Assembly: GCA_000974665.1 (NCBI GenBank)
Contig: BBSY01000003.1
Coordinates: 372,001 to 436,000 of the forward strand
From: an alpha proteobacterium U9-1i
GTDB lineage: Bacteria > Pseudomonadota > Alphaproteobacteria > Caulobacterales > Aquidulcibacteraceae
DNA length: 64,000 nucleotides
Reading direction: 5' to 3'
The notes below the pieces were generated by a model, which made no database searches, was not told the DNA's origin, and worked only from the letters and a program-made list of their open reading frames with translations. Made by a program: the position numbers and the translations under genes. This document shows positions 1-64,000 of this stretch, piece after piece (position 1 is the stretch's first letter; every line of letters starts with the position of its first letter).

Positions 1-2
1 TG

Positions 3-1853
3 GAGCGCGCGGCGGCGCACGCGGAGCGGCTCAACGCCGATCCTAACCGTAACGTCTATTTGAGCGCGGGCCTCAGAAGGGCAGGGACCTACCTGCATTC
101 GCGCGGCGAAGACGTCGATATCGACGAGGTGACGGCGTGCTGGGCGGATTTCGACAATCAAGGCGCGCTCGCCACCGCTTTGCAGGTCACGGAAGCGCTC
201 GATCTCGCGCCGAACCTTGTGACGTTCACCGGTCGCGAGCCGCACTTGCGCGGCCAGATGTGGTGGATACTCGACGCGCCAAGCAAAGAGTTGGCGACGC
301 ATCGCCTGGTGCAGCGCTCGCTTGCGGCGAAGCTTGGCGGCGACACCACGGTCATCAATCCAAGCCGCGTTATGCGTTTGATCGGGTCCGTGGCTTGGCC
401 GCTGAAAGCGGGCCGCGTGCTCGAAATGACGGGCGTCCTCGCTGAAGAGGCGGTGCGCGTCGCGCCCTACAAGCTTGAAGAGATCGTCGCGGCGCTCACT
501 GCCGCAGAGGCGATGATCTCCGCCGACGCGCCGCTCTTCCGCGCCAGCGCAAAGCCGTCAGCGACCGTACTTGATTTCAACGGCGCTGAACCGGTTCACG
601 ATCTCGACAGCCTGATCGCGCGCGCTGCCGAGCCGTCGCAGTGGCATCGCCACGCACTGCTAGCGGTGGCGCACCTCTTAGGGCGCGGCACGCCGCCTGA
701 CGTTGTCGTCGACATGCTCACGACGCGCTTGCAGCAGCCGGGCTACACCTACCCAGCGACACGGCAAGAGATCGTCGTGATGACGGAGGGCGGCATTCGC
801 CGGGGCCTCTATCGCGAGCGGGCGGTTGAAGCGGTCGAACCAGAAACGCCAAAAGAAAGTCCGTTCAAAACATTGCGCCAACTCTTGGAGATGCCGCGCC
901 CCGAATGGATGATTGCGGACTACCTTCCAGAGCGCAGCATGAGTGCATTGTTCGCGCCGCCTGGCGCGTTCAAAAGTTTCCTCGCCCTAGATATGGCGAT
1001 GTGCGTCGCTTATGGGCTGCCGTGGCATGGCTTCGCGACGAAGCAGCGTCGCGCGTTGTACATCTGCGCTGAGGGGCAATACGACTTTGCGACGCGATTG
1101 CTTGTCTGGGCGCACTGCCGAGCCCACGACGTCGAGACCGACCAATTCTTTGTGCTGCCAGTCCCCGTCAATTTTTTGGACGCGGCGAAAGCAGATCTCT
1201 TGATTGAAGCCATCGGTGAGCATCTCGGCGGCGTAGGCTTGGTGGTCATCGACACGCTGGCGCGAAATTTCGGCCCGGGCGACGAGAACAGCACAAAGGA
1301 CATGAACGCCTACGTGGCCAGTACTGCCAAACTGGTTGAGCGCGGCGCCCACGTCATGCACGTCCATCACACAGGCAAGGATGGCTCGAAAGGCGAGCGG
1401 GGCTCTAGCGCCTTCCTTGGCGCTCTTGACACGTCATTGATGCTGGAACGCGACGGGCACAGCGACGTCGCCACGCTTTTTGTAAAAAAGCAGAAGAGCG
1501 CACCGGAGGCGAAACCACTACGCCTGCGCTTCCCCGCAATGGAGGTCATCAACCCAACCACCGGCGAGGTCACTTCGTCACTTGTTCCGACCCTCACAGA
1601 TGGGCCGGTCGTGTTGGTGCATCCGCCGCGCGCCGCGCCGTCTCGGCCGCCGTCTCTGAAGATGTTGCGGATCCAGCAAAGACTGCAGGAGGGACCAGCG
1701 TCGCTGAGCGAGTTGGCGGTGCACCTAAAGGCGAACCTCCAGAAAACGATTATCGCAATGATGAAAAGAGGTGCCGTGGTCACCAATCCGGACGGGTCGT
1801 ATTGCGCCGTGGTGGTTAGTTCTCCTGAGAAAAATCAGGAGGATGACGAATGA
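3..1853 (+). CDS. Primase-helicase (RepB-like primase + RepA-like AAA_25 ATPase), 5' partial
   Basis: The reading frame is open to the left edge of the window (in-frame codons from base 3), so the gene starts outside; the TTG at 60 is internal. The N-terminal part contains a WADFDN stretch near the start of a primase-like domain. The C-terminal half is a RecA/RepA-type hexameric helicase ATPase: Walker A PPGAFKS near 957-977, Walker B VVIDT near 1240, and the HVHHTGKDGSKGERGSSAF motif near 1360-1415. Proteins of this type unwind and prime DNA for phage or plasmid replication. The next gene overlaps by ATGA, so they are co-translated. Family call is confident; whether the primase half is active cannot be judged from the part that is visible. 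Confidence 0.85.
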   Translation, partial: ERAAAHAERLNADPNRNVYLSAGLRRAGTYLHSRGEDVDIDEVTACWADFDNQGALATALQVTEALDLAPNLVTFTGREPHLRGQMWWILDAPSKELATHRLVQRSLAAKLGGDTTVINPSRVMRLIGSVAWPLKAGRVLEMTGVLAEEAVRVAPYKLEEIVAALTAAEAMISADAPLFRASAKPSATVLDFNGAEPVHDLDSLIARAAEPSQWHRHALLAVAHLLGRGTPPDVVVDMLTTRLQQPGYTYPATRQEIVVMTEGGIRRGLYRERAVEAVEPETPKESPFKTLRQLLEMPRPEWMIADYLPERSMSALFAPPGAFKSFLALDMAMCVAYGLPWHGFATKQRRALYICAEGQYDFATRLLVWAHCRAHDVETDQFFVLPVPVNFLDAAKADLLIEAIGEHLGGVGLVVIDTLARNFGPGDENSTKDMNAYVASTAKLVERGAHVMHVHHTGKDGSKGERGSSAFLGALDTSLMLERDGHSDVATLFVKKQKSAPEAKPLRLRFPAMEVINPTTGEVTSSLVPTLTDGPVVLVHPPRAAPSRPPSLKMLRIQQRLQEGPASLSELAVHLKANLQKTIIAMMKRGAVVTNPDGSYCAVVVSSPEKNQEDDE

Positions 1854-2896
1854 AAACCACCATAACCACCACAAACCACCACGCCCAAACCACCACGGGC
1901 GAACCTGGCGTGGTGGGTAGGGTGGTCATCCACGGGGATGTGCCTGTAGGGCACACCCTAACCACCACGGCGCCACCACGCGACGCGACGGGCATCGCAC
2001 CGCCAACGGCAAAAGCGCTGGAGATCGCCGCGAATGCGAGCGTTTGGCTTGGTGATCGCGGCTTCGTTGAGATCGGCGGGGTACCGCACAAACGGAAGAA
2101 GGACGGCCGCATCGTCGCGCTGAGTGTGTGGGAGGGAGCCTGCGCCGATTGCGGCGCGCTCTTCACGCAAAGCTTCCCCGTAAGTGCAGAATGTTTCGCG
2201 ACCTATACAAAACACTTCAAGGCCCGATGTTCCGCTTGTGGTCGAACCTCACGCAACGGTCGACGAGCCGGAATGAGAAAAACGGCCAAGGATGCGGCAG
2301 CGAAGGCCGCCGCACGAGCCGAGCGCACTGTGGACGGCGTGGTGTTATCGATCGGCCAGCTGGAGGCCTTCAACGCTGTTCGTGCGGGGCACGCTTCCAC
2401 GCTGTGCGCGATAGCACGACAGATTGGCAGCGATCGCAGCAACACACGCCGCACTCTGCGCAAACTCTTGGCGATCGGGGTACTATGCCTCGACGGTGGT
2501 CAGTTCCGAGCGGTGGTGTCTGGAAGTCCGTCCAAGTCACTAGGCGGCCACTGCTCGCGCGGGCGCGCGCATGGGTGGCTCGAAAGTACGCCGAACCGAG
2601 ATGCTTCACGCGCCGCCCGTCGCCCGCTAGCGAAATGCCCCGCAAACGCTATTAGCGACTCACTGGCGGGCGTTCACGCGATAGCCGAGGGGAAGTCAGC
2701 TCTCGCTGAAACCCTGCTCAGGAGTTCGCTGAAGCCGGCAGCCGCCAACAGCTGCGGTCACGCTCAACGCTCGCAAACCGAAACGAAACACCAATCGCAG
2801 GTGCCCGGCTCATTCGCGACGGATCGTGTGCCGCCCGCTATCATCAGCGCTGCGCCGAATTCGCGTCGCATCGCGACCACTATCGGAGAAGCTTAG
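1850..2896 (+). CDS. Zinc-finger/HTH phage-type hypothetical protein
   Basis: 348 aa, start ATG overlapping the stop of the helicase gene (ATGA), so part of the same operon. The N-terminus is low complexity (Thr/His rich). Two CxxC pairs (CADC and CSAC, about 30 residues apart) could bind one zinc. Behind them a segment starting AFNAVRAGHAST reads like a winged helix-turn-helix with a Ser/Arg-rich recognition helix. The last 100 residues are low complexity. I do not recognise a named family; a DNA-binding role in an element's replication or regulation is an inference from the zinc pairs, the HTH and the operon. Confidence 0.6.
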   Translation: MKTTITTTNHHAQTTTGEPGVVGRVVIHGDVPVGHTLTTTAPPRDATGIAPPTAKALEIAANASVWLGDRGFVEIGGVPHKRKKDGRIVALSVWEGACADCGALFTQSFPVSAECFATYTKHFKARCSACGRTSRNGRRAGMRKTAKDAAAKAAARAERTVDGVVLSIGQLEAFNAVRAGHASTLCAIARQIGSDRSNTRRTLRKLLAIGVLCLDGGQFRAVVSGSPSKSLGGHCSRGRAHGWLESTPNRDASRAARRPLAKCPANAISDSLAGVHAIAEGKSALAETLLRSSLKPAAANSCGHAQRSQTETKHQSQVPGSFATDRVPPAIISAAPNSRRIATTIGEA

Positions 2897-2897
2897 C

Positions 2898-3473
2898 ATG
2901 TCATTTGTACCCCAGGCCGCCCAGGCGGTTGGATCCTTTGTTATGAGTGCGATGCCGTTTATCCAGACGGCCGCCACACTCGCCGCGACCGGCGTAGGCG
3001 TCTACAGCGCGGTGAAACAGGGTGAGCAAACTGAGCGCGCCGCGCACGTCGACGCCATTCAGCAGATCAACGCAGCCAAGGAAGAGCGCGCAATCGCGCA
3101 CCTAGAGATCGCGCGCAAAAGCCGGGCAGATAGGGCGCTGCTCTCTGAGCAACGCACGTTGATGGCGAACTCTGGCTTCACTACCGACGACCCTACGAGT
3201 GCACATCTGCTGACTGAGACCGTTGGCGCGCAGACACTCGAAAAACTGCTTGTGAAAGCACAGGCCGAAAGCGGCGCAGCGCAAATGGAGTTCGCAGCGA
3301 GCAACATGCGCCGCGCTGGCGCGAACGCCGCGGCGGATGGAAGGACTCAAGGTGCGATCGCGCTTTTGAATGCCGCCCCATCGTGGCGTGATCGTTATGG
3401 TCCACCTACGAGAGCATCGACCGTGCCGCCAGTTCAGAAAAAGTTGTCCAATCCCTCTGTGCGAGCCGGTTGA
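2898..3473 (+). CDS. Podovirus internal virion protein (T7 gp14-like)
   Basis: About 191 aa from the ATG at 2898, which follows GGAGAA at 2885-2890; the longer upstream reading would overlap the previous gene by 70 bases and lacks a better site. The protein has a small-residue hydrophobic N-terminus (about residues 8-40), then a charged helical region with an RALLSEQRTLMANSGF / TSAHLLTETV segment. This layout (N-terminal hydrophobic stretch, long helices, 'new amino acids after an A/SG(V/F) turn, then D/E-rich helix') is typical of T7 gp14-like core proteins that form the DNA ejection channel. It is the only clear virion gene in this part of the window, so the prophage is either decayed or continues to the left. 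Confidence 0.5.
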   Translation: MSFVPQAAQAVGSFVMSAMPFIQTAATLAATGVGVYSAVKQGEQTERAAHVDAIQQINAAKEERAIAHLEIARKSRADRALLSEQRTLMANSGFTTDDPTSAHLLTETVGAQTLEKLLVKAQAESGAAQMEFAASNMRRAGANAAADGRTQGAIALLNAAPSWRDRYGPPTRASTVPPVQKKLSNPSVRAG

Positions 3474-3499
3474 GCAGCGGTCCGACGCGGGTGTCGCAA

Positions 3500-4678
3500 T
3501 TAGGCTACCGTACCCGACACGGTTCCATTGTTCGTGACCGGAACGGTGTGGCCGTTCTTGCGCACAGCATAGCCCGCAACGCCACCCGCACCGCCAGGGC
3601 CAGGCGAGGCGCTGGCGCCGTTGAGCCCGGCTGCACCAGGCCCTCCACCAGGGGCCCCTTGTCCGGAACCGCTTCCTCCTGCACCACCGGCCCCGCCACT
3701 AGTCACGGTCCCAGCACTGCCATTTGCGCCAGGCGATTGAGTCGACGCACCGCCAGGGCCGAGAGCGAATCCGCCGCCGCCACCGCCACCGCCCCAGATT
3801 GTGCCGCCAACTCTTCTTGCGCCACCGCCACCGCCACCGCCGCCACCACCTTGCACTGCACCGCCGCTATCGATGGTGATCGTGATTGGCGTCTGGCAAT
3901 AGATTGCATCTCCGCCAAGGCCGCCCGCGCCACCAGCCATACCAGGATTGGCTGGACCACCCGAGCCACCGCGTCCGCCACCGCCAGCGATCTTGCCACC
4001 GTTCTTGACCGTCAGATTGAGCGTGATCGAGTAGCTGGACGTTGGCCACGTTCCGGTGTCAACGGCGATCCCGCCGTTTGGCGCTCCCGCTGCGCCAGCA
4101 ATGGTCACCCCGTTACCGACCTCGAAGGTCACGGTCGCGTTCATGGCGCCGTTGTAGCCGGCACTGTTGGCAAGCGTGCGCAGGTTGACGGGACCTGACC
4201 CAGTAACCTGTATCGTTGCATTGAATACGGGCGTGACCGTTATAGTCGCTTGTGCAGTCGATTGGCCGGCGGGACCCGTGGCCGTGAGCGTGTAGGTCGT
4301 TGTCGACGCAGGAGACACGGATATCGATCCACCTGAGGCGGGCGACACTCCACCGACGCCGTTGTCGATCGACGCACTGGTCGCGTTTGTGGTCGCCCAC
4401 GTCAGTGTTGAAGATGCGCCCTGCAGGATTGTTGTCGGGCTCGCTGAGAACGATGTAATCGACGGCGCCCCGCTGACCCGCACCACTTGAGTCCGATTGC
4501 CAGCGGCATCGTATGTGTACTCAACGACTTGTCCGCCGTTGAACGTAACTTTCACAAGGCGCCCGAGTGCGTCGTATTGATAAGCCGTCGTTTCAGCATT
4601 TGCAGGGCGGCCCAGTAACGCCGCCAAGACGGTGCCGACAGCAAGCTGAGACAACGCAATACGACGGCTGACGCGCAT
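3500..4678 (-). CDS. Secreted glycine-rich protein with YD repeats and polyglycine tail
   Basis: 392 aa. Residues 1-28 are a signal peptide ending PANA. Residues 30-65 hold two RHS-type YD repeats (YQYDALGRL, YTYDAAGNRT). A bacterial Ig-like domain follows (about 75-155, SFSASPTTI ... TYTLTATG), then a beta-rich segment and a long polyglycine region (about 225-375) of GGxGG runs ending in a short non-glycine tip. Poly-Gly blocks of this kind are seen at the tips of phage tail fibres and adhesins, where they pack as polyglycine-II helices. The gene is divergent from the RHS toxin gene, with only about 115 bases between them. A surface adhesin or receptor-binding role is inferred. Confidence 0.6.
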   Translation of the reverse strand: MRVSRRIALSQLAVGTVLAALLGRPANAETTAYQYDALGRLVKVTFNGGQVVEYTYDAAGNRTQVVRVSGAPSITSFSASPTTILQGASSTLTWATTNATSASIDNGVGGVSPASGGSISVSPASTTTYTLTATGPAGQSTAQATITVTPVFNATIQVTGSGPVNLRTLANSAGYNGAMNATVTFEVGNGVTIAGAAGAPNGGIAVDTGTWPTSSYSITLNLTVKNGGKIAGGGGRGGSGGPANPGMAGGAGGLGGDAIYCQTPITITIDSGGAVQGGGGGGGGGGARRVGGTIWGGGGGGGGFALGPGGASTQSPGANGSAGTVTSGGAGGAGGSGSGQGAPGGGPGAAGLNGASASPGPGGAGGVAGYAVRKNGHTVPVTNNGTVSGTVA

Positions 4679-4792
4679 TTTGTCCCCGCAAAAGCACTCG
4701 CACTCACGGGTGCAATTGTTGTTTTATCAATCGCTAGTTGACATATCCGTCTCGCTCCCTACTCCTTCTGTCAAGCGAAAACGGAGACGATC

Positions 4793-7700
4793 ATGGCCAC
4801 GCTCTTGAAGCGCGTGTTTCGATTGGCCAGCGGCGTCTTCAACCGAACAAAGATGATAGCGCTCGCTGTGGCGATGTCGTTTTTTTCAATCGCTCACGCG
4901 CAAGCGCCACCAGTGTTCCGCACGATCGACGACAACGGCGTCGATCTGGCTCGCGGTACATTCAACATCGCGACCACTGATGTATCGATTGGTGATGAGG
5001 GCGCGGGTGGTTTGGCCTTCGTCCGCTCGAATATCAGCGGCATTGGTTGGCGCCACAACTTCCAGGGCGAAATCCGGAGCACGAACGGAACGGCTTATTC
5101 CGTAGCAATTGGGGATGCCGCCGAGACGTTTACGCTGAGTGCGGGCGTATACACTTCTGATCAAATGCAGGGTGCAACGCTGACCTTGGCGTCTGGCGTC
5201 TACACCTATACGTCGTCTACCGGGACCGTTGCGGAGTTCGCAGCCGCGCTCAATGACGGCTCTTACGACGCCCAACTTTATGCACGCGTGTCCACGTTGA
5301 CTGAGCCCGGTGGGGCGCGACAGACTTTTCACTACAATTCAACGTCCTACACCGGGCAGACACTGCATCGCCTCCAGTCGGTAACAAACAATCTCGGTTA
5401 TCAACTCCACTTCCAGTTTCTCTCGGACACCACACCGACAGATTCAACGACGGTTGAAACATGGCGCACAATTGACCGCGTTGATGCGATCAACAACGCC
5501 GTCGAATATTGTTCGCCTACAGCAAATGCCTGCACGCTCAGCGGAACCTGGCCGTTTGCGCTCTACAGTTTCAGCGGACAGTACAACATCGTCGAAGATT
5601 CCCTCGGCAACCAGACGCGATACGATTGCCAGACGTCCGGGTCGTATCGCTGTCAGACCATGGTGGCGATCCGCAGGCCGTCGAGCGGCTCCACCAACCA
5701 CGTCACGATCGTCTATTCGAGCGGGACCGTCACAGCTGTCCGCCACCAGACCGGTACAAGCACTTACGACCAATGGGGGTACGCGAAAACGGGCAGCACC
5801 ATCGTCGTCACTGATCCGCTCTCGTACACCAGAACCGTGGTCAGCAACGGCGCAGGCCGCATCACGAGCGATACCGACGCGCTGACCCGCACCACAAGCT
5901 ACACTTACGATAGCGCCAACCGCTTGACGCGGATGACCGCGCCTGAGGGCAATTATGTCAATTACACCTACGACGGGCGTGGCAACGTCACGCAGACCGA
6001 TGTCGTGCCGAAATCGGGCTCAGGGCTGTCTACGATCACGACAACTGCGAGCTATTCCGGAAGCTGCCCAAACCCGGTCGTGTGCAACCAGCCCAACTCA
6101 ACGACCGACGCGCGCGGCTTCACCACCGACTACACCTATGATTCGACGCACGGCGGTGTGTTGACCGTCACCGCACCGGACCCCGACGGCGGCGGTTCAT
6201 TGGTTCGTCCCCAAACGCGCTTCGCCTACGACGACCTTTATGCCTACTTCAAGAATAGTGGCGGTTCGATCGTCGCGGCTGCGACGCCAGTCTGGCGTCT
6301 GATCGAAGTCTCGGCGTGCGCCACAACGTCGTCGTGCGACGCTGGTGCGGATGAAACGCTTACAACGATCGGCTATGGCCCGACCGGGGCTGCAAACAAC
6401 CTTTTGCCTGTTGCCATCACCTCGTCGTCAGGCACTGGATCAGTTAGCTCGATGAGCGCGATCACCTATGACAGCGTCGGCAACGAGACAGAGGTGGATG
6501 GGCCTCTTGCAGGCACGGCAGATACCAGCCGCACCTATTATGACCGCAACCGTCGCGTTACAGCCAATGTCGGGCCAGACCCGGATGGTGGTGGCACCTT
6601 GCGCTATCGCGCCGCGCGGTTGACGTACAACGCCGACAGCCAGGTCACCACAACCGAGCTTGGTTCGATTGCCAGCGGTGATCTCAGCACGGCGCCGGGG
6701 AGCTGGACGACTTTCCAGGCGCTGCAAAAGGACACCACCGCCTACAATTTTCGTGGCCAGGCTGTTTTGAGCGCAGCCGAGGGGCGCCTGGCCCACACAG
6801 ACAGCTGGTCAACCAGCAGCGTCGCGCAGCAGAGCTATTACGCCAACGGCTTGCCGGAATGTTCGACACTGCGCATGAACAGCGCTGACTTTGGCGGCGG
6901 CACTGCGGCGTGCGCGCAAGGCACAGGCGGCGGTGACCGGATTACGCGCGCGACCTACACCAATGCCGATCAGCCCTCCACGCTCACGACCGGCTACAAC
7001 ACAGGTTCGGCGATCACCGAACAGACGTTGACCTATTCCAACAACGGCCAAGTCGTCACCATCGCCGATGGCAATGGCAACCTCACGACGAACGTCTATG
7101 ACGGTTTCGACCGTTTGTCGCGCGTGCGCCAGCCCAACCCCACTACAAGCGGGTCGAGCACCACCGACTACGAGGAATACACCTACGGCGCCAGCACCAC
7201 TGCCGGTTTGCTGACCCAGGTGCGCCGCCGCGATGGCGCCACCATCGCCATGAGCTACGACAATCTGAGTCGCGTCATCACCACGACACCTTCAGCCAAC
7301 GGCCCGACCACAACGACGACCTACGACAATTTTGGCCGCACGCTGACGGTCGCTGCGTCGAGCCGCACGCTCACCTACGCGTATGATCAGCTCTCGCGCC
7401 TGCTGAGCGAAACCCATTCGGTTTTGGGTGCGTTGAGCTACCAATATGATGCCGCTGGTCGTCGCACGCGGCTGACATGGCCGGACAGTTTTTACCTCGC
7501 TTATGATTACGACACGTCCGGCGCCGTCATCGCAATTCGAGAGAACGGCGCATCGTCTGGAGTGGGCGTGCTGGCGACTTATACGTATGACAATCTTGCC
7601 CGACGAACTTTGCTGACGCGCGGCAACGGCACGACGGAGAGTTATACCTACGACACCGAGAGACGGCCTGCGTCCATTGTGAACAACTTGGCCACGGCCA

Positions 7701-9094
7701 CCTACGATCAGACGCTCAGCTTCAGCTACAACGAAGCCAGCGAAATTCTTACGCGCGCTAACGACAACACGAACTATCAATGGACGCCGCTGTCGGCAGC
7801 GACGACCAACTATACCGACAACAACCTCAACCAATACACCGCCGTCGGCGCGGCCAGCCCGACTTACGACGCGCGCGGCAATCTCACCTTTGACGGCACA
7901 CGCTCGTACACTTATGACATCTACAATCGCGTGATTAGCGGTCCAGCGAGTGCGACGCTGTCGTATGATCCGGGCGGGCGCTTGTACGAGTACGTCGCCA
8001 ATCCCGGCGGCGGTGCGGTGACGACGCGCTTTCTCTATGACGGCGCGTCGCTCATCGCTGAGTACAACACCAGCGGAAATGTGGTCTACCGCTACGCGCA
8101 CGGACCCGGCATGGACGAGCCGCTGATCTGGTACGTGGGCTCCGGCACAAGCGACCGCCGGTGGCTGGTGGCCGACGAACGCGGCAGCATCACCGCCACC
8201 ACCAATGATTCCGGCGCGGTGCTCGATCTGTACACCTATGACGAATACGGCCTGCCCAACAAATGGACCGGCGGACGCTTCCGCTACACCGGCCAGGTCA
8301 TGCTCGGCGAAGTCCAGCTCTATTATTACAAAGCCCGCGCCTACGATCCGCGCCTAGGACGCTTCCTGCAAACTGATCCGATCGGGTTTGAGGGCGGCAT
8401 GAATTTGTACGCCTATGTCGGCAACAATCCGGTGAATGCGGTTGATCCGTGGGGCCTTCAAGCCAACGACACCGGCGGAATTGAAGTTCGAGGATATCGT
8501 TGCCCGTTGGGTTCGATTTGCGGATCGAGCGGCGTCGGAAACGCGATCAACGACGCTGGCTCGACGGTGCGGGGTCCTACTCCGCGCGGTCGAGGCGACG
8601 GCGAAGGTGGGGCAAACCCGGTTCGCGTTTGCTCTGATCGGCCAGGCTCAAGAATCCAAGACTGCCAGGACGTCTCGATAGGCTACGTGGATTTGATGGG
8701 AAACTACTATCCCGGCACTGGACCGGTGCCAGGAAACGACTTCAATCCGGTCGAGCACCCCGTGATTACCGCTGCGATGATGGGCGGCACAGTCGCTCTA
8801 GTCGGTTGCGTTGCTGGAGGGTGTGAAGCGATTGCCGTTGTTGCGTTTCGAAACCTTGTGGGTTCCACTCCTACCGCCGCCATGAGGCGCGCGGCGGAGC
8901 GCCAGCTTTCTCAACATGGGAGGCGTTCGGTGGAAAGGTCGCTAAGGACGATCGAAAGGCGAATCCGTGAGCATGAAAGAGCCCTTCGTCAGTACGAGCG
9001 GGACGGTGGGTATACATCGTCAGTGGCGCGGGAGCTCCGTGCGTGGCGACGCGAACGGAATGCTTTGCGGGATGTATTGGGAGGCGGCCAATGA
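4793..9094 (+). CDS. Secreted RHS/YD-repeat polymorphic toxin
   Basis: 1433 aa. An N-terminal signal sequence (ending about residue 36, AHA/QAPP) marks it as secreted. Dozens of YD repeats (YTYDxxGR type) fill residues 240-1150 and form the RHS shell. The classic RHS core follows: YYKARAYDPRLGRFLQTDP at about 1180, then NPVNAVDPWGL at about 1210-1222, the site where RHS proteins cleave off the C-terminal toxin. The variable tip (about 210 aa) has a hydrophobic stretch (ITAAMMGGTVALVGCVAGG) and a highly basic helical end (RRSVERSLRTIERRI ... ERDGGYTSS). I do not recognise the toxin family. The gene start has GGAG about 8 bases upstream; a 97-aa gene overlaps its stop (ATGA) and is the likely immunity gene. 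Confidence 0.85.
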   Translation: MATLLKRVFRLASGVFNRTKMIALAVAMSFFSIAHAQAPPVFRTIDDNGVDLARGTFNIATTDVSIGDEGAGGLAFVRSNISGIGWRHNFQGEIRSTNGTAYSVAIGDAAETFTLSAGVYTSDQMQGATLTLASGVYTYTSSTGTVAEFAAALNDGSYDAQLYARVSTLTEPGGARQTFHYNSTSYTGQTLHRLQSVTNNLGYQLHFQFLSDTTPTDSTTVETWRTIDRVDAINNAVEYCSPTANACTLSGTWPFALYSFSGQYNIVEDSLGNQTRYDCQTSGSYRCQTMVAIRRPSSGSTNHVTIVYSSGTVTAVRHQTGTSTYDQWGYAKTGSTIVVTDPLSYTRTVVSNGAGRITSDTDALTRTTSYTYDSANRLTRMTAPEGNYVNYTYDGRGNVTQTDVVPKSGSGLSTITTTASYSGSCPNPVVCNQPNSTTDARGFTTDYTYDSTHGGVLTVTAPDPDGGGSLVRPQTRFAYDDLYAYFKNSGGSIVAAATPVWRLIEVSACATTSSCDAGADETLTTIGYGPTGAANNLLPVAITSSSGTGSVSSMSAITYDSVGNETEVDGPLAGTADTSRTYYDRNRRVTANVGPDPDGGGTLRYRAARLTYNADSQVTTTELGSIASGDLSTAPGSWTTFQALQKDTTAYNFRGQAVLSAAEGRLAHTDSWSTSSVAQQSYYANGLPECSTLRMNSADFGGGTAACAQGTGGGDRITRATYTNADQPSTLTTGYNTGSAITEQTLTYSNNGQVVTIADGNGNLTTNVYDGFDRLSRVRQPNPTTSGSSTTDYEEYTYGASTTAGLLTQVRRRDGATIAMSYDNLSRVITTTPSANGPTTTTTYDNFGRTLTVAASSRTLTYAYDQLSRLLSETHSVLGALSYQYDAAGRRTRLTWPDSFYLAYDYDTSGAVIAIRENGASSGVGVLATYTYDNLARRTLLTRGNGTTESYTYDTERRPASIVNNLATATYDQTLSFSYNEASEILTRANDNTNYQWTPLSAATTNYTDNNLNQYTAVGAASPTYDARGNLTFDGTRSYTYDIYNRVISGPASATLSYDPGGRLYEYVANPGGGAVTTRFLYDGASLIAEYNTSGNVVYRYAHGPGMDEPLIWYVGSGTSDRRWLVADERGSITATTNDSGAVLDLYTYDEYGLPNKWTGGRFRYTGQVMLGEVQLYYYKARAYDPRLGRFLQTDPIGFEGGMNLYAYVGNNPVNAVDPWGLQANDTGGIEVRGYRCPLGSICGSSGVGNAINDAGSTVRGPTPRGRGDGEGGANPVRVCSDRPGSRIQDCQDVSIGYVDLMGNYYPGTGPVPGNDFNPVEHPVITAAMMGGTVALVGCVAGGCEAIAVVAFRNLVGSTPTAAMRRAAERQLSQHGRRSVERSLRTIERRIREHERALRQYERDGGYTSSVARELRAWRRERNALRDVLGGGQ

Positions 9095-9384
9095 CGCTTT
9101 TTGCTGACGCGGGTTTAGAGCTTTTGCGTCGGAGGCTGCTAGAGTCGAGCATGGTTGGACGTTTTGACACCCCAACGGAAAAGCAAGCCGATTCGATGGC
9201 CCATGCATTAGCTGATTTAGAGACATCATTTAGGACTTGTCTTGACCGCGTGTTTCCAAAACTAGTCGGCGACGCGAAACTAAGCGACGAAGAGCTGGCG
9301 GACATCTTGAATGATTTGGGCGAGGAACTGCGGCATATTCAATACCACATCGGAGACTTGCGGTACTTTGACTATCTGCGGTGA
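9091..9384 (+). CDS. Candidate immunity protein of the RHS toxin
   Basis: 97 aa, acidic and helical. The ATG at 9091 overlaps the TGA of the RHS gene, which is the usual arrangement for a polymorphic toxin and its immunity protein and decides the start over the earlier in-frame GTG/ATG at 9043. Asp/Glu-rich segments (LSDEELADILNDLGEEL) would fit against the strongly basic toxin tip. No family recognised; the function is inferred from position, size and charge. Confidence 0.6.
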   Translation: MTLFADAGLELLRRRLLESSMVGRFDTPTEKQADSMAHALADLETSFRTCLDRVFPKLVGDAKLSDEELADILNDLGEELRHIQYHIGDLRYFDYLR

Positions 9385-9489
9385 GTTCCGCCAAGCGGGC
9401 AATCCCCAGGATGCTGTTGCCAGTGCAAACTGAGCTGCTGCCGGTTTCACGGACACCGAGTTTAGGTGTTTTAGTGAGATCGGAGAGTG

Positions 9490-9786
9490 ATGATGGGACA
9501 GCGCAAGGCATATACGCGTGAGTTCAAGCTTGAGGCGGTGAAGCTGATCCGAGACCGGGGCGTGTCGTTCGCCCAGGCGTCGCGCGATCTGAGCGTCCAC
9601 CCCAACGTCCTTAGCAAATGGGTGGCCGACTTCGAAGTCGATCCGGGCCAGGCGTTTCCGGGTCAGGGTCAGATGAAGCCCGAGCAACAAGAGATCGAGC
9701 GGCTGCGCCGCGAAGTGACCAAGCTCAAGGCCGAGCGCGACATTCTAAAAAAAGCCGCGGCCTACTTCGCGAAGGACCAAGCGTGA
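9490..9786 (+). CDS. IS3-family transposase OrfA
   Basis: 98 aa. It has the Tnp-1 helix-turn-helix (YTREFKLEAVKLIRDRGVSFAQASRDL, with the second helix NVLSKW) and a C-terminal leucine-zipper-like coiled coil (EQQEIERLRREVTKLKAERDILKKA). Start is ATG 9490 with GGAGAG just ahead; GTG 9487 and ATG 9493 are alternatives. A run of seven A at 9747-9753 is the expected slippery site for the -1 frameshift that fuses OrfA to OrfB in this family. Confidence 0.85.
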   Translation: MMGQRKAYTREFKLEAVKLIRDRGVSFAQASRDLSVHPNVLSKWVADFEVDPGQAFPGQGQMKPEQQEIERLRREVTKLKAERDILKKAAAYFAKDQA

Positions 9787-10259
9787 TGTTTGGTTTCATA
9801 GCGAAGCACCGAGGGATTTGGCCGGTGAGTTGGATGTGCGACGCGCTCGGTGTGTCGCGAAGCGGCTTCTTCGCCTGGCTGACGCGCGCACCCAGCGCCC
9901 GCGCCAAGAGCGACGAGACGATCGCCGTTAGCGTCCGTCAAAGTTTTCTCCAAAGCGATCGCACCTATGGCGCGCGCCGAGTTTGGCGTGATGTTCTCGA
10001 AGAAGGCGTAAAGTGCGGTCTGCACCGCATCGAGCGTTTGATGTGTATTCACGCCTTGAAAGCCCGCCCGCGCCGCCGACGGCTTCCGCCTGACACGGGA
10101 GAGCGGATCTCAGGCGCCATCGCGCCAAACATTCTCGATCGCCGCTTCCAGGCGGCCGCACCCAATCAAAAATGGGCGGCGGACTTCACTTACATTTGGA
10201 CGGCGGAAGGTTGGCTCTACGCGGAACTGGATTTTATGGAGCGTAGGGCGGCTCGTTAG
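9786..10259 (+). pseudogene. IS3-family transposase OrfB, truncated
   Basis: The reading frame starts at ATG 9786 (overlapping OrfA's stop, TGATG) and can also be reached by -1 frameshift at the A7 run. It has the HTH_21 region (DALGVSRSGFFAWLTR ... RTYGARRVWRDV) and the start of the DDE domain with the first Asp (NQKWAADFTYIWT). Translation then departs from the family (AELDFMERRAAR) and stops, so the second catalytic Asp and the Glu are missing. It cannot be an active transposase. Confidence 0.8.
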
Positions 10260-10358
10260 CGTTCTACTTCTCTATCCCGAGCGTTTCGGCGACTATCGGT
10301 GGCGGGGTTCAGCGCGAGGTTCCGGCGCATATGCCTGGGACGGGAAGAAGTTTAGCGC

Positions 10359-10397
10359 ACGAGCCTTGGTCGGGATACGCTGCCCGCCAAGGCTCGT
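10359..10397. repeat. 11-bp inverted repeat downstream of the P4-type integrase
   Basis: ACGAGCCTTGG (10359-10369) and CCAAGGCTCGT (10387-10397) form a perfect 11-bp stem with a 17-base loop, 16 bases past the integrase stop. There is no clear T-run on the integrase strand, so it may be a weak terminator or a recombination-related site. It lies between the truncated IS and the integrase. Confidence 0.5.
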
Positions 10398-10412
10398 TTG
10401 AACGACTAGCCA

Positions 10413-11693
10413 TCAAGCGCTGCGAGTTTTGCGTTCGTCGTCGAGCTTTACGACTTCGCCACCGGAAGCCGCGTCGCATGCGTCGGCCCACAGCTGCATC
10501 AGCGTTGCGCGCTTCGCGAACAAATCGCCTCGCGCATATGCCTGTTCGGTTCGGTCACCTTGAATGTGCGCAAGCGCCATTTCGCAGACCTCGCGCGGCA
10601 CAGATGTGCATTCACCGGCCCAAGTTCGGAAGGTGCTGCGAAAGCCGTGCACCGTGACCTCGGTTCGCTCCATGCGCTCCAAGACCTTCAGCATCGTCAT
10701 GCCCGAGAGCGGCCGGCGCTTGGTCCCTTGGCCGGGGAAAACATATTTGCCGTGCGGGTCCGCCTTTCGAAGCAGCGTCAGCATTGCCACGGCTTGCCGC
10801 GACAGCGGGATGCGGTGGCTCCGCTTCATCTTCATGCGTTCGCCCGGGATCTCCCACACTGCTGTCGATAGATCGACCTCAGACCACATCGCACCGAGCG
10901 TCTCCGTGGTGCGGGTGGCGCAAAGGATCGTCAGTTCGAGGGCGCGCGCGCCGAGACCATTGACCGCGCGCAGCTTCGGCATGAAGTCAGCGATCTGCTC
11001 GTACGGCAGCGCGGGACGATGCGTCACCTGGCGGGCGCTCTTTCCCATCATGTGTTGAACGCGCGCCAGTGCGGCGGGGTTGTCGCCATGCCGATAGCCG
11101 TGGGCGCTGGCATATTCGAGCACGGCCTCGATGCGTTGCCGGACGCGCCGCGCGGTTTCGGGCTTCTCGCGCCAGATTGGCGTGAGAACGGCCTTGATGT
11201 AGGCGACGCCTTGCCGGGTCGTATCCAAGTGGGAGACCGGAAGGCCGCCAATTTTCGAGAAGGCGTAGTCGTCGAGCGTCGAGAGCCAAATCTTTGCGTG
11301 TTTTTTCGACGTCCAGTCGGCGCGCTTCGCCTCCAGAAACTCAAGCGCAGCCTCTTTGAACGTGCGCGACTGGGCTGCCTCCATGGCCTGCGTGATTTTC
11401 TCGACTTTGCGCTTGTCGATCGGGTCGACACCGGCTCTCAGCAGTTTGCGGGCTTCGTCGGCCGCGTCGCGCGCCTGTTTCAGGCTGACCGCCTCGAAGC
11501 TGCCGAGACCCATCCAGCGTCGCTTGTTCGAGTTCGGCGCCGTGTACCGGAAGAGCCACCGACGCAGCGTCGACGCGTCGTCGCCACCGCTCTCGACGAT
11601 CTCACAATAGAGCCCCTGGCCATCGTGCAGCTTTGCGGGTGGTTTGGTCGCCTTAATGGCCGCGACCGTGAGTAGTTCCTTACCGCGAGCCAA
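10413..11693 (-). CDS. P4-type tyrosine integrase
   Basis: 426 aa, the normal length for prophage/island P4-like integrases. The N-terminal DUF4102 arm-binding domain (AIKATKPPAKLHDGQGLY ... RRWMGLGSF) is followed by the core-binding SAM-like domain (about 110-200) and the catalytic domain. Catalytic residues visible: Arg in ILCATRTTETL, the HGFRSTFR box, and the Tyr in TEQAYARGD. It points leftward, with the phage-like gene 12023-12961 upstream on the same strand. No attachment-site repeat for it could be located inside the window, so the element it serves probably extends to the left or has been scrambled. Confidence 0.9.
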   Translation of the reverse strand: MARGKELLTVAAIKATKPPAKLHDGQGLYCEIVESGGDDASTLRRWLFRYTAPNSNKRRWMGLGSFEAVSLKQARDAADEARKLLRAGVDPIDKRKVEKITQAMEAAQSRTFKEAALEFLEAKRADWTSKKHAKIWLSTLDDYAFSKIGGLPVSHLDTTRQGVAYIKAVLTPIWREKPETARRVRQRIEAVLEYASAHGYRHGDNPAALARVQHMMGKSARQVTHRPALPYEQIADFMPKLRAVNGLGARALELTILCATRTTETLGAMWSEVDLSTAVWEIPGERMKMKRSHRIPLSRQAVAMLTLLRKADPHGKYVFPGQGTKRRPLSGMTMLKVLERMERTEVTVHGFRSTFRTWAGECTSVPREVCEMALAHIQGDRTEQAYARGDLFAKRATLMQLWADACDAASGGEVVKLDDERKTRSA

Positions 11694-12022
11694 CGTTCCA
11701 CCTACCTTTCCTTATACCATTGTGACGGCGCTCGCCCCATGACGCCAGCAGACGCAGCCGGAAGCTCACAAGCTAAATGCCACACAAATAGGACGGAAGT
11801 TGCTTAGCTCCGCAATCCGCTGGCTGTCGTCAGCGGAAATGCTTTGGGCAGCTACCCGGGGAGCCATTTTTTTCGCTTAAGTATCGGTAATCTCTACGGT
11901 TAGTTGCGCCACCGGCGCACTGCGCATGGCGCACGGAGCTTGCAGCGAGGTCTAAGGCGCGTTCTCCTCAGCAGGCGCGGCGCCGCCAAATTTGTTGGCG
12001 GCGCCGTCTACATTTGAGTGAA
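11694..12022. other. Intergenic stretch without a gene
   Basis: About 330 bases between the integrase start and the end of the tail-like gene. Neither strand shows a convincing reading frame. It should hold the integrase promoter (not identifiable by eye), and it contains the hairpin at 11979-12005. It is less GC-rich around 11860-11890 (TTTTTTTCGCTTAAG) than its surroundings. Confidence 0.5.
11979..12005 (-). terminator. Strong hairpin past the tail-like gene
   Basis: GGCGCCGCCAA (11979-11989) and TTGGCGGCGCC (11995-12005) pair over 11 bp with a 5-base loop, 17 bases after the stop of the minus-strand gene ending at 12023. There is no T-run on the minus strand, so it may act as a stabilising 3' hairpin rather than an intrinsic terminator. 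Confidence 0.5.
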
Positions 12023-12961
12023 CTAAGCGGTTCTAAGTTCCGAGCCCTCATCAAACTCGATCAGAAGATTGTTCAGGCCTACGCCGTATTCGGCGAGCAC
12101 GGCCGCGAGGCCATCTAGACTAGAGCCGGTTGAATGCGCCGAGCCACGTACGCGGAACTCGTAAAATCCGGCGGCGGCGTTCATTGCGCTGACAATGGTG
12201 GCAGCACCGTAGTGATGATTTCCGCGGTCTATAATGTTTCCGCCAGAAATTGCGTTCGGTGCGGTTGTCCAAGAAGCCGCCGCCAAGTTGGCGAACGTCG
12301 CGGCGTGACGGTACTCGATCAGAAATCCGAAGCCGACCACGTCCATGTAGCTTGTGAATTCACCGCGATGTGTGACGTTCACCTGAAAAAAGAGCCTCGC
12401 AACGGCCGGATCGTTGAGCCGGGCGGTGACGTGGAAGTGCGGAATTTCAGAGAGATCCCACGTCAGCGGAAACACCTCATCACACGATCGCCGAATAACC
12501 AGCCTCTCACCGGTCGGTGCGGTAGGTTCGACCGATTCAAACAGGCGAACCTCGGTCGCAATGGCCCATACACCGGTCGAAATCACCGCCCAGACGTATC
12601 GATACTGGGTGACAACGTCGGTCGAAAGGATGGTTCGCGTGGTCTGCGCATTGACGTCGCCGAAAGGGCCCGCGACGCCCAGCAAAACGCCGTCAGCAGC
12701 ACCTGACGGCGCCGCGCCGTTTTTGCCGTAGAGGCTTAGTGTGATGTCCGTCGTGGCGCCCGATGCGTCGAAACCGTTTGTCGCCGATACGAGTTCTGCC
12801 TTGGAAATTCTCTTTGGTGAGCCGCCGAAGTCTATGCCGGCGTAGCCCGTGGTAGCCTCGGCATACCCGTTAGTTGAGGTAGACCCGTCAAAAACGGCGC
12901 TGAGACCGCCCCCCGAGGTCATGTCGCCGATGCGGCTGAAACCAGAAACGTCGATTGTCAT
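12023..12961 (-). CDS. Beta-rich phage tail/discoidin-like hypothetical protein
   Basis: 312 aa, no signal peptide. The first 150 residues look like a galactose-binding/discoidin jelly roll (FDGSTSTNGYAEATTGYAGIDFG ... KAELVSATNGFDASG ... TRTILSTDVVTQYRYVWAVIS). The second half is beta-rich (FFQVNVTHRGEFTSYMDVVGFGF) and ends in EFRVRGSAHSTGS. Such modules appear in phage tail or head-decoration proteins. It is on the same strand as the integrase. Role inferred; no named family is assigned. Confidence 0.5.
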   Translation of the reverse strand: MTIDVSGFSRIGDMTSGGGLSAVFDGSTSTNGYAEATTGYAGIDFGGSPKRISKAELVSATNGFDASGATTDITLSLYGKNGAAPSGAADGVLLGVAGPFGDVNAQTTRTILSTDVVTQYRYVWAVISTGVWAIATEVRLFESVEPTAPTGERLVIRRSCDEVFPLTWDLSEIPHFHVTARLNDPAVARLFFQVNVTHRGEFTSYMDVVGFGFLIEYRHAATFANLAAASWTTAPNAISGGNIIDRGNHHYGAATIVSAMNAAAGFYEFRVRGSAHSTGSSLDGLAAVLAEYGVGLNNLLIEFDEGSELRTA

Positions 12962-13179
12962 GGCGTTGCATCACTTTCTGCAGTCGCCTCAGTGGATGAG
13001 GCCCCGCGAGTGTGCAGGCGCGCCGGGTCGGTCGGATTGTTTGTGGTTCTTTGAGAAAAACTCCCCTTAAGTCAGCTGGATATGTTCGCTAGCCAGGGGG
13101 ATTCTACGGCATTTCCGACGGGCCTGCGCTGTCAGCGCCGCTTGCCATTGTGGGCGACGCGTCGGAAGCGGTGCGGCCA

Positions 13180-13863
13180 ATGTTTAAGCCGCTGCCGCCT
13201 GAGGTCGAGCGCGCCCGGGTGATTGCCGCGGGCGTGTTGCTGGTGACCACTATTATCGCGGCGTTCCTGATTGTGACACGCCCGAAGCCGCCGGAGGCTT
13301 TGCGGACGGATCGGCTAACGGAGTTTGCCGGCAACGTCGGCGAGTGCCGGCGGGCGTTGGCGCAGGCGGGATTCGAGGCGCCGAGGGCTGAGGATGTGAG
13401 CGAGGGCGCGCGATGTGGCTATCGCAATGCGGTGACGTTGAGCGCTTCGCCGATCGGGTTTTCCGAGGCGCCAACCACCAATTGCGCTTTGGCGGCGGCT
13501 TTGGTGCTGTGGCAGCGCGACGTGGTGGCCCCAGCGGCGGAGCGGCATTTGGGTCAGGCGGTGGCGCGGATCGAGATGGGCGGGCCGGCCTATGCGTGCC
13601 GGCCGGTGGCCGGGCGGCGCGATGGGCGAATGAGCGAGCACGCCCGCGCCAACGCCATCGACATTTCCGGGTTCACCTTGGCCGACGGGCGGGTGCTGGC
13701 GGTGCGCGGTGGCTGGCGGGGCGCGGCGGGCGAGCGGCGCTTCTTGAGGGCGGTGCGCGATGGGGCCTGCGAGCGATTCCGGACGGTGCTTTCGCCCGAC
13801 TATAACCGCGCCCACGCCGACCATCTCCATCTGGACATGGGCGGGTACGCGCTGTGTCGTTAG
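13180..13863 (+). CDS. Extensin-like family membrane protein
   Basis: About 227 aa from ATG 13180; a GTG at 13150 would add ten residues. One N-terminal membrane segment (VIAAGVLLVTTIIAAFLIV) anchors it facing the periplasm. The extensin-like C-terminal domain (pfam06904) follows: four cysteines, the SEHARANAIDISGF motif and the final NRAHADHLHLDMG. These His/Asp motifs resemble the zinc site of M15/D-Ala-D-Ala peptidases, so a peptidoglycan role is inferred. These proteins are frequent in alphaproteobacteria. It marks the return to core genome after the accessory region. Confidence 0.8.
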   Translation: MFKPLPPEVERARVIAAGVLLVTTIIAAFLIVTRPKPPEALRTDRLTEFAGNVGECRRALAQAGFEAPRAEDVSEGARCGYRNAVTLSASPIGFSEAPTTNCALAAALVLWQRDVVAPAAERHLGQAVARIEMGGPAYACRPVAGRRDGRMSEHARANAIDISGFTLADGRVLAVRGGWRGAAGERRFLRAVRDGACERFRTVLSPDYNRAHADHLHLDMGGYALCR

Positions 13864-13921
13864 GGCGGCTTGCCCGACGGGCCAAACTTCGCCATTCCGG
13901 AGCCGCTTGAACGAGGGTCTC

Positions 13922-14572
13922 ATGGATTTCGCGCACGCGCGGCATTTGATGGTGGAAAGCCAGGTCCGTCCCAACGACGTGACGGACCTCCGCATCCTGG
14001 GCGCGATGCGGACGCTGCCGCGCGAGCGCTTCGCGCCGGCGCATATGCGCTCGCTGGCCTATGCCGACCTTGAGTTGGAGGCCGCACCTGGCCGCAAGCT
14101 CATGCGGCCGCGCGATCTGGCGAAAATGGTGCAGTCCTTGGCGCCGGCGCCGAGCGAGCGGGCGTTGGAGGTTGCGGGCGTCACGGGCTATGGCGCGGCC
14201 GTGCTGGCCGCGTGCTGCGCGCAGGTGTTCAGCCAAGATCCCGACGCCAACATTTCCTTCGCGGCGCGCGCGGCGCTCGAATCGTCTGGCGTCACCAACG
14301 TGAAAACCGTGTCGACAGCCGCCGCCGATGGCTGGGCCGATGATGGGCCGTATGATGTGATTATGCTCAACGGCAGCGCTGAAATCGTGCCGGAGGCTTG
14401 GCTCACGCAATTGGCGCCAGGCGGGCGGCTTGGTGTGATCGTGCGCGAAGGCGCCGTGGGGCGTGCGCGAATCTATACGCGCGCGGGCTCGTCAGTTGCG
14501 TATCGCGTGGCGTTCGATGCCGCGCCGCCGATTGCGCCGGGACTCGAGGCAAGGCCAGCGTTCCGCTTCTAA
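13922..14572 (+). CDS. Protein-L-isoaspartate methyltransferase-like (PCMT family)
   Basis: 216 aa from ATG 13922; the upstream extension overlaps the extensin gene and is not needed. The PCMT N-terminus is clear (ARHLMVESQVRPNDVTDLRILGAMRTLPRERFAP), and a Rossmann SAM-binding fold follows. The glycine motif is degenerate (LEVAGVTGYGAAVLAA rather than GSGxGY), and the acidic residue after strand 2 is not obvious. This divergent form is the one found next to popZ/valS in alphaproteobacteria, where a TolC-family gene often lies between them; no such gene is here. Isoaspartyl repair activity is therefore doubtful. Confidence 0.75.
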   Translation: MDFAHARHLMVESQVRPNDVTDLRILGAMRTLPRERFAPAHMRSLAYADLELEAAPGRKLMRPRDLAKMVQSLAPAPSERALEVAGVTGYGAAVLAACCAQVFSQDPDANISFAARAALESSGVTNVKTVSTAAADGWADDGPYDVIMLNGSAEIVPEAWLTQLAPGGRLGVIVREGAVGRARIYTRAGSSVAYRVAFDAAPPIAPGLEARPAFRF

Positions 14573-14612
14573 CGGTGCATGCCCGCGTTGCGTGCGCGGA
14601 ACAACGCAGCGA

Positions 14613-14627
14613 TTAACGTTCCCTTAT
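14613..14627 (+). promoter_or_regulatory. CtrA-like box upstream of popZ
   Basis: TTAA at 14613-14616 and TTAT at 14624-14627 are separated by 7 bases, one mismatch from the CtrA consensus TTAA-N7-TTAA. It lies about 140 bases ahead of popZ. A single near-match in an AT-rich patch can be chance. Confidence 0.25.
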
Positions 14628-14767
14628 TTTCTAGCCAACAGCATGCTCGCAAGAGACGCGGAAGCGATTCTACCTTTCGTGCGCAACGTTTGTTGCGTTG
14701 GTGGACGCAGATCGCGGCGAAACGTAGATTCCGAGTCGAACGACTCACACTGAACGCGGGGTTCGAG

Positions 14768-15280
14768 ATGGCGCTCCCAGAAACGCAGGCCGAGCCTTCC
14801 ATGGAAGAGATTCTGGCGTCGATCCGCCGGATCATCTCCGAGGAAGAACAGGAGCCGACGGCAAGCGAGCCGGTGCTCGATCTGACGCAGCACGCGAGTG
14901 AAGAGAGCGTGCAAACCGCCGACGACGATCTTGTGTTTGAAGCGGTGGAAGAAGCGATCGCCCCGGCCCCGGCCGCGCCGCAATATGTCGAGGAGAGTCC
15001 CGTGCCTGCAGCCGCCCCTGTCCGCGCTCAGGCGCCTGTCGCGGCGCCGGCGATTACGGACACCATCATTTCCTCACCGACCGCCAGCGCGGCGGCGGGC
15101 TCGCTTTCGCGTCTCGCGGGAACGTTGCGCATTTCCGATACGGCCGGCCAGACCGTTGAAGGCGTGGTGCGCGAGATGCTGAAGCCGATGCTGAAGGAGT
15201 GGCTCGAAATAAACCTGCCGGCGATCGTGGAAGCACGGGTCGAGGCGGAATTGGAGCGGATCGCGCGCATGGCGCGCTGA
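14768..15280 (+). CDS. popZ: PopZ, polar organizing protein (DUF2497)
   Basis: 170 aa from ATG 14768; an upstream extension is possible but lacks family similarity. It shows the PopZ layout: N-terminal helix PSMEEILASIRRIISEE, a Pro/Ala/Glu-rich disordered linker (about residues 30-100), and a C-terminal helical oligomerisation region (SLSRLAGTLR ... GVVREMLKPMLKEWLEINLPAIVEARVEAELERIARMAR). In Caulobacter PopZ forms the polar matrix that anchors the ParB-parS complex and recruits cell-cycle kinases. Position directly ahead of valS is the usual alphaproteobacterial order. Confidence 0.92.
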   Translation: MALPETQAEPSMEEILASIRRIISEEEQEPTASEPVLDLTQHASEESVQTADDDLVFEAVEEAIAPAPAAPQYVEESPVPAAAPVRAQAPVAAPAITDTIISSPTASAAAGSLSRLAGTLRISDTAGQTVEGVVREMLKPMLKEWLEINLPAIVEARVEAELERIARMAR

Positions 15281-15307
15281 TCGCCCAACGAACGAACAAG
15301 CAAGGAG

Positions 15308-15340
15308 GCGCCCCGGCTTCGGCCGGGGCGCTTTCTTTTT
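15308..15340 (+). terminator. Intrinsic terminator after popZ
   Basis: A perfect 10-bp GC stem (GCGCCCCGGC 15308-15317, GCCGGGGCGC 15322-15331) with a TTCG loop, followed by TTTCTTTTT. It ends popZ transcription 28 bases past its stop, so valS has its own promoter. Confidence 0.9.
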
Positions 15341-15346
15341 GGGCAT

Positions 15347-15446
15347 GTCATCCCGGCCGACCGAAGGGAGAGCCGGGACCCAGGGATCATAGGGGCTCGT
15401 CGTTTGCCCCTGGGTCCCGGATCACGCTCCGCGTGTCCGGGATGAC
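15347..15446. repeat. 100-bp REP-like palindromic element
   Basis: Two nested inverted repeats: GTCATCCCGG (15347-15356) with CCGGGATGAC (15437-15446), and CCGGGACCCAGGG (15373-15385) with CCCTGGGTCCCGG (15408-15420). The whole folds as a long hairpin. This form, between popZ and valS, resembles the dispersed intergenic palindromes common in alphaproteobacterial genomes. No other copy is seen in this window. Confidence 0.75.
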
Positions 15447-15497
15447 GCAACTGAGGCGCCTCGCGTTCCGCCCTTTCGGCCTGCTATAGCCAGCCCG

Positions 15498-18221
15498 ATG
15501 ATCGAGACCACCTTCAACCCGAAAGCCGTCGAGCCCGTCTGGAGCGAGGCGTGGGAAAAGTCCGGCGCGTTCCAGCCGCGCAAGGACGCGAACGCCGAGC
15601 CGTTCTGCATCGTGATCCCGCCGCCGAACGTGACTGGCTCGCTGCATATTGGCCACGCGCTCAACAACACGCTGCAGGACGTGCTGGCGCGGTTCGAGCG
15701 GCTGCGCGGCAAGAGCGTGCTGTGGCAGCCGGGCATGGATCACGCCGGCATCGCCACGCAAATGGTGGTGGAGCGTCAGCTCGCCGAAGCCGGCGGCAAT
15801 GAAAGCCGGCGCTCGCTTGGGCGCGAGGAATTCATCAAGCGCGTCTGGTCGTGGAAGGAAACCTCCGGCAGCCGCATCTTCGAGCAGCTTCGCCGCCTGG
15901 GCGCGTCAGCCGATTGGTCGCGCGAGCGCTTCACGATGGACGAAGGCTTGTCAGCCGCGGTGTTGAAAGTGTTCGTGCAGCTCCACAAGGAAGGGCTGAT
16001 CTACAAAGATAAGCGCCTCGTGAATTGGGATCCGCATTTCGAGACGGCGATTTCCGATCTCGAGGTCGAGAACCGCGATGTCGCAGGCCATTTCTGGCAT
16101 TTCAAATATCCGCTTGAGAAGGGCGAGACGTATCAGTTTCCGATCGCGCACGACGAAGCCGGCAATCCCACCGAATGGGAAACGCGGAATTACATCGCGA
16201 TCGCGACGACGCGGCCGGAGACGATGCTGGGCGACGGCGCGGTGGCGGTGCATCCTAGCGATACGCGTTACGCGCCAATCGTCGGCAAGAAGGTGCTGCT
16301 GCCTTTGGCGGATCGCTACATTCCGATCATCACCGATGAATATCCCGATCCAGCGTTTGGCTCAGGTGCGGTGAAGATCACGGGTGCGCATGATTTCAAC
16401 GATTACAAGGTCGCGCGAGCTCACAACATTCCGCTCTACATTCTGATGGACACTAAAGGCCGCATGGCCGATGCGGAGCACGTTCCGGCGAAGTATCGCG
16501 GGCTCGATCGGTTTGAAGCGCGCAAGCAGGTTGTGGCCGACATCGACGCGATCGGCTTGCTCGATCGCGTCGAGGACAAGAAGATTTCGCAGCCGTTCGG
16601 CGATCGCTCGAATGTCGTGATCGAGCCGATGCTGACGGACCAATGGTACGTCAACGCCGGTGAGCTGGCGAAGAGCGCCATTGCGGCGGTGGAAACCGGC
16701 AAGACCAAGTTCACGCCGGAAGCGTGGACGAAGACCTACTTCCAATGGATGCGCAACATCGAACCGTGGTGCATCTCGCGCCAGCTTTGGTGGGGCCATC
16801 GCATTCCGGCGTGGTACGGGCCGGACGGGCATACTTTCGTCGAGGAAAGCGAAGCCGCAGCGAAAACGACGGCGCGTAAGCATTACGGCAAGGACGTCGC
16901 GCTTCGTCAGGACGAAGACGTGCTCGACACGTGGTTCTCGTCCGGCCTGTGGCCGTTCTCGACGCTGGGCTGGCCGCAGAAGACGCCGGAGCTGAAGCGC
17001 TTCTACCCCACCTCCATTCTCGTCACCGCGCACGACATCATCTTCTTCTGGGTGGCGCGGATGATGATGCTGGGGCTGCACTTCATGAAGGATGTGCCGT
17101 TTCACGAGGTCTACATTCACGCTTTGGTGCGCGATGCGTCCGGCGCGAAAATGTCCAAGTCCAAGGGCAACGTGCTCGATCCGCTCGATCTGGTGGACAA
17201 GTTTGGCGCCGATGCGTTGCGCTTCACATTGGCGGCGATGGCGGCGCAAGGGCGCGACATCAAGCTGAGCGAACAGCGCATCGAAGGCTATCGCAATTTC
17301 GGCACCAAGCTTTGGAACGCCGCGCGCTTCGCGCAGATGAACGAATGCGCGGTGTGGGATCAGTTCGATCCGCGCTCGCCGCAGCAGACGGTCAATCGCT
17401 GGATTGTTGGCGAGACGGCGAAGGCGCTGGCGGCGGTGACGAGCGAGCTTGAAGCGCGGCGCTTCAACGAAGCGGCGGGCGCGCTCTATAAGTTTGTCTG
17501 GAACGTCTATTGCGATTGGTATCTGGAATTCATCAAGCCGTTGCTCAACGGCGAGGATGAAGCCGCTAAAACCGAAACGCGGCGTACGGCGGCGTGGGTG
17601 CTCGATCAGATTTTGATCATGCTGCACCCGTTCATGCCGTTCATCACCGAAGAATTGTGGGCGCGGACTGGTGAGTATGGCCACAAACGCGAAGGGATGT
17701 TGATCAGCCACGACTGGCCGCACCTGCCGATGAACCTGGTGGATGCGGAGGCCGAGGCGGAGATCGACTGGATGGTGCGCCTCATCGAAGAGACGCGCTC
17801 TACCCGCTCGGAACTCAACGTGCCGGCAGGCGCGAAAATCCCGCTCTTGCTGATCGGCGCGGATCAGGCCGTCGAAACGCGGCTGGAGCGCTATCAGAAT
17901 CTGATCGACCGCATGGCGCGGCTTGAGTATTCGACCAGCGCGGCGACGGCGCCCAAGGGCTCGGTGACGTTCGTGCTCGATGGCGCGACGGTGGCGCTGC
18001 CGCTTGAAGGGGTGGTCGATCTACCGGCAGAAGCGGCGCGGCTGAAGAAAGAAATCGCCAAGATCGAGGGCGAACTGAAGAAAATGGACGCGAAGCTCGG
18101 TAACGCCGATTTCGTGCGCAAAGCGCCGGAGGAGGTCGTTGAGGAGTTGCGCGAACGGCGCGAGAGCGAGGGCGCTTCGCTTACCAAGCTTTCGCACGCG
18201 CTGGCGCAGATCGGCGGCTGA
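15498..18221 (+). CDS. valS: Valyl-tRNA synthetase
   Basis: 907 aa, full length. Class I synthetase: HIGH motif at residues 50-53 (PPPNVTGSLHIGH), the CP1 editing domain (TTRPETMLGDGAVAVHPSD region, about residues 230-260), a WCISRQLWWGHRIPAW tract, and KMSKS at about residue 551 (AKMSKSKGN). The C-terminal coiled coil (LKKEIAKIEGELKKMDAKL) is the ValRS tRNA-binding arm. It charges tRNA-Val in the cytoplasm and edits Thr-tRNA. The next gene overlaps its stop (TGATG), so they share a transcript. Confidence 0.98.
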   Translation: MIETTFNPKAVEPVWSEAWEKSGAFQPRKDANAEPFCIVIPPPNVTGSLHIGHALNNTLQDVLARFERLRGKSVLWQPGMDHAGIATQMVVERQLAEAGGNESRRSLGREEFIKRVWSWKETSGSRIFEQLRRLGASADWSRERFTMDEGLSAAVLKVFVQLHKEGLIYKDKRLVNWDPHFETAISDLEVENRDVAGHFWHFKYPLEKGETYQFPIAHDEAGNPTEWETRNYIAIATTRPETMLGDGAVAVHPSDTRYAPIVGKKVLLPLADRYIPIITDEYPDPAFGSGAVKITGAHDFNDYKVARAHNIPLYILMDTKGRMADAEHVPAKYRGLDRFEARKQVVADIDAIGLLDRVEDKKISQPFGDRSNVVIEPMLTDQWYVNAGELAKSAIAAVETGKTKFTPEAWTKTYFQWMRNIEPWCISRQLWWGHRIPAWYGPDGHTFVEESEAAAKTTARKHYGKDVALRQDEDVLDTWFSSGLWPFSTLGWPQKTPELKRFYPTSILVTAHDIIFFWVARMMMLGLHFMKDVPFHEVYIHALVRDASGAKMSKSKGNVLDPLDLVDKFGADALRFTLAAMAAQGRDIKLSEQRIEGYRNFGTKLWNAARFAQMNECAVWDQFDPRSPQQTVNRWIVGETAKALAAVTSELEARRFNEAAGALYKFVWNVYCDWYLEFIKPLLNGEDEAAKTETRRTAAWVLDQILIMLHPFMPFITEELWARTGEYGHKREGMLISHDWPHLPMNLVDAEAEAEIDWMVRLIEETRSTRSELNVPAGAKIPLLLIGADQAVETRLERYQNLIDRMARLEYSTSAATAPKGSVTFVLDGATVALPLEGVVDLPAEAARLKKEIAKIEGELKKMDAKLGNADFVRKAPEEVVEELRERRESEGASLTKLSHALAQIGG

Positions 18222-19186
18222 TGCATATTTTCGTCACCGGCGCGTCGGGCTTCGTGGGCGGAGCAGCGACCAAGGCGCTGGTAGCGAAGGGGCATCTCGT
18301 AAGCGCGATGTCGCGCTCGGCAAAATCCGACGCGACGATCACAGCACTCGGCGGCGCGCCGGTGCGGTGCGATCTGGAAGACGTGACGCCGGCGCATGTG
18401 GCGGGCGCGGATGTGGCGCTGCATTGCGCGGCGTTCGTGGAACAATGGGGCCCTCCGGACGCGTGGAAGCGTTTCAATGTTGACGGCACGGCGCGGATGC
18501 TGGCGGCGGCGCGCGAGGGCCATGCCAAGCGTTTCATTCATATCGGCACGGAAGCGGCGCTCTTCCACGGCCAACACTTGCGCGGCGTGGATGAGAGCTA
18601 CCCGCTCGCGCCGAACTCGCCCTATCCTTACTCTGCGACCAAGGCGCAGGCCGAAATCATCGTGCGCGAAGCGAATGCGCCGAATTTTGAGACGATCGCG
18701 CTGCGTCCGCGTTTCATCTGGGGGCCGGGCGATACGACGTTGCTGCCGCTGATCGAGCACATGGCGAAGAGCGGCCAATGGGCCTGGGTCGGCGGCGGCG
18801 CCAATCGCACGTCAACGACGCACATCTTCAATCTGGTTCACGCGATTGAACTGGCGCTGACGCAGGGCCGTGGCGGCGAGGCGTATTTCATTCTCGATGA
18901 CGGCGTGCGGACGATGAAGGAGATGATCTCCGGCATGGCCGCCGTGCGCGGGATTTCGTTGCCGGACAAGTCGCTGCCGGTGTGGCTGGCTGATGGCGTT
19001 GGCGCGACGTGCGAAACGCTGTGGCGGACGTTTTCGCTCAAGGGCGAGCCGCCGCTGACGCGGTTCTCGGCCATGATCATGTCGCGCGAGAGCGTGCTGA
19101 GCGACGCGAAGGCGCGCGCGGAGCTGGGCTACAGGCCAGTGATTTCGGTGGAGGACGGATGGGCGGCGTTGGCGAAGGCAGCGTGA
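18221..19186 (+). CDS. NAD-dependent epimerase/dehydratase (extended SDR)
   Basis: 321 aa. N-terminal Rossmann motif TGASGFVGG (residues 6-14); catalytic Tyr/Lys in YPYSATKAQAE; conserved GPGD (WGPGDTTLLP). The arrangement is that of 3beta-HSD/UDP-sugar-epimerase-like SDRs. The substrate is unknown; the family includes sterol and sugar-nucleotide enzymes. Start ATG overlaps the valS stop. The DUF3137 gene overlaps its own stop. Confidence 0.85.
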   Translation: MHIFVTGASGFVGGAATKALVAKGHLVSAMSRSAKSDATITALGGAPVRCDLEDVTPAHVAGADVALHCAAFVEQWGPPDAWKRFNVDGTARMLAAAREGHAKRFIHIGTEAALFHGQHLRGVDESYPLAPNSPYPYSATKAQAEIIVREANAPNFETIALRPRFIWGPGDTTLLPLIEHMAKSGQWAWVGGGANRTSTTHIFNLVHAIELALTQGRGGEAYFILDDGVRTMKEMISGMAAVRGISLPDKSLPVWLADGVGATCETLWRTFSLKGEPPLTRFSAMIMSRESVLSDAKARAELGYRPVISVEDGWAALAKAA

Positions 19187-20151
19187 GCGTCGAAACGGCG
19201 CCGCAGACACTCGATCTCGCCGCGCTCGATGATGCGATGTTCGACCGGCTGTACGCCGATCGCATCGGGCCGTGCTTTCGCGAGCATGAGGGCGCGCGCA
19301 TCGCGGCGGTGGCGACGTTCAAGCAGCGTGGATTGATCGCGGCGGGCGGCGTGCTGGGTGTCGCAATCGTCGGTGGGCTTGTGTTCAGCGATGCGGGCGT
19401 CGGGTTGGTGATCGGCTTCATGGCCGCGATTGTCGCGGGAATTTGGGCGTATCAGCCGCTCGCGCAGGTCGGCGAGAAGGTGAAGCAGGCCTATTGTTCG
19501 GCGATCGCGGAATCCATGGGCGCCGTTTTCGTGATGGGCAGCTTCGGGCCGCCGGCGTTCGATCGGATCAAGGAGCTGCGGCTCGTGCCAGGATTTGCGC
19601 GGTCGAAGTTCGAGGATTGCTTCAAGGGAACATACAAGGAGTGCTCGTTCGATCTTTACGAGGCGCATCTCGAACAACGCACTACCGATTCAAAAGGGCG
19701 CACGCGCTATTCGACGGTGTTTCGCGGCCAGCTTGTGCGGATGCATTTCCCACGCAACTTTCTGGGCGTGACCATCGTGCGGCGCGACGCGGGCGTGTTC
19801 AACGCGTTCGGCGGCGGGGAAGGCTTGAAGAAGGTAGGGCTCGAGGATCCGAAGTTCGAGAAGGCGTTCGAGGTTTGGGGCAGCGATCAGGTGGAGGCGC
19901 GCTATCTGTTGCACCCGGTGTTGATGCAGCGCCTGCTCGATCTGGAAACGGTGCTGAAAGGCAAGCGTCTGCGTTGCGCATTCGAGGGCGGCGAGCTCTT
20001 GGTGGCGGTTGAAGGCGGGAACCTGTTCGAGCCGGGCGATCTGTTCAAGACATTCGACGATCCGGCGCGCGCGCGGCGCATCGTGGATGACATCGCCGGG
20101 GTTGTGCGGGTTATGGATCAAGTGCTCGGCGCGCAGGCGTTGCGTCGGTGA
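19183..20151 (+). CDS. DUF3137 membrane protein
   Basis: About 322 aa from GTG 19183, which overlaps the SDR stop (GTGA); ATG 19159 is an alternative. Two membrane helices near residues 50-90 (LIAAGGVLGVAIVGGLVFS, GVGLVIGFMAAIVAGIWAY) precede a soluble alpha/beta domain with the DUF3137 features (YEAHLEQRT, FRGQLVRMHFPRNF, FEKAFEVWGSDQVEARYLLHPVLMQRLLDLE). Function unknown. It is coupled to the LysE exporter gene by a GTGA overlap. Confidence 0.8.
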   Translation: MSVETAPQTLDLAALDDAMFDRLYADRIGPCFREHEGARIAAVATFKQRGLIAAGGVLGVAIVGGLVFSDAGVGLVIGFMAAIVAGIWAYQPLAQVGEKVKQAYCSAIAESMGAVFVMGSFGPPAFDRIKELRLVPGFARSKFEDCFKGTYKECSFDLYEAHLEQRTTDSKGRTRYSTVFRGQLVRMHFPRNFLGVTIVRRDAGVFNAFGGGEGLKKVGLEDPKFEKAFEVWGSDQVEARYLLHPVLMQRLLDLETVLKGKRLRCAFEGGELLVAVEGGNLFEPGDLFKTFDDPARARRIVDDIAGVVRVMDQVLGAQALRR

Positions 20152-20798
20152 ACGCCGATTGGCACGCTTGGGCGCCGATTGATCCCTCGGCGTTCTTTCC
20201 GTTTCTCATCGCCGTTGCGCTCATTGAACTGACGCCTGGCCCCAACATGGGCTATCTGGCCGCACTTTCAGCGGCGCAAGGACGTGTGGCCGGTTTCCGC
20301 GCCGTGCTGGGCGTGACGCTCGGCTTGGCGGCGTACATGCTGCTGGCGGTGTTTGGGGTTGCGGAGCTCATCGCCACTGCGCCGCTTGTGTACGGGGCTC
20401 TGCGTTGGTCGGGCGTTTTGTTCTTGCTCTACCTTGCGCTGGAAGCTTGGCGAGGCGCTGGCGAGACATCGCCGGGACACGCGCGCCCCGCGGACGACGC
20501 GCCGTTCTGGCGTGGCCTGATCGCCAATCTCCTAAACCCGAAAGCGGCGGTCTTTTACGTGACCTTGTTGCCCGGCTTTATTGCCGAGGATCACGCGCCA
20601 TTTTGGGTGCAGGCGTTGGTGTTGGGGTGCGTGCATCTGATCGTGAGTTTCCTCGTCCATACGACGATCGTGCTGGGTGCGGCGCGCCTTGGCGCGGTCG
20701 CGGCGGCGCCCGCGCGTGCGATTCTGTTGCGCAGGGCGATGGCGGTGGCCATCGTTTTGATTGCGCTGTGGCTCGCTTGGGAAACGCGCGCCGCCTAG
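20148..20798 (+). CDS. LysE/RhtB-family exporter
   Basis: 216 aa, GTG start overlapping the previous stop. The LysE signature ELTPGPNM is at residues 26-33 and five to six membrane helices follow, with the conserved FWRGLIANLLNPKAAVFYVTLLPGF. These proteins export amino acids or homoserine lactones through the inner membrane; the substrate cannot be read from sequence. It converges on the WD40 gene, the two stops overlapping by 4 bases. Confidence 0.88.
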   Translation: MNADWHAWAPIDPSAFFPFLIAVALIELTPGPNMGYLAALSAAQGRVAGFRAVLGVTLGLAAYMLLAVFGVAELIATAPLVYGALRWSGVLFLLYLALEAWRGAGETSPGHARPADDAPFWRGLIANLLNPKAAVFYVTLLPGFIAEDHAPFWVQALVLGCVHLIVSFLVHTTIVLGAARLGAVAAAPARAILLRRAMAVAIVLIALWLAWETRAA

Positions 20799-21796
20799 GC
20801 GCTTAAATCAACGATCGCCCCGCGCCCGCCTTCATCGCCGATGGCGATCTGCATGCCGTCGGCGCTCCAGGCGAGCGCGGTGACGGGGCCTTCGCCGGCT
20901 TCATCGAGCTCAATGATCACTTGATCGGCGATGCGTACCGCGACCGCCGCCCCATCTTCGTAGCCGATGGCGAGAATGTCTTCGCTCGGGTGAAACGCGA
21001 CTTGGGTGACGAGCGGTTCGCGCCGGCCGATCAGCAGCGGCTCCTTGCCTTGCGGGCCGAGCTTGCCGACGAACGGCCACACCACAGCGCAATCGGCGCC
21101 GGAGGTGGCGAGCAGGCGCGCGCTTTTGTTCCAGGAGAACGATCGCGTCTTGACGGCATAGCCGGTCATGCGCAGATCAGTTTTCTCCGGCATGCGCCAG
21201 CCGTGGAGAGAATTTTCCTGCATGCCGGTGAGCACGTATTCGGCGTCGGGCGAGATCGTCACCGCGAGGTGCGAGCCGGCCCAATTGAGCGCGACGCCCT
21301 TGTCGTCGGCCATGAGCGCGTAGCGGAGCGTGACGCCGTTATAGTGGCTCACCGCGAGGCGGCGGCCTTTGGCGTCGAGCGCGAGGCCGCCGACGCTAGT
21401 CGGGTGCGTGAAGCGATGGGCTTCCTTGCCGGCTTTGAGGACGATGGCTTCTTTGCCCGATGCGGTGACGATGATGTTCGTCGCGGCATTGGCGACGACG
21501 TGCTCGAACCATTTGCCGCGCGTTTCCAGCAGCGTTTCCACCGCGCCGCCGTCCCCGAGCACGCAGAGTTTGCCGTCATCACCGCCGGTGACGAGGCGTT
21601 TTTTGTCTGGGTGGACGCAAGCGCTGAGGATCGCGCCGTCATGAACCTGTGTGCGTTCACCGGCGCCTTCGAGCGTGGCCGTTTGTACGGCGCCATCGCC
21701 AAGCGCGAACAGAGCCGCGCCGCCAATCCAATGCACGCTCGTCGCGGGCGCGCCGAGCGCGAGGCGGCGGCCTTTTTCGTAGACGCGCACGCTCAC
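20795..21796 (-). CDS. WD40 repeat protein
   Basis: About 333 aa from GTG 21796, which overlaps the stop of the GTPase gene (GTGA); GTG 21805 is three codons earlier. WD-type repeats run throughout (HDGAILSACVHPDKKRLVTGGDDGK, GEGPVTALAWSADGMQIAIGDEGG), enough for one seven-bladed propeller. Such a WD40 gene often follows a CobW-type GTPase in alphaproteobacteria. It likely assists the GTPase as a scaffold; the role is inferred. Confidence 0.8.
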   Translation of the reverse strand: MSVRVYEKGRRLALGAPATSVHWIGGAALFALGDGAVQTATLEGAGERTQVHDGAILSACVHPDKKRLVTGGDDGKLCVLGDGGAVETLLETRGKWFEHVVANAATNIIVTASGKEAIVLKAGKEAHRFTHPTSVGGLALDAKGRRLAVSHYNGVTLRYALMADDKGVALNWAGSHLAVTISPDAEYVLTGMQENSLHGWRMPEKTDLRMTGYAVKTRSFSWNKSARLLATSGADCAVVWPFVGKLGPQGKEPLLIGRREPLVTQVAFHPSEDILAIGYEDGAAVAVRIADQVIIELDEAGEGPVTALAWSADGMQIAIGDEGGRGAIVDLSA

Positions 21797-22833
21797 GCCG
21801 CGCACGCCGCGAAGCTGGCTTCGAGTTCGGCGCGGTCGAGGTTCTTGCCGATGAACACGAGGCGCGAGACGCGAGGTTCATCCGCGCGCCAGTCGCGCTG
21901 GGTATCCCCTTCCAGGATCATGTGCACGCCTTGCAGCACGAAACGCTTCGGCTCGTTGGGGAAAGCGATGATGCCCTTGAGGCGAAGGAGATCAGGCCCG
22001 CGCTCCTGCGTGTAGGTGTTGAGCCAGGGCAGGAGCTTTTCGGGATTGATCGGCTTGTCTGTCGAGAGCGAGACGCTGGTGATGCCGGCGGCGGCGACGT
22101 GGTCGTGGGCGTGATCGTGGTGATGATGGTGGTCATGATCGTGATGATCATGGTCGTGGTGGTGATCGCAGCTGGTGTCGCAATCATGGTCCGGCAGGAA
22201 ATGCGGATCGATTTCGGTGACGCGATCGAGGTCGAAGGCGGCGAGGCCCATGATTTTGTCGAGGGCGATGTCGCCGCGCGTCATGCGATGCACGCGGGCT
22301 GTTGGATTGAGCGCGCGGATGCGGCGCTCGATGGCTGCGAGATCGTCCTTGGAGACGAGATCGGTCTTGTTCAGCAGCACGACGTCCGCGAAAGCGATCT
22401 GCTCCACCGCTTCTTCTGAATCCTCCAACCGCTTCGGCAGGTTCAAAGCGTCCGCAACGGTAACGATCGCGTCGAGCTGAGTCTTCTTCTTCACGTCCTC
22501 GTCGACGAAGAAGGTCTGCGCGACCGGCGCCGGTTTCGCCAGGCCGGTGGTTTCCACCAGGATCGCGTCGAAGCGGCCTTTGCGCTTCATCAGGCCTTCG
22601 ATGACGCGGATGAGGTCGCCGCGCACGGTGCAGCAGACGCAGCCATTGTTCATCTCAAACACCTCTTCGTCGGCGCCGACGATGAGGTCGTTATCGATGC
22701 CGATCTCGCCGAACTCATTGACGATGACGGCGTATTTCTTGCCGTGCTGTTCTGTGAGTATCCGGTTCAGCAGCGTGGTTTTGCCCGCGCCGAGGAAGCC
22801 GGTGATGACAGTAACGGGGACGGGAGCGGTCAT
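21793..22833 (-). CDS. CobW/COG0523-family GTPase (metal chaperone)
   Basis: 346 aa from ATG 22833, which has AGAGGT at a good distance; the longer reading to 22899 is not supported. It has Walker A GAGKTT (residues 15-20), the CxCC metal motif (NNGCVCC, 65-68), an NKTD specificity box near 155-158, and a CobW_C domain. A histidine-rich loop at 216-245 (His/Asp in near-continuous alternation) would bind zinc or a related metal. COG0523 proteins deliver metals to target enzymes under shortage. The paired WD40 gene overlaps its stop. No Zur-like site was recognised. Confidence 0.9.
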   Translation of the reverse strand: MTAPVPVTVITGFLGAGKTTLLNRILTEQHGKKYAVIVNEFGEIGIDNDLIVGADEEVFEMNNGCVCCTVRGDLIRVIEGLMKRKGRFDAILVETTGLAKPAPVAQTFFVDEDVKKKTQLDAIVTVADALNLPKRLEDSEEAVEQIAFADVVLLNKTDLVSKDDLAAIERRIRALNPTARVHRMTRGDIALDKIMGLAAFDLDRVTEIDPHFLPDHDCDTSCDHHHDHDHHDHDHHHHHDHAHDHVAAAGITSVSLSTDKPINPEKLLPWLNTYTQERGPDLLRLKGIIAFPNEPKRFVLQGVHMILEGDTQRDWRADEPRVSRLVFIGKNLDRAELEASFAACAA

Positions 22834-22916
22834 TGATACCTCTTGGGGGGCATAGATAGCTATTTCCGGCGCCGGTTCCAGCCGGCTAGATTGCGTCAAA
22901 ATCCGAGGGGATTGCG

Positions 22917-24854
22917 ATGAGTGGCTGGCTGCGCTGGACGTTTCTGATCCTAGGCGGCCTTGTCGCCGCGGCCCTGATTGGGGCGGGCGCGCTATTCTAC
23001 CTTGTCAGCCGGCTCGACGTCCGCGCCGAGGTGGAGCGCGCCGTCGAGAGCGCCACTGGGCGTGATCTGACCATCGCCGGCGATGTGGGCGTGAGTTTCT
23101 GGCCGGTGCTTGGTCTGCGCGCCGAAGATGCGACCTTGGCGAATGTCGAGGGTGGGCGCGCACCCGCGTTCATCGCGATGGACGAGATCGATGTTGGCGT
23201 CGAGTTGCGGCCGCTGCTCGATCAAGATGTGCGTGTGCGGCGATTGGTGCTGCAACGGCCACGCATCGCGCTTGAAGTTGATGCGGAGGGGCGTCCGAAT
23301 TGGATCATGCGACCGACGACGCAATCGCCGCCCTCGCGTCCGGTTGACCCCGACGCTCCGCCGGCGCGTCAGCGCGCGGTGTCGCTCCGCGAAGTGCGGA
23401 TCAGCGACGGCGAAGTGAGCTTCTTCGATGCGCGCCGTGGCGCCGGCTGGGTGGTTGGCGACGCCGATCTGAGCACGGCGATCACCAGCCTCTCCGAGCC
23501 GGTGCGCCTTGAAGGCAGTGTTCGCTACAACGACAAGCCCGTCGAACTCGAAGTTGAACTGGCGGACCCGAGTGCGGTCGGCGCGGGGCGCAACAGCGCC
23601 ATTGAAGTCGAGATCGAGAGCGAATTGCTGAACGCCTCGTTTGACGGGCAGACGACGGCGTTGTCCGGTGAAGTCGCGGGCGCGATCCAAGCGTCGGGGC
23701 CAAGCTTGCTGCAATTGGCGTCGTGGAGCGGCTCGCCCATCGTCGGCGGCGTGGGGCTCGGCGCGTTTTCCGTGACTGGGCGCATCGCCATCGGCGGCGG
23801 GCGCTACGATTTCAGCAATGCGGGCTTCGCGCTTGACCGCATTCAGGGGCGTGGCGATTTCGTGCTCTCGCAATTGCGCGGCAAGCCGTATCTGAGCGGA
23901 CGGCTGGAATTGTTTGATTTCGACTTGAATCCCTACATTGGCGGCGAAGCGCCGCCGGCGCCGACGACGCCTGTTGAAGCGCCGACCAGTGCGCAGACCG
24001 CTTCGGCGCCGACGGCGGAAATCGCCGCCGTTGCAGCGCCGCCGCGCACGGTGGACATCGCCGCCGCGCCGAGCGAACGGCCGATCGATTTCGCCGGCCT
24101 GCGCGCGATCAACGCTGACCTTGAACTCACGACGCACGCTGTCTTGGTGCAGCATATGCGCATTGACCGCGGTCAGCTCTCGCTTGTGCTGAACGATGGG
24201 TTCATGGCCGCGACGTTGCACAACCTCACGCTCTATGGCGGCTCTGGACGTGGACGCTTCGAACTGGATGCGCGCGAAGCGGGCGTGCGGACGATGCAGG
24301 ATTTGGTGTTCGATGGCGTCGATACCCAACGTTTTCTCAGCGACGCGGTAAACTTCGGAAACATTGAGGGCCGGGGCGAACTTGCTTTGAATTTGCGCAC
24401 CAACGGAACAACCCAAGCGCAGCTCATCAACAATGCGCGCGGTCGCGTCCATTTGGAGGTGGTGTCGGGGGCGCTACGTGGCGTTGACCTCGGCGGCGTG
24501 TCGCGCACCATACGCAACGCGATGCGCGGAGAGCTGATCGCGCCAGAAGCACGCACGCCATTTCATGGGTTCAGTGCAACCTTCGCGGTCGCCAACGGCG
24601 CACTGGCCAGCAGCGATCTCTCGTTCAATACGCCGGACCTCGCCATCCCCGGCATCGGCGTTATTGATCTTGCGGCAAAGCGGCTCGACATGCGCATGGC
24701 TCCACGTTCGGCGCGGGGCGGGGGCATTGTTGTGCCGTTCTCGGCGCGGGGCCCGTTTACGGCGCTGGCCTACGATTCCGATATACGTGGCCGGGCGCGG
24801 ACGGAGATCGAGCCACGCATCCGGGAGATCGACGCCGCGGCGCGGGTTCAGTAG
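22917..24854 (+). CDS. AsmA-family protein
   Basis: 645 aa, short member of the family. One N-terminal membrane anchor (residues 4-30), the AsmA N-terminal region (LDVRAEVERAVESATGRDLTIAGDVGVSFWPVLGLRAEDATLAN), a Pro/Thr/Ala-rich linker (about 345-390) and the AsmA C-terminal domain (DLVFDGVDTQRFL ... MRMAPRSARGG). AsmA-like proteins bridge the periplasm and are linked to phospholipid transport to the outer membrane. It is divergent from the GTPase gene with 84 bases between starts. Confidence 0.88.
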   Translation: MSGWLRWTFLILGGLVAAALIGAGALFYLVSRLDVRAEVERAVESATGRDLTIAGDVGVSFWPVLGLRAEDATLANVEGGRAPAFIAMDEIDVGVELRPLLDQDVRVRRLVLQRPRIALEVDAEGRPNWIMRPTTQSPPSRPVDPDAPPARQRAVSLREVRISDGEVSFFDARRGAGWVVGDADLSTAITSLSEPVRLEGSVRYNDKPVELEVELADPSAVGAGRNSAIEVEIESELLNASFDGQTTALSGEVAGAIQASGPSLLQLASWSGSPIVGGVGLGAFSVTGRIAIGGGRYDFSNAGFALDRIQGRGDFVLSQLRGKPYLSGRLELFDFDLNPYIGGEAPPAPTTPVEAPTSAQTASAPTAEIAAVAAPPRTVDIAAAPSERPIDFAGLRAINADLELTTHAVLVQHMRIDRGQLSLVLNDGFMAATLHNLTLYGGSGRGRFELDAREAGVRTMQDLVFDGVDTQRFLSDAVNFGNIEGRGELALNLRTNGTTQAQLINNARGRVHLEVVSGALRGVDLGGVSRTIRNAMRGELIAPEARTPFHGFSATFAVANGALASSDLSFNTPDLAIPGIGVIDLAAKRLDMRMAPRSARGGGIVVPFSARGPFTALAYDSDIRGRARTEIEPRIREIDAAARVQ

Positions 24855-24936
24855 CCCGTAAAGCCGGCGTGGACAGCTTCGGCGCGCCTCGCTATAGACG
24901 CTGCTCCGCGCTGGCCGGGCAGGCTGGCGACCGGTC

Positions 24937-25012
24937 GCCTGGGTAGCTCAGTTGGTAGAGCAGCGGATTGAAAATCCGCGTGTCGCTGGTTCGATTCCGG
25001 CCCCAGGCACCA
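24937..25012 (+). tRNA. tRNA-Phe (GAA)
   Basis: 76 nt with CCA encoded. Acceptor arm GCCTGGG pairs with CCCAGGC; the D and TPsiC arms (GGTTCGATTCC) are normal, and the anticodon loop ATTGAAAAT gives GAA. The 3' half is the target of the integrated element: its last 17 bases plus the next T recur at 45703-45720. Confidence 0.97.
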
Positions 25013-25013
25013 T
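24996..25013 (+). other. attL core in tRNA-Phe
   Basis: TCCGGCCCCAGGCACCAT (18 bp) at the tRNA 3' end is repeated exactly at 45703-45720. The surrounding bases differ, so this is the core crossover repeat. The tRNA stays intact at this end. Confidence 0.9.
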
Positions 25014-25062
25014 ACTCCCTGTGCGATTGATTTAATTGAGAAAATTTCGCATACCGTCGCTC

Positions 25063-25084
25063 GTTCTGTACCGGACTTCTGTAC
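25063..25084. repeat. Left integrase arm-like sites
   Basis: TTCTGTACC at 25064-25072 (within GTTCTGTACCGGAC 25063-25076) and TTCTGTAC at 25077-25084 are 50-70 bases inside the left core. The same 14-mer recurs at 45619-45632 and TTCTGTACC again at 45607-45615. Paired direct repeats on both sides are the pattern of tyrosine-integrase arm-binding sites. Confidence 0.6.
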
Positions 25085-25135
25085 TGCTTGGGGGCCAGTT
25101 TTTGGCCATCCACCGAATCAATGTTCCGCTAGGGC

Positions 25136-25717
25136 ATGTACACAGACATGCGGATGGCTGCGGCGTCATTCGGGGTTCAGCCAGCTCGCCCACTCCTGCT
25201 CTATCCGGCGCACGCGTTTCGCTATGACGACGATGTTGAGGCGCTTGTGGACCTGCTTCACCCGACTTGGGAGCTTGGAGTTCACTACCGGCTGACCGCT
25301 CCCCGTCGGCACACGCCCGTCGATACAGGCGGTGATCCCGTGGCGCTGGGCAGCTTCCTAATGCGCCGCATGACCGCCTCGGACCTCATGTGGGCGATGG
25401 CGGGAAAGTACGCGAGCTATCGAGCTTGGCTCCAGTTCGAGAATGGGTTCGCTGAAGCAGCCAAACTGCCCGCCATCGCCATCGTACCAAGAGGGGCGAA
25501 GCAGGTATCTCAGGTGGCCACAGCTGAGGGTGAGCGTCCGGAAGTTAGATGGAATTGCAATTCCATTGTGAGCGCCACACTCGGAGCCTTGAATGAGCAA
25601 TCATGGAACGCCGCTTATCCGCCTGCGGTGGTCATTCGCTATTGGCGGGAGAAGGGACTCCATCCTGACGGGATGAGGGCGTTGCTGGCTGAAGCGCGGC
25701 TGCGGCCGGCCGCCTAA
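25136..25717 (+). CDS. TIR-like (MTH538/DUF1863-type) protein
   Basis: 193 aa, ATG 25136 (25148 and 25154 are in-frame alternatives). First cargo gene of the element, 120 bases inside the left end. A hydrophobic strand near residues 18-23 is followed by Asp-rich DDDVEALVDLL; later MWAMAGKYASYRAWLQFENGFAEAAKLPAIAIVP gives the W98-x3-E102 arrangement seen in TIR and MTH538 TIR-like domains, with the next beta strand after it. The catalytic-type Glu is present. Could be an NADase effector or a nucleotide sensor. The family call rests on this one motif and the strand order. Confidence 0.5.
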   Translation: MYTDMRMAAASFGVQPARPLLLYPAHAFRYDDDVEALVDLLHPTWELGVHYRLTAPRRHTPVDTGGDPVALGSFLMRRMTASDLMWAMAGKYASYRAWLQFENGFAEAAKLPAIAIVPRGAKQVSQVATAEGERPEVRWNCNSIVSATLGALNEQSWNAAYPPAVVIRYWREKGLHPDGMRALLAEARLRPAA

Positions 25718-25939
25718 CCGGGCTAGAGCCCGAAACGACGAAGTGTCGGCTCCTGGCCCTTTCCGATCGCTGGACCTTCATCCTTGAGTGTCCGCTTCAC
25801 GGCACAGAACGGACACTGGTTATCCGCAATGCGACTGCTGTGGTGGGGCAGGAAGGGCCATTCAGTCGTGTTGCGAAATCAGTCCAAGCAGACATTCAGG
25901 CTGCGACGTGGCGTGCTCGCGTTCTGACCGGCGAAGGGG

Positions 25940-26081
25940 CATTTTCGGACGCGGCGCGCAGCTCGCTCTCTTCGTGCAGCGGACTCAAACATTGAGGAAG
26001 CGGGCCTGGGCGTAGCCGAGATCGTAAGTCGGACGGGCGTCAGCCGCGCAAGCGTGTATCGCATCCTTGGAGGCGCCAGCC
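25940..26081 (+). pseudogene. Serine recombinase C-terminal remnant
   Basis: In one frame from 25997 the sequence reads EAGLGVAEIVSRTGVSRASVYRILGG, the C-terminal helix-turn-helix of a Tn3-type resolvase. The part before it (AKGHFRTRRAARSLFVQ) is in a different frame, so it is broken by frameshift, and the catalytic domain is gone. It lies between the TIR-like gene and the TIR-ParA gene and marks an old recombination event in the cargo region. Confidence 0.6.
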
Positions 26082-26203
26082 TCATCGCGACGCGGCAGTC
26101 CCAAGGCGGTGTTCTCGACGGGGCTGATGAGAATACAACTGACAGGTGAAGTTTCGTAGCGTAATGGTTAAGCCACGTTAACCCTCTGGGCACGGGGGAC
26201 AGT

Positions 26204-27550
26204 TTGACCAACGCAGCCTTCATAAGCTGCTCCGGCGAGGACCTGGAGCAAGCTAAGGTATTGGAAAATTTACTCGACCACGCTGGCCTTCCCGCTTGGG
26301 TCTATACGAAGCCGCTCACCGGATCGCAGTTTCCGACTGAAATTACGGAAGCGATCACGACGTCCTCTTGTGTGATCGTTCTGGTGTCGCCGTCGTCAGC
26401 CTCGTCGGCGTGGGTCGGAAGGGAACTGCATTTCGCGCAGGAGAATGGAATCCCCATTGTTCCGGTGCTGGTGAAGCCGACGCCGACGAACAGCGCCTTG
26501 CATCTACGGATCGCCGGCATGTCGCGCATCGACGCCACCAAGGGGTTTGCCGGTGAAGCGTTCGACGAGTTGTGTCGGGCAGTGAAGGCCCACTACAGAC
26601 GTCTCAATCCGATCGTAGCGGTCATGAACATGAAGGGTGGCGTCGGCAAGACGACCCTCAGCGCGAACATCTTCGGCGGTCTGTTTAAGTGGCGGCACAA
26701 GAACGTGCTGCTTGTGGACCTGGACCCTCAGTACAACCTGACACAGTTGTTGGTCCACCAACGAACGCACCTAGCTCTTGTTGAGCAGGACAGAAGCGTC
26801 ATCAGCGCGTTCGAACCTGGTCGCCCCTTAGGTAGAGAGTCACCAACGAGGGAGCTTACGAAAATTTCGACGTTCGACGGTGCCCCGATCGATCCCACGG
26901 AAATTGCACATAGACTTGAGTTCGATCCTGACAGCCGCGCTCGCTTCGATTTAATCCTCGGCCAATTCGAGATCGCCAAGTACACGCTTCCGCAAAATAC
27001 GAGACGCGTCGATGCCTGTATGGCTTACTTCAAACGCTTTCTCGACTTGGCCCGCAGCAAATACGATCTTGTCGTGATCGACGTCAGCCCTGCCAGTTCG
27101 CACCTGACGCTGGCTGCCGTGAGTGCCGCCACTCACGTCCTAGCTCCTGTTCGCCCGGACAAGTATTCCTTACGAGGGCTGAAAGCGATGCGACGGCTCA
27201 TGGATGAGCTTTTTGCTCTGGAAGAGCAGCCAGAATTTCTCGCGGTAATGAACGATGTCGCGCCAGACTCCCCCACCGATGTGGAGGAAGACATCCGCAA
27301 CGATCGGGAATTCGGGGCCAGCCTGCTGAAGACCATCATTCCTCACAGCCGGTACTTTTTCGCGAGAAATACAGGTGCGGTTCAGAATCCCGCTGAACGA
27401 TTGGCTATCAACGCTAGAGGCTGGCATTCTTCGAACATACAAGACGTCCTCCGTACTGCAGGAGACGAACTCATGGAGCGGGTAAGCGGCCATGCGGCCA
27501 CGATCGATCGAAATGTTGGAGACACTGCGGAAGTCAACCAAGAAATATAG
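26204..27550 (+). CDS. TIR-ParA fusion protein
   Basis: 448 aa, TTG start with CGGGGGAC about 5 bases ahead; the TIR domain begins at once (NAAFISCSGEDL). Residues 1-130 are a TIR domain: FISCS, DW-like GLPAWVY, SPSSASSAWVGREL with W70 and the catalytic-type Glu74. Residues 136-430 are a ParA/MinD-type ATPase: deviant Walker A KGGVGKT (144-150), DLDPQYNLT (172-180), VVIDVSPASSHLT as Walker B region, and the APVRPDKYSLRGL segment. ParA proteins dimerise with ATP and bind DNA; TIR domains cleave NAD or make signalling nucleotides. First gene of a six-gene operon, so a defence ATPase-effector or sensor is inferred. A ParB-type partner is not obvious. Confidence 0.85.
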   Translation: MTNAAFISCSGEDLEQAKVLENLLDHAGLPAWVYTKPLTGSQFPTEITEAITTSSCVIVLVSPSSASSAWVGRELHFAQENGIPIVPVLVKPTPTNSALHLRIAGMSRIDATKGFAGEAFDELCRAVKAHYRRLNPIVAVMNMKGGVGKTTLSANIFGGLFKWRHKNVLLVDLDPQYNLTQLLVHQRTHLALVEQDRSVISAFEPGRPLGRESPTRELTKISTFDGAPIDPTEIAHRLEFDPDSRARFDLILGQFEIAKYTLPQNTRRVDACMAYFKRFLDLARSKYDLVVIDVSPASSHLTLAAVSAATHVLAPVRPDKYSLRGLKAMRRLMDELFALEEQPEFLAVMNDVAPDSPTDVEEDIRNDREFGASLLKTIIPHSRYFFARNTGAVQNPAERLAINARGWHSSNIQDVLRTAGDELMERVSGHAATIDRNVGDTAEVNQEI

Positions 27551-27920
27551 CGCCGACGAGTTGATGGCGTTTGTTGACGATCTCCGTAAGACCAGTCCTG
27601 ACCAGATTAGGTTGCTCGTCACCCCACCAAATAGTGGTGCGAGTACGCGATCTCGCGCGGCTCCGAAGAAGCCGGTTGATCCCTTCGTCAAGAAATTGGA
27701 TGGCGTTCGGAAGAAGGCCGGCATGAAGGCCAAGGACGCTGTGGCGGCACTAACCAACATACAGAAACAATCGAGCACAGTCGCCGGCGGATCAAAGACG
27801 TTCGCGGGAATGATCAGCGTTCTTCGATCTAGTGTTTCGGATGCCGATCTTGAGGACGCTTTTCGCGCAGCGGCGCAGGAGTTCGAGAACGAGTATTCGA
27901 CGCGATACGACATGTCGTGA
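27492..27920 (+). CDS. Small charged partner of TIR-ParA
   Basis: 142 aa, overlapping the end of the TIR-ParA gene by 59 bases, so co-translated; ATG 27513 is an alternative start. It is rich in Lys/Arg/Asp/Glu and predicted helical, with a basic central linker (STRSRAAPKKP) and a second helical part (EDAFRAAAQEFENEY). By position it could fill the place of a ParB or an adaptor for ParA. No family recognised. Confidence 0.6.
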   Translation: MRPRSIEMLETLRKSTKKYSADELMAFVDDLRKTSPDQIRLLVTPPNSGASTRSRAAPKKPVDPFVKKLDGVRKKAGMKAKDAVAALTNIQKQSSTVAGGSKTFAGMISVLRSSVSDADLEDAFRAAAQEFENEYSTRYDMS

Positions 27921-27946
27921 CGCGAACGGCAAGGTAGGAGGCACCG

Positions 27947-28546
27947 ATGCGAATCTTCTTTTCTCTTTCACCAGCGTTCGCTCAATCAAGCGAGTATGAC
28001 GCCGGCGTTCGACGGATGGCCAAACACTTCGATCTTACGCCCGTCTTCGCGCACGACGCCCCCGCAGGCAGTGAGGTTACCGAGTGGATTTCTACGTCGT
28101 TGGAAGATTGTCAGTTCGCGTTCTTCGATTTCACGGGTCTGGCGGCAGACGTGCTGCTGGCGTACGGTGTCGCCACGCAGCACGACGTCATTACGCACGC
28201 TCTCGTCGATCACGAAAAGCATCGAAAACACGCCGGGAGTTCTGAATCCACACCGTTGGCGAGTGCCTTAATTTCTAAGGCATCCCGGTTTCATGATGCT
28301 GATGGCTTCCAGCGCCAAGCACACATGTTCTTGGAAGCTCGTCTCGGCGCCAAGGCGCTGTTCGACAAAGCATTTGTATCCCACATCAAGGAAACGATCG
28401 GCAAGAAGGGGCCGATCTACATGCGCCAACTTGCACAACAAGTCGGAAGACCGATGGAGACGGTTCAGCCCATCGTCTATGAGCTTGTTCGGGATGGGAG
28501 CGTGAAGAAGACCGGTGACACGCGCTGGACCCGATACAGCAGCTAG
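27947..28546 (+). CDS. TIR/deoxyribosyltransferase-like protein with winged helix
   Basis: 199 aa, ATG 27947 preceded by GGAGG at good distance. Residues 1-90 look like the nucleoside-deoxyribosyltransferase/TIR-type fold (FFSLSP at the N-terminus; DFTGLAADVLLAYGVATQ at 61-78). In the family the last motif reads DxTgxNxNVxxExG; here the expected Glu is Ala72. It is therefore probably a binding, not catalytic, domain. Residues 130-195 form a winged helix (GPIYMRQLAQQVGRPMETVQPIVYELVRDGSVKKTG), so it may bind a nucleotide and DNA. Third gene of the operon. Confidence 0.65.
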   Translation: MRIFFSLSPAFAQSSEYDAGVRRMAKHFDLTPVFAHDAPAGSEVTEWISTSLEDCQFAFFDFTGLAADVLLAYGVATQHDVITHALVDHEKHRKHAGSSESTPLASALISKASRFHDADGFQRQAHMFLEARLGAKALFDKAFVSHIKETIGKKGPIYMRQLAQQVGRPMETVQPIVYELVRDGSVKKTGDTRWTRYSS

Positions 28547-28638
28547 TGCAGCAGCGAAGAGGTAGCGTTCAGGCATTCACGCTCCGCTTGTGTCCATTGA
28601 ATGAGCCGCTATCCTGAGTAGAAATTTCGGATTCGCTC

Positions 28639-29688
28639 ATGGACTCTCTCGACCTAATTCGAAGCTTGCAGCGGCGCATGCCGTGGGCGCTTGCACGAAA
28701 GCTCTTCGGGGCACTCGGGATCGTGAAGAGCCAGGGGTGGGACTCTACCCTTGCCGCCATTGAGTCCGGCGAGCCTCTTTCCGACGATGTCGTCGCGAAG
28801 CTCAAGACCGCACTCGACGATCATATCCTCTATGGTGAGAAGCTGGTCAGATTTTACGAACTGACTGAGTCCGAAGCTGCTGTGTTGCGGAAGCGTATTC
28901 AGTCAGAAGAGATAACGAGCGGACTGATCAGCGACCGTTTTCCGCTGCTGCTTCCCCAAAACGAACTCGAAAAGCATGAGTTTCTTGATCCCGTCCCGGT
29001 CGGTCGAATTATTCGGGACGAAGATACCGCGCTTGTGTTCGGTGCCGCTCGTCGAACCACGTTTCGCGTTCCGCTCGACATTGAATTTGTTCCGGTCGAA
29101 GCAAGGGATTACTTTAGCGGCTATTCTGAACTAGTTGGCATCCGTGATGTCCGACTTCAGACGCTCGATGTGATCTCCGTTCACACAACGAAGCCCGTCG
29201 TCGAGGTTCGTTGCGATTTTCCCGAAGGCATGACTGGCGAGGCCTTGGCGGTGTCGATCGCTCATGCTCACAACTTCATCTCCGAGACGATCGGAGAAGA
29301 ACGGGACGCGCTCAACCTGTTCGAAGCGATGGGTAAGATGTTCCGAGCGAAGGACGAAGGCACCGTCGTAGAAGCAGCTTTCACCACACAGACCGCGTCC
29401 ATTAAGCATGAAAGAATGCGGCGGCGTCGGTACAGCCTGAGAGAGGAGCCGTATCACATGGCCGGAAGGGAGGCCGTCCAAGACGCCTTGGAGGTCTTCA
29501 AGCTGGCTATACGATGGGATGTCGAGGTTCAGGAGGGACTGGTCACGATCCCTGAGGCCTTTTTTAGCTCGACCGTCAAGATGCTGAGCGGAAAGACGCC
29601 GCCAGTCCTCTACGATGTAACAATCTCAGGCTGCCTGTCTAAAGTAGACTTCGAGTATGCGCGCAGCCGAATTCTCGCCTATGTATGA
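28639..29688 (+). CDS. Hypothetical operon protein, 349 aa
   Basis: No family recognised. It starts with a short helical region (LQRRMPWALARKLF), has a Glu/Leu-rich helix (VLRKRIQSEEITSGLISDRFP), a beta-rich centre (ISVHTTKPVVEVRC) and a mixed C-terminus. No membrane segment, no cysteine motif, no nuclease signature seen. It follows the previous gene by 92 bases and is only 3 bases ahead of the next, so it is in the operon. It could be a scaffold or a second effector; I cannot say. Confidence 0.6.
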   Translation: MDSLDLIRSLQRRMPWALARKLFGALGIVKSQGWDSTLAAIESGEPLSDDVVAKLKTALDDHILYGEKLVRFYELTESEAAVLRKRIQSEEITSGLISDRFPLLLPQNELEKHEFLDPVPVGRIIRDEDTALVFGAARRTTFRVPLDIEFVPVEARDYFSGYSELVGIRDVRLQTLDVISVHTTKPVVEVRCDFPEGMTGEALAVSIAHAHNFISETIGEERDALNLFEAMGKMFRAKDEGTVVEAAFTTQTASIKHERMRRRRYSLREEPYHMAGREAVQDALEVFKLAIRWDVEVQEGLVTIPEAFFSSTVKMLSGKTPPVLYDVTISGCLSKVDFEYARSRILAYV

Positions 29689-29691
29689 GAC

Positions 29692-30108
29692 ATGTCGGAC
29701 GTAGACGATCTCCGCCGCGAACTTGAGAGACGATGGTCCAGCCATACAGCGTACGTGTCCTGTGAAGCGATCTTCACTTACGTTTTATCGGCTGCCCCGA
29801 GCAATCTGCGACATCTGACGTTTCTCGACTTGGCCCACGTGGCGTCGAAGTCAGATGTCGATGATGAACTGTTGATGGCCCTGAGCATTCTCACGAATGC
29901 TCCAGTGCCGGTCTTAACTCCACACTTCTCACTAATCGACGATGAAGACCGAGAGTTCGAACTCGACGAACTTGACGCTCTCTCTTTCCGGCGCAGCGGC
30001 GTGCTAGTGCATCCGAAAACTGGTTTGTTACTCGATGAGCCGGATAAGCACATCGTGCCATTCTTTGCGGTTTCGGATGGTTTCCTGAAGTTGCGGGAAA
30101 CGGCGTGA
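29692..30108 (+). CDS. Hypothetical acidic operon protein
   Basis: 138 aa, strongly acidic in the middle (LIDDEDREFELDELD). Starts 3 bases after the previous stop and overlaps the nuclease gene by 4 bases (GTGA). No motif recognised. An acidic DNA-mimic or nuclease-inhibitor role is possible on charge alone, but that is speculation. Confidence 0.6.
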   Translation: MSDVDDLRRELERRWSSHTAYVSCEAIFTYVLSAAPSNLRHLTFLDLAHVASKSDVDDELLMALSILTNAPVPVLTPHFSLIDDEDREFELDELDALSFRRSGVLVHPKTGLLLDEPDKHIVPFFAVSDGFLKLRETA

Positions 30109-30722
30109 CCAGCTTTACGTATCAAGACCTGATGCTTATGGCCGCGGGAAATCGTCCTCGCGAGATCGTCGTCAAACTCATGTTCGCGTCCGACTATTCG
30201 TCCTTTGTCGAATCCGTAGAGGACGCCATCGATCACATAGCGGATCGCATGAGTGAGAATCCCCAACTTCGGCAAGAGCGGGAAGAGGATGAGTTATCGA
30301 TCGACATCGTCGATCAGTTGAAAGCCATGTCCTTCGACGCCGAGCATGACATGACGATTGGAGGTCATGGTGACATCGTAGTGAGAGGTCGGGGTAGTTT
30401 CCTCTGGATTGGTGAAGCGAAGAAGCACAGCAGCTATCCTTGGCTTCTCAAGGGCTACAATCAACTCACTACCCGTTACGCTTCTGGGCTTGAGACCCAG
30501 GCGGTTGGCGGACTGATTGTCTACTCGTATGGCCAACGCGTCGATCAGGTAATGGAGAACTGGAAGACGTTCCTGGATGAGAACGCGACGGTCGAGGGCT
30601 TCGGTGAGGGTGGACGTAGTGCGTGTTTCCGTTCGACCTACCTGAGCGAGCGGACAGGCATTCTGTGCACAGTGCGCCATCTTGGAATTTCGTTGTATTT
30701 CGACCCTAAAGATCGAGCGTAG
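30105..30722 (+). CDS. PD-(D/E)XK nuclease-like protein
   Basis: 205 aa, GTG start overlapping the previous gene. The core motif is present: GGHGD with Asp90, a strand, then Glu104-x-Lys106 (FLWIGEAKKH), followed by a helix with Gln120 (GYNQLTTRYASG). This is the restriction-endonuclease fold active site (D ... ExK ... Q). The rest is alpha/beta with no extra domain. It ends the six-gene operon. It is likely a DNA-cutting effector; metal-dependent cleavage has to be tested. Confidence 0.7.
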   Translation: MTSFTYQDLMLMAAGNRPREIVVKLMFASDYSSFVESVEDAIDHIADRMSENPQLRQEREEDELSIDIVDQLKAMSFDAEHDMTIGGHGDIVVRGRGSFLWIGEAKKHSSYPWLLKGYNQLTTRYASGLETQAVGGLIVYSYGQRVDQVMENWKTFLDENATVEGFGEGGRSACFRSTYLSERTGILCTVRHLGISLYFDPKDRA

Positions 30723-31038
30723 AGCGTTTGCGCGGGCGACTACAAACGCACGCCACAAGCCACTACAATTCGACCGAAGATGATTTGGGATTTGGTGAGG
30801 AAATGTTTGCGGGTTGCGTGTCCTTCCCTCTCCGCCAGCCTTGAGAACCGCGAGCCGTTTAGCCGATGAATGTCCGTTGTCCGACGGGGCAACCTCGAAG
30901 ACCGATTTTGGGATCGAACTGCGCGACAGCCTGATGTTTCGATCCTATGGCCTTTGAGGGGACGTCGTCGCGATCTCCCGACAGGCGCGTTTGAAGTCGC
31001 CTATTCGGATTCGGCTGGGAAGCTCCTATGTTTGCGGC
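30723..31038. other. Gap between operon and next cargo gene
   Basis: About 316 bases with no convincing gene on either strand. The open frame on the minus strand here is a shadow. The stretch probably holds the terminator of the operon and the promoter of the next gene, but neither could be read. Confidence 0.4.
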
Positions 31039-32289
31039 ATGAAGAGCTACGTTGACGGCCTCATAGACAGCGAGTTGCCCCGCGCCGTGGAGAACGTGGG
31101 CGTGAAGATGCTTCACGTCACCACACACGCGCAGCAAGTGGGCGCGCTCGGAGGCAGTCGCGTCTTCATCGATTATCAAACGGCCATCGTCAAAGGCATC
31201 GAGGAATATGGTGGGCTGTTGCGTCAGCGTCTCGCTCAGTTCGATCCTGCACATGCTCCACTCAACGATGCAGACTTCGATAAGGCGGAAGCTTCTATCG
31301 ACAAGCTCCGACACGAAGCGCTCGCGCTCTATGAAAAGAAGTGCGAAAATCAGAAGGCATTCGGCGGCAGCGGGCTTCCGTTTGAAGAGGCGCGCCTGAC
31401 CGCCGCCGTCGATAGCGCCAGGAATGAAATAGCGGGATTGCACGCCTCGTTCCGCTCACAACGGCCCGGGAGCGATGAATGGGTGAGCGCGGCGGCCGCT
31501 CTTGAGATTCTGGAGCCTAGCTTTTCCGTTTACACCGCTGCGAAGACGATTTGCGAGCGCGCCCACCATGGATTGATCCAAGCGCGCGCCGATGTTTATC
31601 GAGAGGGCAACGCCGGCCCGTTGAAGGATTGCGATGTGCCCCCGGACTTCTGGTGGGCCGAAGGCGAGGTCGCCCTTGAACAGAATTGGGGGGCGGGTGA
31701 TTTTTCGACGTGGACCCCCAACAGCTACAATCGCATCGAACTGAAAGCCTTTGGCGTCAAGTTTCGGCGCGCCGACATAGAAAAAGTGTTGCCCTTGCGA
31801 GCCAACGCGAAGCCCTCGGCATCAATCCTTAACGACGAGGACAAGGAAGTCATCAAGCGGCTTACGCCCCTGGTGCAATCCGCCGCGCTCTCCTACGAGC
31901 AGGCGATGCGCGATCTCGCTGACGACAACAGAATTTCCTTTCGCGGCCCGGCCCTTGAATTGCGCGAGGCCCTTCGTGAAGTTTTAGATAACCTCGCTCC
32001 CGATGCAGAAGTCATGGCCGCTCCCGGATACAAGCCGGAAAAGGACGAAAGCGGGAAAGATCGCACGAAGCCGACGATGGCGCAAAAAGCGCGCTTTATG
32101 ATGCAGAAGAAGCATTCTTCACCAGCGGCGGAGCAAGCGATTTCCGCGTTTGACGGTGCGATCGCGAAACTAACGCGCGCCGTTTACACGCTCTCCTCTC
32201 AAGCGACGCACGTCGCGCAGGAGCGGGATTCGGTGAGACAAATTCGACGCTATGTTGTCGTCTTGCTGCATGAAATGCTGCCGCCATGA
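31039..32289 (+). CDS. pPIWI-associated-nuclease-like hypothetical protein
   Basis: 416 aa from ATG 31039; an earlier start adds 16 poorly conserved residues. The N-terminal two thirds is helical. The C-terminal region (FRGPALELREALREVLDNL ... KPTMAQKARFMM ... FDGAIAKLTRAVYTLSSQATHV) resembles the domain described as predicted pPIWI-associating nuclease, though here it stands alone with no PIWI/RE partner nearby. The His in QATHV and the charged helices may form its site. Family call is by pattern memory, not by search. It is the last cargo gene on the plus strand. Confidence 0.5.
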   Translation: MKSYVDGLIDSELPRAVENVGVKMLHVTTHAQQVGALGGSRVFIDYQTAIVKGIEEYGGLLRQRLAQFDPAHAPLNDADFDKAEASIDKLRHEALALYEKKCENQKAFGGSGLPFEEARLTAAVDSARNEIAGLHASFRSQRPGSDEWVSAAAALEILEPSFSVYTAAKTICERAHHGLIQARADVYREGNAGPLKDCDVPPDFWWAEGEVALEQNWGAGDFSTWTPNSYNRIELKAFGVKFRRADIEKVLPLRANAKPSASILNDEDKEVIKRLTPLVQSAALSYEQAMRDLADDNRISFRGPALELREALREVLDNLAPDAEVMAAPGYKPEKDESGKDRTKPTMAQKARFMMQKKHSSPAAEQAISAFDGAIAKLTRAVYTLSSQATHVAQERDSVRQIRRYVVVLLHEMLPP

Positions 32290-32529
32290 TCAGTTCGCCT
32301 TGCTATTGAAGCGCTCGGTCGCCGGCGAGCATTGGGGGCCTTCTTCTCGGTTGATTTTTCTTGGCGATGTCCGTTTAGGGGCGCAATCGAGCCAATGTCG
32401 GGTTCTGGGAGGTATCGGCAGCGTCGCGTCGACAGACAGAGTTTGGAATGCGCTGCAAAGAAGACACTCATTGCAAAGCATCCAGGGTCCGCAGGCGGCG
32501 AAAAGCCGACAGCCGTTCTTTGATTCTGC

Positions 32530-32561
32530 AAAAAAGCTCCCGCCAGTTGCCCAGCGGGAGC
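32530..32561 (-). terminator. Intrinsic terminator ending the minus-strand genes
   Basis: On the minus strand GCTCCCGC (32554-32561 complement) and GCGGGAGC (32536-32543 complement) form an 8-bp stem with a 10-base loop, followed by TTTTTT (complement of 32530-32535). It lies about 160 bases past the AlpA-like gene. It separates the minus-strand backbone from the plus-strand cargo that ends at 32289. Confidence 0.85.
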
Positions 32562-32723
32562 CATTCAGAGTGTGAGTAGGGGCCTATTGGCCGGGTGGTT
32601 GTTGGTGGTCCCCCACGAGCCATTCTAGGCCAGCGGGGAGGGCGGACGCATCGCGCCTTGTATTGGCGTCTGTTCGCCTGAGTGCTCCGCGTTCAAGCGC
32701 AGCAGCTTCTGTTAGACGTGCAT

Positions 32724-32939
32724 CTAGTGCGGGGATTTCCGAGCGCACTTGCTGGAGGCGGAGACCCAGTTGTCCAAGTCGTCGCGATGATAGCGAATGA
32801 GTTTTTTGCCCATGCGCTTCGCGATAGGGCCGCCGCCTTCGATACGAAGGGTGGAGAGCATTTTGGGATTGATACCGAGATAGGAGGCCGCTTGCTTTGG
32901 ATTGAACCAAGGAGAAGCGATTGCAGGTATGGGACTCAT
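32724..32939 (-). CDS. AlpA/excisionase-like helix-turn-helix protein
   Basis: 71 aa. Winged/MerR-like HTH typical of excisionases and phage regulators: FNPKQAASYLGINPKMLSTLRIEGGGPIAKRMGKKLIRYHRDDLDNWV. The C-terminus is short and basic. Such a protein commonly regulates integrase or acts as an excision factor in satellites and islands. It reads away from the integrase and lies at the end of the backbone, next to the 887-base gene upstream (20 bases). The overlapping 108-aa frame on the same strand is less likely. Confidence 0.75.
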   Translation of the reverse strand: MSPIPAIASPWFNPKQAASYLGINPKMLSTLRIEGGGPIAKRMGKKLIRYHRDDLDNWVSASSKCARKSPH

Positions 32940-32959
32940 TTTAGTTTCAATGTTGATGG

Positions 32960-33847
32960 TTAGCGAACGCGGATTGCAAAGCCGTCTTCAGGTTCAAACT
33001 TCAGGTCTTCGAGACTGATAGGAGCGAACGGCGGGCGCGTTGGCGGCACGGTGTGGTTGCTGGCGCGCAAGGCAGAAGGCTTCGAAGCTCTGGTGCGCTT
33101 GGGCGTATCCGCTTTGGGCTCTTTGGGAGCATTAATGGAAAGCTTCAAGTTGACGCGTTTGAAAGTCACGCTCTTCAAGCTGCGCTCTTTAGGTGGCTTC
33201 GCTATTTCTTGCTCAAAGGCGGTGAGCATGTTCGCCAAGGGGACAACGACGCCGCGAAGCGCAGGCACTAGTGCGTCTAGGCTTCCACATCGCGCATAAT
33301 CTACGACGAGTTTGAAATCATCGTAGGCGATTTTCAGCGTATTGGTCGTGGCGCGCGCCCACAGGCGCTCGTCTTCCGTGTCACACGCAAAGCCTAGGCA
33401 GCCCGGCTGATATTGTTGATGCTTCGTTGCTTCCTTTGCTACTTCGCATCGGTGCCATTCCGCAATCTCGGCTCGGAGCTTTGCTGTTTCTTCCGGTGTG
33501 GGGATAGGAACCCTGTAGTTTCGTAGCGCGTCCATGTGGGCCAGCGCTTCAGCAAGATCGATGGCAACAAGATCACGGTTGCGGCGTATGCGTATCTGAG
33601 CGTCTCCGAGCGAGGTCAGATAATAATCCGGCATCTCTCGATTCAGGTATGAGGGGTAGTTGGTCGCCCCACTTTCTGGCTCGGTGGCAGGCTGGATCAT
33701 CGCTAACGCGTTGCGCAGCTCTTGCTCCATTCTATTCCAATCGGACGACATGCAGGCGGCCAACGCTGAACCGATAGCTTTCGATGTGTCGTTTGCGCGC
33801 GCCGCGTCGAAAGGAGTGGGCTGCGGTGTTTTTTGCTCAATAGTCAC
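32960..33847 (-). CDS. Hypothetical element protein, 295 aa
   Basis: Starting at GTG 33847, 7 bases after the stop of the upstream gene. Soluble, helical, with a long mid-section (RRNRDLVAIDLAEALAHMDALRNY) and a Lys/Pro-rich tail (PKADTPKRTRASKPS). The frame remains open further upstream, but the next gene occupies that stretch in another frame. No family recognised. It sits between the polymerase-side genes and the HTH gene. Confidence 0.55.
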   Translation of the reverse strand: MTIEQKTPQPTPFDAARANDTSKAIGSALAACMSSDWNRMEQELRNALAMIQPATEPESGATNYPSYLNREMPDYYLTSLGDAQIRIRRNRDLVAIDLAEALAHMDALRNYRVPIPTPEETAKLRAEIAEWHRCEVAKEATKHQQYQPGCLGFACDTEDERLWARATTNTLKIAYDDFKLVVDYARCGSLDALVPALRGVVVPLANMLTAFEQEIAKPPKERSLKSVTFKRVNLKLSINAPKEPKADTPKRTRASKPSALRASNHTVPPTRPPFAPISLEDLKFEPEDGFAIRVR

Positions 33848-33854
33848 GTTTGTC

Positions 33855-34277
33855 TCACAGATTTTGGAAGAGGCGTTGAAGGCGCTCACCTTGAACAAGC
33901 GGCTTGGTTTCCGACTTGTCGCGACCTTCAAGCGGGTAGAGGCCAGCGAAGTAGCCACCAACAACGCAGCGACAGAGCGCGCGTGCGTGTGACTGCTTGG
34001 CCCCGTGCGCGGGGAATTGAGGTTGAACGTCTGGCGGGTTTCGGCTTGCAACGACAACGCCGTCAACAAGCAGGGTGTCACCCTCCGGATTGAAGGTGAC
34101 GCCCACTTCCCGAATGGGAAAGCAGACAGGATCAGTAGCGGGCCAGTCGGCACCATTGAACCAGTCAAAGAGGTGCCAAGCAGCTTCAGCAAGGCTGAGG
34201 CGCTTAGTGCGGGGAAACGTGCGCGAAGACGCAACAGCGCTCCCGTCCCCTGTTAAGGGGCAGGTCTGAGTTTGCAT
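33855..34277 (-). CDS. Hypothetical element protein, 140 aa
   Basis: ATG 34277. Has a Trp-rich part (WHLFDWFNGADWPATDP), a beta-rich core (GVTFNPEGDTLLVDGVVVAS) and a Cys/Arg-rich end (ALCRCVVGGYF). No family recognised. Between the polymerase-like gene and the 295-aa gene, same strand. Confidence 0.5.
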   Translation of the reverse strand: MQTQTCPLTGDGSAVASSRTFPRTKRLSLAEAAWHLFDWFNGADWPATDPVCFPIREVGVTFNPEGDTLLVDGVVVASRNPPDVQPQFPAHGAKQSHARALCRCVVGGYFAGLYPLEGRDKSETKPLVQGERLQRLFQNL

Positions 34278-34341
34278 TGGATGGCCTGAGTTGAGGGTGG
34301 GGGAGGCTTAAGTGCCCCCCTATGAGGAGAAGGGTAGGATG

Positions 34342-35625
34342 CTACTGGAGGGACAAGTTGGACGTCGCAGCAGGGGTCACCCCCACAGCACCCGTTCCAC
34401 CAGTTCTCTCCATGAAGACCGTCTCCATGATCATCCTTGCAGCATGCACCTTGGAGGCAGGTACTAAGAGGGCATCATGGATGGGAAGCGCGGGCAGCTG
34501 CTGCTTTCGACAACGCAGTAGCACCTCCAGCATAATCTCACTCTCAATCAAGTAGAGCTGTGGTCCGATGTTAGAGGGGAGGTGGTGGGCGATAGCAGGA
34601 TGCTTCGCCTTCAGCAGGGTAAGCACGTCAACGAGGCCGTAGCGCTTGGGGATGCCTGCAGAGCGCGCGCCTTGAGGTAACCGTGAAGGCTTCGAAGTCG
34701 CGAACAGCAGAGAGTTGAATGTGAGCTTCACCCCCTTGCGCGCACTAGGGGGCATTCCAGGAAGTGCGTAGAGGTCGCCTTGCGGGGGCTTCGCACCTTC
34801 GAGCCCATACAAAATGCGAGCGAACGTCTGCCCGTAGTCGAGCGTAACCACGGGTTCGCCATCTAATGAGATTGCGCCACGTCGCGCTGCCTTCATGCTT
34901 TGCCAGAAGCCACCGCAGAGCCGGCCGCCATGATCGAAGGTTCCATCATTGAAGACGCGTCGCAGGTATCGATCAGATACGTCTACGGTTGGGTCCCTGG
35001 TAGTGATGTGGAGGGACGCCAGCCACACATTCACCTGCTCCATGTCGCGCCGAAGCGACTTGGTGTGCTCAGTGTCGGCGTAGTCAATCGCGGGCTTATT
35101 GCCGTTAGGTTGGCGCGCCGCCTTTAGCACGATGCACTCCGTAGAGCCCTCAAGCTTGAAGTCTTCGACTTGGAGGTGGTTGGTTGCGAGCCAAGCAATG
35201 CTCACAGGCCCGGCGGATATCGTAGAAACAAGGCGGGTGATTTTGCCCGTCTCTTCGTCACGCTCTGCGGCACCACCCTTAACGAGCGTTAGCCATTGCT
35301 CGTCAGCAAGCGCCTTCACGATGCGCCCGAAGTTGTCACGCTGAAACGGGTAGCGATAGCGGACCGGTGCAATCGCCTTGTTCTTCGTGAGGTACACGGA
35401 GAGCTGTTTATTCGGATCGCCAATGGCGTGCTCGAAGAGCGCGTCACACAACAACGCCTCCACCGTCGCTCTCACGGAGGCTTCGGCGGCTTTCCTGCGT
35501 TTGCGCTGTCGGGCACCAGATTTTAGCGGACGCGTCTCTAGCCCGGAAGAAACGGTGTTTATGAGGGCGTCTAAGTGTGGAGAGTTAGAGCGCCGGTGTG
35601 GGTTGAACCTTCTAGAGGTTTTCAA
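34342..35625 (-). CDS. Family-A DNA-polymerase-like protein
   Basis: 427 aa. The C-terminal half has polymerase-like motifs: VTLDYGQTFARILYG, matching motif A DYSQIELR, and LPIHDALLVP, matching motif C (HD in place of HDE), with a GGFWQSM and PQGDLYALPG stretch before and between them. The upstream half is uncharacterised, with basic residues (RQRKRRKAA) near the N-terminus. The length is far below PolA (about 900 aa) and no 3'-5' exonuclease domain is seen. It is likely a replication or repair polymerase of the element. The repeat region at 35651-35770 is directly upstream of its start and could be an origin. Confidence 0.6.
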   Translation of the reverse strand: MKTSRRFNPHRRSNSPHLDALINTVSSGLETRPLKSGARQRKRRKAAEASVRATVEALLCDALFEHAIGDPNKQLSVYLTKNKAIAPVRYRYPFQRDNFGRIVKALADEQWLTLVKGGAAERDEETGKITRLVSTISAGPVSIAWLATNHLQVEDFKLEGSTECIVLKAARQPNGNKPAIDYADTEHTKSLRRDMEQVNVWLASLHITTRDPTVDVSDRYLRRVFNDGTFDHGGRLCGGFWQSMKAARRGAISLDGEPVVTLDYGQTFARILYGLEGAKPPQGDLYALPGMPPSARKGVKLTFNSLLFATSKPSRLPQGARSAGIPKRYGLVDVLTLLKAKHPAIAHHLPSNIGPQLYLIESEIMLEVLLRCRKQQLPALPIHDALLVPASKVHAARMIMETVFMERTGGTGAVGVTPAATSNLSLQ

Positions 35626-35650
35626 GGGCCTCCTTTGATGTCTGTCTTAT

Positions 35651-35770
35651 ACTCTACCGTAACTCCCCAAAGGGTGCCCGTGTCCTAGGATATCCAGGCA
35701 AAAGGGTGTCTGTGTCCTAGGCTCTACCGCAACTCCCCAAAAGGGTACCTGTATCTATACTCTACCGGCA
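35651..35770. repeat. Repeats upstream of the polymerase-like gene (possible origin)
   Basis: Short direct repeats: CTCTACCG at 35652, 35722 and 35760; AACTCCCCAAA and AGGGTG-type units twice each; GTGTCCTAGG at about 35680 and 35712. Two longer near-copies of CTCTACCGyAACTCCCCAAA align at 35652 and 35722. Their place ahead of a polymerase-like gene and between two minus-strand genes would suit an origin or operator. No DnaA box pattern was found by eye. Confidence 0.5.
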
Positions 35771-35862
35771 AAAGTCGGCGTAGCTCTCTCGCTGCCGGGA
35801 ACGATTCACTAACCATCATTTTCTGCCGCGCTTGTTGTCGAAATGCGTTCTGCATCTTTTTC

Positions 35863-36786
35863 CTAGCGACTAAGTTTGCGAATTCGGTCTTGTGATGTGC
35901 CCGGCACTGGATTTCGGTAAGCCTTGGCCGGCTTCCTTCCGCCCTTCGTCGGCCGCTTAGGTGTGAGGCGCGCAAGCGTCCAATTCTCGATTGTCGGTAC
36001 GCCAACATTCTCAGCGAACGCCCTCAACTCTTCCCCGTGGTGCGTCCACACGTCCGCCACAGCGTCACGAAGCGGTTTGCCAAGCGCCCTGAGTGCGAGA
36101 CCACGGCTAGGAGCGTAACGGTTCAATTCATCCTGGTAGGCCACGCCGTCACGCCCCGTGCGCTGAATGCGTCGTGTCCAGCCACCAGCGCGCCGGAAGA
36201 GAACCTTGCCGACTTGGGTATCGGCAAACTCAGTTTTTGATGAGGGGGCAGGGTCGAAGTGCTCAGCGAGCGCAACACCTAAGGCGATGGCTACCATGTC
36301 AAGTGCGAGGGCATCGGTCCCGCGCTGCCGTGGCCACTTGGTGCGCACGCCGGTTTCTCGCTCTCCGCAATACTTCGCGTACAGGCGGCTGAGCATCGCC
36401 TTGGCCCGCTCCTTCGGGTTGGTGGGCAGCGTAAGCCCGTGGTCACGCCCCTGTAGGAGCGCGTTACGAGCACGCACGATGGCGGCCTTAACGTGGGTCG
36501 CATTCTTGCCGCGCTTGACGGTGCGCCGCATCCAGCGCCTCGAAATGTTTTCGAGAGGGCGAAGCACACGGTGTTCATAGGAGGGCTTGCAGGGGTCGCC
36601 GTGGCGGCTGTGGTGCTCGATATGTTGCAGGCACATGCGCTTGCTAAGACCTTTGCCGGCTGCAGCTTGCGTGGGCTTGCGCGCGCGAGGGTCGCACCAG
36701 CCGCACAGGCCAGCGCCGGGGTCTTTTGTTGTGGCTTGCGCACGCAGCTTCGCGTGTTGCCGCTGCTTCCGAATGGGAAGAGGCAT
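35863..36786 (-). CDS. CxxC/His-containing element protein
   Basis: 307 aa. A CGWC pair (residues about 28-31) and later MCLQHIEHHSRHGD give two Cys and several His that could bind zinc or belong to an HNH-like site. The remainder is basic with many Arg/Lys (RRWMRRTVKRGKN, KPTKGGRKPAKAYR) and helical. It resembles DNA-binding or nuclease proteins of mobile elements without matching a family I know. It sits upstream of the polymerase-like gene. Confidence 0.5.
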   Translation of the reverse strand: MPLPIRKQRQHAKLRAQATTKDPGAGLCGWCDPRARKPTQAAAGKGLSKRMCLQHIEHHSRHGDPCKPSYEHRVLRPLENISRRWMRRTVKRGKNATHVKAAIVRARNALLQGRDHGLTLPTNPKERAKAMLSRLYAKYCGERETGVRTKWPRQRGTDALALDMVAIALGVALAEHFDPAPSSKTEFADTQVGKVLFRRAGGWTRRIQRTGRDGVAYQDELNRYAPSRGLALRALGKPLRDAVADVWTHHGEELRAFAENVGVPTIENWTLARLTPKRPTKGGRKPAKAYRNPVPGTSQDRIRKLSR

Positions 36787-36854
36787 CTGCTTCTTTCTAG
36801 TTTAGACGGTTAATCGGGTGACCCCTCAGTGTGGGTCAGATGTAGTGTGGCATT

Positions 36855-37280
36855 TCAGGGGTACTCGCAGCCCCCACTGCCGAAGCTGAGCGCCGCAACG
36901 AACACGGGGCACACGAATTCAACTCCCCAGCGCCAGAACCTGACGCGGAACGCACCCACAGGCTTCGAGCCCTGCCCATAGTGAGCCTCACGCAGCGCGG
37001 CCGGGCGCACATGGCTGGTGCCGAGTGCAAATAGCTTCTCTGCAAAGACGGAGAGCCGCCGCTCTTCGATCCGATGGTGTCCGCCGCTCTGCTGTTCTCC
37101 ACGTTCAACAAGGTCACCAAATCGAGCGAGCCACTTTGAGCGCGGCTCTATCGCGAGCTTCGCGACGCCATGCGTACCAACGAACAAACCGTCTTGCGCC
37201 AGTTCACACCAGGGTCCGGGAGCGCGGCGTTCGTCACCATTTGCTAGCGTGACCCATTGGGCTCCAAGGTTGATTTGCAT
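36855..37280 (-). CDS. Hypothetical element protein, 141 aa
   Basis: The ATG at 37280 has GGAGG ahead and is preferred over the longer frame to 37334. Beta-rich N-terminus (MQINLGAQWVTLANGDERRAPG) and a hydrophobic, Trp/Phe-rich C-terminus (RFWRWGVEFVCPVFVAALSFG). No family recognised. Confidence 0.55.
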   Translation of the reverse strand: MQINLGAQWVTLANGDERRAPGPWCELAQDGLFVGTHGVAKLAIEPRSKWLARFGDLVERGEQQSGGHHRIEERRLSVFAEKLFALGTSHVRPAALREAHYGQGSKPVGAFRVRFWRWGVEFVCPVFVAALSFGSGGCEYP

Positions 37281-37398
37281 TGCTGCCTCCGTGTGTTGTT
37301 GAGCAACGGAAGCGCGCAAATCGTGAAGCTGCAATTAAAGAAAAACGGTTCGACTAAGCGCGAGATCACACACGCAAATGCCATAAGCATACCGTCTA

Positions 37399-37483
37399 CC
37401 ATATGGCAAATGTGGCGCTGCGATCTTGCAGACTGAAAGGGCGAGGTTTTCGACCCCGCCCTCAGTGATCAGTTGCCATATGG
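37399..37483. repeat. CCATATGGCAA inverted pair flanking a hairpin
   Basis: CCATATGGCAA (37399-37409) and TTGCCATATGG (37473-37483) are an 11-bp inverted pair, and CCATATGG itself is a palindrome. Between them GGGCGAGGT/ACCCCGCCC forms a stem that could terminate the serine recombinase gene. The pair could be an operator bound as dimers. Confidence 0.45.
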
Positions 37484-37489
37484 GATATG

Positions 37490-38053
37490 TTAGGCGGCCT
37501 TCTTGGCCTCATCCAAAATTCTGTAGACACTTGCACGTCCAACCTTGAGGCGCTTCGCAATTTCGGTGGGCTTCACGCCATCGGCCTTCAGTTCAAGCAC
37601 CTGACTCGCTTTCGCACGGGCCGTTGGAGCGCGCCCCTTGTACTTGCCTTCAGCCTTCGCTTTGGCGACGCCTTCGCGTTGGCGTTCAAGCATGAGGGTG
37701 CGCTCAAACTCTGCAATGGAGCCCATGACTTGAAGAACCAGGCGGCCCGTGGCGTCCGCTGTGTTGAGCCCAAGGGACAGGACTACGAGGGTGACGCCCT
37801 TGTCTCGTAGCTTTCGTTCTATCAACAGCAGGTCTTCCAACGAGCGCGCCAATCGATCGGGCTTGGCAACGACGAATTGGTCACCTTCGCGGGCAAACTC
37901 CAGAGCCGCCTCCAGCTGTGGCCGCTTGGTCGCCACCGAAGACAGCTGTTCCACGAAGACCTTCTCACAGCCGGCCGCGTTTAGGTCGCGCTCTTGCGCC
38001 TCCAGGCCAGCTACCTGCTCGGTGGTTGATGTTCTCGCATAACCGATACGCAT
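37490..38053 (-). CDS. Serine recombinase (resolvase/invertase type)
   Basis: 187 aa, complete. Catalytic Ser9 (YARTSTTEQ), conserved Arg residues (KPDRLARSLEDLL), and GSIAEFERTLMLERQREGVAKAKAEGKYKGR, then a C-terminal HTH (KPTEIAKRLKVGRASVYRIL). This size is that of Tn3 resolvases and DNA invertases. It resolves dimers or inverts DNA at a nearby site; the repeats at 38103-38203, upstream of its start, are the likely place. An older copy is seen as a remnant at 25940-26081. Confidence 0.92.
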   Translation of the reverse strand: MRIGYARTSTTEQVAGLEAQERDLNAAGCEKVFVEQLSSVATKRPQLEAALEFAREGDQFVVAKPDRLARSLEDLLLIERKLRDKGVTLVVLSLGLNTADATGRLVLQVMGSIAEFERTLMLERQREGVAKAKAEGKYKGRAPTARAKASQVLELKADGVKPTEIAKRLKVGRASVYRILDEAKKAA

Positions 38054-38102
38054 GATGGGTTCCCTTCCACAGAAGCCCAGACATTCGACAGCCGAACGTC
38101 TC

Positions 38103-38203
38103 TCTCGCGACTCAGAGTCTGCGAGACAAAGATTCCCAAAGGGCTAAAATGGTTTGTGTGAGACGATTAGCGGTTGTCTCGCGAAAGCCTGCCTAGTGAG
38201 ACG
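38103..38203. repeat. GAGAC/GTCTC repeat cluster (possible res site)
   Basis: Five short related units: TCTCGCGAC (38103), GCGAGACAA (38121-38129), GTGAGACG (38158-38165), TTGTCTCGC (38174-38182, the complement of the second) and GTGAGACG (38196-38203). They lie directly upstream of the serine recombinase start and in the gap before the small membrane gene, where a resolvase site or operator is expected. Confidence 0.45.
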
Positions 38204-38214
38204 CAAGAAGTCCG

Positions 38215-38529
38215 CTAAATGCCGCGACAACGCACGCCAAGTTGGAGCATCTGAGCGTCGCTTGCCGCTTGGTCTGCAGAGTTGGCTGCGCGTGCTGCCT
38301 CGCTGCTGGCGGTCTGTGCTTCGTTCAGAATCTCTTCAGCGAGGGATCGAATTTCCGCGAGTTGGTCGCCGCCGGTCGTTGCATCATTCCTTTCACTGCT
38401 CAATTGCGCTTCAAGCCAAAACCCAGTGCCCAGCAACACCCATATAGTTGCACCCTGCAGGACGATGATGAGGCCAAGCGCGAGTGTAACGCCGGTAATT
38501 CCTCGTTTGATGTTCGTGAAGAAGCCCAT
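38215..38529 (-). CDS. Small single-pass membrane protein
   Basis: 104 aa from ATG 38529 with GGAGGG ahead; the longer frame to 38619 is not favoured. One membrane helix near residues 15-40 (VTLALGLIIVLQGATIWVLLG) and a Ser/Ala/Glu-rich helical tail likely to form a coiled coil (LAEIRSLAEEILNEAQTASSEAARAANSADQ). Function unknown. Confidence 0.6.
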   Translation of the reverse strand: MGFFTNIKRGITGVTLALGLIIVLQGATIWVLLGTGFWLEAQLSSERNDATTGGDQLAEIRSLAEEILNEAQTASSEAARAANSADQAASDAQMLQLGVRCRGI

Positions 38530-38548
38530 ACTCAACCCTCCCGGAAAG

Positions 38549-39133
38549 TTATTGTCGGGCCGCCCTGCGGGCCGCCCTCTGGCGGCGCTCGCGAGCCCGT
38601 AGGTCCCAAGGAAGTTCACATCTGGGATTCAGCGCATGCACGCCAAGCCCGTTACGCTGTGCTTCCGCTTGTTGTGCGGAGTAGGCTCCCCCGCTGTAAG
38701 CCTGATAGTCCCAGGCCCAGCCCTCCGACACCATGACAGCCCCAATGTCGCGACCTTCAACGAAGCACAACGCCACCGGCCGTTCGAAGTCGTCCACGTC
38801 ACGAAGTGAACAAATTGCTAGTCGGTTGCCTGCCACATCCTGGAGCGCAGCTGCGGCTAGTTCGCCTGCTTCCACACGGCCGCAGGATTGATTTCCCTCT
38901 GGCGCGTCGATGCCCCACAGCCTGACACGTAGCCTTCTTCCGGTATGCGTGGGCGCAAACGAAATCGTATCGCCGTCCGAGACAATCAAGCGGCCTTGGA
39001 TGGTGGTGTGGATGCTCTCGCTTTGAGCGCGTGCCTGTAGCGGCGAATACGTGAGGCACACTGCAACGATACCACACGCGGGTAGTGCGGCGGCCTGGAG
39101 CAGCCGAGCGTAGATGTTAAGTCTGACCATCAC
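38549..39133 (-). CDS. Secreted SNase-like thermonuclease
   Basis: 194 aa. N-terminal signal peptide (to about residue 36). Staphylococcal-nuclease-like (OB fold) domain: VSDGDTISF (Asp53/Asp55), RLWGIDAPEG with Arg71, and DDFERPVALCFVEGRDIGAVMVSEGWAWDYQ. Four cysteines (NQSCG, ICSL, ALCF, RCEL) could give disulfides. These enzymes cut DNA and RNA with Ca2+ and are often carried on conjugative elements, where they may clear entry DNA. The stop overlaps nothing; the small membrane gene follows. Confidence 0.82.
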   Translation of the reverse strand: MMVRLNIYARLLQAAALPACGIVAVCLTYSPLQARAQSESIHTTIQGRLIVSDGDTISFAPTHTGRRLRVRLWGIDAPEGNQSCGRVEAGELAAAALQDVAGNRLAICSLRDVDDFERPVALCFVEGRDIGAVMVSEGWAWDYQAYSGGAYSAQQAEAQRNGLGVHALNPRCELPWDLRARERRQRAARRAARQ

Positions 39134-39345
39134 GGCTAACCGTCGCCTGGATAGATGGCTATCTCAAGCATGGTTTTAGGCGGCTAGTCGCAGTGCTCTG
39201 GAGCGAGGGACACGCACCTTGCCTTGAAGCCGCAACGTAGGGAGGGCGTGGGTAGTCACAGGGGGCGGGGTGGCCCCCTACGGGGGTAACGTACGCGGCC
39301 GGTATCTACGTAGAGTGCCTGAGATACGCGAACCAAAATTGCCCG

Positions 39346-40098
39346 CTAAGCCGGACGCCTTGCATCCACGATGGTCAGTAGGTGGCTCGCGAGCAAGACT
39401 ATCTGTGCAGCTTCCTTGGCGTCCAGCTTCACGTGGCGATGCGATTGAGGATTCTTGTACGAGCCGATTGCGCCGGCAAACAGAAAACACAATGCATCCC
39501 GCTCGGCGGCAAGAGCGTTGGCGTCGGCAAGTGGCCCACTTTTGCCGAATGCCTTTTGCATAAGCGGGACGCCAATCTCCGCTGCGCCGTAGGAGCCCGC
39601 TTCACGCACCGCGACCTCGACCTCTTTCATGGCTTCGAACACCGCCGTGTCGTAGTGGCCTCTCGCGAAGTGGAGCCAAACCCGCTCAGCAAAAGCGTCG
39701 TGCAGCAGAAAACGCGGCAGGCTCTTTCCGGCCCGAAAGGCATCAAAGTCCTGCTGAGTTTTCATGCGCTCAGCGCGCCTTCCAAGAACACGCCAACCGC
39801 TTTGCCCATTAGTCCCAGCAGCGGGAGCAACTAAGACCTGCGATTCAAGCCAAGCAAACGCCTCCCGAAATGCGCGCTCTATATGGTCCTGCTGCGCGCG
39901 CGGATACAGCGGTTGATTGCTGTGGAACAACTCACCCAGCATGTTGGTGGCGTGATACATGCCGCCCTGGTGGTTTTCTGGCTTCTTCATTAAGTCGAGC
40001 ATGATCAGCGCGAGGTCTTCCACCTCAAGGGCGAGCAGTGTTTCCGCATCGGGAATGGCTGACGCGAGTGCGCGCATATGATGTGCTCCGAGGTTCAA
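39346..40098 (-). CDS. TIGR02391-family protein (Ymh-like)
   Basis: About 250 aa from TTG 40098, or 243 from ATG 40077 with GGAG ahead. The family's end motif is present: LFAGAIGSYKNPQSHRHVKLD (about 205-225), where the NPxSHR resembles a HEPN-type RxxxxH site. The rest is helical. Family function is unknown; HEPN-like neighbours are often in anti-phage or toxin-antitoxin loci. Its start overlaps the small membrane ORF 40095-40208 (TTGA), so they are translated together. Confidence 0.75.
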   Translation of the reverse strand: MNLGAHHMRALASAIPDAETLLALEVEDLALIMLDLMKKPENHQGGMYHATNMLGELFHSNQPLYPRAQQDHIERAFREAFAWLESQVLVAPAAGTNGQSGWRVLGRRAERMKTQQDFDAFRAGKSLPRFLLHDAFAERVWLHFARGHYDTAVFEAMKEVEVAVREAGSYGAAEIGVPLMQKAFGKSGPLADANALAAERDALCFLFAGAIGSYKNPQSHRHVKLDAKEAAQIVLLASHLLTIVDARRPA

Positions 40099-40208
40099 TC
40101 TCGGCGGTGGCGCTTGATCTCAATCGCAACGAAAATAACCGCAGCGACACCCGCGACCAACTGAAAGGCACCGCCAAGCGTGTTCAAAATTTCCGGGAGA
40201 TGATCCAT
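40095..40208 (-). CDS. Small membrane protein, 37 aa, upstream of TIGR02391 gene
   Basis: ATG 40208, with GGAAGGG about 3-9 bases ahead. The protein has one membrane helix (TLGGAFQLVAGVAAVIFVAIEI) and ends in a basic tail (KRHRRD). It ends within the TTGA of the next gene. A coupled small membrane protein in front of a HEPN-like gene could be a membrane partner; role unknown. Confidence 0.5.
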   Translation of the reverse strand: MDHLPEILNTLGGAFQLVAGVAAVIFVAIEIKRHRRD

Positions 40209-40404
40209 AGCCCTTCCTCCAATGCGCACCAAAAAGACGCATCAAACAGGGCCACTTCGTTATGGGGCCAAGTTTCGGCCGCTTGCGCAAGGGGGAGAAA
40301 GGTTAACCGCGCTCGCTCAATTTAATGCAGCGGCGAAACTGTCGGTGCTGTGCACGGAGTGTGCAGCTTCTGCACCGGAGGTAAGGTGTGAATAAGTGGT
40401 TCGG

Positions 40405-41394
40405 CTACTGTTCTGTCGGCGGTGGCTGAGCAGATAACCGGTCGGCAGGCTTTACACGGAACGCCGTTGGATTTTTCTGCGGTGACTTCTGCTCAAGCCC
40501 ATATCCGATCGTGCGCTTGATCTGGGGAAAGGCGTCAGAGATCACCGCCCCAACCAAGCCCGCAACCACCAGGCCGATACACCACCACACCCACGACGCA
40601 ACGCCGCCAAACACGCTTCGCAGACCTACCCTGACGCTGACCTCAAAGATTTTCGGGCGTAGCTCTCTGGGCGCACTGCCAGATTTGCCAGCGATCACGC
40701 CCGCTACAGTCACGTACAATTTCCGTTGTCCAAACTTGAGTGGCTTGACGCGAAACAGCCACTTCCCGAACTCTTGGTCTTGAAATGCGGGCGCTGCTTC
40801 AGGCGCTGCCCCGATGAGTTGCATGCGTTCGGACAGTGGGAGAATTTCAAAGCTGTCCGCCTCACCGTTTAAAGTCACGGACATGCGCTCCACCACCGGA
40901 ATGGGGTGCTCTATCTTTGGTCCCGTTCCAGAGAATCCCGCCAAGAAACCGCGCATCTCGTGGCTTCCTATTCTGACCTCGGCTTCGCTGAATTCGCGCC
41001 AGACCATTGTCGGAGGAATTTGGTAGATCAAGCGGCCCGCGTGCGCTTCGACTGTCCGAAGCTCTTCATTCGCAGTGTCGAGCGCTCTTTGAAATAGTTC
41101 AGCTATCGAGTCTTGCTCGCCGTCTGCCAGGAGGCCTTCTGTGCTCAACGCAAGCTGCATCTCATCCTTGCTGCGCCCCATGCTGAAGAGCATTTGCATT
41201 TCGAGCGGTTCGTATCTCGCTATTTTCTGGCGCAGCAATTTTTCGCGCGCGCGCCGGTAGGCCGCCCAATAAACTCCCGCACCCGCTGCAATTGCTGTGA
41301 CAGCCGCAGCCACTACTGGCACTGGAACGACAAGCGACAAAACCGCGCTCGTCGCGTCCAAAGCGGAATGCGTCAATGAGTTGATGTCGAGCAT
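40405..41394 (-). CDS. Membrane protein with beta-sandwich-like domain
   Basis: 329 aa. N-terminal membrane helix (about residues 22-42, VPVVAAAVTAIAAGAGVYWAA), a helical region (60-130), a beta-rich domain (150-260: VERMSVTLNGEADSFEIL ... RELRPKIFEVSVRVG), and a C-terminal membrane helix (WWCIGLVVAGLVGAVIS). No family recognised. Divergent from the next gene. Confidence 0.55.
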   Translation of the reverse strand: MLDINSLTHSALDATSAVLSLVVPVPVVAAAVTAIAAGAGVYWAAYRRAREKLLRQKIARYEPLEMQMLFSMGRSKDEMQLALSTEGLLADGEQDSIAELFQRALDTANEELRTVEAHAGRLIYQIPPTMVWREFSEAEVRIGSHEMRGFLAGFSGTGPKIEHPIPVVERMSVTLNGEADSFEILPLSERMQLIGAAPEAAPAFQDQEFGKWLFRVKPLKFGQRKLYVTVAGVIAGKSGSAPRELRPKIFEVSVRVGLRSVFGGVASWVWWCIGLVVAGLVGAVISDAFPQIKRTIGYGLEQKSPQKNPTAFRVKPADRLSAQPPPTEQ

Positions 41395-41546
41395 CGCACC
41401 GCCCCCGGCGCTAACCAGTCGTTTTCCAAACTAGCCGATTGTTGGAAATACGCGAGGGCGATTCAAAGGGGGCAGCGTGCTGCTAACACGCCACCCCCAC
41501 GGCATGAGCCGCCCGCGTTAGTGGAAGTAACGCGAGGTGAATAGTT

Positions 41547-42419
41547 ATGAAGCGATTTGGAAACACACTCAAACAGCCCGTTAAAGGCAAACCTAGGAAG
41601 CCCCCTGAGAGCCACCCCATAGCGCTCTCCGTACGCCTGCCTCTCTACTGCGCTGCGGGTGGTCTGTTCGTCGTCTACGGCTGGGGCGCGCTCGAAACAT
41701 TCCCAATAGCAATGGGCGTTGCACTCGGTGCGGTGTTCGCCATGTCCGAATTTCTCAAGCCAAAGCTCGGTGAGCTGGCGGCTGAAGCGATGGAAGCGAA
41801 AGACAGGCTCGGGACTTGGCTCATGCTCGGTGCCTCATTCGCCTGCATCGCTCTCGGTGCCCTAGGTGGCGTTATCGCCATGGGTGCTGCGAATGGCCCG
41901 CGTGAGGCGTATGACGCTGCCGTCGCTCGGGTGGACAATGCCAAGGCGGACTTAGACGCAGCACAGGCACGGCTAGATGTGGTCCCCACGTGTACGCCTG
42001 ATATGCCCCGCGTCCGCTGCATGGAAATGACGTTGCAGAACGCCGCCACGCTGGCCGACCGTACGCAGACGAGAAACGATGCAAGGCAGTTACACGAAGG
42101 TGCAACGGCTCAGCTGGCTGCGGTGCCGAACCCAGGACCGGGGGTCCCGCACGTTTCGCTTTGGCTGAAGGCGCTCGTTATCGCAGCCGTGGAGTTCGTG
42201 CTGTTCGCGGTGCCGTTCTCAGCGCGCCGCCGCAGGAAGCCCGTGAGCATGACGCCTAAGGGTGTTGTGGTGGCAGATGTGAAGCAGCCTGAGCCGCAGG
42301 CTGTGAAGCAAGCGCCGATCAATGATGGCGGCTGGGCGCGGCGGCGTGAGCTGTACGGACCGAAGGGACGCAAGCCTAAGCGTGGTGAGCATTTGAAGTT
42401 GGTTGCGGCCGGCGCTTAG
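41547..42419 (+). CDS. Multi-pass membrane protein
   Basis: 290 aa with hydrophobic segments near residues 30-50, 54-75, 93-112 and 205-225. Between the third and fourth is a periplasmic helical region with three cysteines (PTCTPDMPRVRCMEM); the C-terminus is basic (RRRRKPVSM, GRKPKRGEHLK). It is the only plus-strand gene of the right part of the element. Function unknown. Confidence 0.6.
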   Translation: MKRFGNTLKQPVKGKPRKPPESHPIALSVRLPLYCAAGGLFVVYGWGALETFPIAMGVALGAVFAMSEFLKPKLGELAAEAMEAKDRLGTWLMLGASFACIALGALGGVIAMGAANGPREAYDAAVARVDNAKADLDAAQARLDVVPTCTPDMPRVRCMEMTLQNAATLADRTQTRNDARQLHEGATAQLAAVPNPGPGVPHVSLWLKALVIAAVEFVLFAVPFSARRRRKPVSMTPKGVVVADVKQPEPQAVKQAPINDGGWARRRELYGPKGRKPKRGEHLKLVAAGA

Positions 42420-42441
42420 TGGATTACCAGCGTTGCGCTTT

Positions 42442-42473
42442 AGGGGCCCCTGCAGTGGAAACTGTGGGGGCCT
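42442..42473 (+). terminator. Hairpin after the multi-pass membrane gene
   Basis: AGGGGCCCC-TG-CAG (42442-42455) pairs with CTG-TG-GGGGGCCT (42462-42473) with a small bulge and a 6-base loop, followed by ATTTGTT. It lies 22 bases past the stop at 42419. Confidence 0.65.
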
Positions 42474-42660
42474 ATTTGTTAGCGAATCCTGAACTCCCGC
42501 CGCGCAATCTGCTGCGCCTTTAACGGATATGATGACAAAGAAATGCGCTAGAATGCGCATTCGTGTCATAGTTTTCGGCCGGCATCCGCGCTCCTGCGCC
42601 AGAGATACAAGATGCGCAAACGGTAAAGAGCTTTGGCACGCGTGCTTCGCGCCCGTGCCG

Positions 42661-43062
42661 CTAGGGTTGGTCCTTTGGAGCGAACCCGCGCTTCACCCAG
42701 CGCAACGCCCACAAGCAAACGAGCATGACACCCCAAATCACAGCCCAAGCAGCAACGTAGCTCCACGCTACCTGAAACATTTGCGATGCGTTTTGCGAAC
42801 GACTGTGGCGTGTAACTGCAGCCGCCAGTTCCTCCAGTGTGGTCTCAGTGGGAACTTGGTAGTGAACGCCTCGAAATGAATAGACGACTTCACCTGCGGG
42901 AGGAGGGGGTTGCGGGGAGGCGACCCGCTCGAACTGGTATGGGTACGCGCGGTATGGACCGTCAGCGGCTTCCCACGCCTGAAATCCCACTACGAGGCCC
43001 GAGCCGATTGCGCCAACGACCCACAGGCGGATGGCTCCACGCCATAAGTTAAAGCGCTTCAT
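42661..43062 (-). CDS. Small membrane protein
   Basis: 133 aa, ATG 43062 overlapping the stop of the lipoprotein gene (ATGA). Two membrane helices (LWVVGAIGSGLVVGF near 12-28, VAAWAVIWGVMLVCLWAL near 100-120) around a soluble region (YSFRGVHYQVPTETTLEELAAAV). Probably functions with the lipoprotein in the envelope. Confidence 0.6.
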   Translation of the reverse strand: MKRFNLWRGAIRLWVVGAIGSGLVVGFQAWEAADGPYRAYPYQFERVASPQPPPPAGEVVYSFRGVHYQVPTETTLEELAAAVTRHSRSQNASQMFQVAWSYVAAWAVIWGVMLVCLWALRWVKRGFAPKDQP

Positions 43063-43646
43063 TGTGGGTTTGTGAGGGAAACGCTTTCGATTGACACGTC
43101 GCGAATTATCAACGTGCCGAAATCTTCGGCACGGACTGGGCCCATAGTGAAGCGCACGTTCGTCCAAGAGCCTGCCGGCAGAGCGCTGCTCACCTCAACG
43201 TCGCGGCGTCTCTGAGCTATAGGAGGGAGAGGTGGAGCATCATCCGGGCGCTCGACTGCGAAGCTGGGACCCCAGGCAGCAACAAAGGTAAGGCCGCTAA
43301 ATTCTGCGGAAGACGGGTTCCCGACACGCAAAGTAATTGCCTGTCCATCTCCTTGCACTCGGACGTCTTCAAGGATGAGGAACAGCGGTCCATGAGACGT
43401 GTGAACAACCGAGTACCCTTCGTCACCGGTGACGGGAATGAGCGCAGCGCTCACCAAGTTGGCGGTGCGTACTTCTAAGGAGTGGATGCGCTCTTCGATA
43501 AGGTCGATCCGCTCTTCAGCGCTCAGGGGCACAGCAGGATCGGCGGCCGGCTCACTCGGGGTCGGTTCAATAGTTTGTCCGCAGCCAAGCACAAAAAGCG
43601 CTGCCGCCGCTAGAGCAGTGAACTTCAACATAAGACGCCCCCGCAC
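43059..43646 (-). CDS. DUF3251-like lipoprotein
   Basis: 195 aa. Lipoprotein signal (ALFVLGCG, Cys near residue 22). A helical region with a heptad pattern (ERIDLIEERIHSLEVRTANL) is followed by a beta domain with DGQAITLRVGNPSSAEFSGLTFVAAWG, the pattern of DUF3251 (YajI-type) lipoproteins. Membrane-anchored in the envelope; function unknown. Co-translated with the next small membrane gene. Confidence 0.6.
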   Translation of the reverse strand: MRGRLMLKFTALAAAALFVLGCGQTIEPTPSEPAADPAVPLSAEERIDLIEERIHSLEVRTANLVSAALIPVTGDEGYSVVHTSHGPLFLILEDVRVQGDGQAITLRVGNPSSAEFSGLTFVAAWGPSFAVERPDDAPPLPPIAQRRRDVEVSSALPAGSWTNVRFTMGPVRAEDFGTLIIRDVSIESVSLTNPQ

Positions 43647-43717
43647 AGTAGCGCTTGAGCAGCTTACCCCCGCGCGGGCTGCACCTTAGCTCCAGAGCGC
43701 GACGTTAGGTAGAGCGA

Positions 43718-43960
43718 TCAATAATTGCAGAGATCGCCCACACCCGGCTGGATGACTGTGTAGCCCTCGCCGCATAGTTCGCTTGCCGCTGCCTCCGGGT
43801 TCTCGTCTACGAGGTCGGACAAGGTTGGTGCGAATATACCGAGTAAGAGCGCGCCTAGAAGCGCACCGCCAGCCACGTGGACCACAATGTCGGCCCAACG
43901 CTGCTTCTTCGCCTCAAAGTACTGGCTTCTCCAAAATGCAGGGTCTTCAGGCATGGGCAT
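43718..43960 (-). CDS. Small membrane protein, 80 aa
   Basis: One membrane helix (ADIVVHVAGGALLGALLLGIFA) after a charged N-terminus (DPAFWRSQYFEAKKQRW). The final part carries two cysteines (ELCGEGY, DLCNY). It starts 9 bases past the integrase stop. Function unknown. Confidence 0.5.
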   Translation of the reverse strand: MPMPEDPAFWRSQYFEAKKQRWADIVVHVAGGALLGALLLGIFAPTLSDLVDENPEAAASELCGEGYTVIQPGVGDLCNY

Positions 43961-43969
43961 GATTGCACC

Positions 43970-45595
43970 TCATGTAAGTTGGATACGCGGGTACTTCTTT
44001 AGCTCGCGTTGAAGGATGGCGAAGCCTTTGTCGCCTTCAAGCTGATTATAGGCGTCGCCAACTGTCTCCGGTTTGTGGCCCTGAACGAAATCGCGGACGA
44101 CTTTATCCACGCCGGCGTGTAGCGCGTTTGTTTTCCACGTGTGCCGGAAAGCGTGCATGGGGCTGATGTCGGGATCATCTACGCCAAGGTCGCGGACCCA
44201 CTCTGCAAGCACCATGCGGGCCTTTTCAGCGGGGTGGCGGCGAGGGTTCGTTGGGTCTGTGTCTTCTTTGCGAAGCAAGTTCGGGTCATAGAAAAGTGGC
44301 CCCTTGGGAGCCGCCTTTACAAATTCAATGAAGCCCTGCTCGATGAGGTGCTCGTGGATTGGAATAGTGCGGGCCTCGTGATCCTTTATCGTGCCTGCGT
44401 CAGGTGTCAGGCACAAAGCCCAAGCGCCTTTGACTTGCTTCACGTCTTCCTTGCGTAGCTGGCAAATCTCACCGGGTCGCGCGCCCGAGTAGATCAGAAG
44501 CCAAGGCACCCAGCGCCGGCTGGCAATTCTGCGGGCAGTCATGCGGGGTGGAGTAGGGGCCACCGTCGCTTCTAAAATAGTCTTCAACTCTGAATCGCGG
44601 AAACTGCGTTCGCGCACCTTCACTTTGCGCTTAGCGGCGCTCGATGCTTTCAGTGACGTGAACGGATTATGCGACAGCTTGCGCTCGTTGACTGCCCAAT
44701 TGAAGACCGCCTTCGCGGCAACAACGTAACCCTCGTTCACGCTCTTGTCTGACAGACGCTTCCTAAGGTCTTCGCGCCATTTGAAAGCGTCTTCGTCGGT
44801 AAGTGATCCAGCATCCCGGCCGGGGAAGAACGTATCGAGCTGAGTGAAGATATTGCGCCAGCGAATTACTGTGTTCTTGGCAGGCTTGCTTGCGAGCACG
44901 TAGGCCGCAAACAATTCGGTAGGCCTCAACCCAGCTGCCTTGTTGCGGGTAGGAAAGCGCTGTGGGCGGGGGTCCGGTGTATAGTCACCACCCGACCGGC
45001 GCTTAAGCAGCACGAGGGCTGCGTTCAGGTCAGGTAGGAGCGCACTCAGAAATTCTTCGCGTGCCGAGGGCTTCAATTGTTCGCCGGAAATCGCAAGGAA
45101 GGCGTCTGCATTCGAGTTTTTGGCGATGACCGCCAGCACCTTTAGCCGGGCCTTCTGGTGGCCCTCCCAATCGAACCGCAACAGCCCGCCCGCACCGTCA
45201 TCGAAGTGCGCACGCCAGATGGCGTCCATGTCGTCTGCAAGGGCGTCCATCCATTGGTCCACTTTCAGGGTGTCTAGGATGGGTTCGTAGTGCTCAATGA
45301 ACCAAGTGTACCACCTGCCAGCCAGGGCGTGGGCTTCCTTGCGATTGAGGGTTCCACCCACGCCGTCTTGCTTGTCGCGGATTGCCTTGAACTGGGCTTC
45401 AATCGATGCGTGCCACTCGGCAAAGAGTGCCTTGGCATCTTGTTCGCGCTCCGACGCAGGAGCTGAGAACTTGGCTTCATGCCTTGGGCCGTTCGCCGTC
45501 GCATACGCATCCCGAATTGCCGTCGGGATAGCCTTGCGCGCCTTCCAGTTTCCAGAGGCAGGATCACGCTTTAGGGTCGTCGCACGCACGGGCAT
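43970..45595 (-). CDS. Tyrosine integrase of the tRNA-Phe element
   Basis: 541 aa, longer than the usual 400, as in the large island integrases. Core-binding region near 230-310, catalytic domain after 330. Catalytic set: Arg in IYSGARPGEI, HAFRHTWK (His and second Arg) and Tyr in VGDAYNQLEG. It integrates the element at the 18-bp core at the end of tRNA-Phe. It lies at the right end, reading toward the element interior, with arm-like sites directly upstream (45607-45632) and the right core 108 bases beyond its start. Confidence 0.92.
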   Translation of the reverse strand: MPVRATTLKRDPASGNWKARKAIPTAIRDAYATANGPRHEAKFSAPASEREQDAKALFAEWHASIEAQFKAIRDKQDGVGGTLNRKEAHALAGRWYTWFIEHYEPILDTLKVDQWMDALADDMDAIWRAHFDDGAGGLLRFDWEGHQKARLKVLAVIAKNSNADAFLAISGEQLKPSAREEFLSALLPDLNAALVLLKRRSGGDYTPDPRPQRFPTRNKAAGLRPTELFAAYVLASKPAKNTVIRWRNIFTQLDTFFPGRDAGSLTDEDAFKWREDLRKRLSDKSVNEGYVVAAKAVFNWAVNERKLSHNPFTSLKASSAAKRKVKVRERSFRDSELKTILEATVAPTPPRMTARRIASRRWVPWLLIYSGARPGEICQLRKEDVKQVKGAWALCLTPDAGTIKDHEARTIPIHEHLIEQGFIEFVKAAPKGPLFYDPNLLRKEDTDPTNPRRHPAEKARMVLAEWVRDLGVDDPDISPMHAFRHTWKTNALHAGVDKVVRDFVQGHKPETVGDAYNQLEGDKGFAILQRELKKYPRIQLT

Positions 45596-45606
45596 TCTGA
45601 AGGTCC

Positions 45607-45632
45607 TTCTGTACCGCTGTTCTGTACCGGAC
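45607..45632. repeat. Right integrase arm-like sites
   Basis: TTCTGTACC at 45607-45615 and within GTTCTGTACCGGAC at 45619-45632 mirror the left pair at 25063-25084. The 14-mer is shared exactly by both ends. Location is 12-37 bases upstream of the integrase start. Confidence 0.6.
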
Positions 45633-45702
45633 CCTCCTAAGAAACCATTGAAAACAGCGAATTCTTTTTAAAACAAGGGGCCTGGGAAAGCACTCTGTCT
45701 AG

Positions 45703-45720
45703 TCCGGCCCCAGGCACCAT
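45703..45720 (+). other. attR core
   Basis: Exact 18-bp copy of the tRNA-Phe 3' end (TCCGGCCCCAGGCACCAT). It closes the element; the bases before it belong to the element and those after it are host sequence. Confidence 0.9.
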
Positions 45721-45848
45721 TTTTCCTTCGCAATCTGAATATCTTGGCGCGGCGCGCGGGTTTGTCCTTGCTGCGCGAGTTCCTGCTAGCGGCTCTCCGG
45801 GAAGGCGATATGTTGTCCACCCGATCCAGACCAGCCGGAGACGCCCCC

Positions 45849-46649
45849 ATGTGCGACGCCCACCATTCCAACGCCGAAGCCCAATTGGTTGATGTGAGCA
45901 AGATGGACCGGCGCGATTTGTTGCGCGGTCTGGCGGGGGGATCTTTGGTGCTGGTGGCGGGATGCGCCACCAATCCGGTGACCGGTCGCAGCCAATTTAT
46001 TCTTGTCGATGAGGCCCAGCTTTCGCAGGCGTCGCTGTCGGCGTGGCAGCAGGTGCGCTCACAGACGCCGCAATGGAACAACGCCGCCGCACAGCGCCGG
46101 CTCGAAACAGTCGGCAATCGCATCGTGCAAGCGGCGGGGCGCGGCGGGCAACGTTGGGAATTCGTGCTGTTCGACAGCCCGGAGAAGAACGCGTTCGTGC
46201 TGCCGGGCGGGCAGGTCGGCTTTTATCGCGGCCTGATGGAGATTTCAGCGAACGACAGTTACATCGCCACGGTGCTCGGCCATGAAGTGGGCCACGTCAC
46301 CGGCCGCCACACCGCTGAGCGCTACAGCCGCGAAATGGCGACGCAGACGGCGTTGCAAGTTGCGGGCACGCGCCTCAGCGGCGGGGCGATGGCCGCGCTT
46401 GGTCTTGGGACGCAAGTGGGCTTGTCGCTGCCGTTCTCCCGCGAGCAAGAGAGCGAGGCCGACATCATCGGCATCAATTACATGCATCAGGCCGGCTATG
46501 ACGTGAAGCAGGCGATTCCGTTCTGGGGCGCGATGCAATCGGGCGGCGGGAACCGGCCGCCAACGTTCCTCTCAACGCACCCAGAGCCTGCTGCGCGCAT
46601 CGAGCGCATCCGCGCCTACATCAACCAGCAAGGCTGGGGCCCGGTTTAA
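45849..46649 (+). CDS. M48-family metalloprotease lipoprotein
   Basis: 266 aa from ATG 45849 with GGAG ahead; ATG 45903 is an alternative. Lipobox LVLVAGC (Cys39). HEVGH at 145-149 is the zinc site and QESEADIIG (near 200) supplies the third ligand. Homologous to BepA/YfgC-type and Loi-type proteases that act on outer-membrane proteins. The gene was next to tRNA-Phe before the element entered. No other domain seen. Confidence 0.88.
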   Translation: MCDAHHSNAEAQLVDVSKMDRRDLLRGLAGGSLVLVAGCATNPVTGRSQFILVDEAQLSQASLSAWQQVRSQTPQWNNAAAQRRLETVGNRIVQAAGRGGQRWEFVLFDSPEKNAFVLPGGQVGFYRGLMEISANDSYIATVLGHEVGHVTGRHTAERYSREMATQTALQVAGTRLSGGAMAALGLGTQVGLSLPFSREQESEADIIGINYMHQAGYDVKQAIPFWGAMQSGGGNRPPTFLSTHPEPAARIERIRAYINQQGWGPV

Positions 46650-46658
46650 GCGCCGGCG

Positions 46659-47356
46659 TTAGTTTGCTGAAACGGTGCGCGTAACCGCGCCGTTGTCGCC
46701 AAGAAACTCAATCGCCGCCACGCCGTCGGCTTGAACGCGCAAGCGCAGACGGGGGCGTCCTTGCGCGTCGCGCAATACGAGCTGCGATGAATTGTGAAAA
46801 TCGCGGCCGAGGAACGCGCGTGGAGAGGCGCCAAACCCGGCCGCGCGCGCGGCTTCTCCTCGAGCCGGAGTGTCCGGCATCGCTTCGATGGCGGCGGCGC
46901 GACTCGGATCCATCGGTTGGTCGGGGCGATCCATGACGAACACGCCGGCGCGGCGGCGCTCGCCGTCTTCCGTGCTTTGGAAAAATAGCGTCTGATCCTG
47001 GCGCCAGCGGTCGAACGACAGATGGCCGATGTTGGTCGGGCGCCCGTTTACAAGGGCGCCGCCGAAAACGAGGCCGCCGTTCTCGGTGCCTTCGTCGTTG
47101 TAAAGATCATGCCTGCTTCGGTGCGGCCGGGATGGGGATATTCGGTGTCGCCGATGATCAGGCCGCCGATGCGATCGTTGCCGGCGATCACCATGCGCAG
47201 TGTGCCATCGGTCTCCCGAACGTTGATGCGCTGGACGTCGATCACCTCGAAGCGGGTGGTCGATCCTGGCGCAGCGGCCGCGAGCGCGAACCAAAACGCA
47301 GCGCAGGTCACAACCGCCGCGTAGGCGCCAAAAGCGCGCGAAGCGTCGAACTTCAT
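46659..47356 (-). pseudogene. Frameshifted secreted protein
   Basis: The 5' part (47356 leftward) encodes a membrane/signal segment (AAVVTCAAFWFALAAAAPG) and VINRETDGTLRMVIAGNDRIGG-like residues to GMIF. The rest of the protein (YNDEGTENGGLVFGGALVNGRP ... FLGRDFHNSSQLVLRDAQGRPRLRLRV) reads in another frame. A one-base change in the TTT run (plus-strand AAA, 47102-47104) rejoins them to a protein of about 230 aa. Either a sequencing error or a real break. Confidence 0.7.
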
Positions 47357-47493
47357 GCGTGGATCTCCTTGGATTGGGCCTGGTTCGTAGTCAGCCGCCC
47401 TGAGGATTGCTTGGTTATTCTTGCCCCGTGCATTACCGGCGGGTCCGAGGTTGCTTCGCCAAGGGGCTGGCGCTAGGTTCCGCGCCCCGAGCT

Positions 47494-47570
47494 GCCGCCT
47501 TAGCTCAGTTGGTTAGAGCACTGGTTTGTGGAACCAGGGGTCCCCGGTTCGAGCCCGGGAGGCGGTACCA
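47494..47570 (+). tRNA. tRNA-His (GTG)
   Basis: 77 nt with CCA encoded. Anticodon loop TTGTGGA gives GTG between CTGGT and ACCAG. The acceptor arm has G1 paired with T72 (G:U in the RNA) and the discriminator is A73; no G-1 is encoded. This is the alphaproteobacterial tRNA-His form, unlike the G-1:C73 of most bacteria. Confidence 0.95.
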
Positions 47571-48572
47571 TTGGCTTTTACGAAAGCTTGCCAGGCCGAC
47601 GCACTGTTGAGCACGCACGCGCGCTATGCGTCGCGTACGGCGGCGGCGTGCGGGTACGGCTTCCGCTCGTTGGACGGGGCCGACGGCTATCTGTTCGAGG
47701 TCGCAGATGGCGCGCGCCGGGCGTTGTTCGCCTGCGGCGCCGGGTCGCCCTACGCGTTGAACGATGCGCGCGCCGCATCTTTGGCCCGCGATAAGGCGTT
47801 CGCGGCCGAGGCGCTGCGCGCGAACGGGCTGCCGGTGCTGCCGGGGCGTGTGTTTTTCATCACCAAGCAATGGGCGGAGATGCGAGGGCCCGGTCGCGAG
47901 CCGGAAGACGCGCGCACCTATGCAGCGAACGCACGCTATCCGATCTTTTGTAAGCCGATCTCGGCCTCCAACGGTCTCTATGCGGAGATTGTCGAGGACG
48001 TTGCGGGCTTCGAGGATTATCTAACGCGCGTCGCGCGTGAACACTTCGCGATCCTCGTCCAGCCATATGTGCGCGGGCCGGAATACCGGGTGTTCGTGTT
48101 GCATGGGCGACCGCTGTTTTCCTACAGAAAGCAATTGCCGGTTTTGGTCGGCGATGGGCGCACTACGCTCGGTGCGTTGATTGAGGCGACGCCGCGCGAT
48201 CACGGCGGGCCGGCGGTTCGGTGGCGCGTGAGCGACGAAGCCGGCGCGCCGATGGCGCTTGAAACCGTGCTGGCCGAAGGGGAAAGCGTAACGCTCGAGG
48301 GGCCCGCAAACCGCGCGGCGGGCGGTGGCGCGACGGATGTGCGCGAGGGCGCGGCGCCTGAACTCGCGGCCCTCGCTTGCGCTGCGTCGAAGTTGATCGG
48401 GCTTGGCTTGGCGGGCGTGGATATTTTTGACGTGTCGCCGGCGCGCGATTTGAGCGCGTTGCAGATCATCGAAGTGAACTCAAATCCGATGATCAAGACG
48501 CTCGAGGATCATGGCCGTTGGGATTTGATCGAGGCGGTGTGGCGCGCGAATTTTGAAGCGGCGTGGCGATGA
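47571..48572 (+). CDS. ATP-grasp ligase
   Basis: About 333 aa from TTG 47571, the first in-frame start after tRNA-His; the computed frame begins inside the tRNA and cannot be right. The fold is ATP-grasp: VLPGRVF, YPIFCKPISASNGLYAEIVED (ATP-binding Lys), ILVQPYVRGPEYRVFVL, and the C-terminal ...AGVDIFD ... QIIEVNSNPMI, which holds the acidic metal ligands. It resembles the ATP-grasp halves of GshF and cyanophycin synthetase. It overlaps the next, FolC-like, gene by ATGA. Confidence 0.8.
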   Translation: MAFTKACQADALLSTHARYASRTAAACGYGFRSLDGADGYLFEVADGARRALFACGAGSPYALNDARAASLARDKAFAAEALRANGLPVLPGRVFFITKQWAEMRGPGREPEDARTYAANARYPIFCKPISASNGLYAEIVEDVAGFEDYLTRVAREHFAILVQPYVRGPEYRVFVLHGRPLFSYRKQLPVLVGDGRTTLGALIEATPRDHGGPAVRWRVSDEAGAPMALETVLAEGESVTLEGPANRAAGGGATDVREGAAPELAALACAASKLIGLGLAGVDIFDVSPARDLSALQIIEVNSNPMIKTLEDHGRWDLIEAVWRANFEAAWR

Positions 48573-49813
48573 AGTCCTGGGCGATGAGGCCTTGGCGCGT
48601 CCCGTATCCGAAATTTGGCGCGGGGCCTGGGTTGGAGCGCGTGGCGGCGATCGCCGGTTCGCTTGGGATTGATCTCACGCGCTTTGGCGAAGGCGGCGCC
48701 GTGATCGTCGGCTCCAACGGCAAAGGCTCGACCGCGGCGATGATTGCGGCGATCTTGCGTGAGACGGGCGCGAACGTCGGGCTGTTCACGTCTCCGCATC
48801 TGTTCGATCTGAACGAGCGGTTCAACATCGACGGCGCGGATATCAGCGATGATGAACTTGCCCATCATTGGGCGCGCGTAGAAGCGGCGGCGGCGCCGTT
48901 TCGCGATGTGCTCGGAGGGTTTGAGTTCTTGTTCCTCATCGCCGCCGATTGGTTCGCGGCGCGCGGCTGCAAACACACGGTTTGGGAAGCGGGCATAGGC
49001 GGCCGGCTTGATCCGGTGCGCTTGATTGAAGCAAGGCGCGTGGCGCTGACGTCGCTCGATCTCGAACACACAGCCCTCTTGGGCGACACGCTTGAGGCGA
49101 TCGCACGCGAAAAGATCGACGCGGCGCCGGCGGAGGCGACATTGTTTGTCGGCGCGAGTTGCGGACCACAATGGGCAGCGATCGAAAGCCATTGTGCGGA
49201 GCGCCGCGTGCGCGGGGTGCTCCTGGATCGTGCGCGTCTAACGGCGCGCGGTTCGGGGCTTGCGTTGGTCGGCGCCCATCAGGAAGAGAACGCGGCCTTG
49301 GCGGTGGCGCTGGCTGAAAATTTGGCGGATGTGAGCGATGCACATATCGCCGATGGTTTGGCCAAGGTGCGTTGGCCGGGCCGGTTGGAGGTTCTGCAAA
49401 CTGATCCGCTGGTCGTGATTGATGTGGGCCACACGCCCGACGGCGTTCGCCGCGCGCGCGCCGGCTTTGAAACGCTACGGGGCGACCGGCCCGGCGTGTT
49501 GGTGTGTGGTGTATCGGGCGACAAATCGGTGCGGGAGATCGCAGGCGCCATCGCGCCGGGCTTTGCGGTCGTGATCTGCGCCGCCGCCCGCCACAAGGGG
49601 GCGCCGGCGGCGGAGGTCGCCGCGGCGGTGGGCGCGGCCAATCCTGACGCTGAGCTGATCCTTGCCGAAAGCGTGGCCGAGGCCTACCGGCTGGCGCTGG
49701 CTAAGGCGCGGGCGAACGGGGCGGCGGTTTACGCCGCCGGGGGGCTATTTCTGGCGGCTGAATTTCGAGCCGTTCATTTGGGGCGGGACCCTGCGGCTCT
49801 GGCCTTCTTTTAA
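48569..49813 (+). CDS. FolC/Mur-ligase-like protein
   Basis: 414 aa, ATG overlapping the previous stop. Walker A GSNGKGS, LFTSPHL, and GCKHTVWEAGIGGRLDP follow the Mur/FolC pattern. In the C-terminal domain the FolC DGAHNP box is replaced by DVGHTPDG, so the folate-specific site is altered. Paired with an ATP-grasp gene, this is the same two-ligase set as in cyanophycin synthetase, here split in two genes. It may make a different amide-linked compound; it may also be the only folylpolyglutamate synthase seen here. Confidence 0.75.
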   Translation: MKSWAMRPWRVPYPKFGAGPGLERVAAIAGSLGIDLTRFGEGGAVIVGSNGKGSTAAMIAAILRETGANVGLFTSPHLFDLNERFNIDGADISDDELAHHWARVEAAAAPFRDVLGGFEFLFLIAADWFAARGCKHTVWEAGIGGRLDPVRLIEARRVALTSLDLEHTALLGDTLEAIAREKIDAAPAEATLFVGASCGPQWAAIESHCAERRVRGVLLDRARLTARGSGLALVGAHQEENAALAVALAENLADVSDAHIADGLAKVRWPGRLEVLQTDPLVVIDVGHTPDGVRRARAGFETLRGDRPGVLVCGVSGDKSVREIAGAIAPGFAVVICAAARHKGAPAAEVAAAVGAANPDAELILAESVAEAYRLALAKARANGAAVYAAGGLFLAAEFRAVHLGRDPAALAFF

Positions 49814-49851
49814 GGCGCCGGCCCGGTTACAACCGGGTAAGAAGGGGGCCC

Positions 49852-51084
49852 ATGCCCAGGACGTTGTTTGAGCACCTGTCGCCTGATACCGGCGCCAAGC
49901 GCATCCTTGCGCTCGACGGCGGCGGCGTAAAAGGCCTGCTGACCTTGGGCATGCTGAAGCCGCTCGAAGACGAGCTGCGACGGCGCGCGGGCGGGGCGCC
50001 GGGCTTCCGGCTGAGCGACTATTACGACTTGATCGGCGGCACTTCGACGGGCGCGATCATCGCGACGGGTTTGGCGCTGGGGCTCACAATCGATGAACTG
50101 ACGGACAATTATCTCCGGATGGGTCCGGACGTGTTCGGCAAAACCGCCGGCGATGGGGTGTTCCTGCAATCGAAGTTCGACAGTCAACGCCTGCGCCGTG
50201 CGCTCAGCCCGGTTCTGACGACCAAGACCATGGGTTCGGAGGAGTTGAAAACTGGGCTCGCCATCCATGCCAAACGCATCGACACGGGATCAGCTTGGGT
50301 GGTGACGAACCATCCGCTGAGCCCATTCTACGACCCGCCGTCGGATTCCTCGATCTTCCCCAACAAGCGCTATCGGCTCATCGATCTGGTGCTGGCGAGC
50401 GCGGCGGCGCCGACATTCTTCGACGAGGTCATCATCGACGTTGAGTTCGACGACAAACGCCGCCCGACGCAGCGCGGCTATTTCGTCGACGGCGCGGTGA
50501 GCGCGAACAACAATCCGAGTATGCAATTGTTCATGCTGGCGTTGGAGCCTTCCTATCGCTTCGGCTGGAAGCGCGGCGCCGACAATCTGATGATGACTTC
50601 CTGTGGCACCGGCAGCCGCCGCCCGCGTGTCGAGGGCAAGGCGTTTCAAAGCTTGCCGCCAGGTCTGCGCGGCGTGCATGCGCTGCGGGCGATGGTCTAC
50701 GACACGCAAGTGCAGGGCGTGATGATGATGCAGGCGTTCTCGGAGCCGAAGCGTCCGTGGCGCATCAATTCCGAGATTGGCGACATGGCCGGCTCATGTC
50801 TTTCTGGTGAGCCGCTCCTCGATTTTCAACGCTTGGATGTTGCGCTCGACACCAAGCCAAAGGCGAAATCCGCGCGCGATCCGGCGCCGCCAATGACATT
50901 GCTCGAACGCATTCTGGGCCGTGAGTTGGATGCAGACGCGCTTGAAGGGCTCGACCTGATGACCAACGGCAAGAGGGATAATTTGGACCTTTTGCTTGAG
51001 GTTGGGCGCGCTGCCGGACGCACCTTCGTGGACGAGCACTACCCCGATCCCAAGTTTGATCTGGCCGAGTGGCGGACGGCTTAA
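49852..51084 (+). CDS. Patatin-like phospholipase
   Basis: 410 aa. Oxyanion motif DGGGVKG (22-28), nucleophile elbow GTSTG (Ser65) and the dyad Asp213 (FVDGAVSANNNP). The C-terminal part (about 320-410) is helical with no known domain. Patatins hydrolyse phospholipids; some act as abortive-infection effectors, but nothing here shows that. Followed closely by a RyR-like gene. Confidence 0.9.
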   Translation: MPRTLFEHLSPDTGAKRILALDGGGVKGLLTLGMLKPLEDELRRRAGGAPGFRLSDYYDLIGGTSTGAIIATGLALGLTIDELTDNYLRMGPDVFGKTAGDGVFLQSKFDSQRLRRALSPVLTTKTMGSEELKTGLAIHAKRIDTGSAWVVTNHPLSPFYDPPSDSSIFPNKRYRLIDLVLASAAAPTFFDEVIIDVEFDDKRRPTQRGYFVDGAVSANNNPSMQLFMLALEPSYRFGWKRGADNLMMTSCGTGSRRPRVEGKAFQSLPPGLRGVHALRAMVYDTQVQGVMMMQAFSEPKRPWRINSEIGDMAGSCLSGEPLLDFQRLDVALDTKPKAKSARDPAPPMTLLERILGRELDADALEGLDLMTNGKRDNLDLLLEVGRAAGRTFVDEHYPDPKFDLAEWRTA

Positions 51085-51121
51085 ACACCAATCTCTTACC
51101 TGTTTCTGTTAGGGTTTGGCG

Positions 51122-51769
51122 ATGGCCGCCGGCGCTAAGAAATCGCAAACCAAGAAAGCCGATCCGTTGCTTGAAGCGGCGGTCGAGTATTTCTCGGCGC
51201 GCTCACATGATGCGTGGCGCAAGACGTTGCTGCGGACCAATCCCGAGCAGAAAGGGCAGCCGCGCATGCGCTTGCGGGGCGGCGTCATGGTTGACGTCAA
51301 TCAACCATGGGCGACGCTGCACCCGAAGGCCAGGGCCGACAACATGAAGGCCGCGCGCGACGCCTATGCGGCGGTGCGCAAATTTCCGAACGATCGCGAA
51401 GCGGCGTCGGAGGAGGTCCATAAAAGCTGGATCAAGCGCAACGCGGGCGACAAAAGCCTCGCGAAGGAACTGTTCAAGCCGTACGCGAAACTGTCCGAGG
51501 TCGAGAAGGACAAAGACCGCGCCCACGTCGATCGGATGAAGGCGGCGATCGCGGCTGTTCGCAAGCAAGCCAGGCCGCGCAAGGCGAAGGCCGCGTACAA
51601 GACCGTGCGGGTTGAGGCCAAACACTGGGCGCGCTTGGAGGCGGCGGCCAACAAGCTCACGAAGCTGACCGGGCGGCCGATTACGCCCGAAGCGCTGTTG
51701 GCGGCGGGTCTCGACGCGATCTTGGCGGTCAGCGGCGCCGTGGCGGCGCCAAAAAGCAAAAAGGCTTAG
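51122..51769 (+). CDS. RyR-domain-like protein
   Basis: 215 aa from ATG 51122. Mid-region (about 60-130) reads WATLHPKARADNMKAARDAYAA... then EEVHKSWIKRN, FKPYAKLSEVEKDKDR, matching the RyR repeat pattern (H-W, PYxxLxxxEKxxDR). A Lys/Ala-rich linker and a short alpha region (LEAAANKLTKLTGRPITPEAL, ribbon-helix-like) follow. In bacteria RyR domains are predicted to bind nucleotide-derived ligands in some conflict systems. The patatin gene is 38 bases upstream. Confidence 0.55.
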   Translation: MAAGAKKSQTKKADPLLEAAVEYFSARSHDAWRKTLLRTNPEQKGQPRMRLRGGVMVDVNQPWATLHPKARADNMKAARDAYAAVRKFPNDREAASEEVHKSWIKRNAGDKSLAKELFKPYAKLSEVEKDKDRAHVDRMKAAIAAVRKQARPRKAKAAYKTVRVEAKHWARLEAAANKLTKLTGRPITPEALLAAGLDAILAVSGAVAAPKSKKA

Positions 51770-51826
51770 CAGCGGCCTGACGCGGCGCCTTGCGCCCATG
51801 CCCCTTCCGAGGGACATGGAGCGCGC

Positions 51827-52885
51827 ATGAAGAAGGTCGTCATCGTTGGCGCCGGCGTGGTCGGCTTGTTCTGTGCTTTGCGGCTGGCGAAATCCGGCGC
51901 GCAGGTGATCGTGCTTGAGGGCGAGCGCGAGGATTTTTCCGTTTATGGGCCGACGGCGTCGCTCGCTGCCGCGGGGATGCTCGCGCCGCTCAGCGAGGCA
52001 ACAGGCGACGCCGATGAGCGGGCGCTGGCGCTGCAATCGTTCGATATGTGGAAGCGGCTGACGCCCGGCTCGATGTGGGAAGACGGCGTGCGGTTCGATG
52101 GCGCGGTGGTGGTTGCGCCGGACGACGCGTTGCGCGCGCGCGCTGACGGGCGAGCGCTGACGCCGCTCAACGCCGCGCAATGGAAGAAGCGCACTGGGCT
52201 TGAAACGCGCATAGATAGCGGCGTGTTCATCGAAGACGAGGGCGTGGCCGATCCGGTGCGGGTTCTGAGCGGCCTTGCGATGGATGCGCGCCGGCACGGC
52301 GTGCAGACATTGTTCGCCAATGACGTTGGCGCGGTGACGGGCTCAAGCGTGGAATCCTATGATACCGGCGTGTACGAGGCCGATGTCGTGCTGCTTGCGC
52401 CGGGCGTGTGGGCAAGCGAGGCGATGGCGGATGTAGCACCGGCGTTGAAGCATGTGACGCCGGCGAAAGGGCAAATCGTGCCGGTGACGCTGCCGCGTTC
52501 GCTTGGGCCAAACGTGCATGCGCCAGGATTTTATCTCGCGCGGCGTATGGATGATGACGTCGTGCTCGGCGCGACGATGGAGGTCGGCAAGTCGGATCGC
52601 TTTCCAAGCGAGGAAGGCGCGCAGATGTTGTTGGCGGCGGCTGAGAGGGTGTTTCCCGGCGAAGTGCGTCAACGTGAGAAGGGCTGGGCGGGCGTCCGCC
52701 CGATGTCGCCCGATGGCGCGCCCATGGTGGGAAAGAACGGCGATGTGTGGATCGCCACCGGCCATTCGCGCAATGGCTGGCTGCTCGCGCCGATCACGGC
52801 CGAAATCCTCGCCACCGAAATCATGGGCGGCGAGGCCGACCCTTTGTGGAAGCGTTATTCTCCGGATAGATTTGCGGCATCATGA
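51827..52885 (+). CDS. ThiO/DadA-like FAD-dependent oxidoreductase
   Basis: 352 aa, GGAG ahead of ATG. FAD-binding VVIVGAGVVGLFCALRL at residues 4-20; ASLAAAGMLAP, WEDGVRF, GWAGVRPMSPDGAPMVG and TGHSRNGWLLAP at the end are the glycine/D-amino acid oxidase signatures. Likely an amine oxidase; the exact substrate cannot be read. Overlaps the acyl-CoA dehydrogenase gene (ATGA). Confidence 0.85.
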   Translation: MKKVVIVGAGVVGLFCALRLAKSGAQVIVLEGEREDFSVYGPTASLAAAGMLAPLSEATGDADERALALQSFDMWKRLTPGSMWEDGVRFDGAVVVAPDDALRARADGRALTPLNAAQWKKRTGLETRIDSGVFIEDEGVADPVRVLSGLAMDARRHGVQTLFANDVGAVTGSSVESYDTGVYEADVVLLAPGVWASEAMADVAPALKHVTPAKGQIVPVTLPRSLGPNVHAPGFYLARRMDDDVVLGATMEVGKSDRFPSEEGAQMLLAAAERVFPGEVRQREKGWAGVRPMSPDGAPMVGKNGDVWIATGHSRNGWLLAPITAEILATEIMGGEADPLWKRYSPDRFAAS

Positions 52886-54054
52886 CATTCGGCATCGAAC
52901 CAACAGAAGCTCAAACGGCCATTCAAGACGCCGTCGGAAAGATCTGCGCCAAATATGACGACCATTATTGGTTGAAGACCGACGAGAGCGGGAAGTTTCC
53001 CGACGCGTTTGTCGCTGACATCGCCGCCGGCGGTTGGCTGGGTGTGGCGATGCCGGAGCATGTGGGCGGCGCCGGGCTTGGGCTCACCGAAGCTGCGTTG
53101 ATGATGCAGACGGTGGCGCAATCGGGCGCGGGTTTTTCGGGCGCGAGCGCGATCCATCTGAATATTTTCGGGCTGATGCCGATCGTGAAGTTTGGGACGC
53201 CCGAACAACAACAGCGCTTTTTGCCGAACGCAATTAGCGGCGCCGACAAAGCCTGCTTCGCCGTTACCGAGCCGAATTCGGGGTTAGACACCGCGAGCTT
53301 GGAAACAAAAGCCGAGCGCACGAATTCCGGTTATCGCATCACTGGCCGCAAGATTTGGACGACCAACGCCCAACGCGCCAACAAGATGCTGATCATCGCA
53401 CGCACAACGCCGAAGGATCAGGCCAAACGCCCGACCGATGGCTTGTCGTTGTTCTACGTCGATTTTGACCGCACGAAAATCGAGGCCAATCCGATTCCAA
53501 AAATGGGTCGCAAGGCCGTGGAGTGCAACACGCTCTTCATCGAAGACCTTGAAGTCTCGAAGGATGAACTGATTGGCGAAGAGGGCGCGGGCTTCAAGAT
53601 TCTGCTCTCGGGTTTGAACCCGGAGCGCGTTCTGTTCGCGGCGGAAGCGGTGGGTCTTGGCCGTGCGGCTTTGAAGCGTGCGGCGCAATACGCCAAGGAA
53701 CGCGTCGTGTTCGGACGGCCGATCGGGCAGAACCAGGGCGTCGCGCATCCGCTGGCGAGATCGTGGGCAGAGTTGGAAGCAGCGAACTTGCTCGCGTTCA
53801 AGGCGGCCGCGCTCTACGACGCAGGCAAGGAATGCGGCGCCGAAGCGAACGCCGCGAAATATCTGGGCGCGGAAGCTGGTTTTCATGCGTGCGAGAACGC
53901 CGTGCTTGCGCATGGCGGCATGGGCTACGCGAAGGAATATTTCGTCGAACGTTATTTCCGTGAGGCAATGATCGCGCGCATCGCGCCTGTGAGCCGCGAG
54001 ATGATTTTGAACTTCATTGCCGAGCGCGTTTTGGGCTTGCCCAAGTCGTATTAA
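52882..54054 (+). CDS. Acyl-CoA dehydrogenase
   Basis: 390 aa. Standard three-part ACAD: N-terminal helices, CFAVTEPNSGLDTASLET (FAD/substrate loop), RKIWTTNAQRANKMLIIART, VVFGRPIGQNQGVAHPLARSWAELEAA, and the C-terminal AHGGMGYAKEYFVERYFREAMIARIAPVSREM. FAD-dependent alpha,beta-oxidation of an acyl-CoA; chain length and electron acceptor unknown. Confidence 0.93.
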   Translation: MTFGIEPTEAQTAIQDAVGKICAKYDDHYWLKTDESGKFPDAFVADIAAGGWLGVAMPEHVGGAGLGLTEAALMMQTVAQSGAGFSGASAIHLNIFGLMPIVKFGTPEQQQRFLPNAISGADKACFAVTEPNSGLDTASLETKAERTNSGYRITGRKIWTTNAQRANKMLIIARTTPKDQAKRPTDGLSLFYVDFDRTKIEANPIPKMGRKAVECNTLFIEDLEVSKDELIGEEGAGFKILLSGLNPERVLFAAEAVGLGRAALKRAAQYAKERVVFGRPIGQNQGVAHPLARSWAELEAANLLAFKAAALYDAGKECGAEANAAKYLGAEAGFHACENAVLAHGGMGYAKEYFVERYFREAMIARIAPVSREMILNFIAERVLGLPKSY

Positions 54055-54089
54055 TCTTTCGTTTACCAAACGGGCGCAGCGCGGATGGC

Positions 54090-54860
54090 ATGAGCGATCC
54101 GATCCGGCCGCTTGGCCCCGAGGCGGGTGTACAAGGCGCGATCCGCCGTGCGGCGGACGCGACCGGCGTTGATTTCTCGCTGCTGGTGGAAACGGCGCGG
54201 CGCGAAAGCGCATTCAACCCGAATGCACGTGCGGGCACGTCGTCCGCGACGGGGCTGTTTCAGTTCATCGATTCAACCTGGCTCGACATGGTGCGCCGCC
54301 ATGGCGCCCAGCATGGGCTTGGACCGCAGGCGGCGGCGTTGCAGCAGGGCGCCAACGCTGAGACGCGCCGCGAAATCCTGGCGCTGCGGACTGATCCTGA
54401 ACTCTCCGCGCGGATGGCGGGCGAATTAGCGCGCGAGAACGCGGAAGCTTTGCAATCGCGGCTTGGCCGAGCGCCGAACGCCGGAGAATTGTACGCCGCG
54501 CACGTGATGGGCGTGGGCGGCGCGTCGCGTTTGATCGAAGCGGCGACGCAAGGCGCGCCGGATGCGTCCGTGTTGTTTCCGCGCGAGGCGGCGGCGAACC
54601 GGGGTTTGTTTTACGCCAACGGCGCCCCGCGCAGTGCGCAAGGTTTGCTCGATCGCTTGTCGCTCGACGCTGATGCAAGCGTAGGCGCGCGCGGGCGCAT
54701 CGAATATGTGGGCGCAGACGCCGCGCCGATCTCTCCCGCGCTGGCGCAAGCGTTGTTTCAGATGGCGCTGATGCCGTTGCTGCGTGGCGCCGACGAGGAA
54801 GCCGAGCGCAATCCGATGCAGCAAGCGCTGGCTGCGTACGCGCGGCTCAGCGGCAGCTAG
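54090..54860 (+). CDS. Lytic transglycosylase (SLT domain)
   Basis: 256 aa. Glu39 in RRESAFNP and SSATGLFQFIDSTW (residues 51-64) define the soluble lytic transglycosylase active site; VMGVGGASRLI is the downstream AVxG-like element. No clear signal peptide, so the export route is not visible. It cuts glycan strands, possibly for envelope machines. Confidence 0.87.
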   Translation: MSDPIRPLGPEAGVQGAIRRAADATGVDFSLLVETARRESAFNPNARAGTSSATGLFQFIDSTWLDMVRRHGAQHGLGPQAAALQQGANAETRREILALRTDPELSARMAGELARENAEALQSRLGRAPNAGELYAAHVMGVGGASRLIEAATQGAPDASVLFPREAAANRGLFYANGAPRSAQGLLDRLSLDADASVGARGRIEYVGADAAPISPALAQALFQMALMPLLRGADEEAERNPMQQALAAYARLSGS

Positions 54861-56062
54861 ACAACTGCGCCGCAGGCGTAGAGTGCGTCAATCTCCGCGT
54901 CGGAATAGCCAAGCTCTGCGAGCACGGCGCGCGTGTGTTCCCCCAATGTTGGCGCGGGCCCTTTCGGGCCGTCGTCGGCGCCGGGAAAGCGCACCGGGCT
55001 TGCGGGCGCTTTGATGCTGGCGCCATTGCGTTGCGGGGTTTGCACCACTGCGCCCGCGGCGATGGTTTGTGGATCCACGACGGCTTCCGCAGCCGAGAGC
55101 ATCGGCGCCCAGACGATCTGTTCCGCATCGAGCGCTGCGGCGGCCTCGGCAAGCGTGAGCTGCGCGAACGCTGCATCGAGCATATCGACCAGATCGCCGG
55201 CGTTCTTGCGCCGGGCGCGCGCGGTGGCGAAACGCGCGTCGTCGCTGAGGCGCCCAAGCTTCAGCGCACGGCAAATGTGGGCCCAATCGCCTTCGCCTTG
55301 GCGCGCCAGCAGATTGAGCCAGCGCTCGTCCTTGGTCTTGAAGAAGTTCACCAGCGGCAGCGGCGCTTCGCGGCGCGGACGATTGGACGCGACACGCCCA
55401 TAGGTGTGTTGGATCGAGAGGTCTGACGCTGCTGCATAGTGCGCAGCGCGCAGCAGAGACGCTTCAACCAGGCGGCCTTTGCCGGTGCTGGAGCGTTCAT
55501 GCAGCGCGGCAAGCACACCGGCGGCCAGCGCCATTGCGGTGACGTGATCGCCGAACGCAGTGCGCAATTGCATCGGTTCGCCGCCTTTGGGGCGGAAGAG
55601 CGCGGCGAGGCCCGCGTGCGCCCAGAACGCGGCGGCGTCCATGCCGGGACGTTCAGCGTCTGGGCCATCGAGGCCGTAGCCGGTGAGGCTTGCGTAGATG
55701 AGGCGCGGATTGCGCTGAAGCACCGCCTCGTGATCGAGCCCGGATCGTTTCAGCCCGCCCGGCCGCACGTTGGTGAGAAACACATCGGCGCCGTCGATCA
55801 AGCGCAGCAGCACTTCGCGGCCCGCATCCTTCGTGGTGTCGAGCGCGATGCCGCGCTTGCCGCGATTGTCCATTTCCCAGACCGGGTTCACGCCGCTGGC
55901 TTCAATGCCAACGGTAGCGAAGAACAGGCGGATCGGATCGCCGCCGGGTGGTTCGACTTTGATGACGTCCGCGCCCCAATCCGCGAAAATACCCGCCGCG
56001 CCGGGTGCGGCGATGTAGGTCGCGTAGTCGATGACCTTCAGACCCTTCAGCATTTCCGCCAT
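54857..56062 (-). CDS. CaiB/BaiF-family CoA transferase
   Basis: 401 aa, converging with the transglycosylase gene (stops overlap by 4 bases). N-terminal GLKVIDYATYIAAPGAAGIFADWGADVIKVEPPGGDP, NKRG-like DNRGKRGIALD, and DVFLTNVRPGGLKR: class III CoA transferase. Moves CoA between carboxylic acids, often for catabolic acids. Substrate unknown; works as a dimer. Confidence 0.88.
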   Translation of the reverse strand: MAEMLKGLKVIDYATYIAAPGAAGIFADWGADVIKVEPPGGDPIRLFFATVGIEASGVNPVWEMDNRGKRGIALDTTKDAGREVLLRLIDGADVFLTNVRPGGLKRSGLDHEAVLQRNPRLIYASLTGYGLDGPDAERPGMDAAAFWAHAGLAALFRPKGGEPMQLRTAFGDHVTAMALAAGVLAALHERSSTGKGRLVEASLLRAAHYAAASDLSIQHTYGRVASNRPRREAPLPLVNFFKTKDERWLNLLARQGEGDWAHICRALKLGRLSDDARFATARARRKNAGDLVDMLDAAFAQLTLAEAAAALDAEQIVWAPMLSAAEAVVDPQTIAAGAVVQTPQRNGASIKAPASPVRFPGADDGPKGPAPTLGEHTRAVLAELGYSDAEIDALYACGAVV

Positions 56063-56196
56063 TCCACTTACGCAACGTCATCGTGACGCAAGGTTTCGTT
56101 AAGGCCGGACGCCAAGGCTGGCGGCACTGCCTTGGTGCGAGTCGCGCCCGGGGTCAGAGACTTTGGGCCAGAGGCTTTGGGCCGGAGACCTTGCGA

Positions 56197-57339
56197 ATGC
56201 CGATCGTCACCATGCGCTCGAAGCTGACGGATAGCGACATCCGGACTTTGATCAAGGGTCCGACCGAGGAAGATCGCGCCCAAGCCGCGCACAAGATTTG
56301 CCGCTGCATTGATGAAGGCGAACTGACGGTCGAAGAGCGCGCCCATGCTGAGGGCATCATCGCCATCATGGCGCAGGACGCGGCGATCCTTGTGCGACGA
56401 GCTTTGTCGGTCGCGCTGAAGAACTCGCCGCGCTTGCCGCGCGACATCGCCAACAAACTAGCGCGCGACATTGAATCGGTCGCGCTGCCGGTGATCCTCA
56501 ACTCGCCGACGCTGACCGATAGTGATCTGGTGGAGATCGTGCGCACGTGCCCGCCATCGAAGCAAGTTGCGGTGGCGAGCCGTGAGCGTGTTTCGGTGAC
56601 GGTGACGGGCGCGATCGCCCAATACGCGGCGCCGCAAGCGGTTGAACGCGCGCTCGCCAACGACAACGCCTTGTTCGACGAAACGGGGCTCGACGCGGCG
56701 CTCATTCGTTTCTCCGATCTCTCCGAGATCACGACGGCGATGGTGCATCGGGGCGAACTGCCGGTGACGATCACTGAGAAGCTGGTGTCACTGGTGACGG
56801 GCGAATTGTTCGATCATCTCGTCAACAACCACGAACTGCCGCCGCAATTGGCGATCGAATTGGCCATGGGCGCGCGTGAGCGTGCGACGATCGATATTGT
56901 AGAGCAGGCTGGCCGTCAGAATGATCTGCACTCGTTTGTGCAGCAATTGAGCCTGCACGGGCGGCTGACGCCATCACTGATCATGCGCGGCCTGTGCCTG
57001 GGGCACATGGAGTTCGTCGAGCACGCGATGGCGGAATTGGGCGGGCTGACGCATCAGCGCGTGTGGCTGATGATCCACGACAGCGGACCGTTGGGGCTGA
57101 AGGCGGCGTTCGACCGCGCGGGCTTGCCGCCACGTTTGTTTCCGTCGTTCCGCGCGGCGGTGGACGTGTTCCACCAGATGGAACGCGAAGGCGGTGGGCG
57201 CGATCGTTTGATCTTCCGTCGGCGTATGCTCGAACGCACGCTGACCTTGTTCCAGTCGATCCCGAAGGACGATCTCGACTACCTGCTGGAAAAATTGGAC
57301 GCGACCAGCGAACAGCACGAACGCGTCGCCGCGATCTAA
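56197..57339 (+). CDS. DUF2336-family protein
   Basis: 380 aa from ATG 56197, with GGAG ahead; the longer frame to 56083 is not preferred. Helical HEAT-like repeats throughout (ILVRRALSVALKNSPRLPRDIANKLARDI, LVEIVRTCPPSKQVAVASRERVS). DUF2336 proteins occur in alphaproteobacteria, and this one lies near an EAL-derived protein and an Hpt protein. Function not established in the family. Confidence 0.85.
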   Translation: MPIVTMRSKLTDSDIRTLIKGPTEEDRAQAAHKICRCIDEGELTVEERAHAEGIIAIMAQDAAILVRRALSVALKNSPRLPRDIANKLARDIESVALPVILNSPTLTDSDLVEIVRTCPPSKQVAVASRERVSVTVTGAIAQYAAPQAVERALANDNALFDETGLDAALIRFSDLSEITTAMVHRGELPVTITEKLVSLVTGELFDHLVNNHELPPQLAIELAMGARERATIDIVEQAGRQNDLHSFVQQLSLHGRLTPSLIMRGLCLGHMEFVEHAMAELGGLTHQRVWLMIHDSGPLGLKAAFDRAGLPPRLFPSFRAAVDVFHQMEREGGGRDRLIFRRRMLERTLTLFQSIPKDDLDYLLEKLDATSEQHERVAAI

Positions 57340-57351
57340 TTTTGCTTGGTC

Positions 57352-57395
57352 GCATTTTCTGGCGCCGAACCGGATTCCATTTCGGTGGAAAATGC
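57352..57395. terminator. Inverted repeat between convergent genes
   Basis: GCATTTTC (57352-57359) and GAAAATGC (57388-57395) with an inner ACCG/CGGT pair. It fills the 56-base gap exactly between the DUF2336 and degenerate EAL stops. The same type of palindrome occurs as a dispersed repeat in many alphaproteobacteria and can act as a two-way terminator. Confidence 0.6.
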
Positions 57396-58064
57396 TTAGC
57401 GCAAACCCGCTTCCGCAAACGGGCCGCCACCGCGATCGAAGCCGGCGATGGCGAGCAATTTGGCTTGCCCGGCGCTGCGCACCGTTTCCGCCGTGATCAC
57501 GAGGCCGGCGGCTTTCGCGGCGAGCAGGCGGCGTCCGAGCGGCGTGCGGTCGCCGTCTTCCAGTGCGAGGTAAGGGTTGGGGCTGTCGGGCGCTTCGAGC
57601 ACCAATTCACTGTAGAGCGCGCGCGCGCGTGCGCCGAAGGGCAGTGGGCAATCTGGATCGCCGCGCAGGATGACGCCCCAGCCGCGGGCGCGAAGGTCCT
57701 CGGCCAGGCCTGGGCCTTTGCTGACGATTTCACGCTCGCAGAGTTCGAAGCCCAGCGAGCGGCGCGTGCAACCGGCTTCGATCGCGGCTTCGCTCAGGAG
57801 ATCCGCTTCGAGCGAGCCGTAGAGCTGCGCGGGAACCGCGAGGGCGACCGAACCGCTTGCGCCGCGTTCGCGCCATTGCATGCGTGCAGCACGCAAAACG
57901 CGCGCGAGGTTGGAAAATTGAAACGCATCGTCTGGCGCGCCGCGCGGACGAACCACGCCAGCGGCAAGCGCGCCGACGCGCAAATCAACGCGGCCGCCGA
58001 GCGTAAACGCAAGCGGGTCCGCCGCTGGCATGCGCGGAAAGGGGATGACGTTCGTGGCTCGCAC
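57396..58064 (-). CDS. Degenerate EAL-domain protein
   Basis: 222 aa. EAL-fold landmarks survive in altered form: SLGFELCEREIV in place of ExTE, GWGVILRGDPDCPLPFGARARALYSELVLEAP in place of DDFG ... KID, and ITAETVRSAGQAKLLAIAGFDRGGGPF in place of AEGVET ... QGY. The metal ligands are lost, so c-di-GMP hydrolysis is not expected. Probably a protein-protein regulator. N-terminus has a NVIPFPRMP segment. Confidence 0.65.
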   Translation of the reverse strand: MRATNVIPFPRMPAADPLAFTLGGRVDLRVGALAAGVVRPRGAPDDAFQFSNLARVLRAARMQWRERGASGSVALAVPAQLYGSLEADLLSEAAIEAGCTRRSLGFELCEREIVSKGPGLAEDLRARGWGVILRGDPDCPLPFGARARALYSELVLEAPDSPNPYLALEDGDRTPLGRRLLAAKAAGLVITAETVRSAGQAKLLAIAGFDRGGGPFAEAGLR

Positions 58065-58135
58065 AATCCGGCCAACATGCCAGAGCGCCGTTAAAAAACG
58101 GGCGGACGAAGACGGTTAGGGCCGCGTTAGGAAAG

Positions 58136-58630
58136 TCAGACCGGAGCGACGCCCAGAGCCTCAACCTCGGCGTTGAGCGCTTTCACCAGAGCCGCGCCGA
58201 CGGGGTGGCCGGCGGATTTGATCTTATCGCGGACGGCGGCGCGGATGGCGTCCACATGCGCGCGCGCCAGGCCCGGATTGGCGGCTGTTGCAGCCTTGCC
58301 GGCGTCGGTCTCGACCAGCCGACAGAGCGAGGCGGCGATCTGGGTGACGAGAGGATAGCCATAGGTCGTGCCCAAGCCCTTTAGATCGTGCGCCGCGCCG
58401 TAGAGCGGATCGAGCCACACCGCCTCCCATGCGGCGCTGTCGGCGGCGAGGCGCGCGATTTGAAGTTTGGAGACTTCCTCTTCAAGCCATTGCGGGAAGG
58501 CGGCGCTGAGCGATTGCATGGCCTCGTCCGCGCGCGCCAAAGCCGCGTCGTCAAAAACGGGGCGCTTCAGCTCCAGCACGCGGCGACCCACTTCGCGTGG
58601 ATCGATCATTTCAACGTTTGACTTGGCCAT
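58136..58630 (-). CDS. Hpt-domain phosphotransfer protein
   Basis: 164 aa. His81 in GAAHDLKGLGTTYGYPLV is the phosphorylation site; four-helix core spans about 35-120. The C-terminal part (to 164) is Ala-rich helix. It passes phosphate between a histidine kinase and a response regulator; the partners are not in this window. Confidence 0.88.
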   Translation of the reverse strand: MAKSNVEMIDPREVGRRVLELKRPVFDDAALARADEAMQSLSAAFPQWLEEEVSKLQIARLAADSAAWEAVWLDPLYGAAHDLKGLGTTYGYPLVTQIAASLCRLVETDAGKAATAANPGLARAHVDAIRAAVRDKIKSAGHPVGAALVKALNAEVEALGVAPV

Positions 58631-58675
58631 GGCGAGACGACTTTCGCCCGGCGTGGTGAATAGAGCGTTGACGGC

Positions 58676-59434
58676 TCAAACGTTGAATTGCTCGCGCAGC
58701 ACGCGCTCATCTAGGGCGTGGCCGGGATCGAACAGCAAAGTCAGCGCCGAGGCGGGCTCCTCACGGATTACGACAGCAGCGATGTCGCGGATTTCCATAT
58801 TGTCGGCTGAGCAGCTGACCGGCCGGCGCTCGGCCTCCAGCACTTCGAACCGCACGACCGCGGTTTGCGGCAGCAATGCCCCGCGCCAGCGTCGCGGGCG
58901 GAACGGGCTGATTGGTGTGAGCGCCAGGAGCTTGGAGTGGATCGGCAAGATCGGGCCGTAGGCGGAGAAATTGTAGGCGGTAGAGCCAGCGGGCGTGGCC
59001 ACCATCACGCCATCGCAGAGCAGTTCCTCCATGCGCTCGGCGCCGTCGACCAGAATGCGCAAGCGCGCTGACTGGGCGCTCTGGCGCCACAGCGACACTT
59101 CGTTGAATGCGCGCTCGATGACGGCCTTGCCGTCCAAGGTTTCCGCTTTGGCGACGAGCGGGCGAATTTTGACGGGTTCCGCTTTTGAGAGCCGGTCGGC
59201 AAGGTTTTCCTCGTCGTAGTCATTCATCAGGAAACCGACGGTGCCGCGGTTCATCCCGTAAACCGGCTTCTTGTCCTTCAGCCGCCGCCGCAGCGTATCG
59301 AGCATGTGCCCGTCGCCGCCGAGGGCGACGATCACATCGGCTTCGGCCTCGCCCACTTCGCCATAGGTGTGACGCAGGCGCCGGAGCGCGTCTTGCGCTT
59401 CGGGGCGCGCACTGGAGGTGAAGGCGAGCTTCAT
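58676..59434 (-). CDS. nadK: NAD kinase
   Basis: 252 aa, the shorter alphaproteobacterial form. GGDGHML (39-45) with catalytic-type Asp41, GMNRGTVGFL, ERAFNEVSLWR, and ATPAGSTAYNFSAYGPI. Makes NADP from NAD and ATP in the cytoplasm. Single copy here, not in an operon with the Hpt gene as far as spacing shows (45 bases, same strand). Confidence 0.95.
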   Translation of the reverse strand: MKLAFTSSARPEAQDALRRLRHTYGEVGEAEADVIVALGGDGHMLDTLRRRLKDKKPVYGMNRGTVGFLMNDYDEENLADRLSKAEPVKIRPLVAKAETLDGKAVIERAFNEVSLWRQSAQSARLRILVDGAERMEELLCDGVMVATPAGSTAYNFSAYGPILPIHSKLLALTPISPFRPRRWRGALLPQTAVVRFEVLEAERRPVSCSADNMEIRDIAAVVIREEPASALTLLFDPGHALDERVLREQFNV

Positions 59435-59517
59435 TTGCGGTCTTTGCTTCTAGCCCAGGAGGGTCTTAAGCTTCCCTAACATAAGGACGGCGAGCCAGGG
59501 ACAAGGGAGCCACAGAC

Positions 59518-60282
59518 ATGGCGGACGACGCAGGGACTTCCCTTAAGGGAAGAGTGAGCGCGGAGGAATGGCAAGCGCGCGTGGATTGCGCGGCGCTTTA
59601 TCGGCTGGTCGCGCTGCACGGCTGGGACGACATGATCTTCACGCACATTTCCATGCGCGTGCCCGGCCCCGAGCACCATTTCCTGATCAATCCGTACGGC
59701 ATGTTCTTCGAAGAAATCACCGCGTCCTCGCTGGTGAAGGTCGACCTAGAGGGCAATATCGTCGCGCCGACGAACTATTACATAAATCCAGCGGGCTTCA
59801 CGATCCACTCGGCGATCCACGCCGCGCGTGAGGATGCGCTGTGCGTCATTCACTTGCACACCGATGCGGGCGTTGGCGTTTCCGCGCAGAAAGAAGGCTT
59901 GATGCCGCTGACGCAGAACGCGCTGCTGTTGCGGAAGAACTTGGCCTATCACGAGTACGAAGGCGTTGCGCTCAATCTCGATGAGCGAGAACGTTTGGTG
60001 GCCGATATTGGCGACAAGAAACTGATGCTTCTGCGCAATCACGGCACGTTAGCCGTTGGCGCGACCGCGGCAGAGGCTTTCCTCGGCATCTTCTTCTTGG
60101 AGCGAGCATGCGCACAGCAGGTGAACGCCTTGAGCGCCGGCCGCGAGAATGTGCTGATCGCGCCGGAAGATGCGCAGGCGGAAGCGGCCAAGACCGGCGG
60201 CGGGCTCGGCATGGTGTCGGGCCTCGCGTGGCCGGGGCTGAAGCGCAAGCTCGACCGTCATCTGCCGGGTTACGATTCCTAA
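59518..60282 (+). CDS. Class II aldolase/adducin-family protein
   Basis: 254 aa, ATG preceded by AGGGAG. The class II aldolase fold with THISMRVPG, TIHSAIH, CVIHLHTDAGV and LRNHGTLAVG, giving the three or four His of the zinc site and the conserved Glu/Asp. Substrate not determined; family members split or dehydrate sugar phosphates. Its 3' end overlaps the next reading frame in another frame. Confidence 0.88.
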   Translation: MADDAGTSLKGRVSAEEWQARVDCAALYRLVALHGWDDMIFTHISMRVPGPEHHFLINPYGMFFEEITASSLVKVDLEGNIVAPTNYYINPAGFTIHSAIHAAREDALCVIHLHTDAGVGVSAQKEGLMPLTQNALLLRKNLAYHEYEGVALNLDERERLVADIGDKKLMLLRNHGTLAVGATAAEAFLGIFFLERACAQQVNALSAGRENVLIAPEDAQAEAAKTGGGLGMVSGLAWPGLKRKLDRHLPGYDS

Positions 60283-60956
60283 CTTTACTTGCCGCGTTCG
60301 CGCCTGCGCCTGCGAGCGCCGGCGCGTGGATCGCACCCAAAGAGGGGCAAGAAATCTGGACCAGCGTCGCCGGCTTTCGTGGCGACGACGAGATCGGTTT
60401 CTTTGAGAGCTCGGCCTATTACGAGGCGCCGGTGCATGAGCGTGCGTCGGTTGTAGCTGCGCCGTGGCTGGAGCAAGGGCACGGCGTCGGCGACGACGGG
60501 TGGCGCGCCGAGGCGACGTTGGCGCTGAAGACGGCGATCCTGCGCGACGCGCGTTCGGCATTGGCGGTTCAGGGCGGCGTTGTCTGGAACTCCTGGCCGA
60601 ACTTCGGGTGCGCCGAGACTGGCGGCGAGCTGCGCCTCCTCGCCGGTCGGTCCTTTGGCGCGACGGGGTTCATAAACGCCGAGGTCGCCGCTCGGACTTT
60701 TGAGGGCGATTGTGGCGGGGAGCGTCTGGACCTCACCGCCGGTTACCGTCCGCACGAGAACTGGCTGGCCATGGGTCAAGTTTTCATGGACGCGCCTCGC
60801 GAAGCTGGAGGCGGCGATACAGTAAAGGCGCAATTGAGCCTCGTGCGGTTCGGCCGACGTGAGCGAGGCATCCAAATCGGCCTACGGGCGCGTATAGATG
60901 ACGGAATATCGGAACCAGCGATTGTGCTGGGATTTTGGGGCCGACCGGGCGACTGA
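60108..60956 (+). CDS. Secreted hypothetical protein, start uncertain
   Basis: The signal peptide-like LRFLTLLAAFAPAPASAGAW begins at about 60273, but no ATG, GTG or TTG is in frame close to it; the only one is ATG 60108, inside the aldolase gene. Either a long overlap, an unusual start or a lost base explains this. The mature part is beta-rich (EIWTSVAGFRGDDEIGFFESS, LTAGYRPHENWLAMGQVFMDAP, KAQLSLVRFGRRERGIQIGL) and looks like an outer-membrane barrel or periplasmic beta protein. Function unknown. Confidence 0.65.
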   Translation: MRTAGERLERRPRECADRAGRCAGGSGQDRRRARHGVGPRVAGAEAQARPSSAGLRFLTLLAAFAPAPASAGAWIAPKEGQEIWTSVAGFRGDDEIGFFESSAYYEAPVHERASVVAAPWLEQGHGVGDDGWRAEATLALKTAILRDARSALAVQGGVVWNSWPNFGCAETGGELRLLAGRSFGATGFINAEVAARTFEGDCGGERLDLTAGYRPHENWLAMGQVFMDAPREAGGGDTVKAQLSLVRFGRRERGIQIGLRARIDDGISEPAIVLGFWGRPGD

Positions 60957-61023
60957 CGGCGGCCGCAGGCGGGTGTTCGAGCGACACAACTCCGCAACAA
61001 GTTTGGTGTAGAGACCGCTACAA

Positions 61024-62232
61024 ATGTTGGGGATATTCAAACGCTACGGCTTCGCCGGCGTGGTCGCGGGCGCTCTGGCGCTTATGACGCTTGTCGTCTT
61101 GGGCAAAAGCCTGTTCGCCGGCGGTGACGCAGGCGCGGGCCAAGGTCCGCCAGGCATGGCGCAGATGAAGGGCAAAGGCGGTCCCGGCGGTCCGGGAGGC
61201 GGCGCGCTGGTGACAGCCGCCGCCGTCAGCCGACACACGTTCTCCGATGCGATCCAAGCGCTCGGCACGGCGCAGGCGCGCGAGAGTATCGTACTGACGC
61301 CGAAGGTTGCCGACACCATTCGCCGCTTGCGGTTCGAGAGCGGCGACCGCGTGCGCTCTGGGCAAGTGCTGGTGGAACTCGCGAGCGTCGAGCAATCGGC
61401 GTCGCTGGCTGAAGCCAATGCGGCGAATGCCGCCGCGCAGGAAGAATTGCGCAGGGCGCAGGAATTGTTCGATCGCGGCTTTGCGTCCCAAGCACGGCTC
61501 GACACCGTGCGAGCTGCGGCAGACGCCGCCGCCGCGCGCGTGAACGCAGGCGCGTCACGCTTCGACGACCGCACCATTCGCGCGCCGTTCTCCGGCGTTG
61601 TTGGTTTGCGGCTCGCGAGCCCCGGCCAATATGTACGCCCCGGCGACCAGATCGGCACGCTTGACGATCTCTCGCAGATCAAGCTCGACTTTGATGTGCC
61701 GGAAACGCGGCTCGCGCAGCTTGCGCCGGGCGTGGCGATCAGCGCGCTCACGGCGGCCTATCCCGACCGAACCTTCGACGGCACGATCTCGCAAGTTGAT
61801 AGCCGCGTCGATCCGACGACGCGCACAGTGCGTGTGCGGGCGCTGTTGCCCAATCCCGGCGAGACGATCCGCCCCGGCATGTTGATGACGGTGCAAGTGC
61901 GCTCCAATCCACGCCAAGCGTTGGCGGTGCCGGAGATCGCCGTGCTCGACCAGATCGACGGCGCTTACGTCTATCGCGTGCGCACGGCTGAGGGCGGGCC
62001 CTCCGCCGAGCAAGTTCGCGTTCAAGTGGGCCAACGCAGCGGCGGCATGGCCGAGATCTTGGCTGGTGTCGCCGAGGGCGACCAGATCATCACGCAAGGC
62101 GTGCAAAGCGTGCGGCCGGGTCAGCCGGTGCGTTTCGGCGATGGCGCGCCGGGCGATGGCGGCCTGCGCGATCGCACACCGGCGGCGTCGACCGCGCCCG
62201 CGCCCGACCGTGCTCAGCAACGGCGGAGTTAA
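61024..62232 (+). CDS. RND efflux periplasmic adaptor (MFP)
   Basis: 402 aa. Membrane anchor at residues 8-28, a Gly/Pro-rich linker (about 30-60), lipoyl/barrel-sandwich halves (VADTIRRLRFESGDRVRSGQVLVELAS; FSGVVGLRLASPGQYVRPGDQIGTL), an alpha hairpin, and the beta-barrel/MP domain (VDSRVDPTTRTVRVRALLPNPGETIRPGMLMTV). It bridges the RND pump to an outer-membrane channel. Pump gene starts 4 bases after its stop. Confidence 0.93.
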   Translation: MLGIFKRYGFAGVVAGALALMTLVVLGKSLFAGGDAGAGQGPPGMAQMKGKGGPGGPGGGALVTAAAVSRHTFSDAIQALGTAQARESIVLTPKVADTIRRLRFESGDRVRSGQVLVELASVEQSASLAEANAANAAAQEELRRAQELFDRGFASQARLDTVRAAADAAAARVNAGASRFDDRTIRAPFSGVVGLRLASPGQYVRPGDQIGTLDDLSQIKLDFDVPETRLAQLAPGVAISALTAAYPDRTFDGTISQVDSRVDPTTRTVRVRALLPNPGETIRPGMLMTVQVRSNPRQALAVPEIAVLDQIDGAYVYRVRTAEGGPSAEQVRVQVGQRSGGMAEILAGVAEGDQIITQGVQSVRPGQPVRFGDGAPGDGGLRDRTPAASTAPAPDRAQQRRS

Positions 62233-62235
62233 GCC

Positions 62236-64000
62236 GTGACGCTTTCCGATCTCTCGGTTCGCCGGCCCGTCCTCGCAACGGTGTTTTCGCTCATCATCAT
62301 CGCCTTCGGCGCGATTGCCTTCACGACCTTGCCGTTGCGCGAATTGCCGGACGTGGACCAGCCGGTCGTATCGGTGAGCGTGTCCTATCCAGGCGCCTCG
62401 GCGCAGGTGGTGGAAAATCAGATCACGAGGCCGATCGAGGATCAGCTCTCGGGCATTGACGGCATCGATCTCATCCGATCGTCGAGCCGTGATGGACGCT
62501 CTTCGGTCAATATCGAGTTCTCGCTCGACCGCGATCTGGAAGACGCCACCAATGATGTCCGCAACGCGGTGGCGCGGGCGCAAGGGCAATTGCCCGTCGA
62601 TGCGCTTGAGCCGGTGGTGCAGAAGAACGACGCCGATGCCGATCCGATCCTTTGGTACAGCCTGGAATCGACGACGCTCGACCGCATTGCGCTGACCGAC
62701 TACGCCGAGCGCTACATTGTCGACCGCCTCTCCGTCGTCGATGGCGTCGCGAGCGTTCGCGTGTTTGGCGGATTTACGCGGTCGTTGCGGATTTGGCTCG
62801 ACACCAACGCCATGGCCGCGCGCGGTCTCACCGTGCAGGACGTTGAAAACGCGCTGCGCTCGCAGAATGTGGAATTGCCGGCGGGATACGTGCAGAGCGA
62901 GGAGCGCGACTATCAGGTCCGCGTCGCGCGCGCTTTCGATACGCCGGAGCAATTCGATCGCTTGCCCCTGCGCAGCGGCGCCGATGGCGCGGTGGTGCGG
63001 TTGGGCGATGTCGCGCGCATCGAGATCGCGCCGGATGAAACGCGCCGCCTCTTCCGGGGCAATGGCGTCGATCAAGTCGGCATCGGCGTGGTGCGCCAGT
63101 CGCAGTCCAACGCGTTGGATGTCGCACGCGGCGTGAAGGCCGAGGTCGAGAACGTCGAAGCGGCGCTGCCCGAGGGCGTGCACATGGTGCTCACCACGGA
63201 TTCGACGCTGTTCATCGACCGCGCGATCGAGCGGGTGGGCGCTACCTTGATCGAATCCACGTTGCTCGTCGTGTTCGTGATTTTCCTGTTCCTCGGCAGC
63301 TGGCGCGCCGCGTTTGTGCCGGCCGCTGTTATACCGGTGTGCCTCGTCGGCTCGTTTTTGATCCTCTCGATCTTCGGCTTTTCGATCAATCTGCTGACGC
63401 TTATGGCGTTGGTGTTGGCGATTGGGCTTGTGGTCGACGATTCCATCGTCGTGCTGGAGAACGCGCAGCGCCGCGTGGACACGTTGGGCGAGCCGCCGTT
63501 GGTGGCCGCCGAGCGTGGGACGCGGCAGGTGTTCTTCGCGGTTATCGCGACGTCGGCGGTGCTGGTGGCGGTGTTTGCGCCGCTTTTGTTCGTCGGGGGC
63601 TATGTCGGGCGTTTGTTCGTTGAACTCGCCGTGACGGTGGCGGGCGTTGTCGTAATTTCGGCTTTCGCGTCGCTGTCGCTGTCGCCGATGATGTGTTCGA
63701 AGCTCATCAAGCCGGCCAAGCAGAGCACATGGCTCACGCGCTTCATGGACGGCATGCTCGATAAATTGCGGGCGTCCTATCGCGCGTCGCTTGAAGCGGC
63801 GATGAATGCGAAGCCGATCGTGTTTGCGCTGTTCGGGTTCGTTATCCTCGGCGGGGGCTTCATTTTCACGCAGCTCTCGTCAGAGCTGACGCCGACGGAA
63901 GACCGCGGCCAGATCCAGATTTCGATCAATGGCCCGGAAGGCGCGGGCTTTGAATACACGCAACGCGTCGTGAACCAGGTCGAAGCCATCTTGCTCGAGT
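62236..64000 (+). CDS. RND (HAE1-type) efflux pump, 3' partial
   Basis: GTG 62236, 588 codons to the window edge and still open. Starts SDLSVRRPVLATVFSLIIIAFG, then ELPDVDQPVVSVSVSYPGASAQVVEN, the porter loop, and LGSWRAAFVPAAVIPVCLVGSFLIL with VVDDSIVVLENAQRRV (acidic proton-relay region of TM4). Typical multidrug exporter of the AcrB/MexB superfamily. The substrate range is not readable. Confidence 0.93.
   Translation, partial: MTLSDLSVRRPVLATVFSLIIIAFGAIAFTTLPLRELPDVDQPVVSVSVSYPGASAQVVENQITRPIEDQLSGIDGIDLIRSSSRDGRSSVNIEFSLDRDLEDATNDVRNAVARAQGQLPVDALEPVVQKNDADADPILWYSLESTTLDRIALTDYAERYIVDRLSVVDGVASVRVFGGFTRSLRIWLDTNAMAARGLTVQDVENALRSQNVELPAGYVQSEERDYQVRVARAFDTPEQFDRLPLRSGADGAVVRLGDVARIEIAPDETRRLFRGNGVDQVGIGVVRQSQSNALDVARGVKAEVENVEAALPEGVHMVLTTDSTLFIDRAIERVGATLIESTLLVVFVIFLFLGSWRAAFVPAAVIPVCLVGSFLILSIFGFSINLLTLMALVLAIGLVVDDSIVVLENAQRRVDTLGEPPLVAAERGTRQVFFAVIATSAVLVAVFAPLLFVGGYVGRLFVELAVTVAGVVVISAFASLSLSPMMCSKLIKPAKQSTWLTRFMDGMLDKLRASYRASLEAAMNAKPIVFALFGFVILGGGFIFTQLSSELTPTEDRGQIQISINGPEGAGFEYTQRVVNQVEAILLE

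What the first reader, a model, noticed from the sequence alone, without database searches (positions are those of the whole stretch)
26204..30722. Six-gene TIR-ParA operon: candidate undescribed anti-phage system
Six plus-strand genes with overlaps or short gaps: TIR-ParA fusion, small charged protein, TIR/deoxyribosyltransferase-like protein with winged helix, two unknown proteins, PD-(D/E)XK nuclease. I know no named defence system with this set. TIR, restriction-type nuclease and ParA-type ATPase in one operon on a mobile element fit a defence or element-competition role. The co-transcription is inferred from spacing.
Basis: partly seen in the sequence, partly recalled or inferred. Interest (0 to 1): 0.85.

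Follow-up and report, generated by a model that had tools for sequence, protein, structure and literature searches.

The report
Three-gene defence cassette beside TIR-ParA pair
The six neighbouring genes are not one new system: the last three form a widespread mobile cassette, probably an anti-phage system already tested in the laboratory but without a known mechanism, and it lies next to an unrelated TIR-ParA gene pair on an integrated element.

Summary
The six plus-strand genes are real, but they look like a composite.

(1) D-E-F (28639-30722) is a conserved three-gene cassette: same order and strand in 76 of 80 loci found through F (the 4 misses lie at contig ends), from viral contigs, plasmids and genomes. 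In E. coli P2-like prophages it sits between gpA and the portal gene, a published defence hotspot. A, B, C or G relatives were seen beside it in 0 of 98 loci. It is probably Rst_3HP, the three-gene anti-P1 system of Rousset 2022 (PMC9122126); I could not check the accession.

(2) A-B is a separate TIR-ParA plus small-partner pair found elsewhere in this order, with D-E-F in 0 of 50 loci.

(3) C is an orphan: winged helix supported, TIR/deoxyribosyltransferase call not.

New here: F carries a PD-(D/E)XK plus QxxxY pattern; D models at pLDDT 94 with a weak RdgC/CENP-L-like match; in Rhizobium phaseoli an E domain is fused to an MmeI restriction-methyltransferase, followed by F, without D. This suggests that E couples exchangeable DNA-recognition modules to nuclease F.

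The parts
24937..25012 (+). tRNA-Phe, attachment site of the element; its 3' end recurs at the other end
   Evidence: ARAGORN; exact 17-base repeat
45698..45734 (+). second copy of the tRNA-Phe 3' end (attachment repeat)
   Evidence: 17 bases exact at 45703; 37 nt at 78%
43970..45595 (-). tyrosine recombinase (integrase)
   Evidence: Pfam Phage_integrase 28.5 bits, cut-off 27.1
26204..27550 (+). A: TIR domain fused to ParA-type ATPase
   Evidence: TIR_2 and AAA_31 over cut-off; KGGVGKT and the Glu of WVGREL present
27492..27920 (+). B: small partner protein overlapping the end of A
   Evidence: profile of 12 partner ORFs next to other TIR-ParA genes finds it at 2e-15
27947..28546 (+). C: orphan protein with C-terminal winged helix; N-terminal part unidentified
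28639..29688 (+). D: first gene of the D-E-F cassette, phrog_12777; inferred DNA-sensing subunit
29692..30108 (+). E: second gene of the cassette, phrog_11490; inferred adaptor
   Evidence: fusion to MmeI in L076
30105..30722 (+). F: third gene of the cassette, phrog_9664; PD-(D/E)XK-like nuclease with QxxxY motif
30991..32289 (+). G: downstream gene with C-terminal predicted pPIWI-associating nuclease domain; separate from the six, start possibly at 31039
   Evidence: Pfam pP_pnuc_1 53.3 bits, cut-off 26.3; PADLOC Aga_Nuclease 3e-9

Best explanation
The stretch is a small defence island on a tRNA-Phe-integrated element, made of independent modules: the pair A-B (TIR-ParA and its partner), an orphan regulator-like gene C, the cassette D-E-F, and a separate nuclease gene G. 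D-E-F is a self-contained anti-phage system, probably Rst_3HP. Inferred mechanism: D binds a feature of invading DNA, E is the adaptor, and F is the nuclease that cuts DNA once recruited. Shown here: the three-gene conservation, its prophage and plasmid homes, the conserved nuclease pattern of F, and the replacement of D by an MmeI methyltransferase/target-recognition module fused to E in Rhizobium. Inferred, not shown: that D binds DNA, that E bridges D and F, that F cuts phage DNA, and that the window copy is active.
Confidence: 0.6

Rival explanations
1. All six genes form one system: the TIR-ParA and C sense or regulate and D-E-F executes, a composite assembled once in this lineage.
For: Same strand, short spacings and similar base composition (GC 0.535-0.561 for the six); TIR catalytic Glu and Walker motif of A intact.
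Against: 0 of 98 D-E-F loci have A, B, C or G matches (single-sequence blastp, weak for B and C), 0 of 50 TIR-ParA loci have D, E or F. D-E-F is complete elsewhere.
Confidence: 0.08
2. D-E-F is a plasmid or prophage maintenance or exclusion module (for example against competing plasmids) rather than anti-phage defence.
For: Present on a 6.1 kb plasmid, large plasmids and prophages; beside a ParA gene on a Moritella plasmid.
Against: Also in P2-like prophages in the published defence hotspot and in chromosomal islands; a nuclease-bearing trio fits defence better.
Confidence: 0.2
3. D-E-F is a toxin-antitoxin-like abortive system in which F is the toxin and D and E hold it off until infection.
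For: Tight coupling of three genes; nuclease-like last gene.
Against: The E-F unit also follows an MmeI DNA-recognition enzyme, which fits DNA targeting better. Not tested.
Confidence: 0.25
4. A-B is a housekeeping positioning or signalling pair, not defence.
For: TIR-ParA in 59 of 249 genomes of the order at E <= 1e-20, often at the same chromosomal site beside a gene whose product begins like MTWTPSSWRxxPAKHIP; the TIR Glu is replaced in 9 of 20 relatives.
Against: The window copy and 11 of 20 relatives keep the Glu; the window copy and L061 lie beside integrases.
Confidence: 0.5

Closest known systems
Rst_3HP (Rousset et al. 2022, PMC9122126; name used by DefenseFinder, PMC9090908)
   Same: Three genes without clear Pfam domain, in the P2-like gpA-portal hotspot of E. 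coli, mostly in prophages, thinly spread over many Enterobacterales species (passages read).
   Different: Not compared by sequence: the accession is in a supplementary table that I could not read. The window copy is on a tRNA-linked element beside other genes.
Thoeris (TIR protein ThsB with effector ThsA)
   Same: A's TIR domain scores over the ThsB_TIR cut-off (28.5 against 21.2 bits).
   Different: TIR is fused to a ParA ATPase and no ThsA-like gene was found among the genes scanned.
MmeI-type (type IIG/IIL) restriction-methyltransferases
   Same: In R. phaseoli an MmeI-like enzyme carries an E domain and is followed by F.
   Different: The window and the other loci have D in its place and no methyltransferase in the cassette.
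RdgC / CENP-L and CENP-N fold
   Same: Best PDB matches of the D model.
   Different: High rmsd, no sequence-profile support; D has its own conserved residues.
ParA/MinD ATPases
   Same: A has AAA_31 over cut-off and a KGGVGKT motif.
   Different: N-terminal TIR domain; partner B is not ParB-like in any library hit.

Membership tests
Rst_3HP | three adjacent genes without clear predicted domains | tested here: met
   D-E-F; no Pfam family over its cut-off in the window copy or in 10 proteins of four relatives
Rst_3HP | found in the P2-like hotspot between gpA and gpQ | tested here: met
   4 of 4 opened of 28 E. coli hits, and phage KP12; the window copy itself is elsewhere
Rst_3HP | sequence relation to the cloned, validated genes | not testable with these tools
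   accessions are in Table S2A, supplements not readable; six protein accessions of relatives gave no paper
Rst_3HP | protection against phage P1 | not testable with these tools
   needs an experiment
PD-(D/E)XK nuclease with QxxxY motif (F) | D ... E-x-K and Q-x4-Y residues | tested here: met
   65-66 of 66 distinct sequences; partly selected by the patterns
PD-(D/E)XK nuclease with QxxxY motif (F) | fold or family profile | tested here: inconclusive
   window F no family; Enterobacter F reaches PDDEXK_9 with 17.4 bits, cut-off 25.5; no model made of F
RdgC (D) | family profile PF04381 / profile similarity | tested here: not met
   no Pfam family for D at E <= 1; hhalign probability 0.1 against 20 RdgC proteins
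RdgC (D) | fold | tested here: inconclusive
Thoeris | ThsB TIR protein plus ThsA effector | tested here: not met
   TIR present, ThsA-like gene not found among the 9 and 8 proteins scanned
ParA (A) | AAA_31/ParA domain with deviant Walker A motif | tested here: met
ParA (A) | ParB-type partner and centromere site | not tested
   only library scans of B, without a hit over cut-off
TIR or nucleoside deoxyribosyltransferase (C, N-terminal part) | domain profile | tested here: inconclusive
   no Pfam match; hhalign 0.1 and 1.5 against small, roughly assembled alignments; model pLDDT under 50 there

The most novel reading that the evidence does not exclude
D-E-F is a modular DNA-targeting nuclease system: E is a general adaptor that couples exchangeable DNA-recognition modules (the RdgC/CENP-L-like protein D, or an MmeI methyltransferase with its target-recognition domain) to the nuclease F. 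The D form would recognise foreign DNA without any methylation mark, and the MmeI form would be a restriction-modification enzyme with a second, recruited nuclease.
Probability: 0.35. Interest if true: 0.7.

Novelty: new member of a known kind. Interest (0 to 1): 0.5.

Why it matters
If D-E-F is Rst_3HP, this gives a validated but unexplained system its first domain-level hypothesis: a PD-(D/E)XK-like nuclease, an adaptor, and a DNA-sensor candidate with a model good enough to plan experiments. The MmeI-E-F arrangement makes the adaptor idea directly testable. If it is not Rst_3HP, then a trio spread over prophages, plasmids and cyanobacteria is still undescribed. The result also shows that neighbouring genes in a tRNA-linked island should not be read as one system.

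Tried and rejected
Six-gene system: rejected. PADLOC, NCBIfam and Pfam gave no named system for D, E or F. D as single query found nothing in genome contigs (54 pattern matches, none confirmed) or in phages, and 1 plasmid; D in 299 genomes of the order: own only; F profile in 245 genomes of the class: own only; so sampling near the window alone would have called the cassette unique. C: no relative in plasmids or viral contigs, 1 weak match besides its own in 240 genomes of the class, no PDB relative below E 0.2. F, D and E profiles against PDB sequences: nothing convincing. RdgC by profile: no. B as single query was too weak (3 of 60 genomes, two of them at E about 0.007-0.008); the link came from position and a 12-sequence profile. 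Further MmeI-E-F cases: 17 plasmid records for this F; I opened more of these and found D or remnants; none in viral contigs; only the two R. phaseoli plasmids cover most of the query. Enterobacter D-E-F DNA against E. coli: no match. Literature: Rst_3HP in 4 papers (spelling variants add none); TIR with ParA and Caulobacter: 0, a broader TIR/ParA listing of 83 papers, 15 shown, was seen as titles and abstract starts only; RdgC with anti-phage, MmeI with accessory nuclease and three-gene with QxxxY: listings only, the shown rows hold nothing on this trio. Promoter scan uninformative. Not examined: 24 of 28 E. coli hits, most neighbours of the 80 loci, the empty tRNA-Phe site in relatives. The model of C was not searched because its confidence was too low.
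Full report
What is there. Seven plus-strand genes run from 26204 to 32289; the finding covers the first six. I call them A to G. The mean codon score in frame beats the other five frames for each of the seven. The genes lie on an element bounded by the tRNA-Phe gene (24937-25012) and a repeat of its 3' end at 45698-45734 (17 bases exact; 37 nt at 78%), with a tyrosine-recombinase gene at 43970-45595. GC is 0.578 inside against 0.638 and 0.644 in the flanks measured.

D-E-F is a cassette of its own. PHROGs recognises D, E and F as phrog_12777, phrog_11490 and phrog_9664 (E 1e-46, 4e-14, 8e-47), all of unknown function. The phrog_12777 profile is found in 5 of 398 genomes of the phylum, own included. 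A search through F gave 66 viral and 14 genome loci. Profiles of D, E and F place all three in order on one strand in 76 of 80. The four misses (L111, L129, L143, L145) lie at contig ends (ranges). In L103 and L122 the D match is a short ORF 410-418 bases before E, so D may be broken there. Many of these loci are near-identical copies and are not independent; with the window they hold 66 distinct F sequences. Of 7 more, 4 have the adjacent trio, one has F 1.3 kb after E, one has an unmatched gene in D's place and one holds only an F remnant.

The place in E. coli. A Klebsiella-phage copy of the trio matches 28 of 5,426 E. coli genomes, 6 of them over at least 80% of its length. I opened 4 of the 28; all 4 have the trio between the P2 replication endonuclease and the portal gene, and phage KP12 has it at the same place. 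Rousset et al. 2022 (PMC9122126; section 10 read whole, passages) describe exactly this interval as a hotspot of defence systems, and report one validated system of three genes with no clear predicted domain that protects against P1. DefenseFinder names it Rst_3HP and finds it mostly in prophages (PMC9090908, one passage). AllTheBacteria (PMC13370402, passages) finds it broadly spread but always rare among 27 Enterobacterales species; two other papers list it in Vibrio and Pseudomonas (PMC13249269, PMC13101515, one passage each). All this fits D-E-F. It does not prove identity, since the accessions are in a supplement that I could not read. I put the identity at about 0.65, by judgement.

The six genes are not one unit elsewhere. 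Single-sequence searches for A, B, C and G in 98 D-E-F loci gave no match (80 at E <= 1e-4; 18 at E <= 1e-3; the 7 loci were not searched for these). Such searches are weak for the divergent B and the orphan C. In the other direction, D, E and F profiles gave no match (E <= 0.01) in 50 loci around TIR-ParA genes, 20 of them 7.0-12.5 kb long and 30 about 4 kb or shorter, partly overlapping. A same-strand ORF of at least 80 aa ends within 60 bases before D in 4 of 72 loci, so D is usually the first gene. In the window C ends 92 bases before D, so read-through remains possible.

A and B. A carries a TIR domain and a ParA-type ATPase, both over their Pfam cut-offs. A relative is found at E <= 1e-20 in 59 of 249 genomes of the order and in 5 of 299 of the phylum, own included; the 2 of these 5 outside the order match only the ParA part. 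The window's genome has a second copy at 32% identity. B overlaps the end of A. I aligned 12 small ORFs that follow or overlap the end of other TIR-ParA genes; a profile of these without the window finds window B at 2e-15 as the top of 566 ORFs. So A-B is a conserved pair. The Glu that the TIR family uses for catalysis (recalled, from no call) is present in the window copy and 11 of 20 relatives and replaced by Q, D or A in 9; all 21 keep the KGG(V/I)GKT motif. I have no evidence for its function, and rate defence and housekeeping as about equal.

C. Relatives: none in plasmids or viral contigs, and one weak match besides itself in 240 genomes. The model has mean pLDDT 49.4; only the C-terminal winged-helix part (139-196) is better. 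The TIR or deoxyribosyltransferase label found no support in Pfam or in rough profile comparisons.

The Rhizobium case. On plasmid pRphaN261d of R. phaseoli (L076) F is preceded by a 1,089-residue protein with MmeI_N, MmeI_hel, MmeI_Mtase and MmeI_TRD domains over cut-off (PADLOC type IIG enzyme). Its residues 960-1084 match the E profile at 1e-15; 200 shuffled copies gave no match at E <= 10. There is no D. The D-x9-E-x-K pattern of MmeI's own nuclease (recalled) is present at residue 72. A second, near-identical plasmid has it too; no third was found. This one case suggests that E and F are a portable unit and that D fills the place of a DNA-recognition enzyme. Hence the model: D senses, E couples, F cuts. 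Each of these three roles is inference.

Verdict. The cassette is a new member of a known kind, probably of Rst_3HP, and the adaptor idea is the part worth testing.

Noticed in passing
L076:2687-6591 (Rhizobium phaseoli plasmid pRphaN261d): E-like domain fused to the C-terminus of an MmeI-type restriction-methyltransferase, followed by F, without D.
   Followed up: partly
window:30991-32289: Gene G with C-terminal predicted pPIWI-associating nuclease domain, right after the six genes; no pPIWI gene was noticed in the genes scanned nearby.
   Followed up: no
window:39346-40098 and 37490-39133: Hypoth_Ymh protein, resolvase and staphylococcal-nuclease-like gene on the same element.
   Followed up: no
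G000:C3:492810-493871 (L002, L068) and L052-L069: A widespread chromosomal TIR-ParA gene in this order, with the TIR Glu replaced in 9 of 20 relatives examined; no paper was found with the terms.
   Followed up: partly
L061:2292-6777: Another TIR-ParA plus partner pair beside an integrase gene and a second TIR-protein gene in an unnamed relative.
   Followed up: no
G000:C2:123135-123496 (L187, L188): A CAP12-type TIR match split over two frames in the window's own genome.
   Followed up: no
L206:3376-4146 (Moritella plasmid): An ordinary ParA-family gene on the opposite strand next to D-E-F.
   Followed up: no
L070 (CAKLQH020000040.1): A contig filed as Acinetobacter phage whose genes around D-E-F look chromosomal.
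   Followed up: no
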